Source of the DNA: a virus
IMG/VR virus record: IMGVR_UViG_3300035659_000029
Location: 1-47,077 of that record
Length of the DNA: 47,077 nucleotides
Reading direction: 5' to 3' (one strand)
Shown here: positions 1 to 47,077 of the stretch, in pieces
Layout of the letters: every line of letters starts with the position of its first letter
How positions within the stretch are numbered: position 1 is the stretch's first letter
Program-made: the position numbers and the translations under genes
The notes under the pieces: generated by a model
Told to the model about the DNA's origin: nothing
The model's database searches: none
Seen by the model: only the letters and a program-made list of their open reading frames with translations

Positions 1-2
1 CG

Positions 3-600
3 GGAGCACAAGGAATAACAGGTATCGATGGTTTACAGGGCACAACGGGAGTACAAGGAATAACAGGTATTGATGGCTTGCAAGGCACAACGGGAGCACA
101 AGGAATAACAGGTATTGATGGCTTGCAAGGCACAACGGGAGCACAAGGAATAACAGGTATTGATGGCTTGCAGGGCACAACGGGAGTGCAAGGAATAACA
201 GGTATTGATGGCTTGCAGGGCACAACGGGAGTGCAAGGAATAACAGGTATTGATGGCTTGCAAGGATTGACGGGAGTACAAGGAATAACAGGTATTGATG
301 GCTTGCAAGGATTGACAGGAGTACAAGGAATAACAGGTATTGATGGCTTGCAAGGTATAACAGGAGAACAGGGAATAACAGGTATCGATGGCTTGCAGGG
401 CACAACGGGAGTGCAAGGAATAACAGGTATTGATGGCTTGCAAGGATTGACAGGAGAACAGGGAATAACAGGTATTGATGGCTTGCAAGGATTGACAGGC
501 ATCGATGGTTTACAGGGCACAACAGGAGTACAAGGTTTAACAGGTTTACGAGGCATAACAGGTATTGATGGTTTGCAAGGACAGACGGGTTTACAAGGGA
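3..600 (+). repeat. 45-bp tandem coding repeats (collagen-like block 1)
   Basis: About a dozen near-identical 45-base units encode [15 protein letters not shown] and variants ([12 protein letters not shown]). Unit differences are mostly at codon third positions or GTTG/GLTG swaps, which points to ongoing duplication and loss by recombination or slippage. The units are in frame, so gain or loss only changes stalk length. Degenerate triplets continue to about base 780. Confidence 0.9.
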
Positions 601-1703
601 TAACAGGAATTGATGGGATACAGGGAGAGACAGGAATTCGGGGTATAACAGGCTATAATGGCATTACTGGAATTCAAGGTATAACGGGTGATCCAGGATT
701 GGGAGCTACAGGTGTGCAAGGAGATACTGGTATACAAGGCGCAACGGGCGTTCAAGGTATAACAGGACTAAAAGGATTAAATTGGTTGGGTGATTGGTCC
801 ATGCATACTAATTATGCAGTTGACGATGCTGTTCAAGAATTGGGAAGTTCGTATATATGTATTGCTGCAAATTCAGGTTATCCACCGTCTGAAAATCCTG
901 ATAAATGGAATTTGTTAGTTTCTATTGGAAATAATGGTGCACAAGGTGAAACTGGTGTGCAAGGGACACAAGGTAGCACTGGCGTGCAGGGTATACAAGG
1001 CAATACTGGTATACAGGGTTTACAAGGTAATACTGGTGTGCAGGGTTTACAAGGTAATACTGGTATACAGGGTATACAAGGTAATACTGGTGTGCAGGGC
1101 TTACAAGGCAATACTGGTGTGCAGGGTTTACAAGGTAATACTGGTATACAGGGTTTACAAGGAAATACTGGTGTGCAGGGGGTTACTGGTATTCCAGATG
1201 TGCCGTTAAAGCAAGAGCATCATTTACGAGCAAAAGATTTTGATTCACCGAATAATGCAAACTGGACAATAAATGTGCTTGCTCCATTAATACCTGACAA
1301 TACTAATAATGGTTTGCGGGTAAGAGCTTTTGATGATACTACTGAAGAAGGAGTGGGATTTGTTTTAGAAATTCCAACGAATGCAGTTAACATGACTATC
1401 TCAATAATAGGGAAAGCTGCTACAGCACCGGGAGTGTCTAAGGGTGTTGTTATGGCTCTTTATACTCGAGATATGCCAGATAATGCTGTAGTGGCATCTT
1501 GGACAGCTAGGTATAGTCTCAATACATTAACAATCAATACCGATGTTTATTTTCATTATTTGACACAAACGGTAGCAATTTCTTCATTAACTTTAACTGC
1601 AGGAAGGGTTGCTCAGTTTGAGTTAACAAGATATCCGGCTGCAGCAGGTGATACACTTGTTGCAGATTTTAATTTACTCTTCATTAGAGTAGTATTTTCT
1701 TAA
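3..1703 (+). CDS. Collagen-like tail fibre/adhesin protein (5' truncated)
   Basis: The frame is open from the left edge (first full codon at base 3), so the gene begins outside the window; the TTG at 78 is only an internal repeat codon. Visible order: about 200 residues of Gly-X-Y triplets built on [15 protein letters not shown]; a short Trp/Tyr-rich globular insert (bases about 778-925, with WLGDW, YICIA and DKWN) that resembles the CBM5/12 fold often placed between collagen-like segments; a second Gly-X-Y block built on GNTGVQGLQ; then a C-terminal beta-rich head of about 165 residues ending at FIRVVFS. Collagen-like stalks with globular tips are common in phage and spore-surface fibres, so a receptor-binding fibre is likely. 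The triplets have almost no proline and instead carry Thr, Gln, Asp and Ile. A LamG-type fibre gene starts 14 bases downstream. The fibre assignment is firm; the ligand is unknown. Confidence 0.85.
945..1190 (+). repeat. 27-bp tandem coding repeats (collagen-like block 2)
   Basis: Nine-residue units GNTGVQGLQ / GNTGIQGIQ (27 bases) are repeated about nine times. Unit length and codon choice differ from block 1, so the two stalk segments expanded independently. The block lies between the CBM-like insert and the C-terminal head of the same protein. Confidence 0.88.
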
Positions 1704-1717
1704 CTTGTGAGGTAAAT

Positions 1718-2950
1718 ATGCCGTTGAGATTTTTAGGAACCGGAGGAGCAACAAAGGTAAGTTTAGGAACTTTAGACGTTCCGGCTAGTACTAGTGCTTT
1801 GACTATTTGCGCATGGATTAAACCAGAAAACTTTGATGTTAATGGTGCTACAGTAATATCTAAAAGGAATAGTTCAGCTGAATCTGGTGTTTGGTGGAGT
1901 ATTGATATTTTATTGTCTACTTATCAAAAAATAAGAGTGAGACTAAAAACTGGTACAACGACAACTACATTACTAGCTACAGACCCTCTATCTTTTTTAA
2001 CGGCAAATGTCGAAAGATTCGTGGTACTATGGTATGGTATGATTGGCATGACTTCTACCTTAAAAATATATGTAGATAATATAGAAGCTGCAACTGTTGC
2101 TAAAAGTGGTAATGTTGCAATTGATGCAAGTGTTAGTACTTATATAGGTGAGGCTCCAGTAGTAAATCAGAATTTTACAGGGCCCATTGATGATGTTAGG
2201 ATATATACTAGAGCTTTGTCATTAAGTGAAATGACAACAATATTTTATAGTGAGGGCGAAGATAGCATTGTGAGTAATTTATATGCGAGATGGAAGATGG
2301 ATGAAAAACACGTTGGAGCTACTGCAACTGTTGCTTCTTCTATTATTGATTGTGGTGGTAATAATTTTCATGGTACACCATCTGGATCACCGACTTATAT
2401 TGAGCCATTAACCCCATATTGGAAATTACTTGCAGAATTATCACCAGATGTTAGAGGCTGGTTGGATTATCATAATTTTTCAGCCGTAAGCCACGCAAAT
2501 AATACTGGTCAAATAGGTGAATATTCCAGGACTGCTGGAGTAGGTTACAATTATGAAACATTATTAAAATGGAATACATGGTCAGAATATGCAAACAAAA
2601 CAATATATGAAGCTTCTTTAAAGTTTGTTAGTTCTTCTAAAGGAACTAATACTCTTGCCGGGACTGGGTATTTATATACACAAGATAAAACAAATCCAGC
2701 TTCTTGGAGTTCCCCACCTATATTTACAGATTTTGCAGTGACTGCTTGGGCTACTCAGTTAGCCAGTCTTTCTGTACAATTAACTGGAACTTACGAATTT
2801 ATTAATGTAAGTGATTTAATTAAAAACTTGGTACAGGGTTGGATCAATGGAACCAATAATAATTGGGGCATGGTTATGGGTGCAAATTTCAACGCGCTTG
2901 ATTGGTATTTGTCGGTAGATAGTGTAGTATTAAGATTATTATATAGATAA
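1718..2950 (+). CDS. LamG/concanavalin-like fibre or adhesin protein
   Basis: 410 residues; the ATG has GAGG just upstream at 1707-1710. Residues about 20-170 read as a LamG/concanavalin A-like jelly roll: ALTICAWIKP, a KIYVDN strand, and the closing GPIDDVRIYTRALS followed by the EM..IF helix are classic for the LamG_3 type. A short linker (ARWKMDE) leads to a C-terminal half, about residues 235-410, whose pattern (YEASLKFV, VSDLIKNLVQGWINGTNNNWG, SVVLRLLY) resembles DNRLRE-type beta-sandwich domains of surface proteins. It sits between two collagen-like fibre genes and probably binds glycans as part of the same host-contact apparatus. No signal peptide is seen, as expected for a virion protein. 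Domain calls are by pattern only. Confidence 0.7.
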   Translation: MPLRFLGTGGATKVSLGTLDVPASTSALTICAWIKPENFDVNGATVISKRNSSAESGVWWSIDILLSTYQKIRVRLKTGTTTTTLLATDPLSFLTANVERFVVLWYGMIGMTSTLKIYVDNIEAATVAKSGNVAIDASVSTYIGEAPVVNQNFTGPIDDVRIYTRALSLSEMTTIFYSEGEDSIVSNLYARWKMDEKHVGATATVASSIIDCGGNNFHGTPSGSPTYIEPLTPYWKLLAELSPDVRGWLDYHNFSAVSHANNTGQIGEYSRTAGVGYNYETLLKWNTWSEYANKTIYEASLKFVSSSKGTNTLAGTGYLYTQDKTNPASWSSPPIFTDFAVTAWATQLASLSVQLTGTYEFINVSDLIKNLVQGWINGTNNNWGMVMGANFNALDWYLSVDSVVLRLLYR

Positions 2951-2986
2951 ATGTTTTTTGCAATTATGTTTGTATGGAGGATTTAA

Positions 2987-5410
2987 ATGTCTAATGTATT
3001 AAATAGAACAACTAAGATATATTTGAACTCTGTCAACACTCCCGATTATTCAATTGAATTTTGGATAATAAATCCTGATTTGAGTTTAGTTCAAGGAGTT
3101 CCAGTTAAATATTGGAAAATAATCGGAGATACTGTATCAGAAATGAATCAATCTGAAAAAGATGCTGTTGATACAGCTTTAGTTCCAAGTGAAAAAATCA
3201 TTAGAAAAGCATATTTACAATCTACAGCTGACGCTTTAATTGAAAATCAAGGGTACACTATTACAATAAAAGACTCATTAAGTACTATGTATACTGAAAG
3301 TGTACGAATAAGACCTAATAGATCTACTTATTTAAAGCCTTGGATTGATTGGCTAACAGAAGTTGACACTGAAGTAAAAACAAAACAAGCTAGTGTAGAT
3401 GCTCAAACGACTTTAGCAGGAGTTGATAGTATAAGTATTGACTGTGCTACACTGATAAGTCATGATCCAGTAAAAACTATTTCGGGCGCTTTAGCAATAA
3501 CTGACGAGACTGATGTGTCATCGTTTTTAGATGCAAACGCTGAAGTTACAGATGCAGATACAGGTATAAAAGGTCCTTTTTATATAATGCAAGAATTAGA
3601 GATGAGAAAAGATCTTTATAATGACACTGAAAATCCAATATATGAGACAGGTCATACTCCTATACTTGGTTCAAATGGAATCCTTCAAGATCATGCAAAT
3701 CGTGTAAGTAATCTTGAAACAATTCATGGAAAATTAGGGTGGCATACTCAACAATTATATCAGGCTTTATATCATAGACCTAAAGATTTATTGATTTATT
3801 ACGGATGGCTGAATAGTTTTAATAGCGCTACTAATGCATGGACAAATGAAAAAGTTGCGCAAGATATGAGTAAATATGGTCTTATTATTCTTGGTAATGG
3901 ATTGCAAGACCCAACACACGGTGATTATTCAAACACTCAAATAATAATACCAAGAATAAAAGCTTTAAATCCATTATGTATTATTTTTGGTTATGTGTCA
4001 GCTAATCAAACATTAGCTAATTTTCAAACTAAAGTTGATCAATGGAATACATTACAGATTCATGGCATATTTATTGATGAAGCTGGATATGATTATGGAA
4101 AAACTAGAAGTGAATTTAATGATAGAGTTGATTATGTTCATGAGAAAACTTATTCAAAAATTGCATTTGCAAATGCATGGAATACTGATAATATATTAGG
4201 AACAGCTAATGATGTTTCATATCCGAATACTACATATAATAGTTCATTAACTGCATCAAAACTTGATAGTAATGATTGGATCCTTTTAGAAAGTTTTGCA
4301 ATTAATACTACAGCTTATTCTGTAGCGAGTGGATATGAATCAAAAACTGATTGGGCAGTAAGAGGCTCAAAAGCTATTTCATTAAGAAACACTTATGGTG
4401 TTAATTTTGCATCATGTGGCATTATAAATAATGATAATGTTAATGGTTTAAAATTATTTGAATTTTTGTTTACGTCATCATTAATGTTCTCATTAGATGC
4501 AAATGGTTCATCTGATACTAGTTATGCTGCAAGTTCAGCAGCAGTCGTATATTGGCAAAGACCGTTTGTTAATTTATTTAATTATTATTCTTTATCACCG
4601 GCTGTAAGTGTTGATGTTAATGATGCAGATGTTTATGTCAGATATACAGATTTTGTTAGATTTTTATTAGATTTTTCATCGTCAGCTCAATTAAGTAATA
4701 TTACTATATTTGAAACTAGTGTTGGTTCTCAAGGTATTACTGGTTTACAAGGTTTGATAGGTATAACTGGTCTACAAGGTTTGACAGGTATACAGGGTTT
4801 ACAAGGAAATACTGGTGCTGGTTCTCAAGGTGTGACTGGTATTTTAGGTAATACTGGAGAACAAGGTACAACAGGATTAAGTCCTACGACAATGGACACG
4901 AGTCAAAGAATATTAATGTCTAATTTAGCACCGAGTAATGCTGGATTTTTATTAATAAGTGGAACAGCATATTTTGTTTATTTAGGAAAGACGACATCAT
5001 CTATTACTCCAAAACATGTTGAATTTCATGTGTCAACAGTTGGCAGTGGATCTCAGACAGCTGAAGTTGGTTTCTTTTCGTCAACGTCTGCACCTAATAA
5101 AGCTAACCAAGATTTAACTAAACTTGTATCAACAAGCACTGTTGATGCATTGAATGGTACTGGTGTTAAACGAAATACAAGTGCTTTTAGTACAGCTGTA
5201 AACGCGGGAACTCATTTATGGGCAGGCATTAGGACAGCTATGGCTACAACACAACCAACAATTTGGGGGGTTGGGACAGACATGGCGCAAGGTCAAGTTT
5301 TAAGAACAACGTCTGCAGGAGTTCTGACAGGGACGGGTCCATGGACAGGAGCAATTATTACAGCAGCTACGGGAGTTGTTTGTCCTGATTTAAGAGGAGT
5401 ATTAGATTAA
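2987..5410 (+). CDS. Tail fibre with GH114/spherulin-4-like barrel and collagen-like segment
   Basis: 807 residues; GGAGG precedes the ATG at 2987. The N-terminal ~110 residues look like a small beta domain, then an alpha-rich linker (about 110-260). Residues about 268-530 resemble the GH114/spherulin-4 TIM barrel: LLIYYGW opens strand 1, PRIKALNPLCIIFGYVS gives the strand 3 region, and GIFIDEAGYDYG (360-371) matches the family's acidic GIFLDE strand end. Residues about 580-630 are collagen-like (GITGLQGLIGITGLQG), followed by a C-terminal beta-rich domain of about 180 residues that probably trimerises or binds receptor. GH114-type enzymes cleave alpha-1,4-galactosaminoglycan, so depolymerase activity on a capsule or wall polymer is possible but not shown. 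Flanked by fibre genes and the large glycosyltransferase gene. Confidence 0.72.
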   Translation: MSNVLNRTTKIYLNSVNTPDYSIEFWIINPDLSLVQGVPVKYWKIIGDTVSEMNQSEKDAVDTALVPSEKIIRKAYLQSTADALIENQGYTITIKDSLSTMYTESVRIRPNRSTYLKPWIDWLTEVDTEVKTKQASVDAQTTLAGVDSISIDCATLISHDPVKTISGALAITDETDVSSFLDANAEVTDADTGIKGPFYIMQELEMRKDLYNDTENPIYETGHTPILGSNGILQDHANRVSNLETIHGKLGWHTQQLYQALYHRPKDLLIYYGWLNSFNSATNAWTNEKVAQDMSKYGLIILGNGLQDPTHGDYSNTQIIIPRIKALNPLCIIFGYVSANQTLANFQTKVDQWNTLQIHGIFIDEAGYDYGKTRSEFNDRVDYVHEKTYSKIAFANAWNTDNILGTANDVSYPNTTYNSSLTASKLDSNDWILLESFAINTTAYSVASGYESKTDWAVRGSKAISLRNTYGVNFASCGIINNDNVNGLKLFEFLFTSSLMFSLDANGSSDTSYAASSAAVVYWQRPFVNLFNYYSLSPAVSVDVNDADVYVRYTDFVRFLLDFSSSAQLSNITIFETSVGSQGITGLQGLIGITGLQGLTGIQGLQGNTGAGSQGVTGILGNTGEQGTTGLSPTTMDTSQRILMSNLAPSNAGFLLISGTAYFVYLGKTTSSITPKHVEFHVSTVGSGSQTAEVGFFSSTSAPNKANQDLTKLVSTSTVDALNGTGVKRNTSAFSTAVNAGTHLWAGIRTAMATTQPTIWGVGTDMAQGQVLRTTSAGVLTGTGPWTGAIITAATGVVCPDLRGVLD

Positions 5411-5462
5411 TTATGTAAAATGTTTACTCTAGATTATATAAAAAGTATTTAAAGGAGTAAAC

Positions 5463-8400
5463 ATGACAACATTAAGTTTAACTATTATAGTTACTAAGGG
5501 TGAAGCTTTTGAATTAAACAGATGTCTCGAAAGCTTAAAAGGCGATTTGCTTGATGAAATCATAATTACACAAACATTTGAAGATGAAGAAGTCAAAAAA
5601 GTTGCACAAAAATTTAATGCAAAAATATCATTTTTTAAATGGATAAGTGATTTTTCAGCTGCTAGAAATTTTAATCTTGATCAAGCATCATGTCAATATG
5701 TTTTTTGGCTAGACGCTGATGATGTAATTAAACCAGATAGTTATAAAAAATTGTTACAATTAAAAAAAGAGTTACATAACTATGACATTATTCAATTGCC
5801 TTATATTTATCATCATGATGAATTTGACAACCCGCATAATATTCATCCTCGAGAAAGGATATTTAAAAACAAAGATTCAAGATTTAGATGGCAAGATCCA
5901 ATTCATGAAATAGTATCGTATGATGCATCTGCTAAAATTAAGTATGTAAATGATGCTTTTGTTGATCATTATCGGATGAGACCGTATGTTGCTGATAGAA
6001 ATCTAGCAATATTACGCAAACATTATAATGAAAATCCAACGCCAAGAATTAAATTTTATTTTGGAAAAGATTTATTTGATGCTGGATTTTATGATGAAGG
6101 TGTAACTGTTTTAGAAGATTATGTTAAGTGTAGTCAAGGTTTTGTTGATAATTTAGCAGCAGCTTGTCAAAGATTGTCACAATATTATTTAGAAGAAAAA
6201 AAAGATTTTAAAACTGCAAAAAACTTTGCATTACAAGGACTATCTTTTTGTAACAGTTATGCTGAACTATACTACTATTACGCAGATGCATGTCAAAAAC
6301 TTAATGAAATTGATTTAGCAATAGAATATTTTAAATTAGCTATTACTAAAAAATTTGGTACTGCTGGTTTTTCCCAATTACCAGAATTTTATGAATTGAA
6401 ACCTGCAAATTGTCTATCACTTTTGTATTATCATCACAAGAAAGATTATATTCAATCATTAAAGTATAATTTAATTGCATTAAAAACGCGTCCTTTTAGT
6501 GATTCATTATTAAGTGACAATAGATTATTATTAACTCATACTGTTAAAATAAAGATTGCATGGTTAATACCTCATTTTGATGTCAATTTTCCTTCAACTA
6601 GAATTAGACGCTATAACATACATAACAGACTATTATATTTGGGTGTAGATTCAATAATAATTACAGATTATTATAGTTTACCCATAGATGACGTAATGAA
6701 TAAATTACAAGAATGTCAAGTTGTTATTTTTACACAATACGGAGAATGTGATTTTAGATTAATTAAACGGTTAAAAGAAAAACAAGTTAAAATTATTTTT
6801 GATTTTTGTGAAGCACTATTTGACGGTTTATATCAAACGGGTTGTTGTACAAGATTTGACAAAATAATATGTTGCTCAACTAAATTAGCACAAATGACAA
6901 ATGAAAAGGGTTACAATAATACGGTAATAATAAAAGACGCAATAGAACCAAAAAGTGTTAGTCATCTATATGAGAGTCGTGACAAATTAAAAGCTGTATA
7001 TATGGGTATGGGCGGTAATGCAGAGTTGGCTCTAAATATGAAATCAATTATTGAGTCAGCAGGATATGAGTTAATAATAATTAGTGAATGGGATAATGCT
7101 ACTATTAAGTGGAATATTGATACATGGCATGAAGAATTAAACAAGTGTGATGTTGTTTTATGTCCCTGTCGAGATGTTCAACCTGCAAAGTCAAACGTTA
7201 AAGTTACAACAGCAATGGCTCTTGGACTGCCTGTAATTGCAAGCCCTCTTAAAGCGTATGAAGAAGTAATTCAACATGGCAAAAACGGATATTTATGTAC
7301 TACTGAAAATGAATGGTTAAGCGCATTAATTGAATTAAAAGATGCAAATAAACGAAAATCTATTGGAGAAAATGCAAAGAAATCTATTTCTAATTATATG
7401 TTAGAACCTATAACAAGTCAATGGGTTCAACTATTGTTTGACTTAACATTAGACAAGATAGAAGTACAGAAAACAGATGAAGCTGTTGACATCATTATAG
7501 CAAGTTACAATAATGTTGAATATTTAAAATTATGTATTAATTCAATTAGAGACAACACTAATAGTGCTTATAGAATAATTATATCAGACGCAGGAAGTAA
7601 TAAAGAAACTTGGGATTATTTGAATGCACTTAAAGGTGTATCAATTATTGGTCAGCAAGACAAACGATTAAATTATTCTCAAACATGTAATGAAGGCATA
7701 TTAAGATCATTTTCAAAATATTTTGTTATTTTGAATTCTGATGTCATTGTATCTAAAGGCTGGCTCACAAATTTAGTTAATAAAATAGAATCAGTATCGA
7801 GACTTGCTGCTTGTGGGGTATTATCAAACTGTGATAGAGGTTGGATGCATGGTGTTAAAGGTAGACCAATATATGACATGAAATTACCATCAGGTGTTGA
7901 GTTAGTACCAGGCATGAAAATTAATCAAGTTTACGTGAATGAATTGTATGATTTTATGCAAACGTGTAACAATAAATATAAAGATAAATATGTAAGTCAA
8001 GAGTGGGTTGCTGTTTATGCCACAATATTTGCAAGATCAGCAATTAATGAAGTGGGCTTGTTTGATCCAAATTTTAAGACTGGTTGTGAAGATTTAGACT
8101 TATGTATAAGATTAAGAAAACATAAGTATGAGATTGGGCAAGCTATTGACTCGTTTGTATTTCATTTTGGCGGCGTGTCGCGCGGCTCGTATGAAATTGA
8201 AAACAATAACCAATATCGCGAAGAAGACGTTTATAATCATCAGTATTTAAAACAAAAGTATGCTAAAGAGAAGATTGTAATATATACTGGACCTGCATTT
8301 GAAAGATGGAATAAGAAAAAAGTTTTGCAAGGAATGGCAGGATCTGAGACGTGGGCAATGGAATTAGCTAGAGCTTTTAGTAAGAAGAACTATTTAGTTA

Positions 8401-9881
8401 CAGTTTATATTGATCTTGATACAAATAATGTGAATGAGTGGGTAATAGAAGAAGATGGTGAAAGATACAGACATTATTCTAAATTGAATGAAGATTTACA
8501 GTATGATTATGTAGATTATTTCATTTCGTCAAGATCATGTGATGTATTTAGTAATAATGTTCATTGTATGAATAAATATGTAATGATTCATGACGTATGG
8601 TTGTCGTTTGATTCAAAATATGATACAAAACAATGGCAAATTAAGAAATTTGCTGTTTTGAGTGATTGGCATAAAGAATTTGTAATGAGTCATCATAATA
8701 TACCCGCAGATAAGATAATGCTAACAGCTAATGGCAAAGACTTATCAATATATAGTAATGTTGACAATGTTAAAAAGAAAAATAAGATATTTTATAGTTC
8801 AAGCTTGGACAGGGGATTATTAGAATTGTTGAAAATATTTCCTATATTAAGGAAAAATGTTCCTGATTTAGAATTAATAATAGCTTATGGATTGTATAAC
8901 TGGGAACAAGCTATAAAAGTTAGAGGTAATCAAAAAACTGAAGTTGATCATTTAAATGAAATAAAAGAATTGATGAAACAGCCAGGAATAAATTATGTCG
9001 GTAGACTGTCAAAAGAAGAATTAGCAAAACAACAAATGGAATGTAAAGCATGGCTATATCCAACATGGTTTTGGGAAACATTTTGCATTACTGCAGTTGA
9101 TGCAGGTGTTTCAAAATGTGCCCTTGTTACGTCTAATTTAGCTGGATTAAAAACAACATTATACAATGCAGCAATATTAATTAATGGAAATTCAAGATCT
9201 GAAGAATACCAGAAAAAGTTTATAGAAGAATCAATAAAAGTATTAACTGATGATAAATATAGAAAAGAATGGGCAGATAAAGCATATAATAAAGTTGTTA
9301 ATTATACATGGGATAAAATAGCTGAAAATTGGATAATTGAATTTAAAGGTCAAAACAAGATTAAGAAATTGAATTTAGGCTGTGGTGGAAAGAAAATTGA
9401 AGGATATGTCGGAGTTGATATTTTTAAACATGAAAATGTTGATGAGATATTTTCAATGGATAATATACCATACGGTGATGCATCAATAGACGGTTTATAT
9501 AGTGAACACGCTTTAGAACATTTAACATTTAAAGCAGCTGAAAGAGCAGTAAAAGAGTGGTATCGAGTATTAAAAGATGGATGTGAATTAATATTAAAAA
9601 TACCAGATTTACAATCATGTTGTGAATCTTATCTTAATCCGCCTGAACATATTTTAAAAAGAGGCGTGTCATTTCAAAGTGCCAGAGAATGGTTCAGATA
9701 TACTATTTTTGGAAGACAAATGAGTTTGTCAGGTGAATTAGATGAAGCTCAAGTTCATAAATCAGGATATTCAAAACAAGAGATAAGAGCATTACTAGAA
9801 AATGTTGGTTTTAAAATAACTTCTATTACTAATTATGACGGCTGGGACACGCCATCAATAGAGATTAAAGCTTTTAAATAG
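5463..9881 (+). CDS. Five-module glycosyltransferase-methyltransferase polypeptide
   Basis: 1472 residues with AAAGGAG upstream. Modules in order: (1) GT2 glycosyltransferase, about 1-200, with the metal-binding DADD at 84-87; (2) a TPR-like helical stretch, about 200-355; (3) a GT4-like module from about 362 (KIKIAWLIPHFD) ending in TTAMALGLPVIASP; (4) a second GT2 module from about 675 (VDIIIASYNN) with NSD at 758-760; (5) a second GT4-like module, about 950-1290 (SSSLDRGLLELLKIFP, then ECKAWLYPTWFWETFC); (6) a class I SAM methyltransferase from about 1300, with the NLGCGG glycine loop at 1304-1309 and the LYSEHALEHL strand. It would build and perhaps methyl-cap a short glycan. Placement directly after the fibre genes suggests virion or fibre glycosylation; host-surface modification is an alternative. 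A local GC-rich patch lies at 8161-8190. No frameshift is seen. Confidence 0.85.
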   Translation: MTTLSLTIIVTKGEAFELNRCLESLKGDLLDEIIITQTFEDEEVKKVAQKFNAKISFFKWISDFSAARNFNLDQASCQYVFWLDADDVIKPDSYKKLLQLKKELHNYDIIQLPYIYHHDEFDNPHNIHPRERIFKNKDSRFRWQDPIHEIVSYDASAKIKYVNDAFVDHYRMRPYVADRNLAILRKHYNENPTPRIKFYFGKDLFDAGFYDEGVTVLEDYVKCSQGFVDNLAAACQRLSQYYLEEKKDFKTAKNFALQGLSFCNSYAELYYYYADACQKLNEIDLAIEYFKLAITKKFGTAGFSQLPEFYELKPANCLSLLYYHHKKDYIQSLKYNLIALKTRPFSDSLLSDNRLLLTHTVKIKIAWLIPHFDVNFPSTRIRRYNIHNRLLYLGVDSIIITDYYSLPIDDVMNKLQECQVVIFTQYGECDFRLIKRLKEKQVKIIFDFCEALFDGLYQTGCCTRFDKIICCSTKLAQMTNEKGYNNTVIIKDAIEPKSVSHLYESRDKLKAVYMGMGGNAELALNMKSIIESAGYELIIISEWDNATIKWNIDTWHEELNKCDVVLCPCRDVQPAKSNVKVTTAMALGLPVIASPLKAYEEVIQHGKNGYLCTTENEWLSALIELKDANKRKSIGENAKKSISNYMLEPITSQWVQLLFDLTLDKIEVQKTDEAVDIIIASYNNVEYLKLCINSIRDNTNSAYRIIISDAGSNKETWDYLNALKGVSIIGQQDKRLNYSQTCNEGILRSFSKYFVILNSDVIVSKGWLTNLVNKIESVSRLAACGVLSNCDRGWMHGVKGRPIYDMKLPSGVELVPGMKINQVYVNELYDFMQTCNNKYKDKYVSQEWVAVYATIFARSAINEVGLFDPNFKTGCEDLDLCIRLRKHKYEIGQAIDSFVFHFGGVSRGSYEIENNNQYREEDVYNHQYLKQKYAKEKIVIYTGPAFERWNKKKVLQGMAGSETWAMELARAFSKKNYLVTVYIDLDTNNVNEWVIEEDGERYRHYSKLNEDLQYDYVDYFISSRSCDVFSNNVHCMNKYVMIHDVWLSFDSKYDTKQWQIKKFAVLSDWHKEFVMSHHNIPADKIMLTANGKDLSIYSNVDNVKKKNKIFYSSSLDRGLLELLKIFPILRKNVPDLELIIAYGLYNWEQAIKVRGNQKTEVDHLNEIKELMKQPGINYVGRLSKEELAKQQMECKAWLYPTWFWETFCITAVDAGVSKCALVTSNLAGLKTTLYNAAILINGNSRSEEYQKKFIEESIKVLTDDKYRKEWADKAYNKVVNYTWDKIAENWIIEFKGQNKIKKLNLGCGGKKIEGYVGVDIFKHENVDEIFSMDNIPYGDASIDGLYSEHALEHLTFKAAERAVKEWYRVLKDGCELILKIPDLQSCCESYLNPPEHILKRGVSFQSAREWFRYTIFGRQMSLSGELDEAQVHKSGYSKQEIRALLENVGFKITSITNYDGWDTPSIEIKAFK

Positions 9882-9962
9882 TCATCATACTGAATTCTTA
9901 TTTAATAAAATTGTAATAATTGAGATAGTCCGTTAAATGTTACTATAAAAAGGATTTCAATT

Positions 9963-10307
9963 ATGAGACAATTTAGACGAGGAGATATTGCTGATTCTAG
10001 ATTTATTTTCATTGACGTAAATACAGAAGAGCCTATAGACGTATTAAATGCGTCATATACTATTTGCCATTTTGTAAATAATGTCAAGACAGTAGACGTT
10101 GCATCTACTCCATTAGTTCATGTATCTACGGGCGAATATACGTCAAATTGGACAATTCCCGATACAGTTCCAGAAAATGAAACTTATTATGTAACAGCTA
10201 CAGGAACTCATCCTGTTGATACAACAATTTGTGAAATTGAAGATTCTTATATGGTTGTGCCGGCATCAATTTATTCAGACATGATAGTTAAGTTTGTTAA
10301 GGATTAA
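9963..10307 (+). CDS. Small beta-rich virion protein, paralogue 1
   Basis: 114 residues; AAGGA at 9950-9954 precedes the ATG. It opens with RRGDIADSRFIFID, then ASYTICHFV and a STGEYTSNWTIPD strand pair. The order 'charged opener, D/P-x-SYT strand, variable loop, G-x-Y strand, W, V-x-P end' recurs in the next structural genes at 10310, 11057 and 11606, so these look like tandem paralogues of one immunoglobulin-like or baseplate-type beta domain. Only 2 bases separate it from the following gene. Function is not recognised beyond a probable virion role. Confidence 0.6.
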   Translation: MRQFRRGDIADSRFIFIDVNTEEPIDVLNASYTICHFVNNVKTVDVASTPLVHVSTGEYTSNWTIPDTVPENETYYVTATGTHPVDTTICEIEDSYMVVPASIYSDMIVKFVKD

Positions 10308-10309
10308 TA

Positions 10310-10681
10310 ATGATATATTTAGGTAAATTATTAACAAAAGAAGATTTAAAAGTTTTCTTTTACAATAGTGACGGTGTTACGCCAATTGATCCATATTATG
10401 TTTCATACACTATGTTTGATTGTACTCACGGTAGACAAGAAATTATTAGACAAACGATAAACAGTCTTCCAATGAAGTTTGATAACGGCTCTTATTTTGT
10501 ACCTATTCATTTAGATCCAAAAGTTTTTAGACCAGGCAGACATATAATTCAATGGTCTTATAAAAAATTTCAAGATACAGAATTACAGATGGTATCTGAA
10601 TCTTTTGATGTTATTATGCCAACTAAATATGCTGGTGAATTTTGCAGATCAACCTATGCTAGAGAAAAAATAATAATGTAA
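10310..10681 (+). CDS. Small beta-rich virion protein, paralogue 2
   Basis: 123 residues; AAGGA upstream at the end of the preceding gene. Key pattern: LKVFFYNSDG, PIDPYYVSYTMFD, LPMKFDNGSYFVPIHLD, GRHIIQWSYK and a closing SFDVIMP. The same sequence of strands appears in the 11057 and 11606 products (DPYSVTYTIY, DPYNLTFDLFD; GEYYANF, GSYFAPW; FRIVWEI, HKIVWKI). This supports tandem duplication of a single beta-sandwich module. Probably a virion protein of the neck, baseplate or fibre attachment region; no enzymatic motif is seen. Confidence 0.62.
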   Translation: MIYLGKLLTKEDLKVFFYNSDGVTPIDPYYVSYTMFDCTHGRQEIIRQTINSLPMKFDNGSYFVPIHLDPKVFRPGRHIIQWSYKKFQDTELQMVSESFDVIMPTKYAGEFCRSTYAREKIIM

Positions 10682-10689
10682 GGAGAGAT

Positions 10690-11067
10690 ATGTCAGTAGC
10701 ACATGACTTATTAACTAGAAATTTAATTACTGATACAGTTTGTAATTTATTAGACAGCGGTGCTACATTAGTTTTTAGAAATGCAGCAGATATAGATATT
10801 GCAATATTATCTTTAGACAATGATGCTTTTGCTAATGCTATTGATGGTGAAGCTGTTGCTAATGGATTTCCAAAACAAACAATTGCAATTTATGCAAATG
10901 AAATAAAGAAATTTGTTATTAAAGACAATGTTGGTGTAGTTAAAATTTCAGGGACTGTAACAATACCAAATGGTGGAGGAGATATTGAATTAGCAGAAGT
11001 GAATTATACTATTGGTGAAATCGTTTCACTTGAACAACTAATATATAGAGTGCCTTATGGATTTTAA
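10690..11067 (+). CDS. Putative virion structural protein
   Basis: 125 residues; start chosen at ATG 10690 because AAGGAGA lies 4 bases upstream. It has a short helical start (AHDLLTRNLITDTVCNLLDSG) then alternating hydrophobic strands (LVFRNAADIDIAILSL, VGVVKISGTVTIP), giving an alpha-then-beta layout. It does not share the Y-strand pattern of its neighbours. Its last 11 bases overlap the start of the next gene, so the two are probably translationally coupled. Not recognised at family level. Confidence 0.55.
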   Translation: MSVAHDLLTRNLITDTVCNLLDSGATLVFRNAADIDIAILSLDNDAFANAIDGEAVANGFPKQTIAIYANEIKKFVIKDNVGVVKISGTVTIPNGGGDIELAEVNYTIGEIVSLEQLIYRVPYGF

Positions 11068-11590
11068 TGGATCTCAAATTAAAGGATATGATTTAGATGC
11101 TTTAGCAGCAACTAAATTGATTCCTATTTATACTTATGTAAATGGTCAATTGTTTGACCCTTATTCAGTAACATATACTATTTATGGTGTTTGCGGACAA
11201 GTTGTACAAAGTGGTCAACAGGCATCAAGGTTTAGTGTTGGTGAATATTATGCTAACTTTGCATGGATGTCAAAGATTGACACATTGAAAGCAGGAACAT
11301 TTAGAATAGTATGGGAAATTCAAGAAACACAATTTAGTCAATTAATATCTAAAGCTGATGAATTTTCTGTGTATAAACAACCAGTTGAAGCATGTAAGGC
11401 ATCACATGGACCAACAGGCTTTGACAATAGCAAAAGACAATCTGGAACAGGCAACATGCCTGATTATGGTTATAAAAACGCTTGTTGGCAATATGCTTAC
11501 GCACCATATTATCAACATGGCATAACGTGTGGATCAAGCTCTGTAAATTTTAGACGACAAAGTGGAACATGCAATTATCCATTTTGTTAA
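11057..11590 (+). CDS. Beta-rich virion protein, paralogue 3, with Cys/RQSGT tail
   Basis: 177 residues starting inside the end of the preceding gene. Residues about 15-110 repeat the paralogue pattern (LIPIYTYVNGQLFDPYSVTY, FSVGEYYANF, GTFRIVWEIQE, EFSVYK). It differs by a C-terminal extension of about 60 residues rich in Gly, Tyr, Ser and Cys, where KRQSGTGN and RRQSGTCN repeat and five cysteines occur (ACKA, NACW, ITCG, GTCNYPFC). The extension looks like a low-complexity attachment or metal/disulfide segment. Function is unknown. Confidence 0.6.
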   Translation: MDFNGSQIKGYDLDALAATKLIPIYTYVNGQLFDPYSVTYTIYGVCGQVVQSGQQASRFSVGEYYANFAWMSKIDTLKAGTFRIVWEIQETQFSQLISKADEFSVYKQPVEACKASHGPTGFDNSKRQSGTGNMPDYGYKNACWQYAYAPYYQHGITCGSSSVNFRRQSGTCNYPFC

Positions 11591-11605
11591 TAAAAGGACA
11601 TTAAA

Positions 11606-12109
11606 ATGAATGCATTAAGACGTGGCGATACTACTACAAAAGACAATCTAAACGTATTTATTTACGATAGATCAGGTCATTTAAAAGATCCATATAACTT
11701 GACATTTGATCTTTTTGATGTGACTTCTGGATCACCGGTGTTAATTGGTGGTACTGATAGATTACCTATTAAATTTGCTGTTGGCAGCTATTTTGCACCA
11801 TGGCAAATTTCAGTTGATGAATCAATAGGCCTTCATAAAATTGTCTGGAAAATAAAAGAAACTGCAACGAGCACAATTACATCATGGCCTGAAGAATTTG
11901 ATATTGTCTCGAAGCTTACATTAATAAATGAAGAATATCCGGATCAAATTAAAAGACTTCTTCATAAATTAAGAGTCAAATTAAGGGACGTAAACCCTGA
12001 CAGAGATTATTCTATTGATGGTAATGAGTTACTTACAGTTTTAGCAGATGGTGAAGAAATTTCTTTGACAATAAAAGATTTATATGAAATTATTAAAATG
12101 CAGGAATAA
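11606..12109 (+). CDS. Virion protein N-terminal half (N-extein) ending in a split-intein N fragment
   Basis: 167 residues; AAAAGGA precedes the ATG. Residues 1-105 are paralogue 4 of the local beta module (NLNVFIYDRSG, DPYNLTFDLFD, FAVGSYFAPW, HKIVWKIKE). Residues about 108-135 form a charged segment (RLLHKLRVKLRDVNPDRDY). From Ser136 the sequence changes into an intein block A: SIDGNELLTVLADGEE, then TIKDLYEI, ending KMQE-stop. Removing it and joining Tyr135 to the SFSPPSSEQ segment of the gene at 12587 restores a continuous protein. The product is therefore predicted to be inactive until spliced in trans. The stop is followed 2 bases later by the endonuclease-like gene. Confidence 0.8.
   Translation: MNALRRGDTTTKDNLNVFIYDRSGHLKDPYNLTFDLFDVTSGSPVLIGGTDRLPIKFAVGSYFAPWQISVDESIGLHKIVWKIKETATSTITSWPEEFDIVSKLTLINEEYPDQIKRLLHKLRVKLRDVNPDRDYSIDGNELLTVLADGEEISLTIKDLYEIIKMQE
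12011..12106 (+). other. Split intein, N-terminal fragment (32 residues)
   Basis: Starts at Ser1 (codon 12011-12013) directly after the extein ending PDRDY. SIDGNELLTV aligns by eye with the block A shape of known inteins (compare CLSYETEILTV in cyanobacterial DnaE), and TIKDLYEI matches the helix that follows. A Ser nucleophile replaces Cys. It stops after 32 residues, before block B, so the break is close to the N-terminus, as in the atypically split inteins of the AceL-TerL kind. Confidence 0.8.
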
Positions 12110-12111
12110 AA

Positions 12112-12594
12112 ATGGAAAAGAAATGCAAAAAATGTAATCAATTAAAGACAATTAATGAATTTAGTGGGAAAAATCAGATTTGTAATTTTTGTAAAGACAA
12201 ACGAAAGAATAGATTAAAATTATGCAAAAAGTGTAATCAACTAAAAATTAAAGAGTCTGAATTTAATTATGGAATGAAAATATGTAATGAATGTCAATCA
12301 AAAAGAAGACAAGTAGTTAAGAGTATAAAAAAGAGAATGAACGTTTGTCATTGTAGATATTGCAATAGTGAAACAAACAATAAAGGAAGAATTTGTGACT
12401 ATTGTAGAAACACTATTAAATGTAAACGTTGTAAAAAGAGATTGTCAAAAGATAAATGCAAAACCACATATCTTACTAATAGAGGATGGATTGTATTAAG
12501 ATTTTGGGAAAAGGAAATCAATAATAATATCATATCATGCGTTGATAAAATTTTACAAAATATTAACGCACGTAAGGAGACAGTATATGCTTGA
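12112..12594 (+). CDS. Zinc-ribbon Vsr-like homing endonuclease with the catalytic core deleted
   Basis: 160 residues encoded between the two halves of the split intein: it starts 2 bases after the N-half stop and overlaps the C-half start by 8 bases. Residues 1-115 hold paired CxxC ribbons (CKKCNQ..ICNFCK, CKKCNQ..ICNECQ, CRYC..ICDYC, CKRC). From about residue 117 it jumps straight into GWIVLRFWEKEINNN, the C-terminal signature that in the 21222 gene (GFIVLRFWESQINND) follows a complete nuclease domain. The roughly 100 residues that hold the acidic/His catalytic site there are absent, so this looks like an in-frame deletion and a probably inactive nuclease. Free-standing Vsr-type endonuclease genes inside fractured split-intein genes are a known arrangement. 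It may still bind DNA. Confidence 0.75.
   Translation: MEKKCKKCNQLKTINEFSGKNQICNFCKDKRKNRLKLCKKCNQLKIKESEFNYGMKICNECQSKRRQVVKSIKKRMNVCHCRYCNSETNNKGRICDYCRNTIKCKRCKKRLSKDKCKTTYLTNRGWIVLRFWEKEINNNIISCVDKILQNINARKETVYA
12574..12580 (+). promoter_or_regulatory. Shine-Dalgarno deciding the C-intein start
   Basis: AAGGAGA lies 6 bases before ATG 12587 and inside the last codons of the endonuclease-like gene. It supports 12587 over the in-frame TTG at 12542, and means the C-intein half has its own translation start. Confidence 0.75.
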
Positions 12595-12976
12595 TAATAA
12601 AATTAAAAAAATAAAAGATTGTTTTAATAATAAAGCATTATTAATTAAATCCATTAATAACATTGGCACTGTTGAATATAAACCAATTATTGATGTCTTT
12701 GAACATATTACAGTATTAAAAGATATTTATAAAGTGACGTTTGAAAATAATAAAAGTGTGATTGTAACAGAAGATCATAGTCTATATACATTTCAAAGTA
12801 ATGAAATTAAAAAAGTTAAGCCTATTGAATCTAACAATTTTATATGCATAATTAACAACAACTCGAAATTATTAAATGCTACAATTGAAAAAATTGATTC
12901 CAAACAATACATGTATGATTTATCTGTTAAAGATAATCAAAACTTTGTTTTAGCATCACAGATAGTGGTTTCGAAC
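12587..12976 (+). other. Split intein, C-terminal fragment (130 residues)
   Basis: Carries block B (TEDH, the TxxH motif), block F (DLSVKDNQNFVLA) and block G ending Ser-Asn, followed by Ser+1 at 12977. The penultimate residue is Ser in place of the usual His. No LAGLIDADG or HNH domain is inserted. Together with the 32-residue N fragment the intein totals 162 residues, mini-intein size. Confidence 0.82.
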
Positions 12977-13885
12977 AGTTTTAGTCCTCCATCTTCTGAA
13001 CAAGAAATCGCCGGTTTTACAGAGACTCGGGGTTATAAATGGCCTGACGATCAATTAGCAAATCATTTAGAAGATGCATCAAATTATATAAATTTATGGC
13101 CACCTGCAACAGAATACGAATTAATGTCATTTCCAGCAGCTTGGGAGCCATTAATGCTAATGGAAGCTCAAGTATACGCACTATATGATCTAGCAATTTT
13201 ATGGGCTGGAGAAGAATTCAATTATTCGCTTGCAGGTGTTAGTTTAGACATTAGACGTTCAGACAAGTACTCTGGTTTAGCGAATCAGATGCAATCGACT
13301 ATAGATAAACAATTAGAAATGGCAAAAAAGAGAGTAAAATGCATTGTCGGACTCCGGCAGGATAGGTACACATATTCTAGAGGCGCGTCGTTAGGTCCTT
13401 GGTGCATTCGTGCATGCTCGCGTGTACGAGACACAAATCTTAATCAAGACATTACAATTGAGGAAGCATATAATAAAAAGATGACACATAGTCTCTCTAT
13501 GGATCTTGCAACAAATAAATTGTTTGTAAATGATGTGATGGCAATTTGGAGCAATGGAAAACAGGACTTATATAAGATAAAATTGAGTAAAGATTATGAA
13601 ATTGAATGCACAAAGACTCATAAATTCTTTTATGATGACAATAGTGAAGTAATGTTACAGGATTTAGATTTAAATGAGAAAATATGGGTTAAAAATAATA
13701 AAAATGTATTGAAATTAGCAAAAATTATTGATATTGATTATTCTGGAAAATTTGAGACTTACGACTTGCAAATGAGGCCGTCGTACTGCAATTACATAGC
13801 AAATAATATCGTAGTGCACAACACGTCAGGCCAGAGCATTAAGAGATGGACTGGGTCACGATTCAATAGAATTCAGATGGGCTAA
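12587..13885 (+). CDS. Virion protein C-terminal half: split-intein C fragment, extein, cis mini-intein, extein
   Basis: 432 residues from ATG 12587. Residues 1-130 are the C-intein of a split intein: block B VTEDHSLYT, block F-like MYDLSVKDNQNFVLA, block G IVVSN, then Ser+1. Extein from Ser131 (SFSPPSSEQEIAGFTETRGY) runs 146 residues and includes a Leu/Ala-rich helix (YELMSFPAAWEPLMLMEAQ). A second, complete intein of 136 residues begins at Cys (codon 13415) and ends IVVHN before Thr+1 (13823); 20 extein residues close the protein (TSGQSIKRWTGSRF). Trans-splicing to the 11606 product plus cis-splicing would give a mature protein of about 135+146+20 = 301 residues, probably a virion component from its context. 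Extein DNA next to the junctions is visibly richer in GC than the rest. Confidence 0.82.
   Translation: MLDNKIKKIKDCFNNKALLIKSINNIGTVEYKPIIDVFEHITVLKDIYKVTFENNKSVIVTEDHSLYTFQSNEIKKVKPIESNNFICIINNNSKLLNATIEKIDSKQYMYDLSVKDNQNFVLASQIVVSNSFSPPSSEQEIAGFTETRGYKWPDDQLANHLEDASNYINLWPPATEYELMSFPAAWEPLMLMEAQVYALYDLAILWAGEEFNYSLAGVSLDIRRSDKYSGLANQMQSTIDKQLEMAKKRVKCIVGLRQDRYTYSRGASLGPWCIRACSRVRDTNLNQDITIEEAYNKKMTHSLSMDLATNKLFVNDVMAIWSNGKQDLYKIKLSKDYEIECTKTHKFFYDDNSEVMLQDLDLNEKIWVKNNKNVLKLAKIIDIDYSGKFETYDLQMRPSYCNYIANNIVVHNTSGQSIKRWTGSRFNRIQMG
13415..13822 (+). other. Cis-splicing mini-intein (136 residues)
   Basis: Cys1 opens CSRVRDTNLNQDITIEEA (block A shape C-x4-DT, then TIEE). Block B is ECTKTHKFF, with TKTH at intein positions 66-69. 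Block F is TYDLQMRPSYCNYIANN and block G IVVHN, with Thr+1. There is no endonuclease domain, so it is a mini-intein. It interrupts the C-extein of the split-intein gene between CIRA and TSGQSIKRW. The alternative Cys at 13403 is less likely because the DT spacing fits 13415 better. Confidence 0.8.
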
Positions 13886-13901
13886 TTTGCGTGTCGCGTA
13901 A

Positions 13902-13958
13902 ATTCATCCTGCTTAAGGCATAATATTTTAAAATATTATAAACCATGAAAGGATGAAT
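13902..13958 (+). promoter_or_regulatory. Hairpin predicted to cover the ribosome-binding site of the endonuclease gene at 13961
   Basis: ATTCATCCT (13902-13910) is the exact reverse complement of AGGATGAAT (13950-13958), which contains the Shine-Dalgarno AAGGA of the downstream gene. Between them lies a 20-base perfect palindrome (13920-13939, ATAATATTTT/AAAATATTAT) that would stack as an inner stem. A long read-through transcript would fold and hide the start; a transcript starting inside the hairpin would not. RNA hairpins that repress translation of homing endonuclease genes such as I-TevI are known in phage T4. Confidence 0.6.
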
Positions 13959-13960
13959 GT

Positions 13961-15289
13961 ATGACTTTATTTAATTACAAATGCAAAGATTGTGGAAAAG
14001 AAGTTGAAGTAGAAAAGTATTGTACTTATTTTAAATGTGATGAGTGTGAAGAGAAGCAAAGACAGAAAAGATTGCAAGAGAAGTCGACAAATATATGCAC
14101 TAATTGTGGAAAAGAATTTAAGAAGGATCCCAGTTCAAGAGCTTATCATTGTTCTGAATGTAAAGATAAGGTACAATTTAATAAAACTCATACTGCATGC
14201 AGTAGATGTAAACAAATATTACATAGGGATAAATTTCCTGCTGGAAATACGACTGTATGTTTTGATTGTAAACGAGAAGAAAATGAAGAAATAGAAAAAA
14301 TAAAATTATCTCAAAAAGTTTATACTAGACATTGCAAGACGTGCGGTAAAGATGTAGAAACAATTAATAGATTTGCAACAGTCATTAATTGTAAAGAATG
14401 TGAAGATAAAAAACAAGAACTGAAAAATGAAGTTAAAGTTTTTATTAGAAAATGTTTAGAATGTTCAAAAGATATTGAGACTGCAGGACATGCAACAGTT
14501 TTATATTGTAAAGAATGTAAACAGAAAAAAGAAGATAATAAAAGATTAAAAAAGCTTAGTTATTTTGATAGAAAACATTATAGAACTTGTCAATATTGTG
14601 GTACTAAAGAAGAAGTTGAAAGAGATTTAAAAAAACGACATTATACTTGTTCAAATTGCTTAAAAGATCCAAAATATTTAATAGATTATACTAGACATTG
14701 TAAAATTTGTGGTAAAGATATAATTGTTAAAGATCCATACGCGACATTTATGTCCTGTGAAGATTGTAATAGCAAAAAAGACGAGCTTAAAATATATGTT
14801 AAAAGTGACAATTGCTCATATAGAAAATGCTCAAAATGTCATAATGAATTTAAAGTAAGTGCAAAATCCAGAAGATATATTTGTTTAGATTGCAAACCAA
14901 AGAAAAATAAAAAAGTAGTAGAATTTAATAAAAAGAAACATTATGGCTATTATGGCATTTCTTCTGATGGTCATAAGTGGTGGTCATTGAATGAGCAAGA
15001 TTTAGAAGAGTGGTTAATATCAAAGAATATTAGGCATATACCTCAGAAAAGGATAGGAGAATCTTTAAAACATGCTGATCAATATTTGCCTGATTTTGAT
15101 TTGTATATAGAGATGGATGGTTTGAGAAGAAAAGATGATATTGATTGGTGCGGGAAATTATCATTATATAAACGGTTAAATTTAAAGTATAAAATAGTTG
15201 AGCCGATTAAAGTGCATTTTAATGATGATCCTGAAAAGTGTTTTATTGAATTAAATGAAAAGTTAAGTTTTATAATGGAGAAAGTATGA
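13961..15289 (+). CDS. Homing endonuclease-like protein with eight zinc ribbons
   Basis: 442 residues; AAAGGATG precedes the ATG. Residues 1-320 contain eight short Cys4 units (CxxC, about 15-20 residues, CxxC), for example CKDCGKEVEVEKYCTYFKC and CKICGKDIIVKD. The units sit 35-55 residues apart and are probably tandem DNA-binding ribbons. The C-terminal ~110 residues (LEEWLISKNIRHIPQKRIGE, YLPDFDLYIEMDGL, LNLKYKIVEP) match a Vsr/DUF559-like PD-(D/E)XK nuclease: PDF and IEMDG supply the acidic residues. It lies directly downstream of the intein-broken gene, so it may have served, or serve, that insertion. The next gene overlaps its stop by 4 bases. An RNA hairpin covers its start. The target site is unknown. 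Confidence 0.72.
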   Translation: MTLFNYKCKDCGKEVEVEKYCTYFKCDECEEKQRQKRLQEKSTNICTNCGKEFKKDPSSRAYHCSECKDKVQFNKTHTACSRCKQILHRDKFPAGNTTVCFDCKREENEEIEKIKLSQKVYTRHCKTCGKDVETINRFATVINCKECEDKKQELKNEVKVFIRKCLECSKDIETAGHATVLYCKECKQKKEDNKRLKKLSYFDRKHYRTCQYCGTKEEVERDLKKRHYTCSNCLKDPKYLIDYTRHCKICGKDIIVKDPYATFMSCEDCNSKKDELKIYVKSDNCSYRKCSKCHNEFKVSAKSRRYICLDCKPKKNKKVVEFNKKKHYGYYGISSDGHKWWSLNEQDLEEWLISKNIRHIPQKRIGESLKHADQYLPDFDLYIEMDGLRRKDDIDWCGKLSLYKRLNLKYKIVEPIKVHFNDDPEKCFIELNEKLSFIMEKV

Positions 15290-15792
15290 AATATTTAAGT
15301 ATTATTCAAGCAGATTTTTTAAAAATTGCAAAAGAGTTGTCAGACGCTCAGAAAGATGCTGGTAATTATAAAAAACAGCATCGTAAGTTTGAAGGTCTTG
15401 ACATTTCTATTGAAAATCCAAAAGGATCAACAAGGAGTGGAGTATCTAGAGATGGAAAAGAATGGTCAAATGTGCTTAAACATCATTATGGCTATATAAA
15501 AGGTACCGAAGGTAAAGATAAAGATCATGTTGACGTTTTTCTTAACACAAATGCAAAAAAAGGTTTGCCAGTATTTGTTGTTAATCAAGTTAATCCTGAG
15601 AATAAAAGATTTGATGAACATAAAGTGATGTTAGGATTTGAGACTGAAGATAAAGCAAGAAAAGCATATCTTGCTAATTATGATAAAAATTGGAAAGGTT
15701 TAGATTCAATAGTTCAGCTTTCAATGGATGATTTTAAAGATTGGGTATTTAAAGGTAAAAAGAAAGAACCTTGTGAGATAAAAGTTTTATGA
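15286..15792 (+). CDS. Phage-type inorganic pyrophosphatase-like (InPase) domain protein
   Basis: 168 residues, ATGA overlap with both neighbours. After a short helical start the body shows GLDISIENPKGSTRSG, WSNVLKHHYGYIKGTEGKD, KDHVDVFLN, VFVVNQVNP and FDEHKVMLGFE. This is the pattern of the InPase-type domain found in phage polyvalent proteins, named for its resemblance to soluble inorganic pyrophosphatases; the clustered Asp/Glu/Lys would be the metal and phosphate site. Here it stands alone instead of being part of a giant polyvalent protein. The substrate is not known. Its coupling to a HAD phosphatase gene suggests phosphate chemistry on a shared small molecule, which is an inference. 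Confidence 0.6.
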   Translation: MKYLSIIQADFLKIAKELSDAQKDAGNYKKQHRKFEGLDISIENPKGSTRSGVSRDGKEWSNVLKHHYGYIKGTEGKDKDHVDVFLNTNAKKGLPVFVVNQVNPENKRFDEHKVMLGFETEDKARKAYLANYDKNWKGLDSIVQLSMDDFKDWVFKGKKKEPCEIKVL

Positions 15793-16187
15793 AAAAAATC
15801 ATAGCTGTAGATTTTGACGGCACGCTAGTAAAAGAACTTGATAAGGCATATTTAGCAACTGAGTTTGAGTTGATGCCAAATGCTAAAGAAGTGATTAATT
15901 GGATGTATGATAAGTTTTACATTATTTTATGGACATGTAGGAATGAAAAATTTTTACAAAATGCAGTAGGTTTTTTAAATAAAAATGCAATTGTGTTTCA
16001 TGCTATAAATGAAAATGCTGACTTTTTAGATTTTGAAACATCACCAAAAATATATGCAGACATATACATTGATAATAGAGCAATGTGTGAAATAAATTGG
16101 TTAAAGATTAAAGACTATTTGAACACGCTTTTACTTAATGATGATGACAAAATAATTAGTCAAGTAGTGATTGAGGTAAATAAATGA
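15789..16187 (+). CDS. Small HAD-superfamily phosphatase
   Basis: 132 residues with ATGA overlaps on both sides. Motif I is VDFDGT (nucleophile Asp8, acid Asp10), motif II is the Thr49 region (IILWTCR), and the acidic motif IV is DIYIDNR (Asp91, Asp95). There is no cap domain, and the size fits the short C0-type HAD proteins common in phages. It probably hydrolyses a phosphomonoester such as a nucleotide or sugar phosphate. It sits between the InPase-like gene and a large structural gene and has no other metabolic neighbours. Confidence 0.78.
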   Translation: MKKIIAVDFDGTLVKELDKAYLATEFELMPNAKEVINWMYDKFYIILWTCRNEKFLQNAVGFLNKNAIVFHAINENADFLDFETSPKIYADIYIDNRAMCEINWLKIKDYLNTLLLNDDDKIISQVVIEVNK

Positions 16188-18958
16188 TAATATTTCAAGG
16201 TTATTCACCAGAAAAAGATACAATGGGAGTTTCAAGAACTACTCCTATTTATTTTGAGATACGTAATGAAACGTCTACTGCAAATAGAAATACTATTAAT
16301 GTGAAAATTGATGGTATTGATGCTATTATTAACGGTGTATTTCAAACAAATTTTTCAGGTGCAATAAACAATAATGCAAGAGGATATGATGTTTATGTTC
16401 AACATACTGTAATATTTACAAGAGGTCAAACAATAGCTGTTTTAATTTCAGTTGATGATAATGCATTTCAGCAATACACTGACAGCTATAGTTTTACAAT
16501 TATTGTTAATGATACAATATCGCCTGTTGTAATTGCAAATCCAAAAGGATCTACATATAATTCACAGCAATCAGTGTCATTAATTAGTAGTAAACCAAAT
16601 ACTACAATTTATTATACAGTTGATGGTTCATATCCAACAAATGCTTCAACTCAATATACTGTACCAATAGTTATATTACAGAATACAACATTAAAGTTTT
16701 TTGGTATTGATGAAGATGATAATTCTGATATTGTTCATGTTGAATTATATTCATTTGACACTTATGTAAATGATAATGTGACGCCTGTGACAACTGCAAG
16801 TGTTGGTGGCGGAAATTATAATGAAGAAAAATTTGTGACGTTGACATCAAGTAAGCCTGCAACTATCTATTATACTCTTGATGGGTCAACGCCAACTATT
16901 AATTATTATACAGATAAAGATGCTTCACCGGTAGTTTTAGCAATTATTGATAATATTGTATTAAAATATTTTGCAGTTGATGAGTTTGGTAATCAAGAGA
17001 TAGTAAAGACTCAGTCGTATACTATCTACCCACTTGAAAATAATATAGTACCAACAAATGTATTTGTCAGTTTTCCATATATTAAGTATACAGCAGATAT
17101 TTGTTGGGATGATATGATGCAAATGCGCGATGATGTTGTTGGTTATAATATTTACAGATCTCAAACTGATGAGCAATCATTGCAAAATATAGTTTCACAT
17201 GATGTGTTAACGTCAAATGATGTTTATTCAAAAAGTGATAAAACTTTTGTTAAAATAAATAAAACACTAGTAACAACTACTTTTTATAGAGATCAAAAAT
17301 TAAATACAATAGTCGTTAAAGAAAATGTGTCAGATCAATTTAGAGTGTCAACACCAGTTGAAGCAAGTACTGATTTTACAGGTGAAATTGTAAATGCTAA
17401 TCAATGGGAAGCTATTGATGATGATCGATTATTTAGTCAGTCTAATGGTATAAATTTTATTGATGTATATGGTTATAAAGATTGTTATTTTCAGTCTAAG
17501 TTTATATTGAAGAATGATTTTGATATTGAGACGCAATATGAGCTAGTTGAATGGCCGATAACTGATTCAATAAATTTTTCTGAGATGTCATTTATAGTTT
17601 CATATAGTGAGTTTTCGTATGTTAAGTTATCAAAAGTTAGACGTGAAGCTACTGATTATTATGTTAGTTCATTAGTTGTGGATTCACAGGAAGTAAGTAG
17701 AGTTGAAGTTTTAAATTCAGATATGAAAGCTAAAATACGAATAATTAGATCAACGACTGATGTTTCAACTTATTATAATGATGGTTCTACTTGGGTGTTA
17801 TTAGATTCATATCTTAATTTTTCAAAAGATAATTTACAAGTTAAGTTTTATAATAAGAGTCCTAATACAAGTGTAAATGTTAAATTTTTGTATTTCAATG
17901 TTAATGTAGGAAAAGCTTATTTGCCGTTAATTAAAAATGAGAGAAATGAGTATTGGTTTGATGTTAGACATGCGCCGATTGTAACTAATAGAACTAATAG
18001 ATTGTATACAGATCAAACTTTTGATGTTGACGTAATAGTTGATGGTAAAAGTGCAATTGTGAAGTCTGTTGATGGTTTGAAAGGTCGAGTGGTATTACAA
18101 ATTGACAGGCAATATGATGAAGTTAGAAAATTGTGGGTTGAACCAGTTGTGCCGACGATTAGTTCAATTGTTACTGTGTCGTATATGTACGAAATTAATA
18201 CATTAAAAATGAATCTTTCAAGTTTTCCATATTATAAAGTTACAGCTATATTAGAAGATGGTAGTGAAACAAGACTTGAGTGGTGTCCGGCTGAAACTTT
18301 ATCCGCTGAAAAGTTGGATTATATGTATTTAGAAGCAATAAGAAGAAATAATTGGTTACTTGATAATGCAGGCGAAAGAGTATTATTATTTATTAGAAAA
18401 ACTACTGGAACAAAATGTGAATGTTATAAAAGAAATGAACGTACACATGTTCAGCCTCAAGTTGGTTCATGTAAGCTTTGTTGGGGCACTGGATTTGTTG
18501 GAGGATATGAAGGGCCGTTTGAAATTAGGATATCACCGTTTCAGTCTGAACAAAAAATTCGTATGACTGAACGAGGTATGAAATTAGAAAACATGGAAAA
18601 GACATGGACAACTATATCGCCAACTATAACTCAAAGAGACTTTATTATAAGAAGAAAAGCTCAAGTTTATGCTATTGGACCTATATCTACGCCTGATGTT
18701 AAAGGCATAGCTACTCAACAACATTTTGATGTTGAGTATGTTGATTCAACTGATATAAGATATGAGTTTGTTACATCATTAAATTTATTTAATTATAAGC
18801 ATAATATAGGATTAAGAAAATCTCATGCTCATTATACTGAAGATCCTATTATAGTTGATGGAGAGATAGTTGAGAATGATAGATTGAGGACTGATAAGGG
18901 TCCTGGTAGAAATGATGAAAAGGGACGAGCGTTAAATTTTGAAAACTCGCTTTTTTAA
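16184..18958 (+). CDS. Large virion protein with chitobiase-like Ig repeats and a C-terminal Cys4 motif
   Basis: 924 residues, ATGA overlap at the start. Residues about 105-285 hold two copies of a CHB_HEX-type Ig domain (NPKGSTYNSQQSVSLISSKP, TTIYYTVDGSYPT; then NYNEEKFVTLTSSKP, TIYYTLDGSTPT). A fibronectin-like segment follows (VVGYNIYRSQ). Around 590-690 is a beta module (FDVRHAPIV, VDGLKGRVVL, VTVSYMYE) that also appears three times in the tail sheath gene. Near the C-terminus is a Cys4 site, C745-x-C747 and C763-xx-C766, running into WGTGFVGGYEGP, then a terminal beta domain. It looks like a neck, collar or baseplate-periphery protein with adhesive Ig domains. Exact position in the virion is not known. 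Confidence 0.65.
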   Translation: MIIFQGYSPEKDTMGVSRTTPIYFEIRNETSTANRNTINVKIDGIDAIINGVFQTNFSGAINNNARGYDVYVQHTVIFTRGQTIAVLISVDDNAFQQYTDSYSFTIIVNDTISPVVIANPKGSTYNSQQSVSLISSKPNTTIYYTVDGSYPTNASTQYTVPIVILQNTTLKFFGIDEDDNSDIVHVELYSFDTYVNDNVTPVTTASVGGGNYNEEKFVTLTSSKPATIYYTLDGSTPTINYYTDKDASPVVLAIIDNIVLKYFAVDEFGNQEIVKTQSYTIYPLENNIVPTNVFVSFPYIKYTADICWDDMMQMRDDVVGYNIYRSQTDEQSLQNIVSHDVLTSNDVYSKSDKTFVKINKTLVTTTFYRDQKLNTIVVKENVSDQFRVSTPVEASTDFTGEIVNANQWEAIDDDRLFSQSNGINFIDVYGYKDCYFQSKFILKNDFDIETQYELVEWPITDSINFSEMSFIVSYSEFSYVKLSKVRREATDYYVSSLVVDSQEVSRVEVLNSDMKAKIRIIRSTTDVSTYYNDGSTWVLLDSYLNFSKDNLQVKFYNKSPNTSVNVKFLYFNVNVGKAYLPLIKNERNEYWFDVRHAPIVTNRTNRLYTDQTFDVDVIVDGKSAIVKSVDGLKGRVVLQIDRQYDEVRKLWVEPVVPTISSIVTVSYMYEINTLKMNLSSFPYYKVTAILEDGSETRLEWCPAETLSAEKLDYMYLEAIRRNNWLLDNAGERVLLFIRKTTGTKCECYKRNERTHVQPQVGSCKLCWGTGFVGGYEGPFEIRISPFQSEQKIRMTERGMKLENMEKTWTTISPTITQRDFIIRRKAQVYAIGPISTPDVKGIATQQHFDVEYVDSTDIRYEFVTSLNLFNYKHNIGLRKSHAHYTEDPIIVDGEIVENDRLRTDKGPGRNDEKGRALNFENSLF

Positions 18959-18996
18959 TTTTTTGATAAGTGTATATATAGCAAAAGGAGAAATAT

Positions 18997-19446
18997 ATGG
19001 AAAATTGTACAATCGCTGCTAGATTTTTTGATGAGAAAAATAGATTAAGAATTTCTCAAGATTTATTATCACAAGCTTATCATGATTATGATAGTTTTGT
19101 TGAAAAATCTGAGTTAACTTTTAATCAAGCAAAAACACTAATTATATCTCAATTTAGTAATCAGCCAAGTGCTTTAATATTGTATGGTGCCACTGACAGT
19201 ATTACTTTATTTTTAGGTGATAGTGTTATACCAGATGAACAAATTCAATTGAATGCTTTTTTGTGTCGCAATAAGACTGGACAAAATCAGGATGTTTCAG
19301 CAAATGCAGAATGGTTATTAGATCCGAACAACAATGTTGTAACAGTTGTAAACGGTTTAGTGACTGCAAATATTGCTGGGTCTACTGATGTGTATGCAAA
19401 ATTTGGTGCATTTGAAACAAAAAAAATAACAGTGACGGTATCGTAA
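18997..19446 (+). CDS. Small virion protein with Big2-like Ig domain
   Basis: 149 residues; AAAGGAG lies 6 bases before ATG 18997. The N-terminal half is mixed (TIAARFFDEKNRLRI, FNQAKTLIISQF). Residues about 66-149 fit a bacterial Ig-like group 2 domain: LNAFLCRNKTGQNQDVS, AEWLLDPNNNVVTVVNGLVT, then AGSTDVYAKFG and ITVTVS. Such domains decorate phage tail and capsid proteins. The next gene starts directly after its stop. Confidence 0.6.
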   Translation: MENCTIAARFFDEKNRLRISQDLLSQAYHDYDSFVEKSELTFNQAKTLIISQFSNQPSALILYGATDSITLFLGDSVIPDEQIQLNAFLCRNKTGQNQDVSANAEWLLDPNNNVVTVVNGLVTANIAGSTDVYAKFGAFETKKITVTVS

Positions 19447-19854
19447 ATGTTAGCTACTCCTATAATGACAAGAGTTGATGACATGAATAATAGAAATTTG
19501 TCGTCAATTAATGTTATATCTAATATGCCATTAGGTAATAAGATTGCTATTGTTGTTCAAAAATTTGATGATGATGATTTAAGTACAGAGCAAAGAGATC
19601 TTGTAATTGCTGATTCAAAAATTAGAAATTTTCAGTATAATGAGCAGCAATTGACGTATAATAAACGAAATTTAGTTGGTAAAAAATCTAATGTAGTTGC
19701 AACTAATATTTTTGATCAACAAGCTATTAGAGGTTTTAATGAAAGAAATGAAGATAAAGCGACTGCATTAGAATATAGAATTGATAAAGAATCTCATTGG
19801 AATTTTGTGTCATTTCCATTTACACAAGTAGAACCAACTATTGTCATCAAATGA
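19447..19854 (+). CDS. Unknown structural-module protein
   Basis: 135 residues starting immediately after the upstream TAA; the coupling suggests reinitiation. Recognisable stretches are MTRVDDMNNRNLSSINVISN, KIAIVVQKFDDDDLS and a polar middle with many Asn and Arg. It ends in HWNFVSFPFTQVEPTIVIK. No family is recognised. Its position between a Big2-like protein and a tail-completion candidate suggests a head-tail connector part. Confidence 0.5.
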   Translation: MLATPIMTRVDDMNNRNLSSINVISNMPLGNKIAIVVQKFDDDDLSTEQRDLVIADSKIRNFQYNEQQLTYNKRNLVGKKSNVVATNIFDQQAIRGFNERNEDKATALEYRIDKESHWNFVSFPFTQVEPTIVIK

Positions 19855-20120
19855 TTAAATTAAAAATTGGTAGAACAAGATTAAGACCTGATATTGAAGA
19901 AGACAATAAGAATAAAATAAAGAGAAGATTTTTAGACACTAAAAATAGAATTGCAATAATTCTTAAATTTAATCCTGAACATGAAGTAGTTAGAACAATA
20001 CTTGATGCAGTTAAACGTAATGTTATAGAACTTAAAACTGATAACGTTGCAATATTGAATTTGTCAACTTTAATTGAGAAAAAGTTTAGTATAAGGATTG
20101 TTAATGCAATTAAAAGTTAA
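19851..20120 (+). CDS. Small unknown neck-region protein
   Basis: 89 residues. Start chosen at ATG 19851, which overlaps the upstream stop as ATGA; an in-frame ATG at 19797 lies inside the upstream gene and is less likely. It is very basic and helical (RTRLRPDIEEDNKNKIKRRF, EHEVVRTILDAVKRN). Its end overlaps the next gene's start. Not recognised at family level. Confidence 0.55.
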   Translation: MIKLKIGRTRLRPDIEEDNKNKIKRRFLDTKNRIAIILKFNPEHEVVRTILDAVKRNVIELKTDNVAILNLSTLIEKKFSIRIVNAIKS

Positions 20121-20553
20121 GTTAGTTGGATTTGGAACTAATGAATTGAAATTTAAGAAAGAAGCAATTATAAATAAAATTGCCACTAAAGGTGTTACTG
20201 TTTTTAGAGATGAAATAACAAAAAGAAAATTAATTAATACTAAAAATTTAATAGACAGTGTCGGTGCAACAATAAAAAAGAATGGTGTGACTTTTGATAT
20301 AGATGCTGATTATGCAGAGATATTGAATAGAGGTGTTAAAAAACATAAAATGAGATATCTAATTGATGTAGGTCCTATACCGATAGTAACAAAAACAGGA
20401 CAAAAAATATTTAGGATGGCGACAACGCAAAATGTTGAGGGTGGTAAATGGACACATCCGGGATTTAAAAGAGGAAAAGGCTTTTTTGATGTCAGTGTAA
20501 ATAAAATTGATAGTGCTTGCAAAGAAATTATTATGAGTGAAGGAATAATTTAA
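20104..20553 (+). CDS. Tail completion / HK97 gp10-like protein
   Basis: 149 residues. Start chosen at ATG 20104 with AAGGA at 20093-20097; a TTG 6 bases earlier is in frame. The layout fits the HK97 gp10 / minor tail completion family: an N-terminal helix that begins with VKLVGFG, KRKLINTKNLIDSV, DYAEILNRGVKKHKMR (the Y..ILE-G pattern), a strand pair (KIFRMATTQ) and KWTHPGFKRGKGFFDVSV (the HPG-x-P-F-like end). These proteins join the tail to the neck. The small genes before and after it are consistent with a connector block. Confidence 0.6.
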   Translation: MQLKVKLVGFGTNELKFKKEAIINKIATKGVTVFRDEITKRKLINTKNLIDSVGATIKKNGVTFDIDADYAEILNRGVKKHKMRYLIDVGPIPIVTKTGQKIFRMATTQNVEGGKWTHPGFKRGKGFFDVSVNKIDSACKEIIMSEGII

Positions 20554-20556
20554 TGG

Positions 20557-21222
20557 TTGGAAAAAATTATGAATGTGCCATCTAATATTGGTGAAAGTTA
20601 TTGGTTTAGCCATGTGAGAAATATTATGCCTGAATATATAAGAGTTGTTGGTCGTGTTGTAGGTGAAGTGTACATAAAAGATATTGATAAGAAAGTATAT
20701 TATAATAAAGTGTTTGATATTACTGTAGTTGATGCTAATAGATCTAATGATTTGATTAATGCAATAGCTAAAGGATGGATTGATGTTATTCATGGTAAAC
20801 ATTTTTTAGTAAAAATTCAACGTCATGATTATAATACTGAAATTATTCGTGATGAAGTTGTTCAAGTTCAACCATTACAGCAAGTACAACAGGTTGATTT
20901 ATCTGAAATTAAGAACTATGTTAATCAATTAATGCAAACGTCAACAACAGCTATTATTGATCAGTTAAAGCAATTACAGCCAAATAATATTGTTGTTGAC
21001 AAAAATGTTATAGATAATATTGTTAGTCAAATTACAAGCAAGTTGACAACAACAGTATCAAAAGAACAATCTGCAATTATGGATGTTGCGAACAGTGTCT
21101 TTATAAATCTTGATCAAGATAAAGAATTAAAGACTAATATCAATGGTGAAATTGGTACTGTAACGACTCAAGAAGATAAGAAATCTAAGTCTATAGCAAA
21201 AAAATTAAAAACGATTAAATAA
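20557..21222 (+). CDS. Unknown connector-region protein with Gln-rich coiled segment
   Basis: 221 residues from TTG 20557, with AAGGA about 12 bases upstream; ATG 20569 is a possible alternative start. Residues 1-85 form a compact alpha/beta start (ESYWFSHVRNIMPEYIRVVG, VFDITVVDANRSNDLINAIA). Residues about 95-180 are Gln/Val/Ile-rich and probably coiled coil (QVQPLQQVQQVDLSEIKNYV, MQTSTTAIIDQLKQLQ), and the tail is Lys-rich. The last base overlaps the ATG of the endonuclease gene, so that gene uses its ribosomes. Function is not recognised. Confidence 0.5.
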   Translation: MEKIMNVPSNIGESYWFSHVRNIMPEYIRVVGRVVGEVYIKDIDKKVYYNKVFDITVVDANRSNDLINAIAKGWIDVIHGKHFLVKIQRHDYNTEIIRDEVVQVQPLQQVQQVDLSEIKNYVNQLMQTSTTAIIDQLKQLQPNNIVVDKNVIDNIVSQITSKLTTTVSKEQSAIMDVANSVFINLDQDKELKTNINGEIGTVTTQEDKKSKSIAKKLKTIK

Positions 21223-22364
21223 TGAATACAAAATTTTGTCAAAAATGTGCAAAGAATAAAGTTAGACGTTTGTCGTGGTGTAGTAAATGTAGACATTTGT
21301 TTGTTGATGAATATAAACAATTAAAACTACAATTAAAAGAAAAATTGAAGAATACGTTTGTTAATAAGAAGTGTAAAATATGTAGTAATCTTGTTAAAAT
21401 TAAATTTTATTCTGGAACTGTAATTTGTGATCAATGCAAAGGTACTAGTAAATCATCTGCATTTTTTAAAACAAGAAATGAAAAGACGCTAAAAACAATA
21501 CGATTGAGGTACAATGTAGATAATTGTTTTTTAGTTAAAAGTGACAATGGCGATGAATTAAAAAGAGTAAAAACTTGTCAAGAACGTTATGGAGTTGATA
21601 ATCCTTTACAAAATAAAGATATTTATAATAAAGCGCAACAAACTAATTTAAAAAAATATGGATATAAAAATCCATTTGAAAATGTAGATAAATTAAAGAT
21701 AACATGGACAAAAAAATACGGAGTAACAAATCCTAATAAAACATTAATTATTAGACAAAAAATTGAAAAAACAAATCAAGAACTATATGGAGTTAAAAAT
21801 CCTGCTCAAAATATTGATATAAAAAATAAGATTATTTCTACAAATTTAAAAAGATATGGTTATAAACATGTATTGCAAGTACCAGAAATAATGAAGAAAA
21901 GATTTGACAAAAAACATTTAACATATTCAAAAGTACACGCTAAATTAAAGAATAAAATAGTTGATAAAATAAAAAATCAAAATTTTGAAACTGAATGCAT
22001 AATAACTTGTAAACATGAACATTTTTCTATTGATGAGTATGATAAGTCAAGAAAGATTATAATTTTTGTTGATGGTGATTATTGGCATGCAAATCCATTA
22101 AAATATCAAAAAAATTATTATTTTTCAACGATGAATAAAACAGCTGAACAAATACATGCTCGAGATGAATATGTAAGTCATAAATTAACTCTTAATGGTT
22201 TTATTGTTTTAAGATTTTGGGAAAGTCAAATTAATAATGATATAGATATTTGTATTAGTACAATTGATTCAACTATTAAAAATATAGATTCATTAAATTT
22301 AAGGACTATATATGAAAATGAAAAAGATAAAACAATTAAGAAGGAGTGTCAAAATGTTAAATGA
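21222..22364 (+). CDS. Vsr/EDxHD-like homing endonuclease with zinc ribbons and YGxxNP repeats
   Basis: 380 residues, TAATG overlap with the upstream stop. Residues 1-75 hold two Cys4 ribbons (FCQKC..WCSKC; CKIC..ICDQC). Residues about 120-225 carry five repeats of a DNA-binding-type unit (ERYGVDNPLQ, KKYGYKNPFE, KKYGVTNPNK, ELYGVKNPAQ, KRYGYKHVLQ). Residues about 230-370 are the nuclease: KIIIFVDGDYWHANP (VDGDYWH at 283-289), ARDEYVSHKLTLNG, then FIVLRFWESQINND. This is the Vsr-like fold of known phage homing endonucleases and appears intact. It lies between two phage genes without breaking either, overlapping the actin-like gene by 11 bases. It is a close relative of the decayed 12112 gene. 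Confidence 0.8.
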   Translation: MNTKFCQKCAKNKVRRLSWCSKCRHLFVDEYKQLKLQLKEKLKNTFVNKKCKICSNLVKIKFYSGTVICDQCKGTSKSSAFFKTRNEKTLKTIRLRYNVDNCFLVKSDNGDELKRVKTCQERYGVDNPLQNKDIYNKAQQTNLKKYGYKNPFENVDKLKITWTKKYGVTNPNKTLIIRQKIEKTNQELYGVKNPAQNIDIKNKIISTNLKRYGYKHVLQVPEIMKKRFDKKHLTYSKVHAKLKNKIVDKIKNQNFETECIITCKHEHFSIDEYDKSRKIIIFVDGDYWHANPLKYQKNYYFSTMNKTAEQIHARDEYVSHKLTLNGFIVLRFWESQINNDIDICISTIDSTIKNIDSLNLRTIYENEKDKTIKKECQNVK

Positions 22365-23379
22365 AGTTGACAAATGCAGCAGAAAACTTGGAATCGGAAT
22401 TGATTGTGGAACAGCATTTTTTAATAGTGCTATAATACATGAAAACGGTGAAGTAAAAATTCGTACTCAGCGAGATGCATTTTTTGATATTGAGAATGAT
22501 AAATTTGCTAAAAACATGTTGACAACAAATAACGCGAATTATATTGAATCAGATGACGGCAAATTACTATATGTTATAGGTCAGGAAGCTCTTAATTTTG
22601 CTAATGTTTTTAAAAGAGAAATTAGAAGACCATTACAAAAAGGTGTAATAAGTACAAGAGAGCCGGAAGCTTTATTAATGATAAAAACTATCATTAAAAA
22701 TGTTTTAGGTCAGCCTGTTAAAGAAAATGAAATTTGTAAATTTTCAGTACCAGCTCAACCAATTGACGCAAATTATAACATTATTTATCATGAAAATGTA
22801 TTAAAGTCATTTATTGAATCATTTGGTTTTAAAGCTGAATCTATTAATGAAGCAAGGGCAATATGCTATTCTGAATTAGATGATGAAAGTTTTACGGGTT
22901 TGTCGTTGAGCTTTGGAGCTGGCATGGTGAATTTGAATCTGTCATACCGTGGAGTTTCTTCAATTGAATTCTCAGTGTCTAGATCAGGAGATTGGATAGA
23001 CGAGTGCAGTGCAGCAGCTATTGGTGAACGAGTTGCAAAAATGACTGCAATTAAAGAGCAAGGTGTTGATTTATTAGCGCCAAAAGATAGATATCAGGAG
23101 TCAATAAGTATTTTTTATAGAAATTTTATCGCTTATGTTATAAAATGTTTTGAAAAGAAGTTGTCTGAAATGCAAGATATTCCAGAATTTCCACAACCAA
23201 TTTCAGTTGTATTAGCTGGTGGAACTTCATTAGCAATGTCATTTGATAAAGTATTTAAACAAGAAATTGAAAAAATTAAATTACCGTTTAAAATTAAAGA
23301 AGTAAAGTTTGCTAATGATCAAATGTTTGCAGTTGCAAAAGGCGCGCTTTACTCAGCATTGTCTGAATATGAAGAATAA
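22354..23379 (+). CDS. Actin-like ATPase (ParM/MreB/FtsA superfamily)
   Basis: 341 residues from ATG 22354, chosen because AAGGAG lies 8 bases upstream; an in-frame ATG at 22312 is inside the endonuclease gene. Phosphate 1 is GIDCGTAF (Asp17), phosphate 2 is SFGAGMVNL (Gly188), and the adenosine motif is VVLAGGTSL (AGGTS at 288-292). These are the three signatures of the actin/Hsp70 fold, at the spacing of short single-domain filament formers such as ParM or Ta0583. Jumbo phages are known to use cytoskeletal proteins (PhuZ tubulin, ParM-like) for DNA or virion positioning. It is unusual to find one inside a neck/tail operon. No ParR-like partner or parC-like repeat array is seen nearby. Its cellular role is therefore open. 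Confidence 0.8.
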   Translation: MLNEVDKCSRKLGIGIDCGTAFFNSAIIHENGEVKIRTQRDAFFDIENDKFAKNMLTTNNANYIESDDGKLLYVIGQEALNFANVFKREIRRPLQKGVISTREPEALLMIKTIIKNVLGQPVKENEICKFSVPAQPIDANYNIIYHENVLKSFIESFGFKAESINEARAICYSELDDESFTGLSLSFGAGMVNLNLSYRGVSSIEFSVSRSGDWIDECSAAAIGERVAKMTAIKEQGVDLLAPKDRYQESISIFYRNFIAYVIKCFEKKLSEMQDIPEFPQPISVVLAGGTSLAMSFDKVFKQEIEKIKLPFKIKEVKFANDQMFAVAKGALYSALSEYEE

Positions 23380-23389
23380 AGGAGGATGT

Positions 23390-23704
23390 ATGTTGATAAA
23401 TCATACTGAACGAGTTGTTGACAGAGTGATTAAAGAAGCAAGAACAATATCAAAAATAGCAAAAATATTTGATGTTGGTGATGTTGTTGTTTTAACTAGT
23501 CAAGTTCAAGGTTTGAATAAAGGTAACTTATATAAAGTTACTAAGAATTCAAATCCAGGAATGATATCTATTGCTGAATATTATCCCGAAAAAGTTGGAG
23601 TTGAAAAAGGTCGCGATGATACAGCTGACAAAGTTGGTGAAGTTGGAAATGAAATAGGCGAATATAGAACTGATCATTTTGTTCGTTATAATCAAGAAGG
23701 TTAA
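23390..23704 (+). CDS. Small beta-barrel-like protein downstream of the actin-like gene
   Basis: 104 residues. ATG 23390 is preceded by AAAGGAGG, the best Shine-Dalgarno in this part of the window. A basic helix (VVDRVIKEARTISKIAKIF) leads into DVGDVVVLTSQVQGLNKGNL and YKVTKN, which looks like a small SH3/KOW-type barrel. The polar C-terminus (KGRDDTADKVGEVGNEIGEY) is probably flexible. It lies 10 bases after the actin-like gene, so a partner or regulator role is possible, but nothing in the sequence proves it. Confidence 0.55.
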   Translation: MLINHTERVVDRVIKEARTISKIAKIFDVGDVVVLTSQVQGLNKGNLYKVTKNSNPGMISIAEYYPEKVGVEKGRDDTADKVGEVGNEIGEYRTDHFVRYNQEG

Positions 23705-24750
23705 TGATTAAAATGAATCATAGAATAAATAGTATTTCATCTATAATTTTGCCAAAAGATGAACTTTACAAACTTTATTTTATTGATAAAAGGACGACAT
23801 TACAATGCTCTAAACATTTTAATGTTCATGGAAGAACTATTATAAACAATTTTGCTTATTATGGTTGGAAATTTAGATCTAGAGGAGAAGGTCAACATTG
23901 TTCTGATGCTACAAAGAAAAAAGTGTCAGAAGCAAATAAAGGCAGAAGATTTTCTAAAGAAGTAAATTTAAGCAAAGGCCGACCTGGACGTATAGGACCG
24001 AATAAAGGAAAGACTAAAGAAAATAGTGAGTCAATACGACAAATAGTTTTTAAACTTAGTGCAAGAAATAAATTTAATTGTTTACAGCTTAAATTGATGT
24101 CAGAAAAAAGGTCTAAAGAAAACAAACTAAATTGTGAAAGAGTTAGAAAGGGTGCTGAATCTAGATTCGTAAAACCTACAAATGAATGCAAAATGTTTTT
24201 ATTAGATTTTTTAAATAAATGCGATGAAACTAACGTGATATCGCTTTTTTATTTGGCAAAACAAAGAAATTTTAGAATGAAAGATATTGAAAGAAATTTT
24301 GAAATTCTAAAATCAGAACAAAAAAATTTAATTGAATCTAAAATTAAAAACAGACAAAATGAAATAAAACTTGAAAATGAAATAATTATTCCATTTTTAA
24401 ATAAATATTTTCAAAAAGCACAATTAAAAAGGCAAGTAAAAATAATATTACCTTATAATAAACGATGTTTTGCAGATATAGTTTTATATGAGAATAGTAA
24501 ACCTTATTTAATAATAGAGTCAAAAGTATTTATTAGAAAAAATAATGAGCATCAATTAAAACAATTAAAAAAATATTTAAAGTCATTAAATTGTCAATAT
24601 GGATTATTAACAAATGGTTATCGATATCGATGGTATTTTTATAATAAAGATTTAAATGAATTAGAATTAATTCATGATAAAAACACTTTGCCATTGATTA
24701 TTAAAAATGAATGTGAGACAACATGTACTACCGCATCTCGAATTGCGTGA
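23704..24750 (+). CDS. Homing endonuclease-like protein with PD-(D/E)XK nuclease domain
   Basis: 348 residues, TAATG overlap with the gene before. Residues 1-60 read as a helix-turn-helix-like start (KDELYKLYFIDKRTTLQCSK). Residues about 65-105 hold NUMOD3-type DNA-binding motifs (HCSDATKKKVSEANKGR, SKGRPGRIGPNKGKTKE). Residues about 240-330 are a PD-(D/E)XK domain: CFADIVLY (Asp258), YLIIESK (Glu272, Lys274), then QLKQLKKYLKSL and YGLLTNGYRYRWYFY, as in type I restriction HsdR N-termini. It overlaps the next structural gene by 28 bases, and that gene's 5' end has an unusual base composition, consistent with homing next to the target. Probably active. Confidence 0.75.
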   Translation: MIKMNHRINSISSIILPKDELYKLYFIDKRTTLQCSKHFNVHGRTIINNFAYYGWKFRSRGEGQHCSDATKKKVSEANKGRRFSKEVNLSKGRPGRIGPNKGKTKENSESIRQIVFKLSARNKFNCLQLKLMSEKRSKENKLNCERVRKGAESRFVKPTNECKMFLLDFLNKCDETNVISLFYLAKQRNFRMKDIERNFEILKSEQKNLIESKIKNRQNEIKLENEIIIPFLNKYFQKAQLKRQVKIILPYNKRCFADIVLYENSKPYLIIESKVFIRKNNEHQLKQLKKYLKSLNCQYGLLTNGYRYRWYFYNKDLNELELIHDKNTLPLIIKNECETTCTTASRIA

Positions 24751-25928
24751 AAAAAATAATTGTCAAGGAGCTGCAAGCATTGTTCCTTGATCATCCTATT
24801 TTTGGTGATAATGCATTAGTTATTACTAATAAATTTCAATTTACTGAAAGACCGAAATATGCTATTGTTGTTAAGACGTCAAGTGCTGATTCAATAAAGT
24901 TATCATTAGACAACTTTAAAGGCACAATAAATTCTTATACAACATTGGCAGGATTAAAAAATCAATCTGGCAGAATGATTGAATGGGTTAGAGAAGATTT
25001 GGCAAATGTTGGAAATCTTGTTAAACCCGGCTTTTATATAATTGAAATGATCGAAGACAATAAGTTCATTGTAAAGCCTTACTTGACTGTGTCTGATGAG
25101 GTTTTGGAGATTGAAACTGATGGATTTAAACATGTATTTTTAAAGAATAAAAGTGTAAATCCATATAGTGAATGTATTTTATGTGAGACTGCAGAAAAAT
25201 TGCAAAGAGATAATCAATATACTATTGACTATACTACAGGTGAAATTATATTTTTGAAACCGATCGATGATTTTGGTCAATTAACTATAGATTATCAATA
25301 TATAATAGATACTACGGGCTCATTTGATGTCGAACCAGAGACTGTTAATATTATAGCAGTTCCGGGTGTAGTTTTAGCATTTGGTAATTTCTTAAAAAAA
25401 GGCGGAGTACAAGTAGTAGTAGTATATCCTGATAGACAAGAAGTTGCAAGTGCTTATTTGGGAAAATGGAAAATGAATGTTACTCTATCTATTGTCGCAC
25501 AAGATACTGATACACAGGAACAATTGGCAGATTTAACTGCAATGTATGTTTGGTCTGTGCTACAAGAGAAGCTAGTTGATGATGGTTTGTATGTTGATAA
25601 TATTACTTTAGGTGGTGAATCTGAAGAAGATGAAGTTGCAACGTCAAATGAAATGTCTTTTTTAGCTGAAATTTCTTTTTCTATTGAAGTTGAATGGGAA
25701 GCTTATAAACCCATTTTAGGAGTAATTAAAAGAGTATTTCTTAATAAAATTGAGGATCTTGGTCAATATGATGAAGCTGAGTATACTGCTAGAATTTCAA
25801 GACAATTTGGCAAATCATTAAGAGGTGTTGATTATAAAGTTGGATTACAACTTGTAGAAAGTGTTTTACCGTTCGTTGTTAGACCAACTCCTCAATATAC
25901 GATAGTGACTTCAAAAACACAAATTTAA
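24723..25928 (+). CDS. Tail or neck structural protein
   Basis: 401 residues; ATG 24723 lies inside the end of the endonuclease gene. Recognisable stretches: IIVKELQALFLDHPIFG, TNKFQFTERPKYAIVVKTSS, SADSIKLSLDNFKGTI, then DYTTGEIIFLKPIDDFGQLT, a strand pair like the beta modules of the sheath gene. The C-terminal half is mixed alpha/beta (VTLSIVAQDTDTQEQLADLT, SVLQEKLVDDGLYV). The pattern suggests a tail-terminator or neck protein near the sheath. The first 20 codons (TAC, CGC, ATC, TCG, TGC, GTG) are unlike the AT-ending codons used elsewhere. Confidence 0.55.
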   Translation: MYYRISNCVKKIIVKELQALFLDHPIFGDNALVITNKFQFTERPKYAIVVKTSSADSIKLSLDNFKGTINSYTTLAGLKNQSGRMIEWVREDLANVGNLVKPGFYIIEMIEDNKFIVKPYLTVSDEVLEIETDGFKHVFLKNKSVNPYSECILCETAEKLQRDNQYTIDYTTGEIIFLKPIDDFGQLTIDYQYIIDTTGSFDVEPETVNIIAVPGVVLAFGNFLKKGGVQVVVVYPDRQEVASAYLGKWKMNVTLSIVAQDTDTQEQLADLTAMYVWSVLQEKLVDDGLYVDNITLGGESEEDEVATSNEMSFLAEISFSIEVEWEAYKPILGVIKRVFLNKIEDLGQYDEAEYTARISRQFGKSLRGVDYKVGLQLVESVLPFVVRPTPQYTIVTSKTQI

Positions 25929-25944
25929 CAAGATAGATGGAAAC

Positions 25945-26097
25945 ATGGATGATGAAAAAATAATTGATGAGGTTGTTAAAGAATGCAATAAGTGTCATCC
26001 TATACAACGTGAAACAAAAGGCACATATTACGATTTTGATAATACTTTAACTCAAAGTCCTAATTATACTGATCCTATCAAACAGCGTGAACAATAA
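25945..26097 (+). CDS. Small acidic/Cys-motif protein (50 residues)
   Basis: ATG 25945 to TAA 26097. It encodes MDDEKIIDEVVKECNKCHPI, then a Tyr/Asp/Asn-rich tail. A single CNKC pair could bind metal as a dimer. There is no strong Shine-Dalgarno (only GGA nearby). The frame is open between two solid genes, and codon use matches the neighbours. The 96 bases after it hold no gene; an AAGGAG at 26181-26186 serves the next gene. Confidence 0.45.
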   Translation: MDDEKIIDEVVKECNKCHPIQRETKGTYYDFDNTLTQSPNYTDPIKQREQ

Positions 26098-26193
26098 TGT
26101 TCTTATTATTTTATTTTTGCTGAAATATTATAGAAAAGAATGTTAATCTATGATTCTACTACTATACTGCATTTCGCAATAAGGAGTTATTAA

Positions 26194-29100
26194 GTGAATC
26201 CAGCTATTGCCTATGTTGGCGATTATTCATTTTTGTTGTCTGATCTTGACAGTAACAATAAAAAACGATACGTTTTAGCTTATCAAAGAGGCAAAGTAGT
26301 TCTTGATAAAGAATTGACTGAGCAATCATATAGAGATTTAGATTTACTGAAGAGATTTCTTGAAAAAAATATTGGTGACTGTGCATTAGCTACATCATTT
26401 AAAATTGTTCAAAGTTCTGTAACTACAGTAAGCAATTTTAAAATAATAGGTGGTTCTATAGAAAAACCTGCAGTATTAGTTGTAAAGGGATATCCATTAG
26501 TATTATTTAGTGATATTGAATATAATCAGCAAGATGCTACTGGTTCATTAACAGACGATGATTATACTAAAACTGTTGTTCCTGTTATAAGTGTACCTGT
26601 TAGTGATAGAATAGATACAGTTTATATTGACACTTATTTAGCTGAAGTTAGTTGTGAAATTGGTAGTGAATATTTAGATACATCAATTGAAGATGTTGAT
26701 TTAGCAATACAATCAGCAAATAGATTTAGAGTAGTTCAAGATATTCTAGTTGTTGAAAATACAACAACAATACCTACTGACGGATATGATATTAATAATG
26801 TGTATCATAGATATCTAAAGCTTGCTCAAATTCAAAGACATACGGGCAATGCTAATATATTAACTGTTGACATTACAGATTCTAGAAAAGTTGTGTCAAC
26901 ATTAGAGTCTATATCAGACGGCACAGGTGACATTAACGTTAAAAATGCAACTGTGCAAGATGATTTGATTGTTCATGGAACAGTTACTATTATTGATGAA
27001 ACGCACACGCATAGTGAGAAGCTTGTTGTGACTTGTGATACTGCTGCAGTTGATGCAATAACAGTTAATAAGTCAAATACAGGACAAGCTATAGTAATTA
27101 ATAAAACTGATAATGGTGATGCATTAGTAATCAATAAGTCTACAGGAACAGGATATGCTATTGTTGTTAATTCTGGAACTGTTAAATTACCGTATGGTGC
27201 AAATATTAATGAATTTTCTACTGATGTGACACTTGCTGGTAGTTCAGATTTAGCAGTGCCGACTGAAAAAGCTGTAAAAACTTATGTTGACACTAGTATT
27301 GGTGGTGTCGGTGGAACAACTAATAGACTTGCAAAATTTACCGGGCTTCATTCTGTAGGTGATTCAAACGTTAGTGATGATGGTTCAATAACAAGTGTTA
27401 ATGAGTCATATTTTACTGTAACAAAAGATGATGCTCTAGAAGTAACTGCTACAGTTAATAACACCAATAATTCTTCAGGTAAATCATCTCTTATTGTTGA
27501 TTGTAATTTTGGTGGCGATTATAAATCATTAACTTTAACACAATATAATATTTCTACAGTTGAAAATATTTTTGGAGTGTCAGCTGCTGGTTCAACAGTT
27601 ATTAGTTCAAATGCAAAAAATACAGCTCTTTATATTGAACAAAAAGGTGCAAAACCTATTTATATAGGTAATGATGATGAAATTAGAGTAGTTATAACAG
27701 ATATTGGTAGTGTGAACATCGTATATCGTCTTGGTGTCAATATGAATGCGACTGTTCATAATTTTGAATTAACTGGTGATGCAGTATTTTATGATGAATT
27801 TTTTCAAGCTGTATTTATAAATGATTCGATAAGAGCAAGTAGAGTTACTATTGAGGGAACGCCCGATTTTTATAAGCATATTTTGTTAACTTCTGGACCT
27901 CTTTTTGAAGATAGTCGGTTTGCTTTTAATTTGACTGACGTTGTAGCTCAAAATTTTTATGTTTCAAGATTTGATGACAATGGACTTCAGCTTGATTCAA
28001 CAATTAATCCGACTTTTTTTATTGAGAGACTAACTGGTTTTATTGGAATTAATACATCAACATTTAGAGGTGATCCACTTGAATCATCGTTAACATTGCA
28101 TAAAGACAATGCAATACGTATATTGGGTGAGCAAGGAGTTTATAATTATGGCGGAACAATATTCTTTGGTGATAGTTCAAATGTTTATCTAAAAGAATAT
28201 CAAGATGATTATTTTGAAATAATGGCTACTCAAGGTTATTATTTTTCTGGAGGATTTGTTGGCATAGGCACTTATCCAGATGTATCGTATAAACTATTAA
28301 TGAACGGTAATTCAAAATTTTTTACAAATAATAAAGCAATTTACACATGTGATGATGTTCAAGATAGTGTTATAGTTACACAATATCTTAAAGACGTGTT
28401 TACAGAGAGTGTTGATTCATCAAATGTCATTAATTATACTGGAACGCCCGCGAATACTTTTCTTGTTTCAAATGCATATATTTATAGCACTGGTGAAAGA
28501 ATAAGATTATCAAGCACAAATGCTTTGCCATCGCCGTTTTTGTTAAACACTAATTATTATGTTATAATATATGATGCAACTTATATACAATTTGCTTTGT
28601 CGTTTGAAGATGCAATGAACGGTTTTTACATTACAATTAATAATATTGGTGCAGGCATTCATTCAATAATTAAACAGCAAGAGTATTCAAAGCATTTTGT
28701 TATTGATGAGTCTATAAATATACCATCTAAAAGGTGGTCATTTGGAATACTTAATGTAAGTGAATATAGTTCAGGAAGCGATTTTTATATTGCAAGATAT
28801 GATGATGATGGATATGAGTTTGACAGTGTGCTTTCAAGAACTTTTTTAATTAATAGAAATAATGGTTTTGTAGGTATTGCTGTTAGAGAAGCTCAATATC
28901 AACTTGATGTTAATGGGCAAGCTAGATTTGGTAATGATTATTATGGATCTGAAGTATATGCTGCAAGTTTTTTGGCAACAGGACAATATTCAGTAACAAA
29001 CATTGGTGATTTTTATAGATATTTTGATTATGGTTATATTTCAGAGTTACATGCATCGTCAATTAAAGTGAAAACTATAAGCGAAGGAAGTATAGATAAT

Positions 29101-30693
29101 GCGTTGTTAATAGATCTTTCAACTAGTGATGGACAGCTAATTACTGCAGGATATTATGATGCTAATAACAATATGAAGCATTTATCATTGTCAACTGATC
29201 CGTTGCTTCCTATAACTTCAAGAAAATGGTCGTGGTCTATTCAAGGATTATCTGGTAGTCATAATTCTGGAGCAAATTTAAATTTATATAGTCATAATAA
29301 TTCTGGAACTGAAAATGATATAGTTATGTCTTTTAGAAGAAGTAATGGTTATGTTGGTATTGGAGTAACAAATGCTGCATATCCATTAGACACAACAACA
29401 GGTAATTTTTCTACTCAAGTTAGAACACCTTTATTATATCCCACAGATGCTTATCCGACAATCGGTCAACCTTATTCGTATGCGTTTTTTAATAGTTCAT
29501 ACATTAATGAGTCTACAGTATCAATATTGAGAGCAAAGCCTTTAGATCTAGGTGGTGATGGCTTTCTTAAAGTCATAAATGAATTAGATAAACCTTATGC
29601 ATCGTTTTCAACAGTGACAGGTCAGGCAGGACAATCAGGTGTATCAGTTGATGCGCATGTAAAGCATTGGTGTCTTGTTGCAAATCCTATTGGTGAATTT
29701 TCAACATCAGATATTTTATGGTCAGTTGGAGTGGAAGGTGTAATGTATAGAAGGGAATTTACAGTAAGTGGAACAAGTGTTTCTCCAACTGTTGGCTCTA
29801 TTTATACTAATAATGGTTCATCATGGACTGTTTATTATGTTTCAATTGCAGGCGGTTCTGGAAGAATTATATGTTTTAGATCATCAGGTACTTATGAACC
29901 ACTGTCAAGCGGAGTTCTTACAAAATTAAGTGGTGTCGGTGACGATGCTATAAGTTTTAGTTCAGTTACTGGATATGGATCAAATGAAGGTAGTACTTTT
30001 GCTTTATGGCGTCATGATGATTTTGGGGTTGAAATTGATTCTCCTGTTTTAATTGATAGAGCTACGGGATATACATATTTTAGTAGAGCATATTTTAATG
30101 ATGAGATTCATACTGATAAAATAAGAGCAAATGCAAGTCCTTCAATTACTTTCATTGATGATATTGCAATGGATACTGGTAAAAAATGTATTAGTGATTT
30201 TACTGGTGATCAAAAAATAACAACAAATTATAAGTTCTATGAAAGAACTAGATCTGAGGGTTTAGGGCATTGGTTGACATTAAATAGATCTGCCGGTGAT
30301 GCACTTATATTAAATCAATGGCAGGTCACACAAGATGGTATTGATTGGCTTGGAACGCTTGATTTTTTAAGAATAACATATTTTGGTTTTACTGCTAGTA
30401 TTAATGGTATATTCACTTGGAACAGTTCGCCTACTCCTCCAGCGTTAGGAGCTTTATATTTGCGATATCTTGGTTCTACATGGGCATTTAATCCTGATGC
30501 GCCTTTAGGAGTTTCTATTGTTGTAGGCACTTTCAATGATACAGTATTAAGCAAACTTGGAGTTGTTCAAACGCATTATATGGGTGCAAATTCTTGGTTA
30601 AGAATGTATGTTCCTGGTGGTTTTGGCGCAATTGCTAATGTATCATTTTGCGCAACTTATCCATTAAAATTTGGTGAACCATACTTACCGTAA
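26194..30693 (+). CDS. Giant fibre-like virion protein (1499 residues)
   Basis: GTG start at 26194 with AAGGAG 7 bases upstream. Residues about 1-250 form a globular virion-anchoring region. Then come VQDDLIVHGTVTIIDETHTH and repeated short strands (AITVNKSNTG, AIVINKTDNG, ALVINKSTG), as in trimeric beta-helical fibres, and AVPTEKAVKTYVD, a signature of phage tail fibres. From about 560 on, a unit of roughly 150-200 residues recurs in degenerate form: a W/F-rich strand, a D-D-x-G turn, a FLINR..GFVGI strand, then YQLDVNGQARF. Examples are FYVSRFDDNGLQL, FYIARYDDDGYEF and IVMSFRRSNGYVGIG. There is no catalytic motif and no recognisable C-terminal chaperone. Its location just before the sheath suggests a tail- or neck-attached fibre. 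Confidence 0.72.
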   Translation: MNPAIAYVGDYSFLLSDLDSNNKKRYVLAYQRGKVVLDKELTEQSYRDLDLLKRFLEKNIGDCALATSFKIVQSSVTTVSNFKIIGGSIEKPAVLVVKGYPLVLFSDIEYNQQDATGSLTDDDYTKTVVPVISVPVSDRIDTVYIDTYLAEVSCEIGSEYLDTSIEDVDLAIQSANRFRVVQDILVVENTTTIPTDGYDINNVYHRYLKLAQIQRHTGNANILTVDITDSRKVVSTLESISDGTGDINVKNATVQDDLIVHGTVTIIDETHTHSEKLVVTCDTAAVDAITVNKSNTGQAIVINKTDNGDALVINKSTGTGYAIVVNSGTVKLPYGANINEFSTDVTLAGSSDLAVPTEKAVKTYVDTSIGGVGGTTNRLAKFTGLHSVGDSNVSDDGSITSVNESYFTVTKDDALEVTATVNNTNNSSGKSSLIVDCNFGGDYKSLTLTQYNISTVENIFGVSAAGSTVISSNAKNTALYIEQKGAKPIYIGNDDEIRVVITDIGSVNIVYRLGVNMNATVHNFELTGDAVFYDEFFQAVFINDSIRASRVTIEGTPDFYKHILLTSGPLFEDSRFAFNLTDVVAQNFYVSRFDDNGLQLDSTINPTFFIERLTGFIGINTSTFRGDPLESSLTLHKDNAIRILGEQGVYNYGGTIFFGDSSNVYLKEYQDDYFEIMATQGYYFSGGFVGIGTYPDVSYKLLMNGNSKFFTNNKAIYTCDDVQDSVIVTQYLKDVFTESVDSSNVINYTGTPANTFLVSNAYIYSTGERIRLSSTNALPSPFLLNTNYYVIIYDATYIQFALSFEDAMNGFYITINNIGAGIHSIIKQQEYSKHFVIDESINIPSKRWSFGILNVSEYSSGSDFYIARYDDDGYEFDSVLSRTFLINRNNGFVGIAVREAQYQLDVNGQARFGNDYYGSEVYAASFLATGQYSVTNIGDFYRYFDYGYISELHASSIKVKTISEGSIDNALLIDLSTSDGQLITAGYYDANNNMKHLSLSTDPLLPITSRKWSWSIQGLSGSHNSGANLNLYSHNNSGTENDIVMSFRRSNGYVGIGVTNAAYPLDTTTGNFSTQVRTPLLYPTDAYPTIGQPYSYAFFNSSYINESTVSILRAKPLDLGGDGFLKVINELDKPYASFSTVTGQAGQSGVSVDAHVKHWCLVANPIGEFSTSDILWSVGVEGVMYRREFTVSGTSVSPTVGSIYTNNGSSWTVYYVSIAGGSGRIICFRSSGTYEPLSSGVLTKLSGVGDDAISFSSVTGYGSNEGSTFALWRHDDFGVEIDSPVLIDRATGYTYFSRAYFNDEIHTDKIRANASPSITFIDDIAMDTGKKCISDFTGDQKITTNYKFYERTRSEGLGHWLTLNRSAGDALILNQWQVTQDGIDWLGTLDFLRITYFGFTASINGIFTWNSSPTPPALGALYLRYLGSTWAFNPDAPLGVSIVVGTFNDTVLSKLGVVQTHYMGANSWLRMYVPGGFGAIANVSFCATYPLKFGEPYLP

Positions 30694-30737
30694 AAACTGT
30701 TTGCTGTAATAATTAGTTGATTTTTTAAGTATTATTG

Positions 30738-31007
30738 ATGAAACCGTCTTTACAATATATAAAAAACAATAAGTTATTTAAACAGATGCCTATTGTTCAT
30801 AATAAGGGCAAAGGCTTTAAAAATAAAAAAGAATTAATAGCTTTTATTAATGACATTAAATTAAGATCAATTAACACAGATGTATTGCTACACATAAAGT
30901 GCTCATGTAATCAAGATTTTATTTTTTATACAATAAATGAGATACCTGAAAATAATGTTGTTTGCGATTGCGGCCAAAAGGTAATCGTATATACTGACAA
31001 AAAGTAA
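30738..31007 (+). CDS. Small protein with paired CxC motifs
   Basis: 89 residues from ATG 30738; a TTG just before it is in frame. A basic start (KNNKLFKQMPIVHNKGKGFK) and a helix (KELIAFINDIKL) lead to KCSCNQDFIFYTI and VVCDCGQK, two C-x-C pairs 24 residues apart that could form a small zinc ribbon. The Shine-Dalgarno is poor. It lies between the giant fibre and the sheath. Function is unknown. Confidence 0.5.
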   Translation: MKPSLQYIKNNKLFKQMPIVHNKGKGFKNKKELIAFINDIKLRSINTDVLLHIKCSCNQDFIFYTINEIPENNVVCDCGQKVIVYTDKK

Positions 31008-31045
31008 TGAGAATTTTTTGAAACAAACATCGAAAGGATAATACT

Positions 31046-33790
31046 ATGGCAGCTTTTGTATCCGGTTATTTAGCTCCTGGAGTGTATGATAGAACATTAG
31101 AAGATCCTAATGTTGCAAGTTTATTAGGAGGGTTAAGAATACCGATTATAATTGGTACAGGTCAAGAGCAAAAATTATTGCTTAATCAAGACATGGTACG
31201 TGGTTCATCAGCAGCTGTTGATAATAAGTCTTCGAATGAAGATGTTTCATATCAAGCTGATGGAGTTAATACAGTATTTCAAGTTAGATATTATCCAATT
31301 GTAACTGGCGAAGGTAGTGGAACGGTTACAAGTAAAGTATCTGATATTACTGCAAAAGTTAATAATAATCCAGTGCCTGTAACAAGAATTGACGGTCTTA
31401 ATGGTTTAATAACTCTTCAATTACCACCAAAGGCAACTGATTTAGTAACTATTACATATTATTTCAAGTTGACTGATACAAAGATTGACAATGAAAATAT
31501 ATCTGATCAAGCTGATAATATTAATAAGATTTTTTATACTCATCATAAGCCAATAGTTGATGGTCGTGGTAGTGGTACTCCGACAACTTCAATAACTGAC
31601 GTTGTTGTAAAAGTTAATGGCTTAATTGCAACTATCACTGAAGTTAATGGAACTGACGGTACTGTAGTTTTAGCTATAGCGCCTGCTTCAACTGACACAA
31701 TTACATTGTCATACTGGTTCAATCAGTATTCAGATACATTTGATCTTTTGCCGCAAGACAAATTGACAACTGTTGTATCTGTAGGTGATTCACCTGATTT
31801 AAATAATTACATTGAAGGCATTGATTTTATTGTTCTTGATGGAAATAAAATTCAATGGGGCGCAGGTCTTAAGCTTTCTGTTGCAACTCATACTTCAGGT
31901 GCTGTTTATTTTGATGATGTTCAAATCGGAACTTTATTAGTTGATGATCATATTATTAAAGAAAATGTTTCAGCACAATTTACTGGTGTTGAAAATCACT
32001 GTACAATAAAGTATCTCCCGATTGTTGACGGTAATGGACGCGATGTTGTAACTTATGATCCATCAAAAGTTAAAGCTTATGTCAATGATGTTGAAGTTGA
32101 TGTAATAAGAGTTGATGGAAATACAGGGGTCGTTTATCTTAAGAATATTCCTGTTCTTGGAGCTAAAGTTCAAGTTTCATATTGGAGAAATGAACTTATT
32201 GATGAATCTTATGTTTTTGAAGTTGTTAGATCTGGAATTGCTGGAACTGGAACATATAAAGTTTCAACATCAATTCAAGGGTCATTGTATAATGCATTAA
32301 TGACTTCTTATACAACAACTCCGACGCCTACAATAATGGACGCTTTTGGTGCGCATTTAAAGTCAAATAAAAATAAGGCAGTAGCAGAGACTGTGACTAT
32401 TACTTTTACAAGTGCTAGTGCTTTTAGTGTTGTATCTTCAAATCCAAACGGAACTGGTTCTGGATTCACTACATCTGGAGTTACTGGTGAAACATTTATT
32501 GATGATGTCACTGGTTTACAATTTACAATTACTCCTGATGCAACATATTCTGCAGGAGAATCAATTACTATAACAGTTAGCAATGATTTCGTTCCTGGTA
32601 CAGTAATACATGGACCGTTTGAAACTGGAACATCAAAAGCAGTTTATTCAGTTCCTGGAATAAGAGTCATTGTATCTGATACAGCAAATACTGCTGTTGG
32701 TGATAAAACTGTTATTCAGTCATTTGATAAGACAGGTGCTGAGCCGGCTGTTGGTTCGACTTATTATATGAGTTATTATTATGAAAAAATTGATTATGCA
32801 ACTAAAACTTTTACAAGATTTAAAGATGTCACTAATGAGTTTGGTGCACTTGATATTGGAAATGCAATTACATTGTCAGCATTTTTGATGATGATTAATG
32901 GCGCAGTCGCAGTTATGTGTAAGCAGGTTATGAAAGAGCCTGGAGAGAATACAGCAACTGATCTTGCATATATTAATGCGCTAAAAGAGATTGAGAAGCC
33001 AATTAATGGTATTAAGCCAAGAGTTGTTCATGTATGTACAACTTCTCAACCAGTTATTTCTGCTCTTAAGACTCACTTGGCTCAAACGTCATCAGAAAGA
33101 AGAAGATCTGAAAGAACAGCTTTTATTGGTTATGCTGTAGGCACAGATCCTCAAGATGCTGCAAGTTATGCTAGATCAGTTAGTTATAGTAGAATTGTTG
33201 CAGTATATCCTGATGGAGCAGTTATTGGATTGACTGATGAACAAGGTGTCGAGTCTGAATATATTCTTGACGGAAGTTATATTGCTGCAGCACTTGCAGG
33301 ATTTAATGTAAGTACAGCATACGATGTAGCAGAGCCAATGACACGAAAAACAATTACTGGTTTTAAACGTCTTGTTCGTGATTTGGATGAAGTTGAGATG
33401 GATGAGACTGCAGCTTCTGGCGTAACTATGATTGAAAACACTGGTGGTATTTTAAGAGTTCGACATGCTTTAACAACTGACATGAGCAATCCATTTAATA
33501 AAGCTCCAAATATCGTTACGATAATGGATGAAGTGCAGATTCAAGCTCGTCTTTCTTTGGATCAATACATTGGTAAGAAATTTTTACCAAATACGCCAGG
33601 TAATGTATCTGCAACATTAGCTGCTACACTTTCAGCGTTAAAAGAAGCAGAGATTATTTCTGATTATACTAATGTTACTGCTGAAACGTCAGAAACAGAT
33701 CCTAACTATTTGGTGTGTGAAGCATTTTACAAACCAGTTTTTGAGTTATCATATATTAGAGTGACATTTAATATTAGAGCGAAACTGTAA
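31046..33790 (+). CDS. Contractile tail sheath protein with three inserted beta modules
   Basis: 914 residues; AAAGGA precedes the ATG. The start (FVSGYLAPGVYDRTLEDPNV) and the end (VCEAFYKPVFELSYIRVTFN) are typical of myovirus sheath proteins, as is the subtilisin-like middle (GNAITLSAFLMMINGAVAVM, PRVVHVCTTSQPVISALK, DGSYIAAALAGFNVSTAYDV). It is about 400 residues longer than common sheaths. The extra length is three copies of an ~80-residue beta module at 63-141, 148-226 and 305-384 (pattern F..xYxPIVxGxG, VxxVxGxxGxVxL, VxxSYW), plus a further Ig-like region at about 435-540 (VTITFTSASAFSVVSSNPNG). The modules would project from the sheath surface. The last base overlaps the next ATG. Confidence 0.9.
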   Translation: MAAFVSGYLAPGVYDRTLEDPNVASLLGGLRIPIIIGTGQEQKLLLNQDMVRGSSAAVDNKSSNEDVSYQADGVNTVFQVRYYPIVTGEGSGTVTSKVSDITAKVNNNPVPVTRIDGLNGLITLQLPPKATDLVTITYYFKLTDTKIDNENISDQADNINKIFYTHHKPIVDGRGSGTPTTSITDVVVKVNGLIATITEVNGTDGTVVLAIAPASTDTITLSYWFNQYSDTFDLLPQDKLTTVVSVGDSPDLNNYIEGIDFIVLDGNKIQWGAGLKLSVATHTSGAVYFDDVQIGTLLVDDHIIKENVSAQFTGVENHCTIKYLPIVDGNGRDVVTYDPSKVKAYVNDVEVDVIRVDGNTGVVYLKNIPVLGAKVQVSYWRNELIDESYVFEVVRSGIAGTGTYKVSTSIQGSLYNALMTSYTTTPTPTIMDAFGAHLKSNKNKAVAETVTITFTSASAFSVVSSNPNGTGSGFTTSGVTGETFIDDVTGLQFTITPDATYSAGESITITVSNDFVPGTVIHGPFETGTSKAVYSVPGIRVIVSDTANTAVGDKTVIQSFDKTGAEPAVGSTYYMSYYYEKIDYATKTFTRFKDVTNEFGALDIGNAITLSAFLMMINGAVAVMCKQVMKEPGENTATDLAYINALKEIEKPINGIKPRVVHVCTTSQPVISALKTHLAQTSSERRRSERTAFIGYAVGTDPQDAASYARSVSYSRIVAVYPDGAVIGLTDEQGVESEYILDGSYIAAALAGFNVSTAYDVAEPMTRKTITGFKRLVRDLDEVEMDETAASGVTMIENTGGILRVRHALTTDMSNPFNKAPNIVTIMDEVQIQARLSLDQYIGKKFLPNTPGNVSATLAATLSALKEAEIISDYTNVTAETSETDPNYLVCEAFYKPVFELSYIRVTFNIRAKL

Positions 33791-34125
33791 TGAAAAAAGC
33801 TTTTAATAACAGTATATATCAGGATCTTACTGGTCAAGAAGATTCTGATATATCTCAATTATTTAATGAATCAGGTGCTGAAAGAGTAAAACCAGGTGCA
33901 CTAGGATTAGATAAAGATAATTATCTTTATAATGACACAAATGCTGACAGATATAATGCTGGAATAGATGTAAATCAACAGCAAGGTCAACCAAAAGGTG
34001 TAGTACCTGATTTAGGACCTGTAAATAATTTTAATGCTGACGAAAAAGTGTTTGATGAAGATGAAGTAGTATCATTTAAGAGACAAAGTAAAATAATTGA
34101 TTTTATATTAAGAAATCGGAGGTAA
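33790..34125 (+). CDS. Small protein between sheath and tube
   Basis: 111 residues, TAATG overlap with the sheath stop. Polar and Asn/Asp/Gln-rich (DLTGQEDSDISQLFNESGAE, DKDNYLYNDTNADRYNAGID), ending in a basic helix (FKRQSKIIDFILRNRR). It looks largely disordered with a C-terminal helix. Its fixed place between sheath and tube suggests an assembly helper or minor tail component. Family not recognised. Confidence 0.6.
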   Translation: MKKAFNNSIYQDLTGQEDSDISQLFNESGAERVKPGALGLDKDNYLYNDTNADRYNAGIDVNQQQGQPKGVVPDLGPVNNFNADEKVFDEDEVVSFKRQSKIIDFILRNRR

Positions 34126-34129
34126 AAGA

Positions 34130-34768
34130 ATGGCTTCTAATAGTTATATTTATCAACAAGGATCAACTCCAAATACTAGTTTACTTAACAGTCAAAAAGT
34201 AAAAGTATTTGCAGCTCATCCAGGTGGTGCTGATCCAACAGCAAATCAAATTGGTCTATTACAGACTTGGTCACCAGCTCAATCTAGACCAACTGAACCA
34301 GTAAGGGGTATAGGTCATGGTGACAGAGTTGCTGAGCAATCTGTCGGTGTTACAGAATTAACAGGATCATTAAGCGTTGCTGTAATGTACCTTGTTAATA
34401 TCATGCAGGTCTTAGGATATAATGCAGGCTCAGCAGGTATAATTCGTTCTTTAAAACATCACAGATGGCCGTTTGATATTAAAGAACAGATTATTATTCC
34501 TGATTTCATTAAGAAAGATTTGACGTACCAGCAGGGTTCTAATAAAACCGGTGGTGTGTCAAATGGCAATATCATTCAGACTTATTATGAAGGATGTTGG
34601 ATGCAAGATTATAATATTTCTTTTGAAATTGGCGCATCAACAATTATGCAAGATTGTTCAGTTAATATTACAGATATATATGATCCGTCCGTTGGCCGCG
34701 GCGCTTATGGTGAACAGCTTGAAGATAGAGATCCCGCAACTATCAGTAAACTTATTCGTTTATCGTAA
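34130..34768 (+). CDS. Tail tube protein
   Basis: 212 residues; GGAGG lies 8 bases upstream. Direct position after the sheath, size, and a beta-barrel pattern (KVKVFAAHPGG, EQSVGVTELTGSLSVAVMYL, YEGCWMQDYNISFEIGASTI, CSVNITDIYD) fit a myovirus tube protein. It would polymerise inside the sheath to form the DNA channel. Its 3' part (34681-34710) is strongly GC-rich (20 of 30 bases), unlike the gene's other parts, and lies next to the terminator and the TnpB-like insertion. Confidence 0.82.
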   Translation: MASNSYIYQQGSTPNTSLLNSQKVKVFAAHPGGADPTANQIGLLQTWSPAQSRPTEPVRGIGHGDRVAEQSVGVTELTGSLSVAVMYLVNIMQVLGYNAGSAGIIRSLKHHRWPFDIKEQIIIPDFIKKDLTYQQGSNKTGGVSNGNIIQTYYEGCWMQDYNISFEIGASTIMQDCSVNITDIYDPSVGRGAYGEQLEDRDPATISKLIRLS

Positions 34769-34783
34769 GACTTTTAACCTTCA

Positions 34784-34838
34784 TGGCGCTCATTGACCTA
34801 TTAGTTTAGGGAGAGCGCCATTCTCTCCTCTATTTTTT
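34784..34838 (+). terminator. Rho-independent-type terminator after the tube gene
   Basis: TGGCGCTC (34784-34791) pairs perfectly with GAGCGCCA (34813-34820), with a further inner CCTA/TAGG pairing, and a T-rich run TATTTTTTCC follows (34831-34840). It starts 16 bases after the tube stop. The T run is separated from the stem by about 10 pyrimidine-rich bases, so it may also act as a 3' end stabiliser. It probably separates the sheath-tube transcript from the downstream genes. Confidence 0.7.
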
Positions 34839-34910
34839 CCTCTAGTTAATCTCGTTTATTATTTATTGTCGAATTTTGTAAATTTACAGATCGCAAGATT
34901 GAACAATATA

Positions 34911-34979
34911 ACTGAAGATGAAAAATTTTCAGATGCTAAAAAAGTTCGAGACTTAATGAAAAGACAAAAAACTAGATAA
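34911..34979 (+). pseudogene. Remnant of the 3' end of the chaperone-like gene at 36378
   Basis: The frame ends TEDEKFSDAKKVRDLMKRQK then stop. The intact gene at 36378 reads AEDEKISDVAKKVRDLMKKA at bases 37528-37590, and the nucleotide match runs on after the remnant's stop to about 34995 (against about 37630) with small deletions. No matching 5' part is found. The rest of 34769-35018 holds only the terminator and no intact gene. Confidence 0.7.
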
Positions 34980-35018
34980 ACTAGAAAAGTATTTAAGACA
35001 ACAAGTTGCAAATTTATT

Positions 35019-36353
35019 ATGAATACAATAAAATTAAAATATTTAACCAGTAAAGAATCCAAAGACATAATTTTGAACTATATGAAAAATCAAAATAATG
35101 TAATTAAATTCTTATACAATAGATTACAAGAGAACAAATTACTCTCACAAGTACAACTCACGTCACTATCTAACACTATGAACAATATATTTATCGATAG
35201 CTGGTTTAAACAATGCGCGATGTATAAAGCTAAAAGTCTTAGTGATGAAAAAGTAATATTTGGTGGTAAGAAGTTGTTTTTTGAAAGAATGAAGAATAGA
35301 ATAACAAAAGAAGAGTTTAAGATAAAAAAATTGTTGCTATTATATGTTATAGGTGAGAGTAATTATTATGGTAATCGAAAGTTTGATTTTCAAATAATAG
35401 AAAATAATAAGTTAATATTTAAACCTTGTCTAAAAACTAAAATAGAGCTTCAATTACCCAAACTACGAAAAAACTATCAAAAAATTCTATTTAAACTAGA
35501 GCAAGCTACTAATGACAAACTATTGCCTGTAACTATTGCTTTAGACTTAGATTTTATTTATATCACTTTTGATGAGAATTTTCTAAAACAAGAAATTGCA
35601 AGCAAAGTTAAAAATAGAATTATGACTTTAGACTTAAATCCTAATTATATAGGCTTTTCTGTTATTGACTGGAAGAGTGAAGATAGCAAGAGTATAATAA
35701 AGACGAGCTGTATAAGTATCAAGCAATTAAATGACAAACAATTTGAATTAAAAGATCTCAAAGTAAGTAGCGAAGATAGTAGAATGAAATATTTAGTCAA
35801 TAAAAGAGTATTTGAAACATTTGAAGTAGCTAAATATTTAGTTAACATGGCTAGGCAATATCATGTAGAGAGTTTTGGTATAGAAGATTTGACAATTAAG
35901 TCAAGTGAAAAGGGAAAAGGAAGCAAGTATAATAGGTTAGTGAATAATTTATGGAATAGAGGGAAATTAGTAAGTAATATAGAAAAGCGACTAAATATTT
36001 GTGGTATTAAACTGTACAAGATATTACCACAATATTCAAGTTTTGTTGGAAACATAATGAATAGACAGTATTTTGATCCAATAGCTAGTAGCATAGAAAT
36101 AAGTAGACGTTGTTATTGCTTTAAAAATAAAATTAAACCTGTACTTTTTCCAGACTTTAAAAAGTCTATTAGTGTTATCACTAAGTCATTGGAAGAATTT
36201 AGTGATAATGTTGTAAAATTAGTAGATATTAAAGATTGGCGAGAGTTATATAGACAGGTAAAAAGCCTTAAATTGAAGTATAGGGTTTCTTTGAGTGATA
36301 AGCTTAAAGTTTTTAGATTGTTTAATAAAAAATCATTATGTGAATTTTATTGA
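35019..36353 (+). CDS. TnpB-like RuvC nuclease without the zinc finger
   Basis: 444 residues. The N-terminal ~190 residues fit the helical/OB part of TnpB-like proteins (NVIKFLYNRLQENKLLS, NIFIDSWFKQCAMYKAKSL). The RuvC triad is visible: Asp205 in MTLDLNPNYIGFSVID, Glu289 in FGIEDLTI, Asp353 in YFDPIASSIEISRR. Between the last two, where classic TnpB has a CxxC..CxxC zinc ribbon, there is only PQYSSFVGNIMNRQY, as in the zinc-less TnpB-related group. No TnpA transposase is present. RNA-guided cleavage is known for TnpB, so a homing-like role is possible; guide RNA and ends are not identified. It lies between the tube and the chaperone genes, with a duplicated gene end on its left. The Shine-Dalgarno is weak. 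Confidence 0.75.
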   Translation: MNTIKLKYLTSKESKDIILNYMKNQNNVIKFLYNRLQENKLLSQVQLTSLSNTMNNIFIDSWFKQCAMYKAKSLSDEKVIFGGKKLFFERMKNRITKEEFKIKKLLLLYVIGESNYYGNRKFDFQIIENNKLIFKPCLKTKIELQLPKLRKNYQKILFKLEQATNDKLLPVTIALDLDFIYITFDENFLKQEIASKVKNRIMTLDLNPNYIGFSVIDWKSEDSKSIIKTSCISIKQLNDKQFELKDLKVSSEDSRMKYLVNKRVFETFEVAKYLVNMARQYHVESFGIEDLTIKSSEKGKGSKYNRLVNNLWNRGKLVSNIEKRLNICGIKLYKILPQYSSFVGNIMNRQYFDPIASSIEISRRCYCFKNKIKPVLFPDFKKSISVITKSLEEFSDNVVKLVDIKDWRELYRQVKSLKLKYRVSLSDKLKVFRLFNKKSLCEFY

Positions 36354-36377
36354 ATCAATTACTTTAAAGAATGAACT

Positions 36378-37688
36378 ATGAATGAAAAATTTAATGATAT
36401 AAGATCCTTAATATTTGACGGTTTTCTTAAAGAAACTATCAAATTTAAGGATTACGTTATTATTATACGGACATTATTTTCTTTTGAAGAAGACTCTATA
36501 ATTGAAACTTACAAACATCTGCCAAACGAATACAATTTAATGGCAGCAATTGACACTGTGCAAAAATCTGTTTATTCTATAAACGGCTGTAAAATCACAA
36601 ATGAATCTAGAGATGTAATAAAAGACTGGCCAAAACAAATTATAATCAAACTTTTTGAAGAATATCTAAAGTTAGCAGATCGTTCAAGAAAATCAGCTGA
36701 TTTAATAAGCCAATTTATAGAAATTGATGAATCAAAATTGCGTTGGTCTGTAGTAAGAGCAACAAAATCAAGTCTTAATAGCGCAGTAATAACTGGTAAT
36801 ACAGATTTTGAATTCAAAGGATTAGCTTCATTACAACAAATCTGGATATATTTGAATTTACAAAATGACATTGCTGATGAAAGTAATCGAGGTTGGAAGA
36901 AAGCTGAATACATTAGTGAGATGATTTGTACATTCATAAATCCAAAAGCAATGCAAAAGATTCAAAATCAAAGAAAATTAACAGAAGATGAAGAAACGAT
37001 TAAGAAAGATAAAGATGAAATTATGCAAATTGAAAACAAAACAAATGAAAAGATTCTAATTGAAAACACTGCTGATGAACTGTTTGATACTATGAATAGA
37101 CGTCAGGGAGAATCAATAATGGATTATAAAGGTCGAGTTCAACAATTATTAGAAAAAGCTTTTTCAGAAGACGAACATGACAAAATTATAAGAGAACATG
37201 AAGAATATGAATTTGCGAAACAATTAAGAATTAAAAAAGAAAATGCAAGACGTGCAAAAATCATTTATGAACGAAAAATAACAAATGCAATTATAATTGA
37301 AACAAAAAACACATCAAATTTGCCAGTTGCATTTCAACAAATTACAATGTTAGAAGATGATTCGCCTGAAAGTCAAATAACAGGACAATGGATTGTTAAT
37401 AATGTAGATTACTCTGAAGTTGTAACTATAACATCATTTTTAATGTTGAAAAATAGAGATTCTATATTTAAACAAATCACTAGTGAAAATGAAGAAGAAA
37501 CTACAAAATATATTGAACAATATATAGCTGAAGATGAAAAAATTTCAGATGTTGCTAAAAAAGTTCGTGATTTAATGAAAAAGGCAAAAGAAGATGAGAC
37601 TAGATTAGATAAACGAGAAAGAGTATTATCAGGCAATAATTTTGAAAATAGACAACAAGAAATGATTAAACAAATTCAAAATGAATAA
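36378..37688 (+). CDS. Long tail-assembly-chaperone-like protein with charged C-terminal extension
   Basis: 436 residues. Residues 1-125 share the pattern of the next two products: a beta hairpin (KFKDYVIIIRTLFSFEED), an Ala/Leu helix, VYSINGCKI, then IIIKLFEEYLKLAD. This fits tail assembly chaperones encoded just before the tape measure. Residues about 125-195 are helical with several Trp. From about 195 to the end it is very charged and probably coiled coil (KLTEDEETIKKDKDEIMQIE, HEEYEFAKQLRIKKENARRA). Its 3' end is duplicated as a remnant at 34911, left of the TnpB-like gene. It overlaps the region before the next start. The tail-chaperone role rests on position and pattern. Confidence 0.62.
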   Translation: MNEKFNDIRSLIFDGFLKETIKFKDYVIIIRTLFSFEEDSIIETYKHLPNEYNLMAAIDTVQKSVYSINGCKITNESRDVIKDWPKQIIIKLFEEYLKLADRSRKSADLISQFIEIDESKLRWSVVRATKSSLNSAVITGNTDFEFKGLASLQQIWIYLNLQNDIADESNRGWKKAEYISEMICTFINPKAMQKIQNQRKLTEDEETIKKDKDEIMQIENKTNEKILIENTADELFDTMNRRQGESIMDYKGRVQQLLEKAFSEDEHDKIIREHEEYEFAKQLRIKKENARRAKIIYERKITNAIIIETKNTSNLPVAFQQITMLEDDSPESQITGQWIVNNVDYSEVVTITSFLMLKNRDSIFKQITSENEEETTKYIEQYIAEDEKISDVAKKVRDLMKKAKEDETRLDKRERVLSGNNFENRQQEMIKQIQNE

Positions 37689-37707
37689 TCAGATTAAGGA
37701 GAAAATT

Positions 37708-38154
37708 ATGACAAAAAAGTTTGATGATCCTATTTTAGCTTTAAATGCTATAGCTGAGTTAAGATTTAGATCAAAAGAAGTGCCTTTAGACGATCATATA
37801 ATTACTGTTCGCACGTTAGGTGCTAAAGATGAAACTGATACATTTGTTGAATGTATGTCATTGTGGGGACAGGCAATGATTTATAAACATAAAATTGAAA
37901 CATTAGTTAGAGCAATAACTCATATTGATGGTATATCGCTTGAAAAAGTTGATGCCACTGAAAAAAGAATAATTATTGAATCTTGGAGTCAGCAAGTTGT
38001 TGATGATCTATATATTGAATATGCAAAATTATTAGGCGTAACTGACGAATTTTTTGAAAAAATAAGAATGACTGCCGAGACAAATGTCGTAGGTTTTAAA
38101 GAAGCTCAAGCTCAAGCAAAAGAGATTAAAACAGATGAAAAGGAAAAAGTATGA
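37708..38154 (+). CDS. Tail-assembly-chaperone-like protein 2
   Basis: 148 residues. ATG 37708 is chosen because TTAAGGAG lies 6 bases upstream; an in-frame ATG at 37681 is inside the previous gene. It shares the module VPLDDHIITVRTLGAKDETD, LVRAITHIDGISLE and VVDDLYIEYAKLL with the genes on both sides. Stop and the next start overlap as ATGA. A programmed frameshift, typical for tail chaperones, is not obvious here; three separate paralogues may replace it. Confidence 0.62.
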   Translation: MTKKFDDPILALNAIAELRFRSKEVPLDDHIITVRTLGAKDETDTFVECMSLWGQAMIYKHKIETLVRAITHIDGISLEKVDATEKRIIIESWSQQVVDDLYIEYAKLLGVTDEFFEKIRMTAETNVVGFKEAQAQAKEIKTDEKEKV

Positions 38155-38534
38155 GTGATCAATTAAAAGCGTTAGATGTTTTAAAAACACTACAGTCGTA
38201 TGGTTATAAAGAAAGAGAAATTAAATTTGGTGATGTTAAACTAGTATTGGCACCATTAACTGCGATTGAAGTAGTTGATATTTTTGAAATAAGTAATAAG
38301 TGTGATGATGCAGATGCAAGTACAAATATGTTGAAAATACATACTGTTGCTAGATCGATAATATCAATAAATGATGTGAAATTGAATCCTAAGGGCATGT
38401 TAGACGATAAATTGAATATTGTGTCTTCATTTGGCGCTGAAGTTGTTGATTATTTATTTAATGAATATTGCATTCTTGATAAAGTGATTAAAGCTAGTGT
38501 TGATAAACGAGAATATGGTGAAAAGAAGGAATAA
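38151..38534 (+). CDS. Tail-assembly-chaperone-like protein 3
   Basis: 127 residues, ATGA overlap with the previous gene and 2 bases before the tape measure. Shared pattern: EIKFGDVKLVLAPLTAIEVV, ARSIISINDVKLNP, then AEVVDYLFNEYCIL. Immediate position before the tape measure is the classic place for a tail chaperone that coats the tape measure during assembly. Confidence 0.65.
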   Translation: MSDQLKALDVLKTLQSYGYKEREIKFGDVKLVLAPLTAIEVVDIFEISNKCDDADASTNMLKIHTVARSIISINDVKLNPKGMLDDKLNIVSSFGAEVVDYLFNEYCILDKVIKASVDKREYGEKKE

Positions 38535-38536
38535 TC

Positions 38537-41500
38537 ATGGCTCAAAGTAGTAGCAAGATAGTTTTAGATGTTGAATTTGGACCAATTGATCAAGCAAAAG
38601 TTAAAGAGCTTGGTAAGCACTTTAGTGAAAGTTTTCGCAAGGAAGCTAGTGCTGAGTGGATAGGTCTTGAAAAGTCAATTCAAAAAATAAAGAAAGACTA
38701 TGATACTGCTACTAAAGAGGGTGACAAAATTAGTTTGAAAAAGACTGTGTTAGAACAGAAAATTTTCACTAATATAAAAAAGTACAAAAAAATTCAAGAT
38801 GAGATTAATAAGACACAATTTAAGTATAATAAAAAAGATAGTGATTTTTCTAAGAAAAAGATGGCGTTAAATAATAAAATCAGTAAAGCTGAGAAAGACA
38901 TGTCTAAGTTTTCTGAAAAAGATGATGAAGAATCAGTTTTTAAATTTAATAAAGCAAACACAGATAAAGAACAAGCAATTAAAGATTTAGCAAGTCTTGA
39001 TATTGAACAACAGCAAACAGCTTTGGATTATGACAAAGAAGCAAAGTCATTTTTAGAAGATGAAATTCAAACTAAGAGTACATTAAGTCAATTAGAAAAA
39101 GAACAAAATGAGTTAAGTAAGAGTGATGTAGATCTTCAAGATTATAAAAATGGTTTAGTTGATAAAGAAAGAAATGCGACAAAAGAATTGAATAAGTTAC
39201 AGCAAGACCGTGCAGAGTTGGTTTCAGCTCTTGCAACCGAACTAAAAGCAGCAAATAAAGAGATGACTGATGAAGATGCAATAAAGCAAGCAAAACAATT
39301 AATATCGTATGATGCAAAACAAACTGATTTTGAAAAGAAGCATTATGGTTTGTTAAAAAAGACAAAACAGGCTAGAAAAGATGAATTGAAAACGATGATG
39401 ATGAATTTGAAGCTTCAAAATGCTGCTTTGTCGCAAAAAGGTGTTGGTTGGCTTGAACGCGGTAAGATTATAAGAGAAGAGAAAAAATCTTTAATGAAGT
39501 CTCTTGGCTTGACAAAAGCTGCTGCAGTTTCTGCCTCTGAAATAGGTTCAAAAGCCACTGAAAAATTATCTGATGTTGGAAATGAGCAAATGAAAGGTAT
39601 ATTGTCAGTAGTTAAGAGCTTGTCGGGACCATTGTTAGCGTTAGGTGGAATTGCTGGCTTTGTAATGACAATGTTGAGTTATAATAAGGAAACGCAAAAA
39701 GCAAGAAAAAATTTATTGACGTTAGGATTAACGTCTGGCAAGATGTGGGGAAATATTAAGAAAGATCAAATGACAGGTACAAAGTCAATGGATGGATATT
39801 TACATACCATGGAATCAATGTGGTCAAGAGCTGCTATAACTAATGAAGATGCATTGGCATATACAAATGATTTAGTTAAGTCTGGATTTGAACTGTCAGA
39901 CGTTACATCGCACAATGGTGATCTTATGGTTGAAGTCGAGCACATGGCGACTTTATCGGGACAGTTATTTGGTGAAATGGCTGATATTACAGGTCAATGG
40001 ACAACAGAGTTTAATAAAGGTACTAAAGAGTTGATGGGCACATTTGTTGGATTACGTGATGATGCCTCTAAAGCAGGTATAATGACATCAAGATTCTTTT
40101 CTAGTGTAATGAATGCTGCTCAAGGAATGACGATATATGGTACTAGAATCGAAGCTATATCATCAGCAATGTCTCAATTAGTTAAAGGTACTAAATTAGG
40201 TCAAAAAGAAGCTACATCAATGGCAACTGGTCTTGTGACATTGAACAAGACAATGAACAATCAACAAAAGTATTTAGTGATGCAGCAGACGGGTTCAATT
40301 AAAAAAATTGAAGAAGAAAGAGCAGCACTTGTAAAGTCAAATGAAGAAATTGAAAATAGACAAAAACGAAATAAAAAATTATCAAAGTCAGATGAAAAAA
40401 GACTTAAAAGTCAACAATCTAGAGTTGATGAATTGAGCGCAGCATTAAATGTAAACACTAATGAATTTGAACGATTTGTTAGAGGATTTGAAGCTTTAAA
40501 CCCTGCAGATCAGATAAGAGCATCATTAGAATCTGTTTTTAAGCAATTAGAAGCTAAAGAAGGCATAAAAATTGATATTGGTAACACGAAGCAACTTAAA
40601 GAGTTAATTGATAAATATGGTAGAACAATATTACCATTATTAGGAAAGCCTTTTGGCATTAGTGATGAGCAATGGCGTCTAATTGAAGATTTAACTAAAA
40701 AAGAAGGATTTAGTTTTAAAGGTCTTGGAAAAGAATTAACAGAAGCTGATAAGAAAAGACTTGAAGAGAGTGCAAGTAAACAAGCAAGCATAATCGCTGA
40801 AGGAACGAAACCTATACAAGACACGATTAAACAGACTATTCAAAAATGGATTAGAGGAATTTATTTAGGTGTTGAAAAGTTAGTTGCAATGTTTTCAGAC
40901 TGGATGGGTAAAGATTACAAAATAAGTAATCAAATGAAAGACGAAATGGAAAAACAATATACAGCTCATGCAGAAAAATTAGGTCAAATAAGAGAAACTA
41001 GTATTGATCTTCAAAATGAAACTAATGAACAGCGTAAAAAAGAATTAAAAAAGCAACTTGACGTATATAAAGAAGAAGATAAAGCTATAAGAAGTAATCT
41101 TCAAAAATTATCAGAAGGTAAAGGTAAAGTTGATGCAAACACAGGACAAGGTCTTGTTGGTAAAGTCATTGCTTCAATAAATCCTGCAGCAGTAACTGCT
41201 AGACAATATGCTAAACAGATGCTTGAAGAAGTTAAATCAGGTAAGACTCCGGAACAAATTGAAGAAGACAGAAAAAAGAAAGAGCAAGAAGCTCCTGAAA
41301 TAGGAGGATTTTTAAAGGGCGGTCATACTGGCTTTGCATTAGGTGGATATACAGGAAATGAAGGAACTCGAAATGACATTGCAGGATTAGTCCATAAAAA
41401 AGAATTTGTTTTTGATGCTCAATCGACAAAAAAAGCTGGACCAGATAATTTAAATTCTTTAATGAATACAATTAAATCAGGCAAATCTAGCCAAACTATG

Positions 41501-41695
41501 GATTCTTTTAGTATGACAGACTTACTTAATAAAATTTCACAAGCAACCCCAGTAGCTGTTCCTACTGCTGTCGGAGCAGCAGCTAAACCTAGTATTACAA
41601 ATCAAGTCACAATTAACATTAATCAAAAAGATCGACAAGAAATAGAACAAATAGTTTACAAAGTACTATATAATGACAAAAAGTCAGGATATTAA
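38537..41695 (+). CDS. Tape measure protein
   Basis: 1052 residues; AAGGAA upstream. Residues about 40-330 are strongly charged and coiled coil (NKISKAEKDMSKFSEKDDEE, KEQNELSKSDVDLQDYKNGL). A hydrophobic segment follows at about 362-382 (SGPLLALGGIAGFVMTMLSY). A Met/Ala/Gly-rich helical region (SRFFSSVMNAAQGMTIYGTR) and more coiled coil come next. The C-terminus has the usual tape-measure motif KGGHTGFALGGYTGNEGTRN, then IAGLVHKKEFVFDAQST, at about 926-965. It sets tail length: at about 0.15 nm per residue this predicts a tail of the order of 150 nm (inference). No lytic transglycosylase or peptidase motif is seen. Confidence 0.85.
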   Translation: MAQSSSKIVLDVEFGPIDQAKVKELGKHFSESFRKEASAEWIGLEKSIQKIKKDYDTATKEGDKISLKKTVLEQKIFTNIKKYKKIQDEINKTQFKYNKKDSDFSKKKMALNNKISKAEKDMSKFSEKDDEESVFKFNKANTDKEQAIKDLASLDIEQQQTALDYDKEAKSFLEDEIQTKSTLSQLEKEQNELSKSDVDLQDYKNGLVDKERNATKELNKLQQDRAELVSALATELKAANKEMTDEDAIKQAKQLISYDAKQTDFEKKHYGLLKKTKQARKDELKTMMMNLKLQNAALSQKGVGWLERGKIIREEKKSLMKSLGLTKAAAVSASEIGSKATEKLSDVGNEQMKGILSVVKSLSGPLLALGGIAGFVMTMLSYNKETQKARKNLLTLGLTSGKMWGNIKKDQMTGTKSMDGYLHTMESMWSRAAITNEDALAYTNDLVKSGFELSDVTSHNGDLMVEVEHMATLSGQLFGEMADITGQWTTEFNKGTKELMGTFVGLRDDASKAGIMTSRFFSSVMNAAQGMTIYGTRIEAISSAMSQLVKGTKLGQKEATSMATGLVTLNKTMNNQQKYLVMQQTGSIKKIEEERAALVKSNEEIENRQKRNKKLSKSDEKRLKSQQSRVDELSAALNVNTNEFERFVRGFEALNPADQIRASLESVFKQLEAKEGIKIDIGNTKQLKELIDKYGRTILPLLGKPFGISDEQWRLIEDLTKKEGFSFKGLGKELTEADKKRLEESASKQASIIAEGTKPIQDTIKQTIQKWIRGIYLGVEKLVAMFSDWMGKDYKISNQMKDEMEKQYTAHAEKLGQIRETSIDLQNETNEQRKKELKKQLDVYKEEDKAIRSNLQKLSEGKGKVDANTGQGLVGKVIASINPAAVTARQYAKQMLEEVKSGKTPEQIEEDRKKKEQEAPEIGGFLKGGHTGFALGGYTGNEGTRNDIAGLVHKKEFVFDAQSTKKAGPDNLNSLMNTIKSGKSSQTMDSFSMTDLLNKISQATPVAVPTAVGAAAKPSITNQVTININQKDRQEIEQIVYKVLYNDKKSGY

Positions 41696-41697
41696 AC

Positions 41698-42396
41698 ATG
41701 GCTATTAATGATGCTACTACTGGTTTAAAAAACACTATCAATACTATAAATGAACTTGATCTAAGACTACGTAAAAACACTGAAGCATTTACTAACAAAC
41801 CATTTCCTGCGCAAGTTGGTCAAGGAACTGTTACAAACAAAAAACCAATAATCTGGCAAATTCGAGATATTCCTGACAAATATAAATTGCCAGATTTAGC
41901 TATGAACATAAATCCCGATAGTTTAAAGTCAAGCTATAAACAACTCATTAGACGAAAAAGAACATTAGGCGGCTTTTTAGAAGAACATTGGGGAGAAGAA
42001 CTTGATTCATTATCTTTATCTGGAAAATCAGCTACTTTCTTCGGTGAATTAGGATTAACAAATAAGACACGAAGAGACACTGACGCTTATAGAGAGTTTG
42101 AAAAACTTACATCTATTTATAGAAACAATGGAACACTATATGATGAAAAATCAGGAACAATAGTTGCACAAGGTTCAATAATAATGATATACGATTCTGT
42201 TGTCTATAGAGGCTTTTTTGAAAGTTTTGAGATTAATGAAATTGCAGAAAAACAATTTAATCTTCAATACAGCTTGTCATTTAAAGTTTCACAAGAACTA
42301 TTTCCAGGTAGAATAAAATCTTTTATAAACACAACAACAGTTCTAAGACCTGGTGCAAACAAAAATGACGTTGTAACTTTAGATATAACAACTTAA
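41698..42396 (+). CDS. Hub-proximal tail/baseplate protein A
   Basis: 232 residues starting 2 bases after the tape measure stop. Key pattern: DLAMNINPDSLKSSYKQLIR, ELDSLSLSGKSATFFGELGL, EFEKLTSIYRNNGTL, GSIIMIYDSVVYRGFFESF and FNLQYSLSFKVSQEL. The next gene repeats this order closely, so the pair arose by duplication. Position between tape measure and gp27-like hub fits tail-initiation or inner-baseplate proteins that cap the tube. Confidence 0.65.
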   Translation: MAINDATTGLKNTINTINELDLRLRKNTEAFTNKPFPAQVGQGTVTNKKPIIWQIRDIPDKYKLPDLAMNINPDSLKSSYKQLIRRKRTLGGFLEEHWGEELDSLSLSGKSATFFGELGLTNKTRRDTDAYREFEKLTSIYRNNGTLYDEKSGTIVAQGSIIMIYDSVVYRGFFESFEINEIAEKQFNLQYSLSFKVSQELFPGRIKSFINTTTVLRPGANKNDVVTLDITT

Positions 42397-42404
42397 GGAA
42401 GTAT

Positions 42405-42956
42405 ATGCCAAACATCTTAGGATGCAAAGTTCCAGCTAAACCAATGTATTTTGAATTGGACATAGAAAATCCACCACCAGTATTGTCACTTGCAATAAAC
42501 CCAAATGAATTTAACAAAGCTCTAGCAAAATTAGTATCTCAAAGCAGACATAGATCAATGGCAAGAGATCGACAGCCTTATTTATATAACACTGTTTACG
42601 ATGAACTGGACACAATCTCTTGTTCTGGTTTGTCAGCGATGTTTTACAGCAATAAAGGTTTAACTACTGAAACTAGACGTGATTCAATTGGATTTAGAAA
42701 CTTAAATAGCTTAATTGAAATATACAGAAATAATGGCAGAAATTATGTTAATAAACCAACAAAAAACATATCTTTAATTAACAACAACAACGGTTTAATC
42801 AAATCAGTCGGTAGAGTCATAATTGCTTATGACGACATAATTTACAAAGGATCATTTGATTCATTAAGTGTTGATGAGACTGATCAAAAACCATTTAATT
42901 TATCATTCGATTTTCAATTTACTATCAGTCAAACAATTGATGCGAGAAATATATGA
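42405..42956 (+). CDS. Hub-proximal tail/baseplate protein B (paralogue of A)
   Basis: 183 residues; TAAGGAAG precedes the ATG. Matches the gene before it: LSLAINPNEFNKALAKLVSQ, ELDTISCSGLSAMFYSNKGL, NLNSLIEIYRNNGRN, GRVIIAYDDIIYKGSFDSLS and FNLSFDFQFTISQ. It lacks the N-terminal ~55 residues of paralogue A. It overlaps the hub gene as ATGA. Probably forms a related ring near the hub. Confidence 0.65.
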   Translation: MPNILGCKVPAKPMYFELDIENPPPVLSLAINPNEFNKALAKLVSQSRHRSMARDRQPYLYNTVYDELDTISCSGLSAMFYSNKGLTTETRRDSIGFRNLNSLIEIYRNNGRNYVNKPTKNISLINNNNGLIKSVGRVIIAYDDIIYKGSFDSLSVDETDQKPFNLSFDFQFTISQTIDARNI

Positions 42957-45112
42957 ACAAAAACCAGTATAGACAAGCACCTGTAGATGTAATTGCACCA
43001 GATGCAGTTATTTATATAGACGGTAGCAGGACTATATCTCTCAAAGGATTTGATGATAAAAATAATGATACAAATGTTGCTGTTGATTTTATGATGTTTG
43101 TCAATAGCATATCTGTATCAAAAGGCGTTGATAGCGTGCCTGGTCAAGCAACTATAACTGTTAGATCGCCGAGACACATGTTTGAAGGTTTTTATGGCAG
43201 TATTAAAGATGCATTATCTACTATGGTAGAGATAGAAATATACATGAAAGGCAGATTTCTATTAGAAGGAGAACCTCAGTATTATCCAACATTCTGGGGA
43301 ATGATTAGCAACTTATCTGAAAGTACTAGCGCTGGAGATTTTGTATCTGTCACAATTACATGTCAAGACATGATGAGATGGCTACAAGTCACAAAAGTGA
43401 ATGTTCAACCATCAGCATATAATTCAGGCATACCCATTGACATTAACGGACAAGTATTATCAAAAGGCATGATTGCATTTTCATCTTATTTTGTAAGCTT
43501 AAGCATGCCGGGCGTTATTAATGCTTTATTGACATTGTCCACAGGTGATGGATTTTTAGAATTATTAAATTTGGCAGATAGAGATAAAGCATTTGATAAA
43601 GCAATAAATGAAATTAGTCAACAAAGTAGTACTGATGCAGATAAAATTGATACTTTAAGAAAGTTTACTGATCAAACAATAAAAAAATGGAATGAAAAAT
43701 TTAAAGAGATAAGCTCTGCGTTGTATATTTTTGCATATCAAGGTCCTGGTGAGATAAATGTAAATGGTGTTCGAGATATCATAGTTGATCTTAATCAATA
43801 TAAATACATTTACGGTATGAGAAAAGTAACTAATGCTAAAACGCACTTAGAAGTCGAACAACCATGGATAGATGTATCTAAATTATATCCTAAAGGCGCT
43901 GCTGAGTTTAATGCGCAAGAAGCTCCAATATTTGAATCTAATTTACAAAATAGACTTGATGTTGCAAATGAAGTTAAAGATCAATTACATTTTGAATTCT
44001 ATCAAGATGTTGATGGCACAATTGTATTAAAGCCGCAGTTTTATAATATGGATACTCGTGAAAATCCTGTTTATGTAATTGAAGATATTGATATTGAAAG
44101 CATTAATGAAATTGATGATGAATCAGCTGTTATAACTCGAGTTGATGTAACGGGTGTTACTGTGACTGGTCAAAACAATACTGGTGGCGGTGATGATGCT
44201 AATGCATATTATGGTTTTGCTATTGATAAAGATAAATTGCAAAAATATGGATTACGATCAGAAGTTATTAAAACAAATTTTATAACTAGTCAGGATGAAG
44301 CTTTTCAATATGCTCATCGTGAATTAGCTAGAAGAAATAGTTTAGTAGATAATACTTCATTGACTATTCAAGGCAGACCAGAATTAAAATTAGGATATCC
44401 TGTGTTCATTAGAAGTAAAGACATGTTTGGATATATTACAGCAATAGATCATGATTTTACGTTTGGTGAGACATTTTCTACTAGACTATCTTTAACTGCA
44501 ATTAGAAAAAGAAAAATAAATAATTTCGGACAAATTCTTAAAAATTTATTAATTGAAGTAACTGGTACTGACTCAGTTCAGACAAACATTATAGGAAAAG
44601 ATACAATTCATGATCAAGATAATCCTTTAAATAATGTTGCAACATTGTGTAATCCATCATCAATTTCAAAATTTGCTGTTGAAAGACCAGATTATAGATT
44701 TAAATCAATTGATGACATATTAAAATATCAGGGTACTTTTAGATATATCTACGATGAAGCAAAGCAACAGGGTTATGATCCAAGATTATTTCAACAAGTC
44801 ACTGATAATGAGGGTTATGAGTTAAAAGGTAATGGTTATCCATTTGCAAAGGATTTAAAATTAAGTGAAGATCTTAAAATTATTATTAAGTCTTCTACTG
44901 GAACTTCAGGCGCAGAAATAGCATCATCAATGACATTGTCAACTACTACTGGCGAACAAAATTCAATAAGATTTCAACAACCATTAACTTTAGATCAAAT
45001 TGAAAATGTATCAATTATTTCAAATAGATCAAAATCAGTTATTGCTGCAAAAATGACGCCATCAAGTCAATCAAGTGATGTTGTTAAATTGCAGACCAAT
45101 AAGGAGCCATAA
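42953..45112 (+). CDS. Baseplate hub protein (gp27/gpD-like)
   Basis: 719 residues, ATGA overlap upstream. The N-terminal barrel (DFMMFVNSISVSKGVDSVPG, QATITVRSPRHMF, VEIEIYMKGRF, FWGMISNLSES, FVSVTITCQDMMRWL) is the hub D1-type fold. A large helical insertion at about 180-260 follows. Then comes the second barrel pair (VKDQLHFEFYQDVDGTIVLK, AHRELARRNSLVDNTSLTIQ, LKLGYPVFIRSKDMFGYITA, HDFTFGETFSTRLSLTAIRK), as in gp27/gpD. The C-terminal ~200 residues contain FRYIYDEAKQQGYDPRLFQQ, a helical piece that is probably not part of the core hub. It seats the spike encoded next. Confidence 0.82.
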   Translation: MNKNQYRQAPVDVIAPDAVIYIDGSRTISLKGFDDKNNDTNVAVDFMMFVNSISVSKGVDSVPGQATITVRSPRHMFEGFYGSIKDALSTMVEIEIYMKGRFLLEGEPQYYPTFWGMISNLSESTSAGDFVSVTITCQDMMRWLQVTKVNVQPSAYNSGIPIDINGQVLSKGMIAFSSYFVSLSMPGVINALLTLSTGDGFLELLNLADRDKAFDKAINEISQQSSTDADKIDTLRKFTDQTIKKWNEKFKEISSALYIFAYQGPGEINVNGVRDIIVDLNQYKYIYGMRKVTNAKTHLEVEQPWIDVSKLYPKGAAEFNAQEAPIFESNLQNRLDVANEVKDQLHFEFYQDVDGTIVLKPQFYNMDTRENPVYVIEDIDIESINEIDDESAVITRVDVTGVTVTGQNNTGGGDDANAYYGFAIDKDKLQKYGLRSEVIKTNFITSQDEAFQYAHRELARRNSLVDNTSLTIQGRPELKLGYPVFIRSKDMFGYITAIDHDFTFGETFSTRLSLTAIRKRKINNFGQILKNLLIEVTGTDSVQTNIIGKDTIHDQDNPLNNVATLCNPSSISKFAVERPDYRFKSIDDILKYQGTFRYIYDEAKQQGYDPRLFQQVTDNEGYELKGNGYPFAKDLKLSEDLKIIIKSSTGTSGAEIASSMTLSTTTGEQNSIRFQQPLTLDQIENVSIISNRSKSVIAAKMTPSSQSSDVVKLQTNKEP

Positions 45113-47077
45113 TGCCAAATAAAGCTTTTATTCAACGTCATGAAGATCCTTCATTCAATCAATTTGTAGATTTTTATAAGTTTCTACAAATAGGTCGTAT
45201 TGTAAGGGTTGACAATGAACGTAATAAAGTTGATATTCAATTTGGGTCCAATCCAGTCTTATCTAAAGACATTCCAATAACAAATCCGTTTTTTACAGGC
45301 AGAGCTTTTATCGGTGGTATGCCTGAAACTGGATCATTAGTCATTTGCGGATTTGTAAAATTAACAAATAAGACAGGCATGCCTCTAATTATAGGTTATT
45401 TGGATAATGAATATTTTAGATCAATGAATTATGTTTACAATAATGGTAAAACATCTAGTGACGTAAAAGAGATAAATGGAATTCATGATAAAGTAGGATG
45501 GAATATTGTACGATTAAAGAAACGAAAACAATATCCTGGTGATGTAGGTCTTGAATCAACACATGGTTCAGAAATATTTCTTGACGACAATATAATGATA
45601 TCTGATTCAAAGCTAAATGAAATAATTCTTTCAAGTGCTGACAGAACAATTCGTTTTAATTCAATAAATAATCATTTGTATACTAATGCTGCTAGAATAT
45701 TAAATGGTCTTATCATACGACCGTTTGCTCCAACTGTCGATCCAGTGATAATGGACAATGGTTTGCCATTATATATAGTTACAGATGGGCCAACAATAGA
45801 TAAAAATGGTAGAGCCTTTACTGAAGTACGAACTGAAGTAAGAGAGATTGCAAATGCTATATTAGATGTAGTTGAGTCTTATGATTCAAAAGATTTTGCT
45901 GACAGTACATCTAAAGGTCGATTATTAGTAAGTGAAATGCTTGGAACATTAGTTGGTAATGAAAAACAACAAATGGAAAAGTATGGAAAAGTTTTAAGAC
46001 CACAGATTTTTACAGGAGATAAAGTGTCAATTGATGATATTGTGTGCAAGCCAAATGAATTTTATAATTTGGCGTCTGCTTATCAATTGAAATTTGCTAG
46101 TGGCACAAAATTTGATGTTGATAAAGAAGGGCATGCATTTATTCATTTAGCAGGTTCATCAACATCACATCCATTAGGTGCAAATAGGTCATTAGAATTT
46201 GCAGCTGACGGCAGTATAAGATTGTATATTGGCAAAAGCAATGTTGGTGAAAAATCAATAGAATTGAATACTACTGGAAAAGTAGTAATGAATTTTGGGT
46301 TTGATTCTGAATCTATGAAAAGTTGTGAATGGAATTTAGATCGAGCATTGTATATAAATGTAAAAGCACCTGATAAGTCTGGGTTTGCAAAGTATGAAAC
46401 TTATGCAGGTAATGCTTATGAGCATGTTGCAGGTGACAAGACTGTTGAAGTTGATGGATCATATCATCTGTTAGTTAAAGGAAAAATTCAAGAAGATATT
46501 TTGGGTGTTAAAGCTGAGAATTATGTAAATGATAAGATGACCAATTATGGTGGTAATTATCAAGAGATTGTTGTAAAGCAAAAACAAAGTAAATACGGTA
46601 AAGGTGTAAAAACAGATATAGCAAAAGATGGTGATGAATTAACAATTATTGAGGGTGATAAAAAGGAAACTCTAACTTTAGGGAATAAAGAAGTAAAGTT
46701 AGTTTCTGGTGATAGTAAAGAAACATTGATGCTGGGTAATAAAGAAGTAAGTTTGACTAATGGTAATAGTAAAGAAACATTGTTAAAGGGAAATATAGAA
46801 GAAAGCATTACATTAGGTGATCATAAGATAGATGTAAAGACAGGAAATATGACTGAGACAATAAAATCAGGTGATAGTAAAGAAGCTATAACTTCCGGTA
46901 AAAAATCTATTAATATAAAGACTGGTGATTTTGAAGTAGTAATAACGAGTGGCAATATTACAATAAAAACTACGACCGGTACTGTTAATATGAGTTCAAA
47001 GACGCAAAAGGTCACGATCAATGGGATGACTGCAGTGGAAATAATTAGCGCTACAAAGGTGACAGTAAATGCACCCA
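45112..47077 (+). CDS. Baseplate spike/needle protein (gp5-like; 3' truncated)
   Basis: Starts at ATG 45112, overlapping the hub stop as TAATG with AAGGAG upstream, and stays open to the right edge (655 codons visible). Residues about 20-110 form an OB-fold pattern (LQIGRIVRVDNERNKVDIQF, ITNPFFTGRAFIGGMPETGS, LVICGFVK, MPLIIGYLDN). A central part includes YPGDVGLESTHGSEIFLDDN. The C-terminal region has short repeats in steps of about 8 residues (GDKKETLTLGNKEVKLVSG, GDSKETLMLGNKEVSLTNG), the triple-stranded beta-helix of membrane-piercing needles. No lysozyme domain is seen in the visible part. The tip lies outside the window. Confidence 0.82.
   Translation, partial: MPNKAFIQRHEDPSFNQFVDFYKFLQIGRIVRVDNERNKVDIQFGSNPVLSKDIPITNPFFTGRAFIGGMPETGSLVICGFVKLTNKTGMPLIIGYLDNEYFRSMNYVYNNGKTSSDVKEINGIHDKVGWNIVRLKKRKQYPGDVGLESTHGSEIFLDDNIMISDSKLNEIILSSADRTIRFNSINNHLYTNAARILNGLIIRPFAPTVDPVIMDNGLPLYIVTDGPTIDKNGRAFTEVRTEVREIANAILDVVESYDSKDFADSTSKGRLLVSEMLGTLVGNEKQQMEKYGKVLRPQIFTGDKVSIDDIVCKPNEFYNLASAYQLKFASGTKFDVDKEGHAFIHLAGSSTSHPLGANRSLEFAADGSIRLYIGKSNVGEKSIELNTTGKVVMNFGFDSESMKSCEWNLDRALYINVKAPDKSGFAKYETYAGNAYEHVAGDKTVEVDGSYHLLVKGKIQEDILGVKAENYVNDKMTNYGGNYQEIVVKQKQSKYGKGVKTDIAKDGDELTIIEGDKKETLTLGNKEVKLVSGDSKETLMLGNKEVSLTNGNSKETLLKGNIEESITLGDHKIDVKTGNMTETIKSGDSKEAITSGKKSINIKTGDFEVVITSGNITIKTTTGTVNMSSKTQKVTINGMTAVEIISATKVTVNAP

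What the first reader, a model, noticed from the sequence alone, without database searches (positions are those of the whole stretch)
11606..13885. Fractured gene: atypically split intein with a decayed endonuclease gene in the break
Seen: the 11606 protein runs normally to PDRDY, then becomes intein block A (SIDGNELLTV, 32 residues, stop). A zinc-ribbon/Vsr-like gene follows 2 bases later. The next gene opens with intein blocks B, F and G (TEDH, DNQNFVLA, VVSN) and then SFSPPSSEQ. Known: split inteins with free-standing Vsr-type endonuclease genes in the break were described as fractured genes (Dassa et al. 2009), and short N fragments occur in AceL-TerL-like inteins. Inference: a natural trans-splicing pair in a virion gene, with unusual Ser1 and Ser-Asn/Ser+1 chemistry and a 32/130 split.
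Basis: partly seen in the sequence, partly recalled or inferred. Interest (0 to 1): 0.92.

Follow-up and report, generated by a model that had tools for sequence, protein, structure and literature searches.

The report
Split self-splicing gene in jumbo phage
A gene for a head-tail protein of a giant bacterial virus is broken into two genes, each carrying half of a self-splicing protein element that should weld the two products back into one; a giant phage from another lineage has the same gene broken by a related element 18 bases away, which is unusual but of a known general kind.

Summary
Gene 11606-12109 encodes 135 extein residues (to PDRDY) and a 32-residue intein-N. Gene 12587-13885 begins with a 130-residue intein-C (to VVSN), then the rest of the protein. 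Uninterrupted 297-aa homologues (78-80% identical) in syntenic phages show that the exteins join exactly at DRDY/xF. Intein-C passes Pfam and TIGR cut-offs. Adding intein-N improves the match to a contiguous Ser1/Ser+1 polymerase intein and beats shuffled controls. The ORF in the break keeps zinc ribbons and only the last ~45 residues of a DUF559 (Vsr-like) nuclease, so it is decayed.

New here:
(1) The C gene carries a second, contiguous 140-aa mini-intein (13403-13822).
(2) Every empty homologue read has His at +1; the window has Ser.
(3) Uncultured huge phage LR745208.1 has the same gene fractured by a homologous intein, split at the same place, 6 codons upstream, with Cys1/Cys+1 and a different, apparently intact nuclease.
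(4) The intein lacks both C-terminal catalytic histidines.

Splicing is inferred, not shown. It is a new variant of a known kind: an atypically split, Ser1/Ser+1 "fractured gene" intein, a combination reported so far only for PolB16.

The parts
11606..12109 (+). N gene: first 135 residues of the head-tail connector-like protein (11606-12010) followed by intein-N and stop
12011..12106 (+). intein-N, 32 aa, Ser1, block A plus block N2-like TIKDLYEI
12112..12594 (+). decayed free-standing nuclease gene, 160 aa: zinc ribbons plus the C-terminal end of DUF559 (profile 65-108 of 109); catalytic half absent
12587..13885 (+). C gene: intein-C, rest of the extein, and an internal second intein; own ribosome-binding site AAGGAG; overlaps the nuclease ORF by 8 bases
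12587..12976 (+). intein-C, 130 aa: TEDH (block B), motif NX His40, block F Asp111, ends Ser129-Asn130; Ser at +1
12977..13402 (+). C-extein, part 1 (SFSPPSSEQ...SLGPW)
13403..13822 (+). second intein, contiguous mini-intein of 140 aa, Cys1 ... VVHN, Thr+1; homologues read GPW/T without it
13823..13885 (+). C-extein, part 2 (TSGQSIKRWTGSRFNRIQMG) and stop

Best explanation
A naturally split intein interrupts the gene of a head-tail connector-like protein of a jumbo phage in a 'fractured gene' arrangement. Shown: the two exteins together equal one uninterrupted 297-aa protein in relatives, and the two intein pieces together make one class 1 HINT-type intein of the Ser1/Ser+1 kind, split atypically (32/130). 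Inferred: the two chains are made from one transcript, the intein pieces associate and fold, Ser1 takes up the N-extein as an ester, Ser+1 attacks it, Asn130 cyclises, and the product PDRDY-SFSPP is released. Also inferred: the nuclease once spread the element and has lost its catalytic half, so the element is now fixed. A second, contiguous intein in the same C chain should remove itself in cis. One mature protein would thus need one trans and one cis splicing event.
For: Empty homologues L002, L003, L004, L010 (78-80% identical, 297 aa, no gap) and more distant ones read straight through both sites or, where the C-terminus differs, through the first site. Intein-C passes the Pfam and TIGR cut-offs; joining intein-N raises TIGR01445 from 25.2 to 32.0 bits. 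The joined pair aligns over 1-162 with the contiguous Ser1/Ser+1 PolB intein of Campylobacter phage CC_R7 (33%, E 1e-7; intein-C alone 6e-6). Foldseek hits of the intein-C model are nearly all inteins, including the cysteine-less Aes123 PolB1. LR745208.1 has the same gene fractured by a homologous intein split at the same place. Both extein halves are intact, with about 68-82% DNA identity to relatives next to the site. There is no Rfam intron in the window.
Against: The block F histidine (NHNF in CC_R7) is Gln118 and the penultimate histidine is Ser129, so Asn cyclisation lacks both usual helpers. The motif NX histidine is preceded by Glu, where Arg/Lys is said to be invariable (PMC10189870). 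The +1 Ser replaces a His found in every relative read. AceL NrdHF shows that splicing can survive loss of both histidines (PMC7891396), but no activity is shown here. Neither half has been seen expressed.
Confidence: 0.86

Rival explanations
1. The intein is degenerate. It no longer ligates, and the two chains work as a non-covalent two-subunit protein (possibly after N- or C-terminal cleavage only).
For: Both C-terminal catalytic histidines are replaced (Q118, S129), the residue before the NX histidine is Glu rather than Lys/Arg, and the nuclease in the break is decayed.
Against: Ser1, TxxH, block F Asp, terminal Asn and Ser+1 are all kept. The +1 residue was changed from a conserved His to exactly the kind of residue that splicing needs. 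The split falls in the most conserved stretch of the protein, and no homologue works as two plain chains.
Confidence: 0.1
2. Assembly or sequencing error: a contiguous intein with an internal nuclease that only looks broken.
For: N and C genes are in the same frame (start coordinates equal modulo 3); the window is a metagenome contig.
Against: Each of the three ORFs has its own ribosome-binding site and start, and the nuclease is in another frame. LR745208.1 shows the same three-gene layout in an unrelated assembly. Intein-N ends at the same place in both.
Confidence: 0.03
3. The break is an RNA intron rather than an intein.
For: Phage nuclease genes often sit in group I introns (general knowledge).
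Against: No Rfam hit in the window. Both sides of the break carry intein blocks in frame with the exteins.
Confidence: 0.01

Closest known systems
Fractured genes with split inteins (Dassa et al. 2009, PMC2677866; not readable here, known through papers that cite it)
   Same: Gene broken at a split intein, free-standing homing-nuclease gene between the halves.
   Different: Host gene is a head-tail connector-like protein, the split is near the N end, and the nuclease is decayed.
PolB16 OarG intein (PMC10189870), described in PMC13014065 (2026) as the only known natural cysteine-less, atypically split intein
   Same: Ser1/Ser+1, short intein-N, two non-catalytic cysteines in intein-C, motif NX His.
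   Different: Intein-N 32 aa rather than 15; different gene; lacks the penultimate and block F histidines; NX His preceded by Glu.
AceL TerL and GOS TerL split inteins (S2 split site, described in PMC13014065)
   Same: Short intein-N ending about where the first helix ends; phage gene.
   Different: Those are cysteine-dependent (GOS TerL is Ser1/Cys+1); this one is Ser1/Ser+1.
Campylobacter phage CC_R7 PolB intein (PQ092953.1)
   Same: Best full-length sequence match of the joined intein; Ser1/Ser+1.
   Different: Contiguous, in DNA polymerase, ends HN.
LR745208.1 (485 kb uncultured phage) fractured homologue, described here
   Same: Same host gene, homologous intein, same split point, nuclease in the break.
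   Different: Inserted 6 codons upstream; Cys1/Cys+1; ends HN; the nuclease is TnsA-like and looks intact.

Membership tests
Fractured gene (split intein plus free-standing nuclease gene) | Exteins of two genes together equal one intact homologue | tested here: met
   297-aa empties, no gap
Fractured gene (split intein plus free-standing nuclease gene) | Intein halves lie at the break | tested here: met
Fractured gene (split intein plus free-standing nuclease gene) | Nuclease ORF between the halves | tested here: met
   ORF 12112-12594 with DUF559 C-terminus, E 5.9e-7; not catalytically complete
Fractured gene (split intein plus free-standing nuclease gene) | Nuclease belongs to the Vsr-like family of the 2009 paper | tested here: inconclusive
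   Only the last ~45 aa match DUF559; the 2009 paper could not be read
Class 1 Ser1/Ser+1 (cysteine-less) inteins | Ser at 1 and Ser/Thr at +1 | tested here: met
   Boundaries fixed by empties
Class 1 Ser1/Ser+1 (cysteine-less) inteins | Block B TxxH | tested here: met
   TEDH
Class 1 Ser1/Ser+1 (cysteine-less) inteins | Motif NX His preceded by Arg/Lys | tested here: inconclusive
   His40 of intein-C aligns with the CC_R7 His, but Glu precedes it
Class 1 Ser1/Ser+1 (cysteine-less) inteins | Not class 3 (no nucleophilic Cys in block F) | tested here: met
   Asp at the block F position, Ser at 1
Atypically split inteins | Intein-N of 15-37 aa | tested here: met
   32 aa; range from PMC13014065
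Atypically split inteins | Trans-splicing activity | not testable with these tools
   needs expression
Head-tail connector / adaptor protein (host gene) | Fold or homology to a known connector | tested here: inconclusive
   Homologue annotated head-tail connector; AF2 pLDDT 59; portal-adaptor chain 8gtd only at rank 4 with low TM

The most novel reading that the evidence does not exclude
An atypically split intein lineage has entered one head-tail gene family at two sites 18 bases apart in distantly related giant phages. It changed its nucleophiles (Cys/Cys versus Ser/Ser), swapped its nuclease partner, and each time stands beside a +1 residue that differs from the family's conserved one. The window version splices without either C-terminal catalytic histidine.
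Probability: 0.4. Interest if true: 0.75.

Novelty: new variant of a known kind. Interest (0 to 1): 0.62.

Why it matters
Natural Ser1/Ser+1 inteins with a short N fragment are wanted tools for protein labelling without cysteine, and a 2026 paper names only one. The pair here also gives a clean test of how an intein acquires its +1 nucleophile: relatives without the intein have His (or Asn) exactly where the intein-bearing genes have Ser (or Cys). It adds a presumed virion structural gene as a host of trans-splicing.

Tried and rejected
DNA-level search for the region in phage records gave nothing. Searching viral contigs with intein-C alone found no relative. The genome-contig scan with the extein alignment found none. 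An N-side DNA pattern for other inteins at the same site found only empties or unrelated matches. The RNA intron idea was dropped after Rfam. Assigning the extein fold by AF2 and Foldseek was too weak to use as proof. The zinc-ribbon ORF was compared with the other nuclease genes of the window: only its C-terminal ~45 aa match the one at 21222, and it shares just cysteine spacing with the one at 13961. The 2009 fractured-genes paper is not held.

Full report
What is in the sequence. The window is a 47 kb virus record classed as linear, probably a fragment. Gene 11606-12109 encodes MNALRRGDTTT...NPDRDY (135 aa) and then SIDGNELLTVLADGEEISLTIKDLYEIIKMQE and a stop. Two bases later a 160-aa ORF starts (12112-12594). 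The next gene starts at ATG 12587, inside the end of that ORF, with its own AAGGAG site, and begins with 130 residues ending ..QIVVSN before SFSPPSSEQ.

Extein evidence. Viral contigs hold four relatives (L002, L003, L004, L010; contigs of 66-416 kb) with one uninterrupted 297-aa gene, 78-80% identical, no gap at the site; in L002, L003 and L004 the neighbouring genes are in the same order as well. More distant relatives also read through: L012, L016, L017/L018, L024, L038, L039 and the Tunturi_5 'head-tail connector'. None exists as two plain proteins. The homologues fix the splice point between Tyr135 and residue 136.

Intein evidence. Intein-C passes Pfam Intein_splicing and TIGR01445/TIGR01443. 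Joined to the 32-aa tail, it matches the contiguous Ser1/Ser+1 PolB intein of Campylobacter phage CC_R7 over its full length (E 1e-7 against 6e-6 for intein-C alone). The tail beats shuffles (21 and 2 of 20,000 reach its score), and the gain on joining is reached by 6 and 0 of 3,000 pieces of other window proteins. The AF2 model of intein-C is poor (pLDDT 53), but its Foldseek hits are nearly all inteins, among them the cysteine-less Aes123 PolB1.

Chemistry. Ser1, TEDH, block F Asp, terminal Asn130 and Ser+1 are present. Asp at the block F position with Ser1 makes it class 1. Two things are odd. The block F histidine is Gln118 and the penultimate histidine is Ser129; AceL NrdHF lacks both and still splices (PMC7891396). 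The motif NX histidine typical of Ser1/Ser+1 inteins (PMC10189870) is present as His40, but with Glu before it instead of Arg/Lys.

The +1 residue. In every empty homologue read, the residue after DRDY (or its equivalent) is His (CAT in the ones read at DNA level); in the window it is Ser (AGT). The intein therefore sits where the family has a residue that cannot splice, and the substitution gives the required nucleophile. Whether it came before, with, or after the insertion is not known.

A homologous fracture next door. In LR745208.1 (485 kb, uncultured) the same gene is broken 6 codons upstream..LLRDQ/CLGGEETVELDVEGERMIVRLDDLWETLEVNPG stop; then a 347-aa TnsA-like nuclease gene; then MLTETQ..SSITGHN/CPDRDYHFAPP. 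Its +1 Cys stands where most relatives have Asn. The two inteins align over almost their whole length (52 bits, E 5e-14 for that single comparison) and are split at the same point (32 and 33 aa). Either one split lineage changed site, or two related ones came in separately; this cannot be decided here.

The ORF in the break. It has several zinc-ribbon-like Cys pairs and then the last ~45 aa of DUF559 (profile 65-108 of 109), also seen in the nuclease at 21222 (44% over 45 aa). The stretch with the presumed catalytic residues (FVDGDYWH in the 21222 protein) is absent. It is a decayed nuclease, yet its frame is open over 160 codons in DNA where random sequence of that composition would give about 1.7e-8. 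So the decay is recent or the remnant is kept, perhaps for translation of the C gene; this is inference.

A second intein. Inside the C gene, 13403-13822 is a contiguous 140-aa mini-intein, CIRACSRV...IANNIVVHN, with Thr+1. The homologues read LGPW/TxGQ with nothing between.

Literature. The only natural atypically split Ser1/Ser+1 intein named in a 2026 paper is PolB16 (PMC13014065). A jumbo phage polymerase with a split Ser1 intein and an HNH nuclease is known (MIJ3, PMC6892783). I found no paper on a fractured head-tail gene, but the library holds only open-licence papers.

Verdict. It is a new variant of a known kind.

Noticed in passing
   Followed up: yes
L006 4121-6495 (LR745208.1): Three-gene fracture of the homologous gene by a related Cys1/Cys+1 split intein with an apparently intact TnsA-like nuclease gene; the record carries no annotation.
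   Followed up: yes
window 13961-15289; L003 9464-10693: 442-aa multi-zinc-ribbon protein with a nuclease-like C-terminal part directly after the gene; a 48% identical homologue sits at the same place in L003, whose own copy of the gene has no intein.
   Followed up: partly
window 21222-22364, 23704-24750, 35019-36353: Three more mobile nuclease-like genes in one structural cassette: DUF7487/DUF559 type, HsdR-N type, and a TnpB-like protein with no transposase seen beside it.
   Followed up: no
L028 641-4745 (Campylobacter phage F379): DNA polymerase broken inside a Ser1/Ser+1 intein by two small ORFs, while CC_R7 has the same intein contiguous: a second example of before and after fracture.
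   Followed up: partly
window 15789-16187: Small HAD-phosphatase-like protein (VDFDGTLV) within the structural genes, kept in L002, L003 and L004.
   Followed up: no
window 22312-23379: Actin/ParM-like protein encoded among tail and head genes.
   Followed up: no
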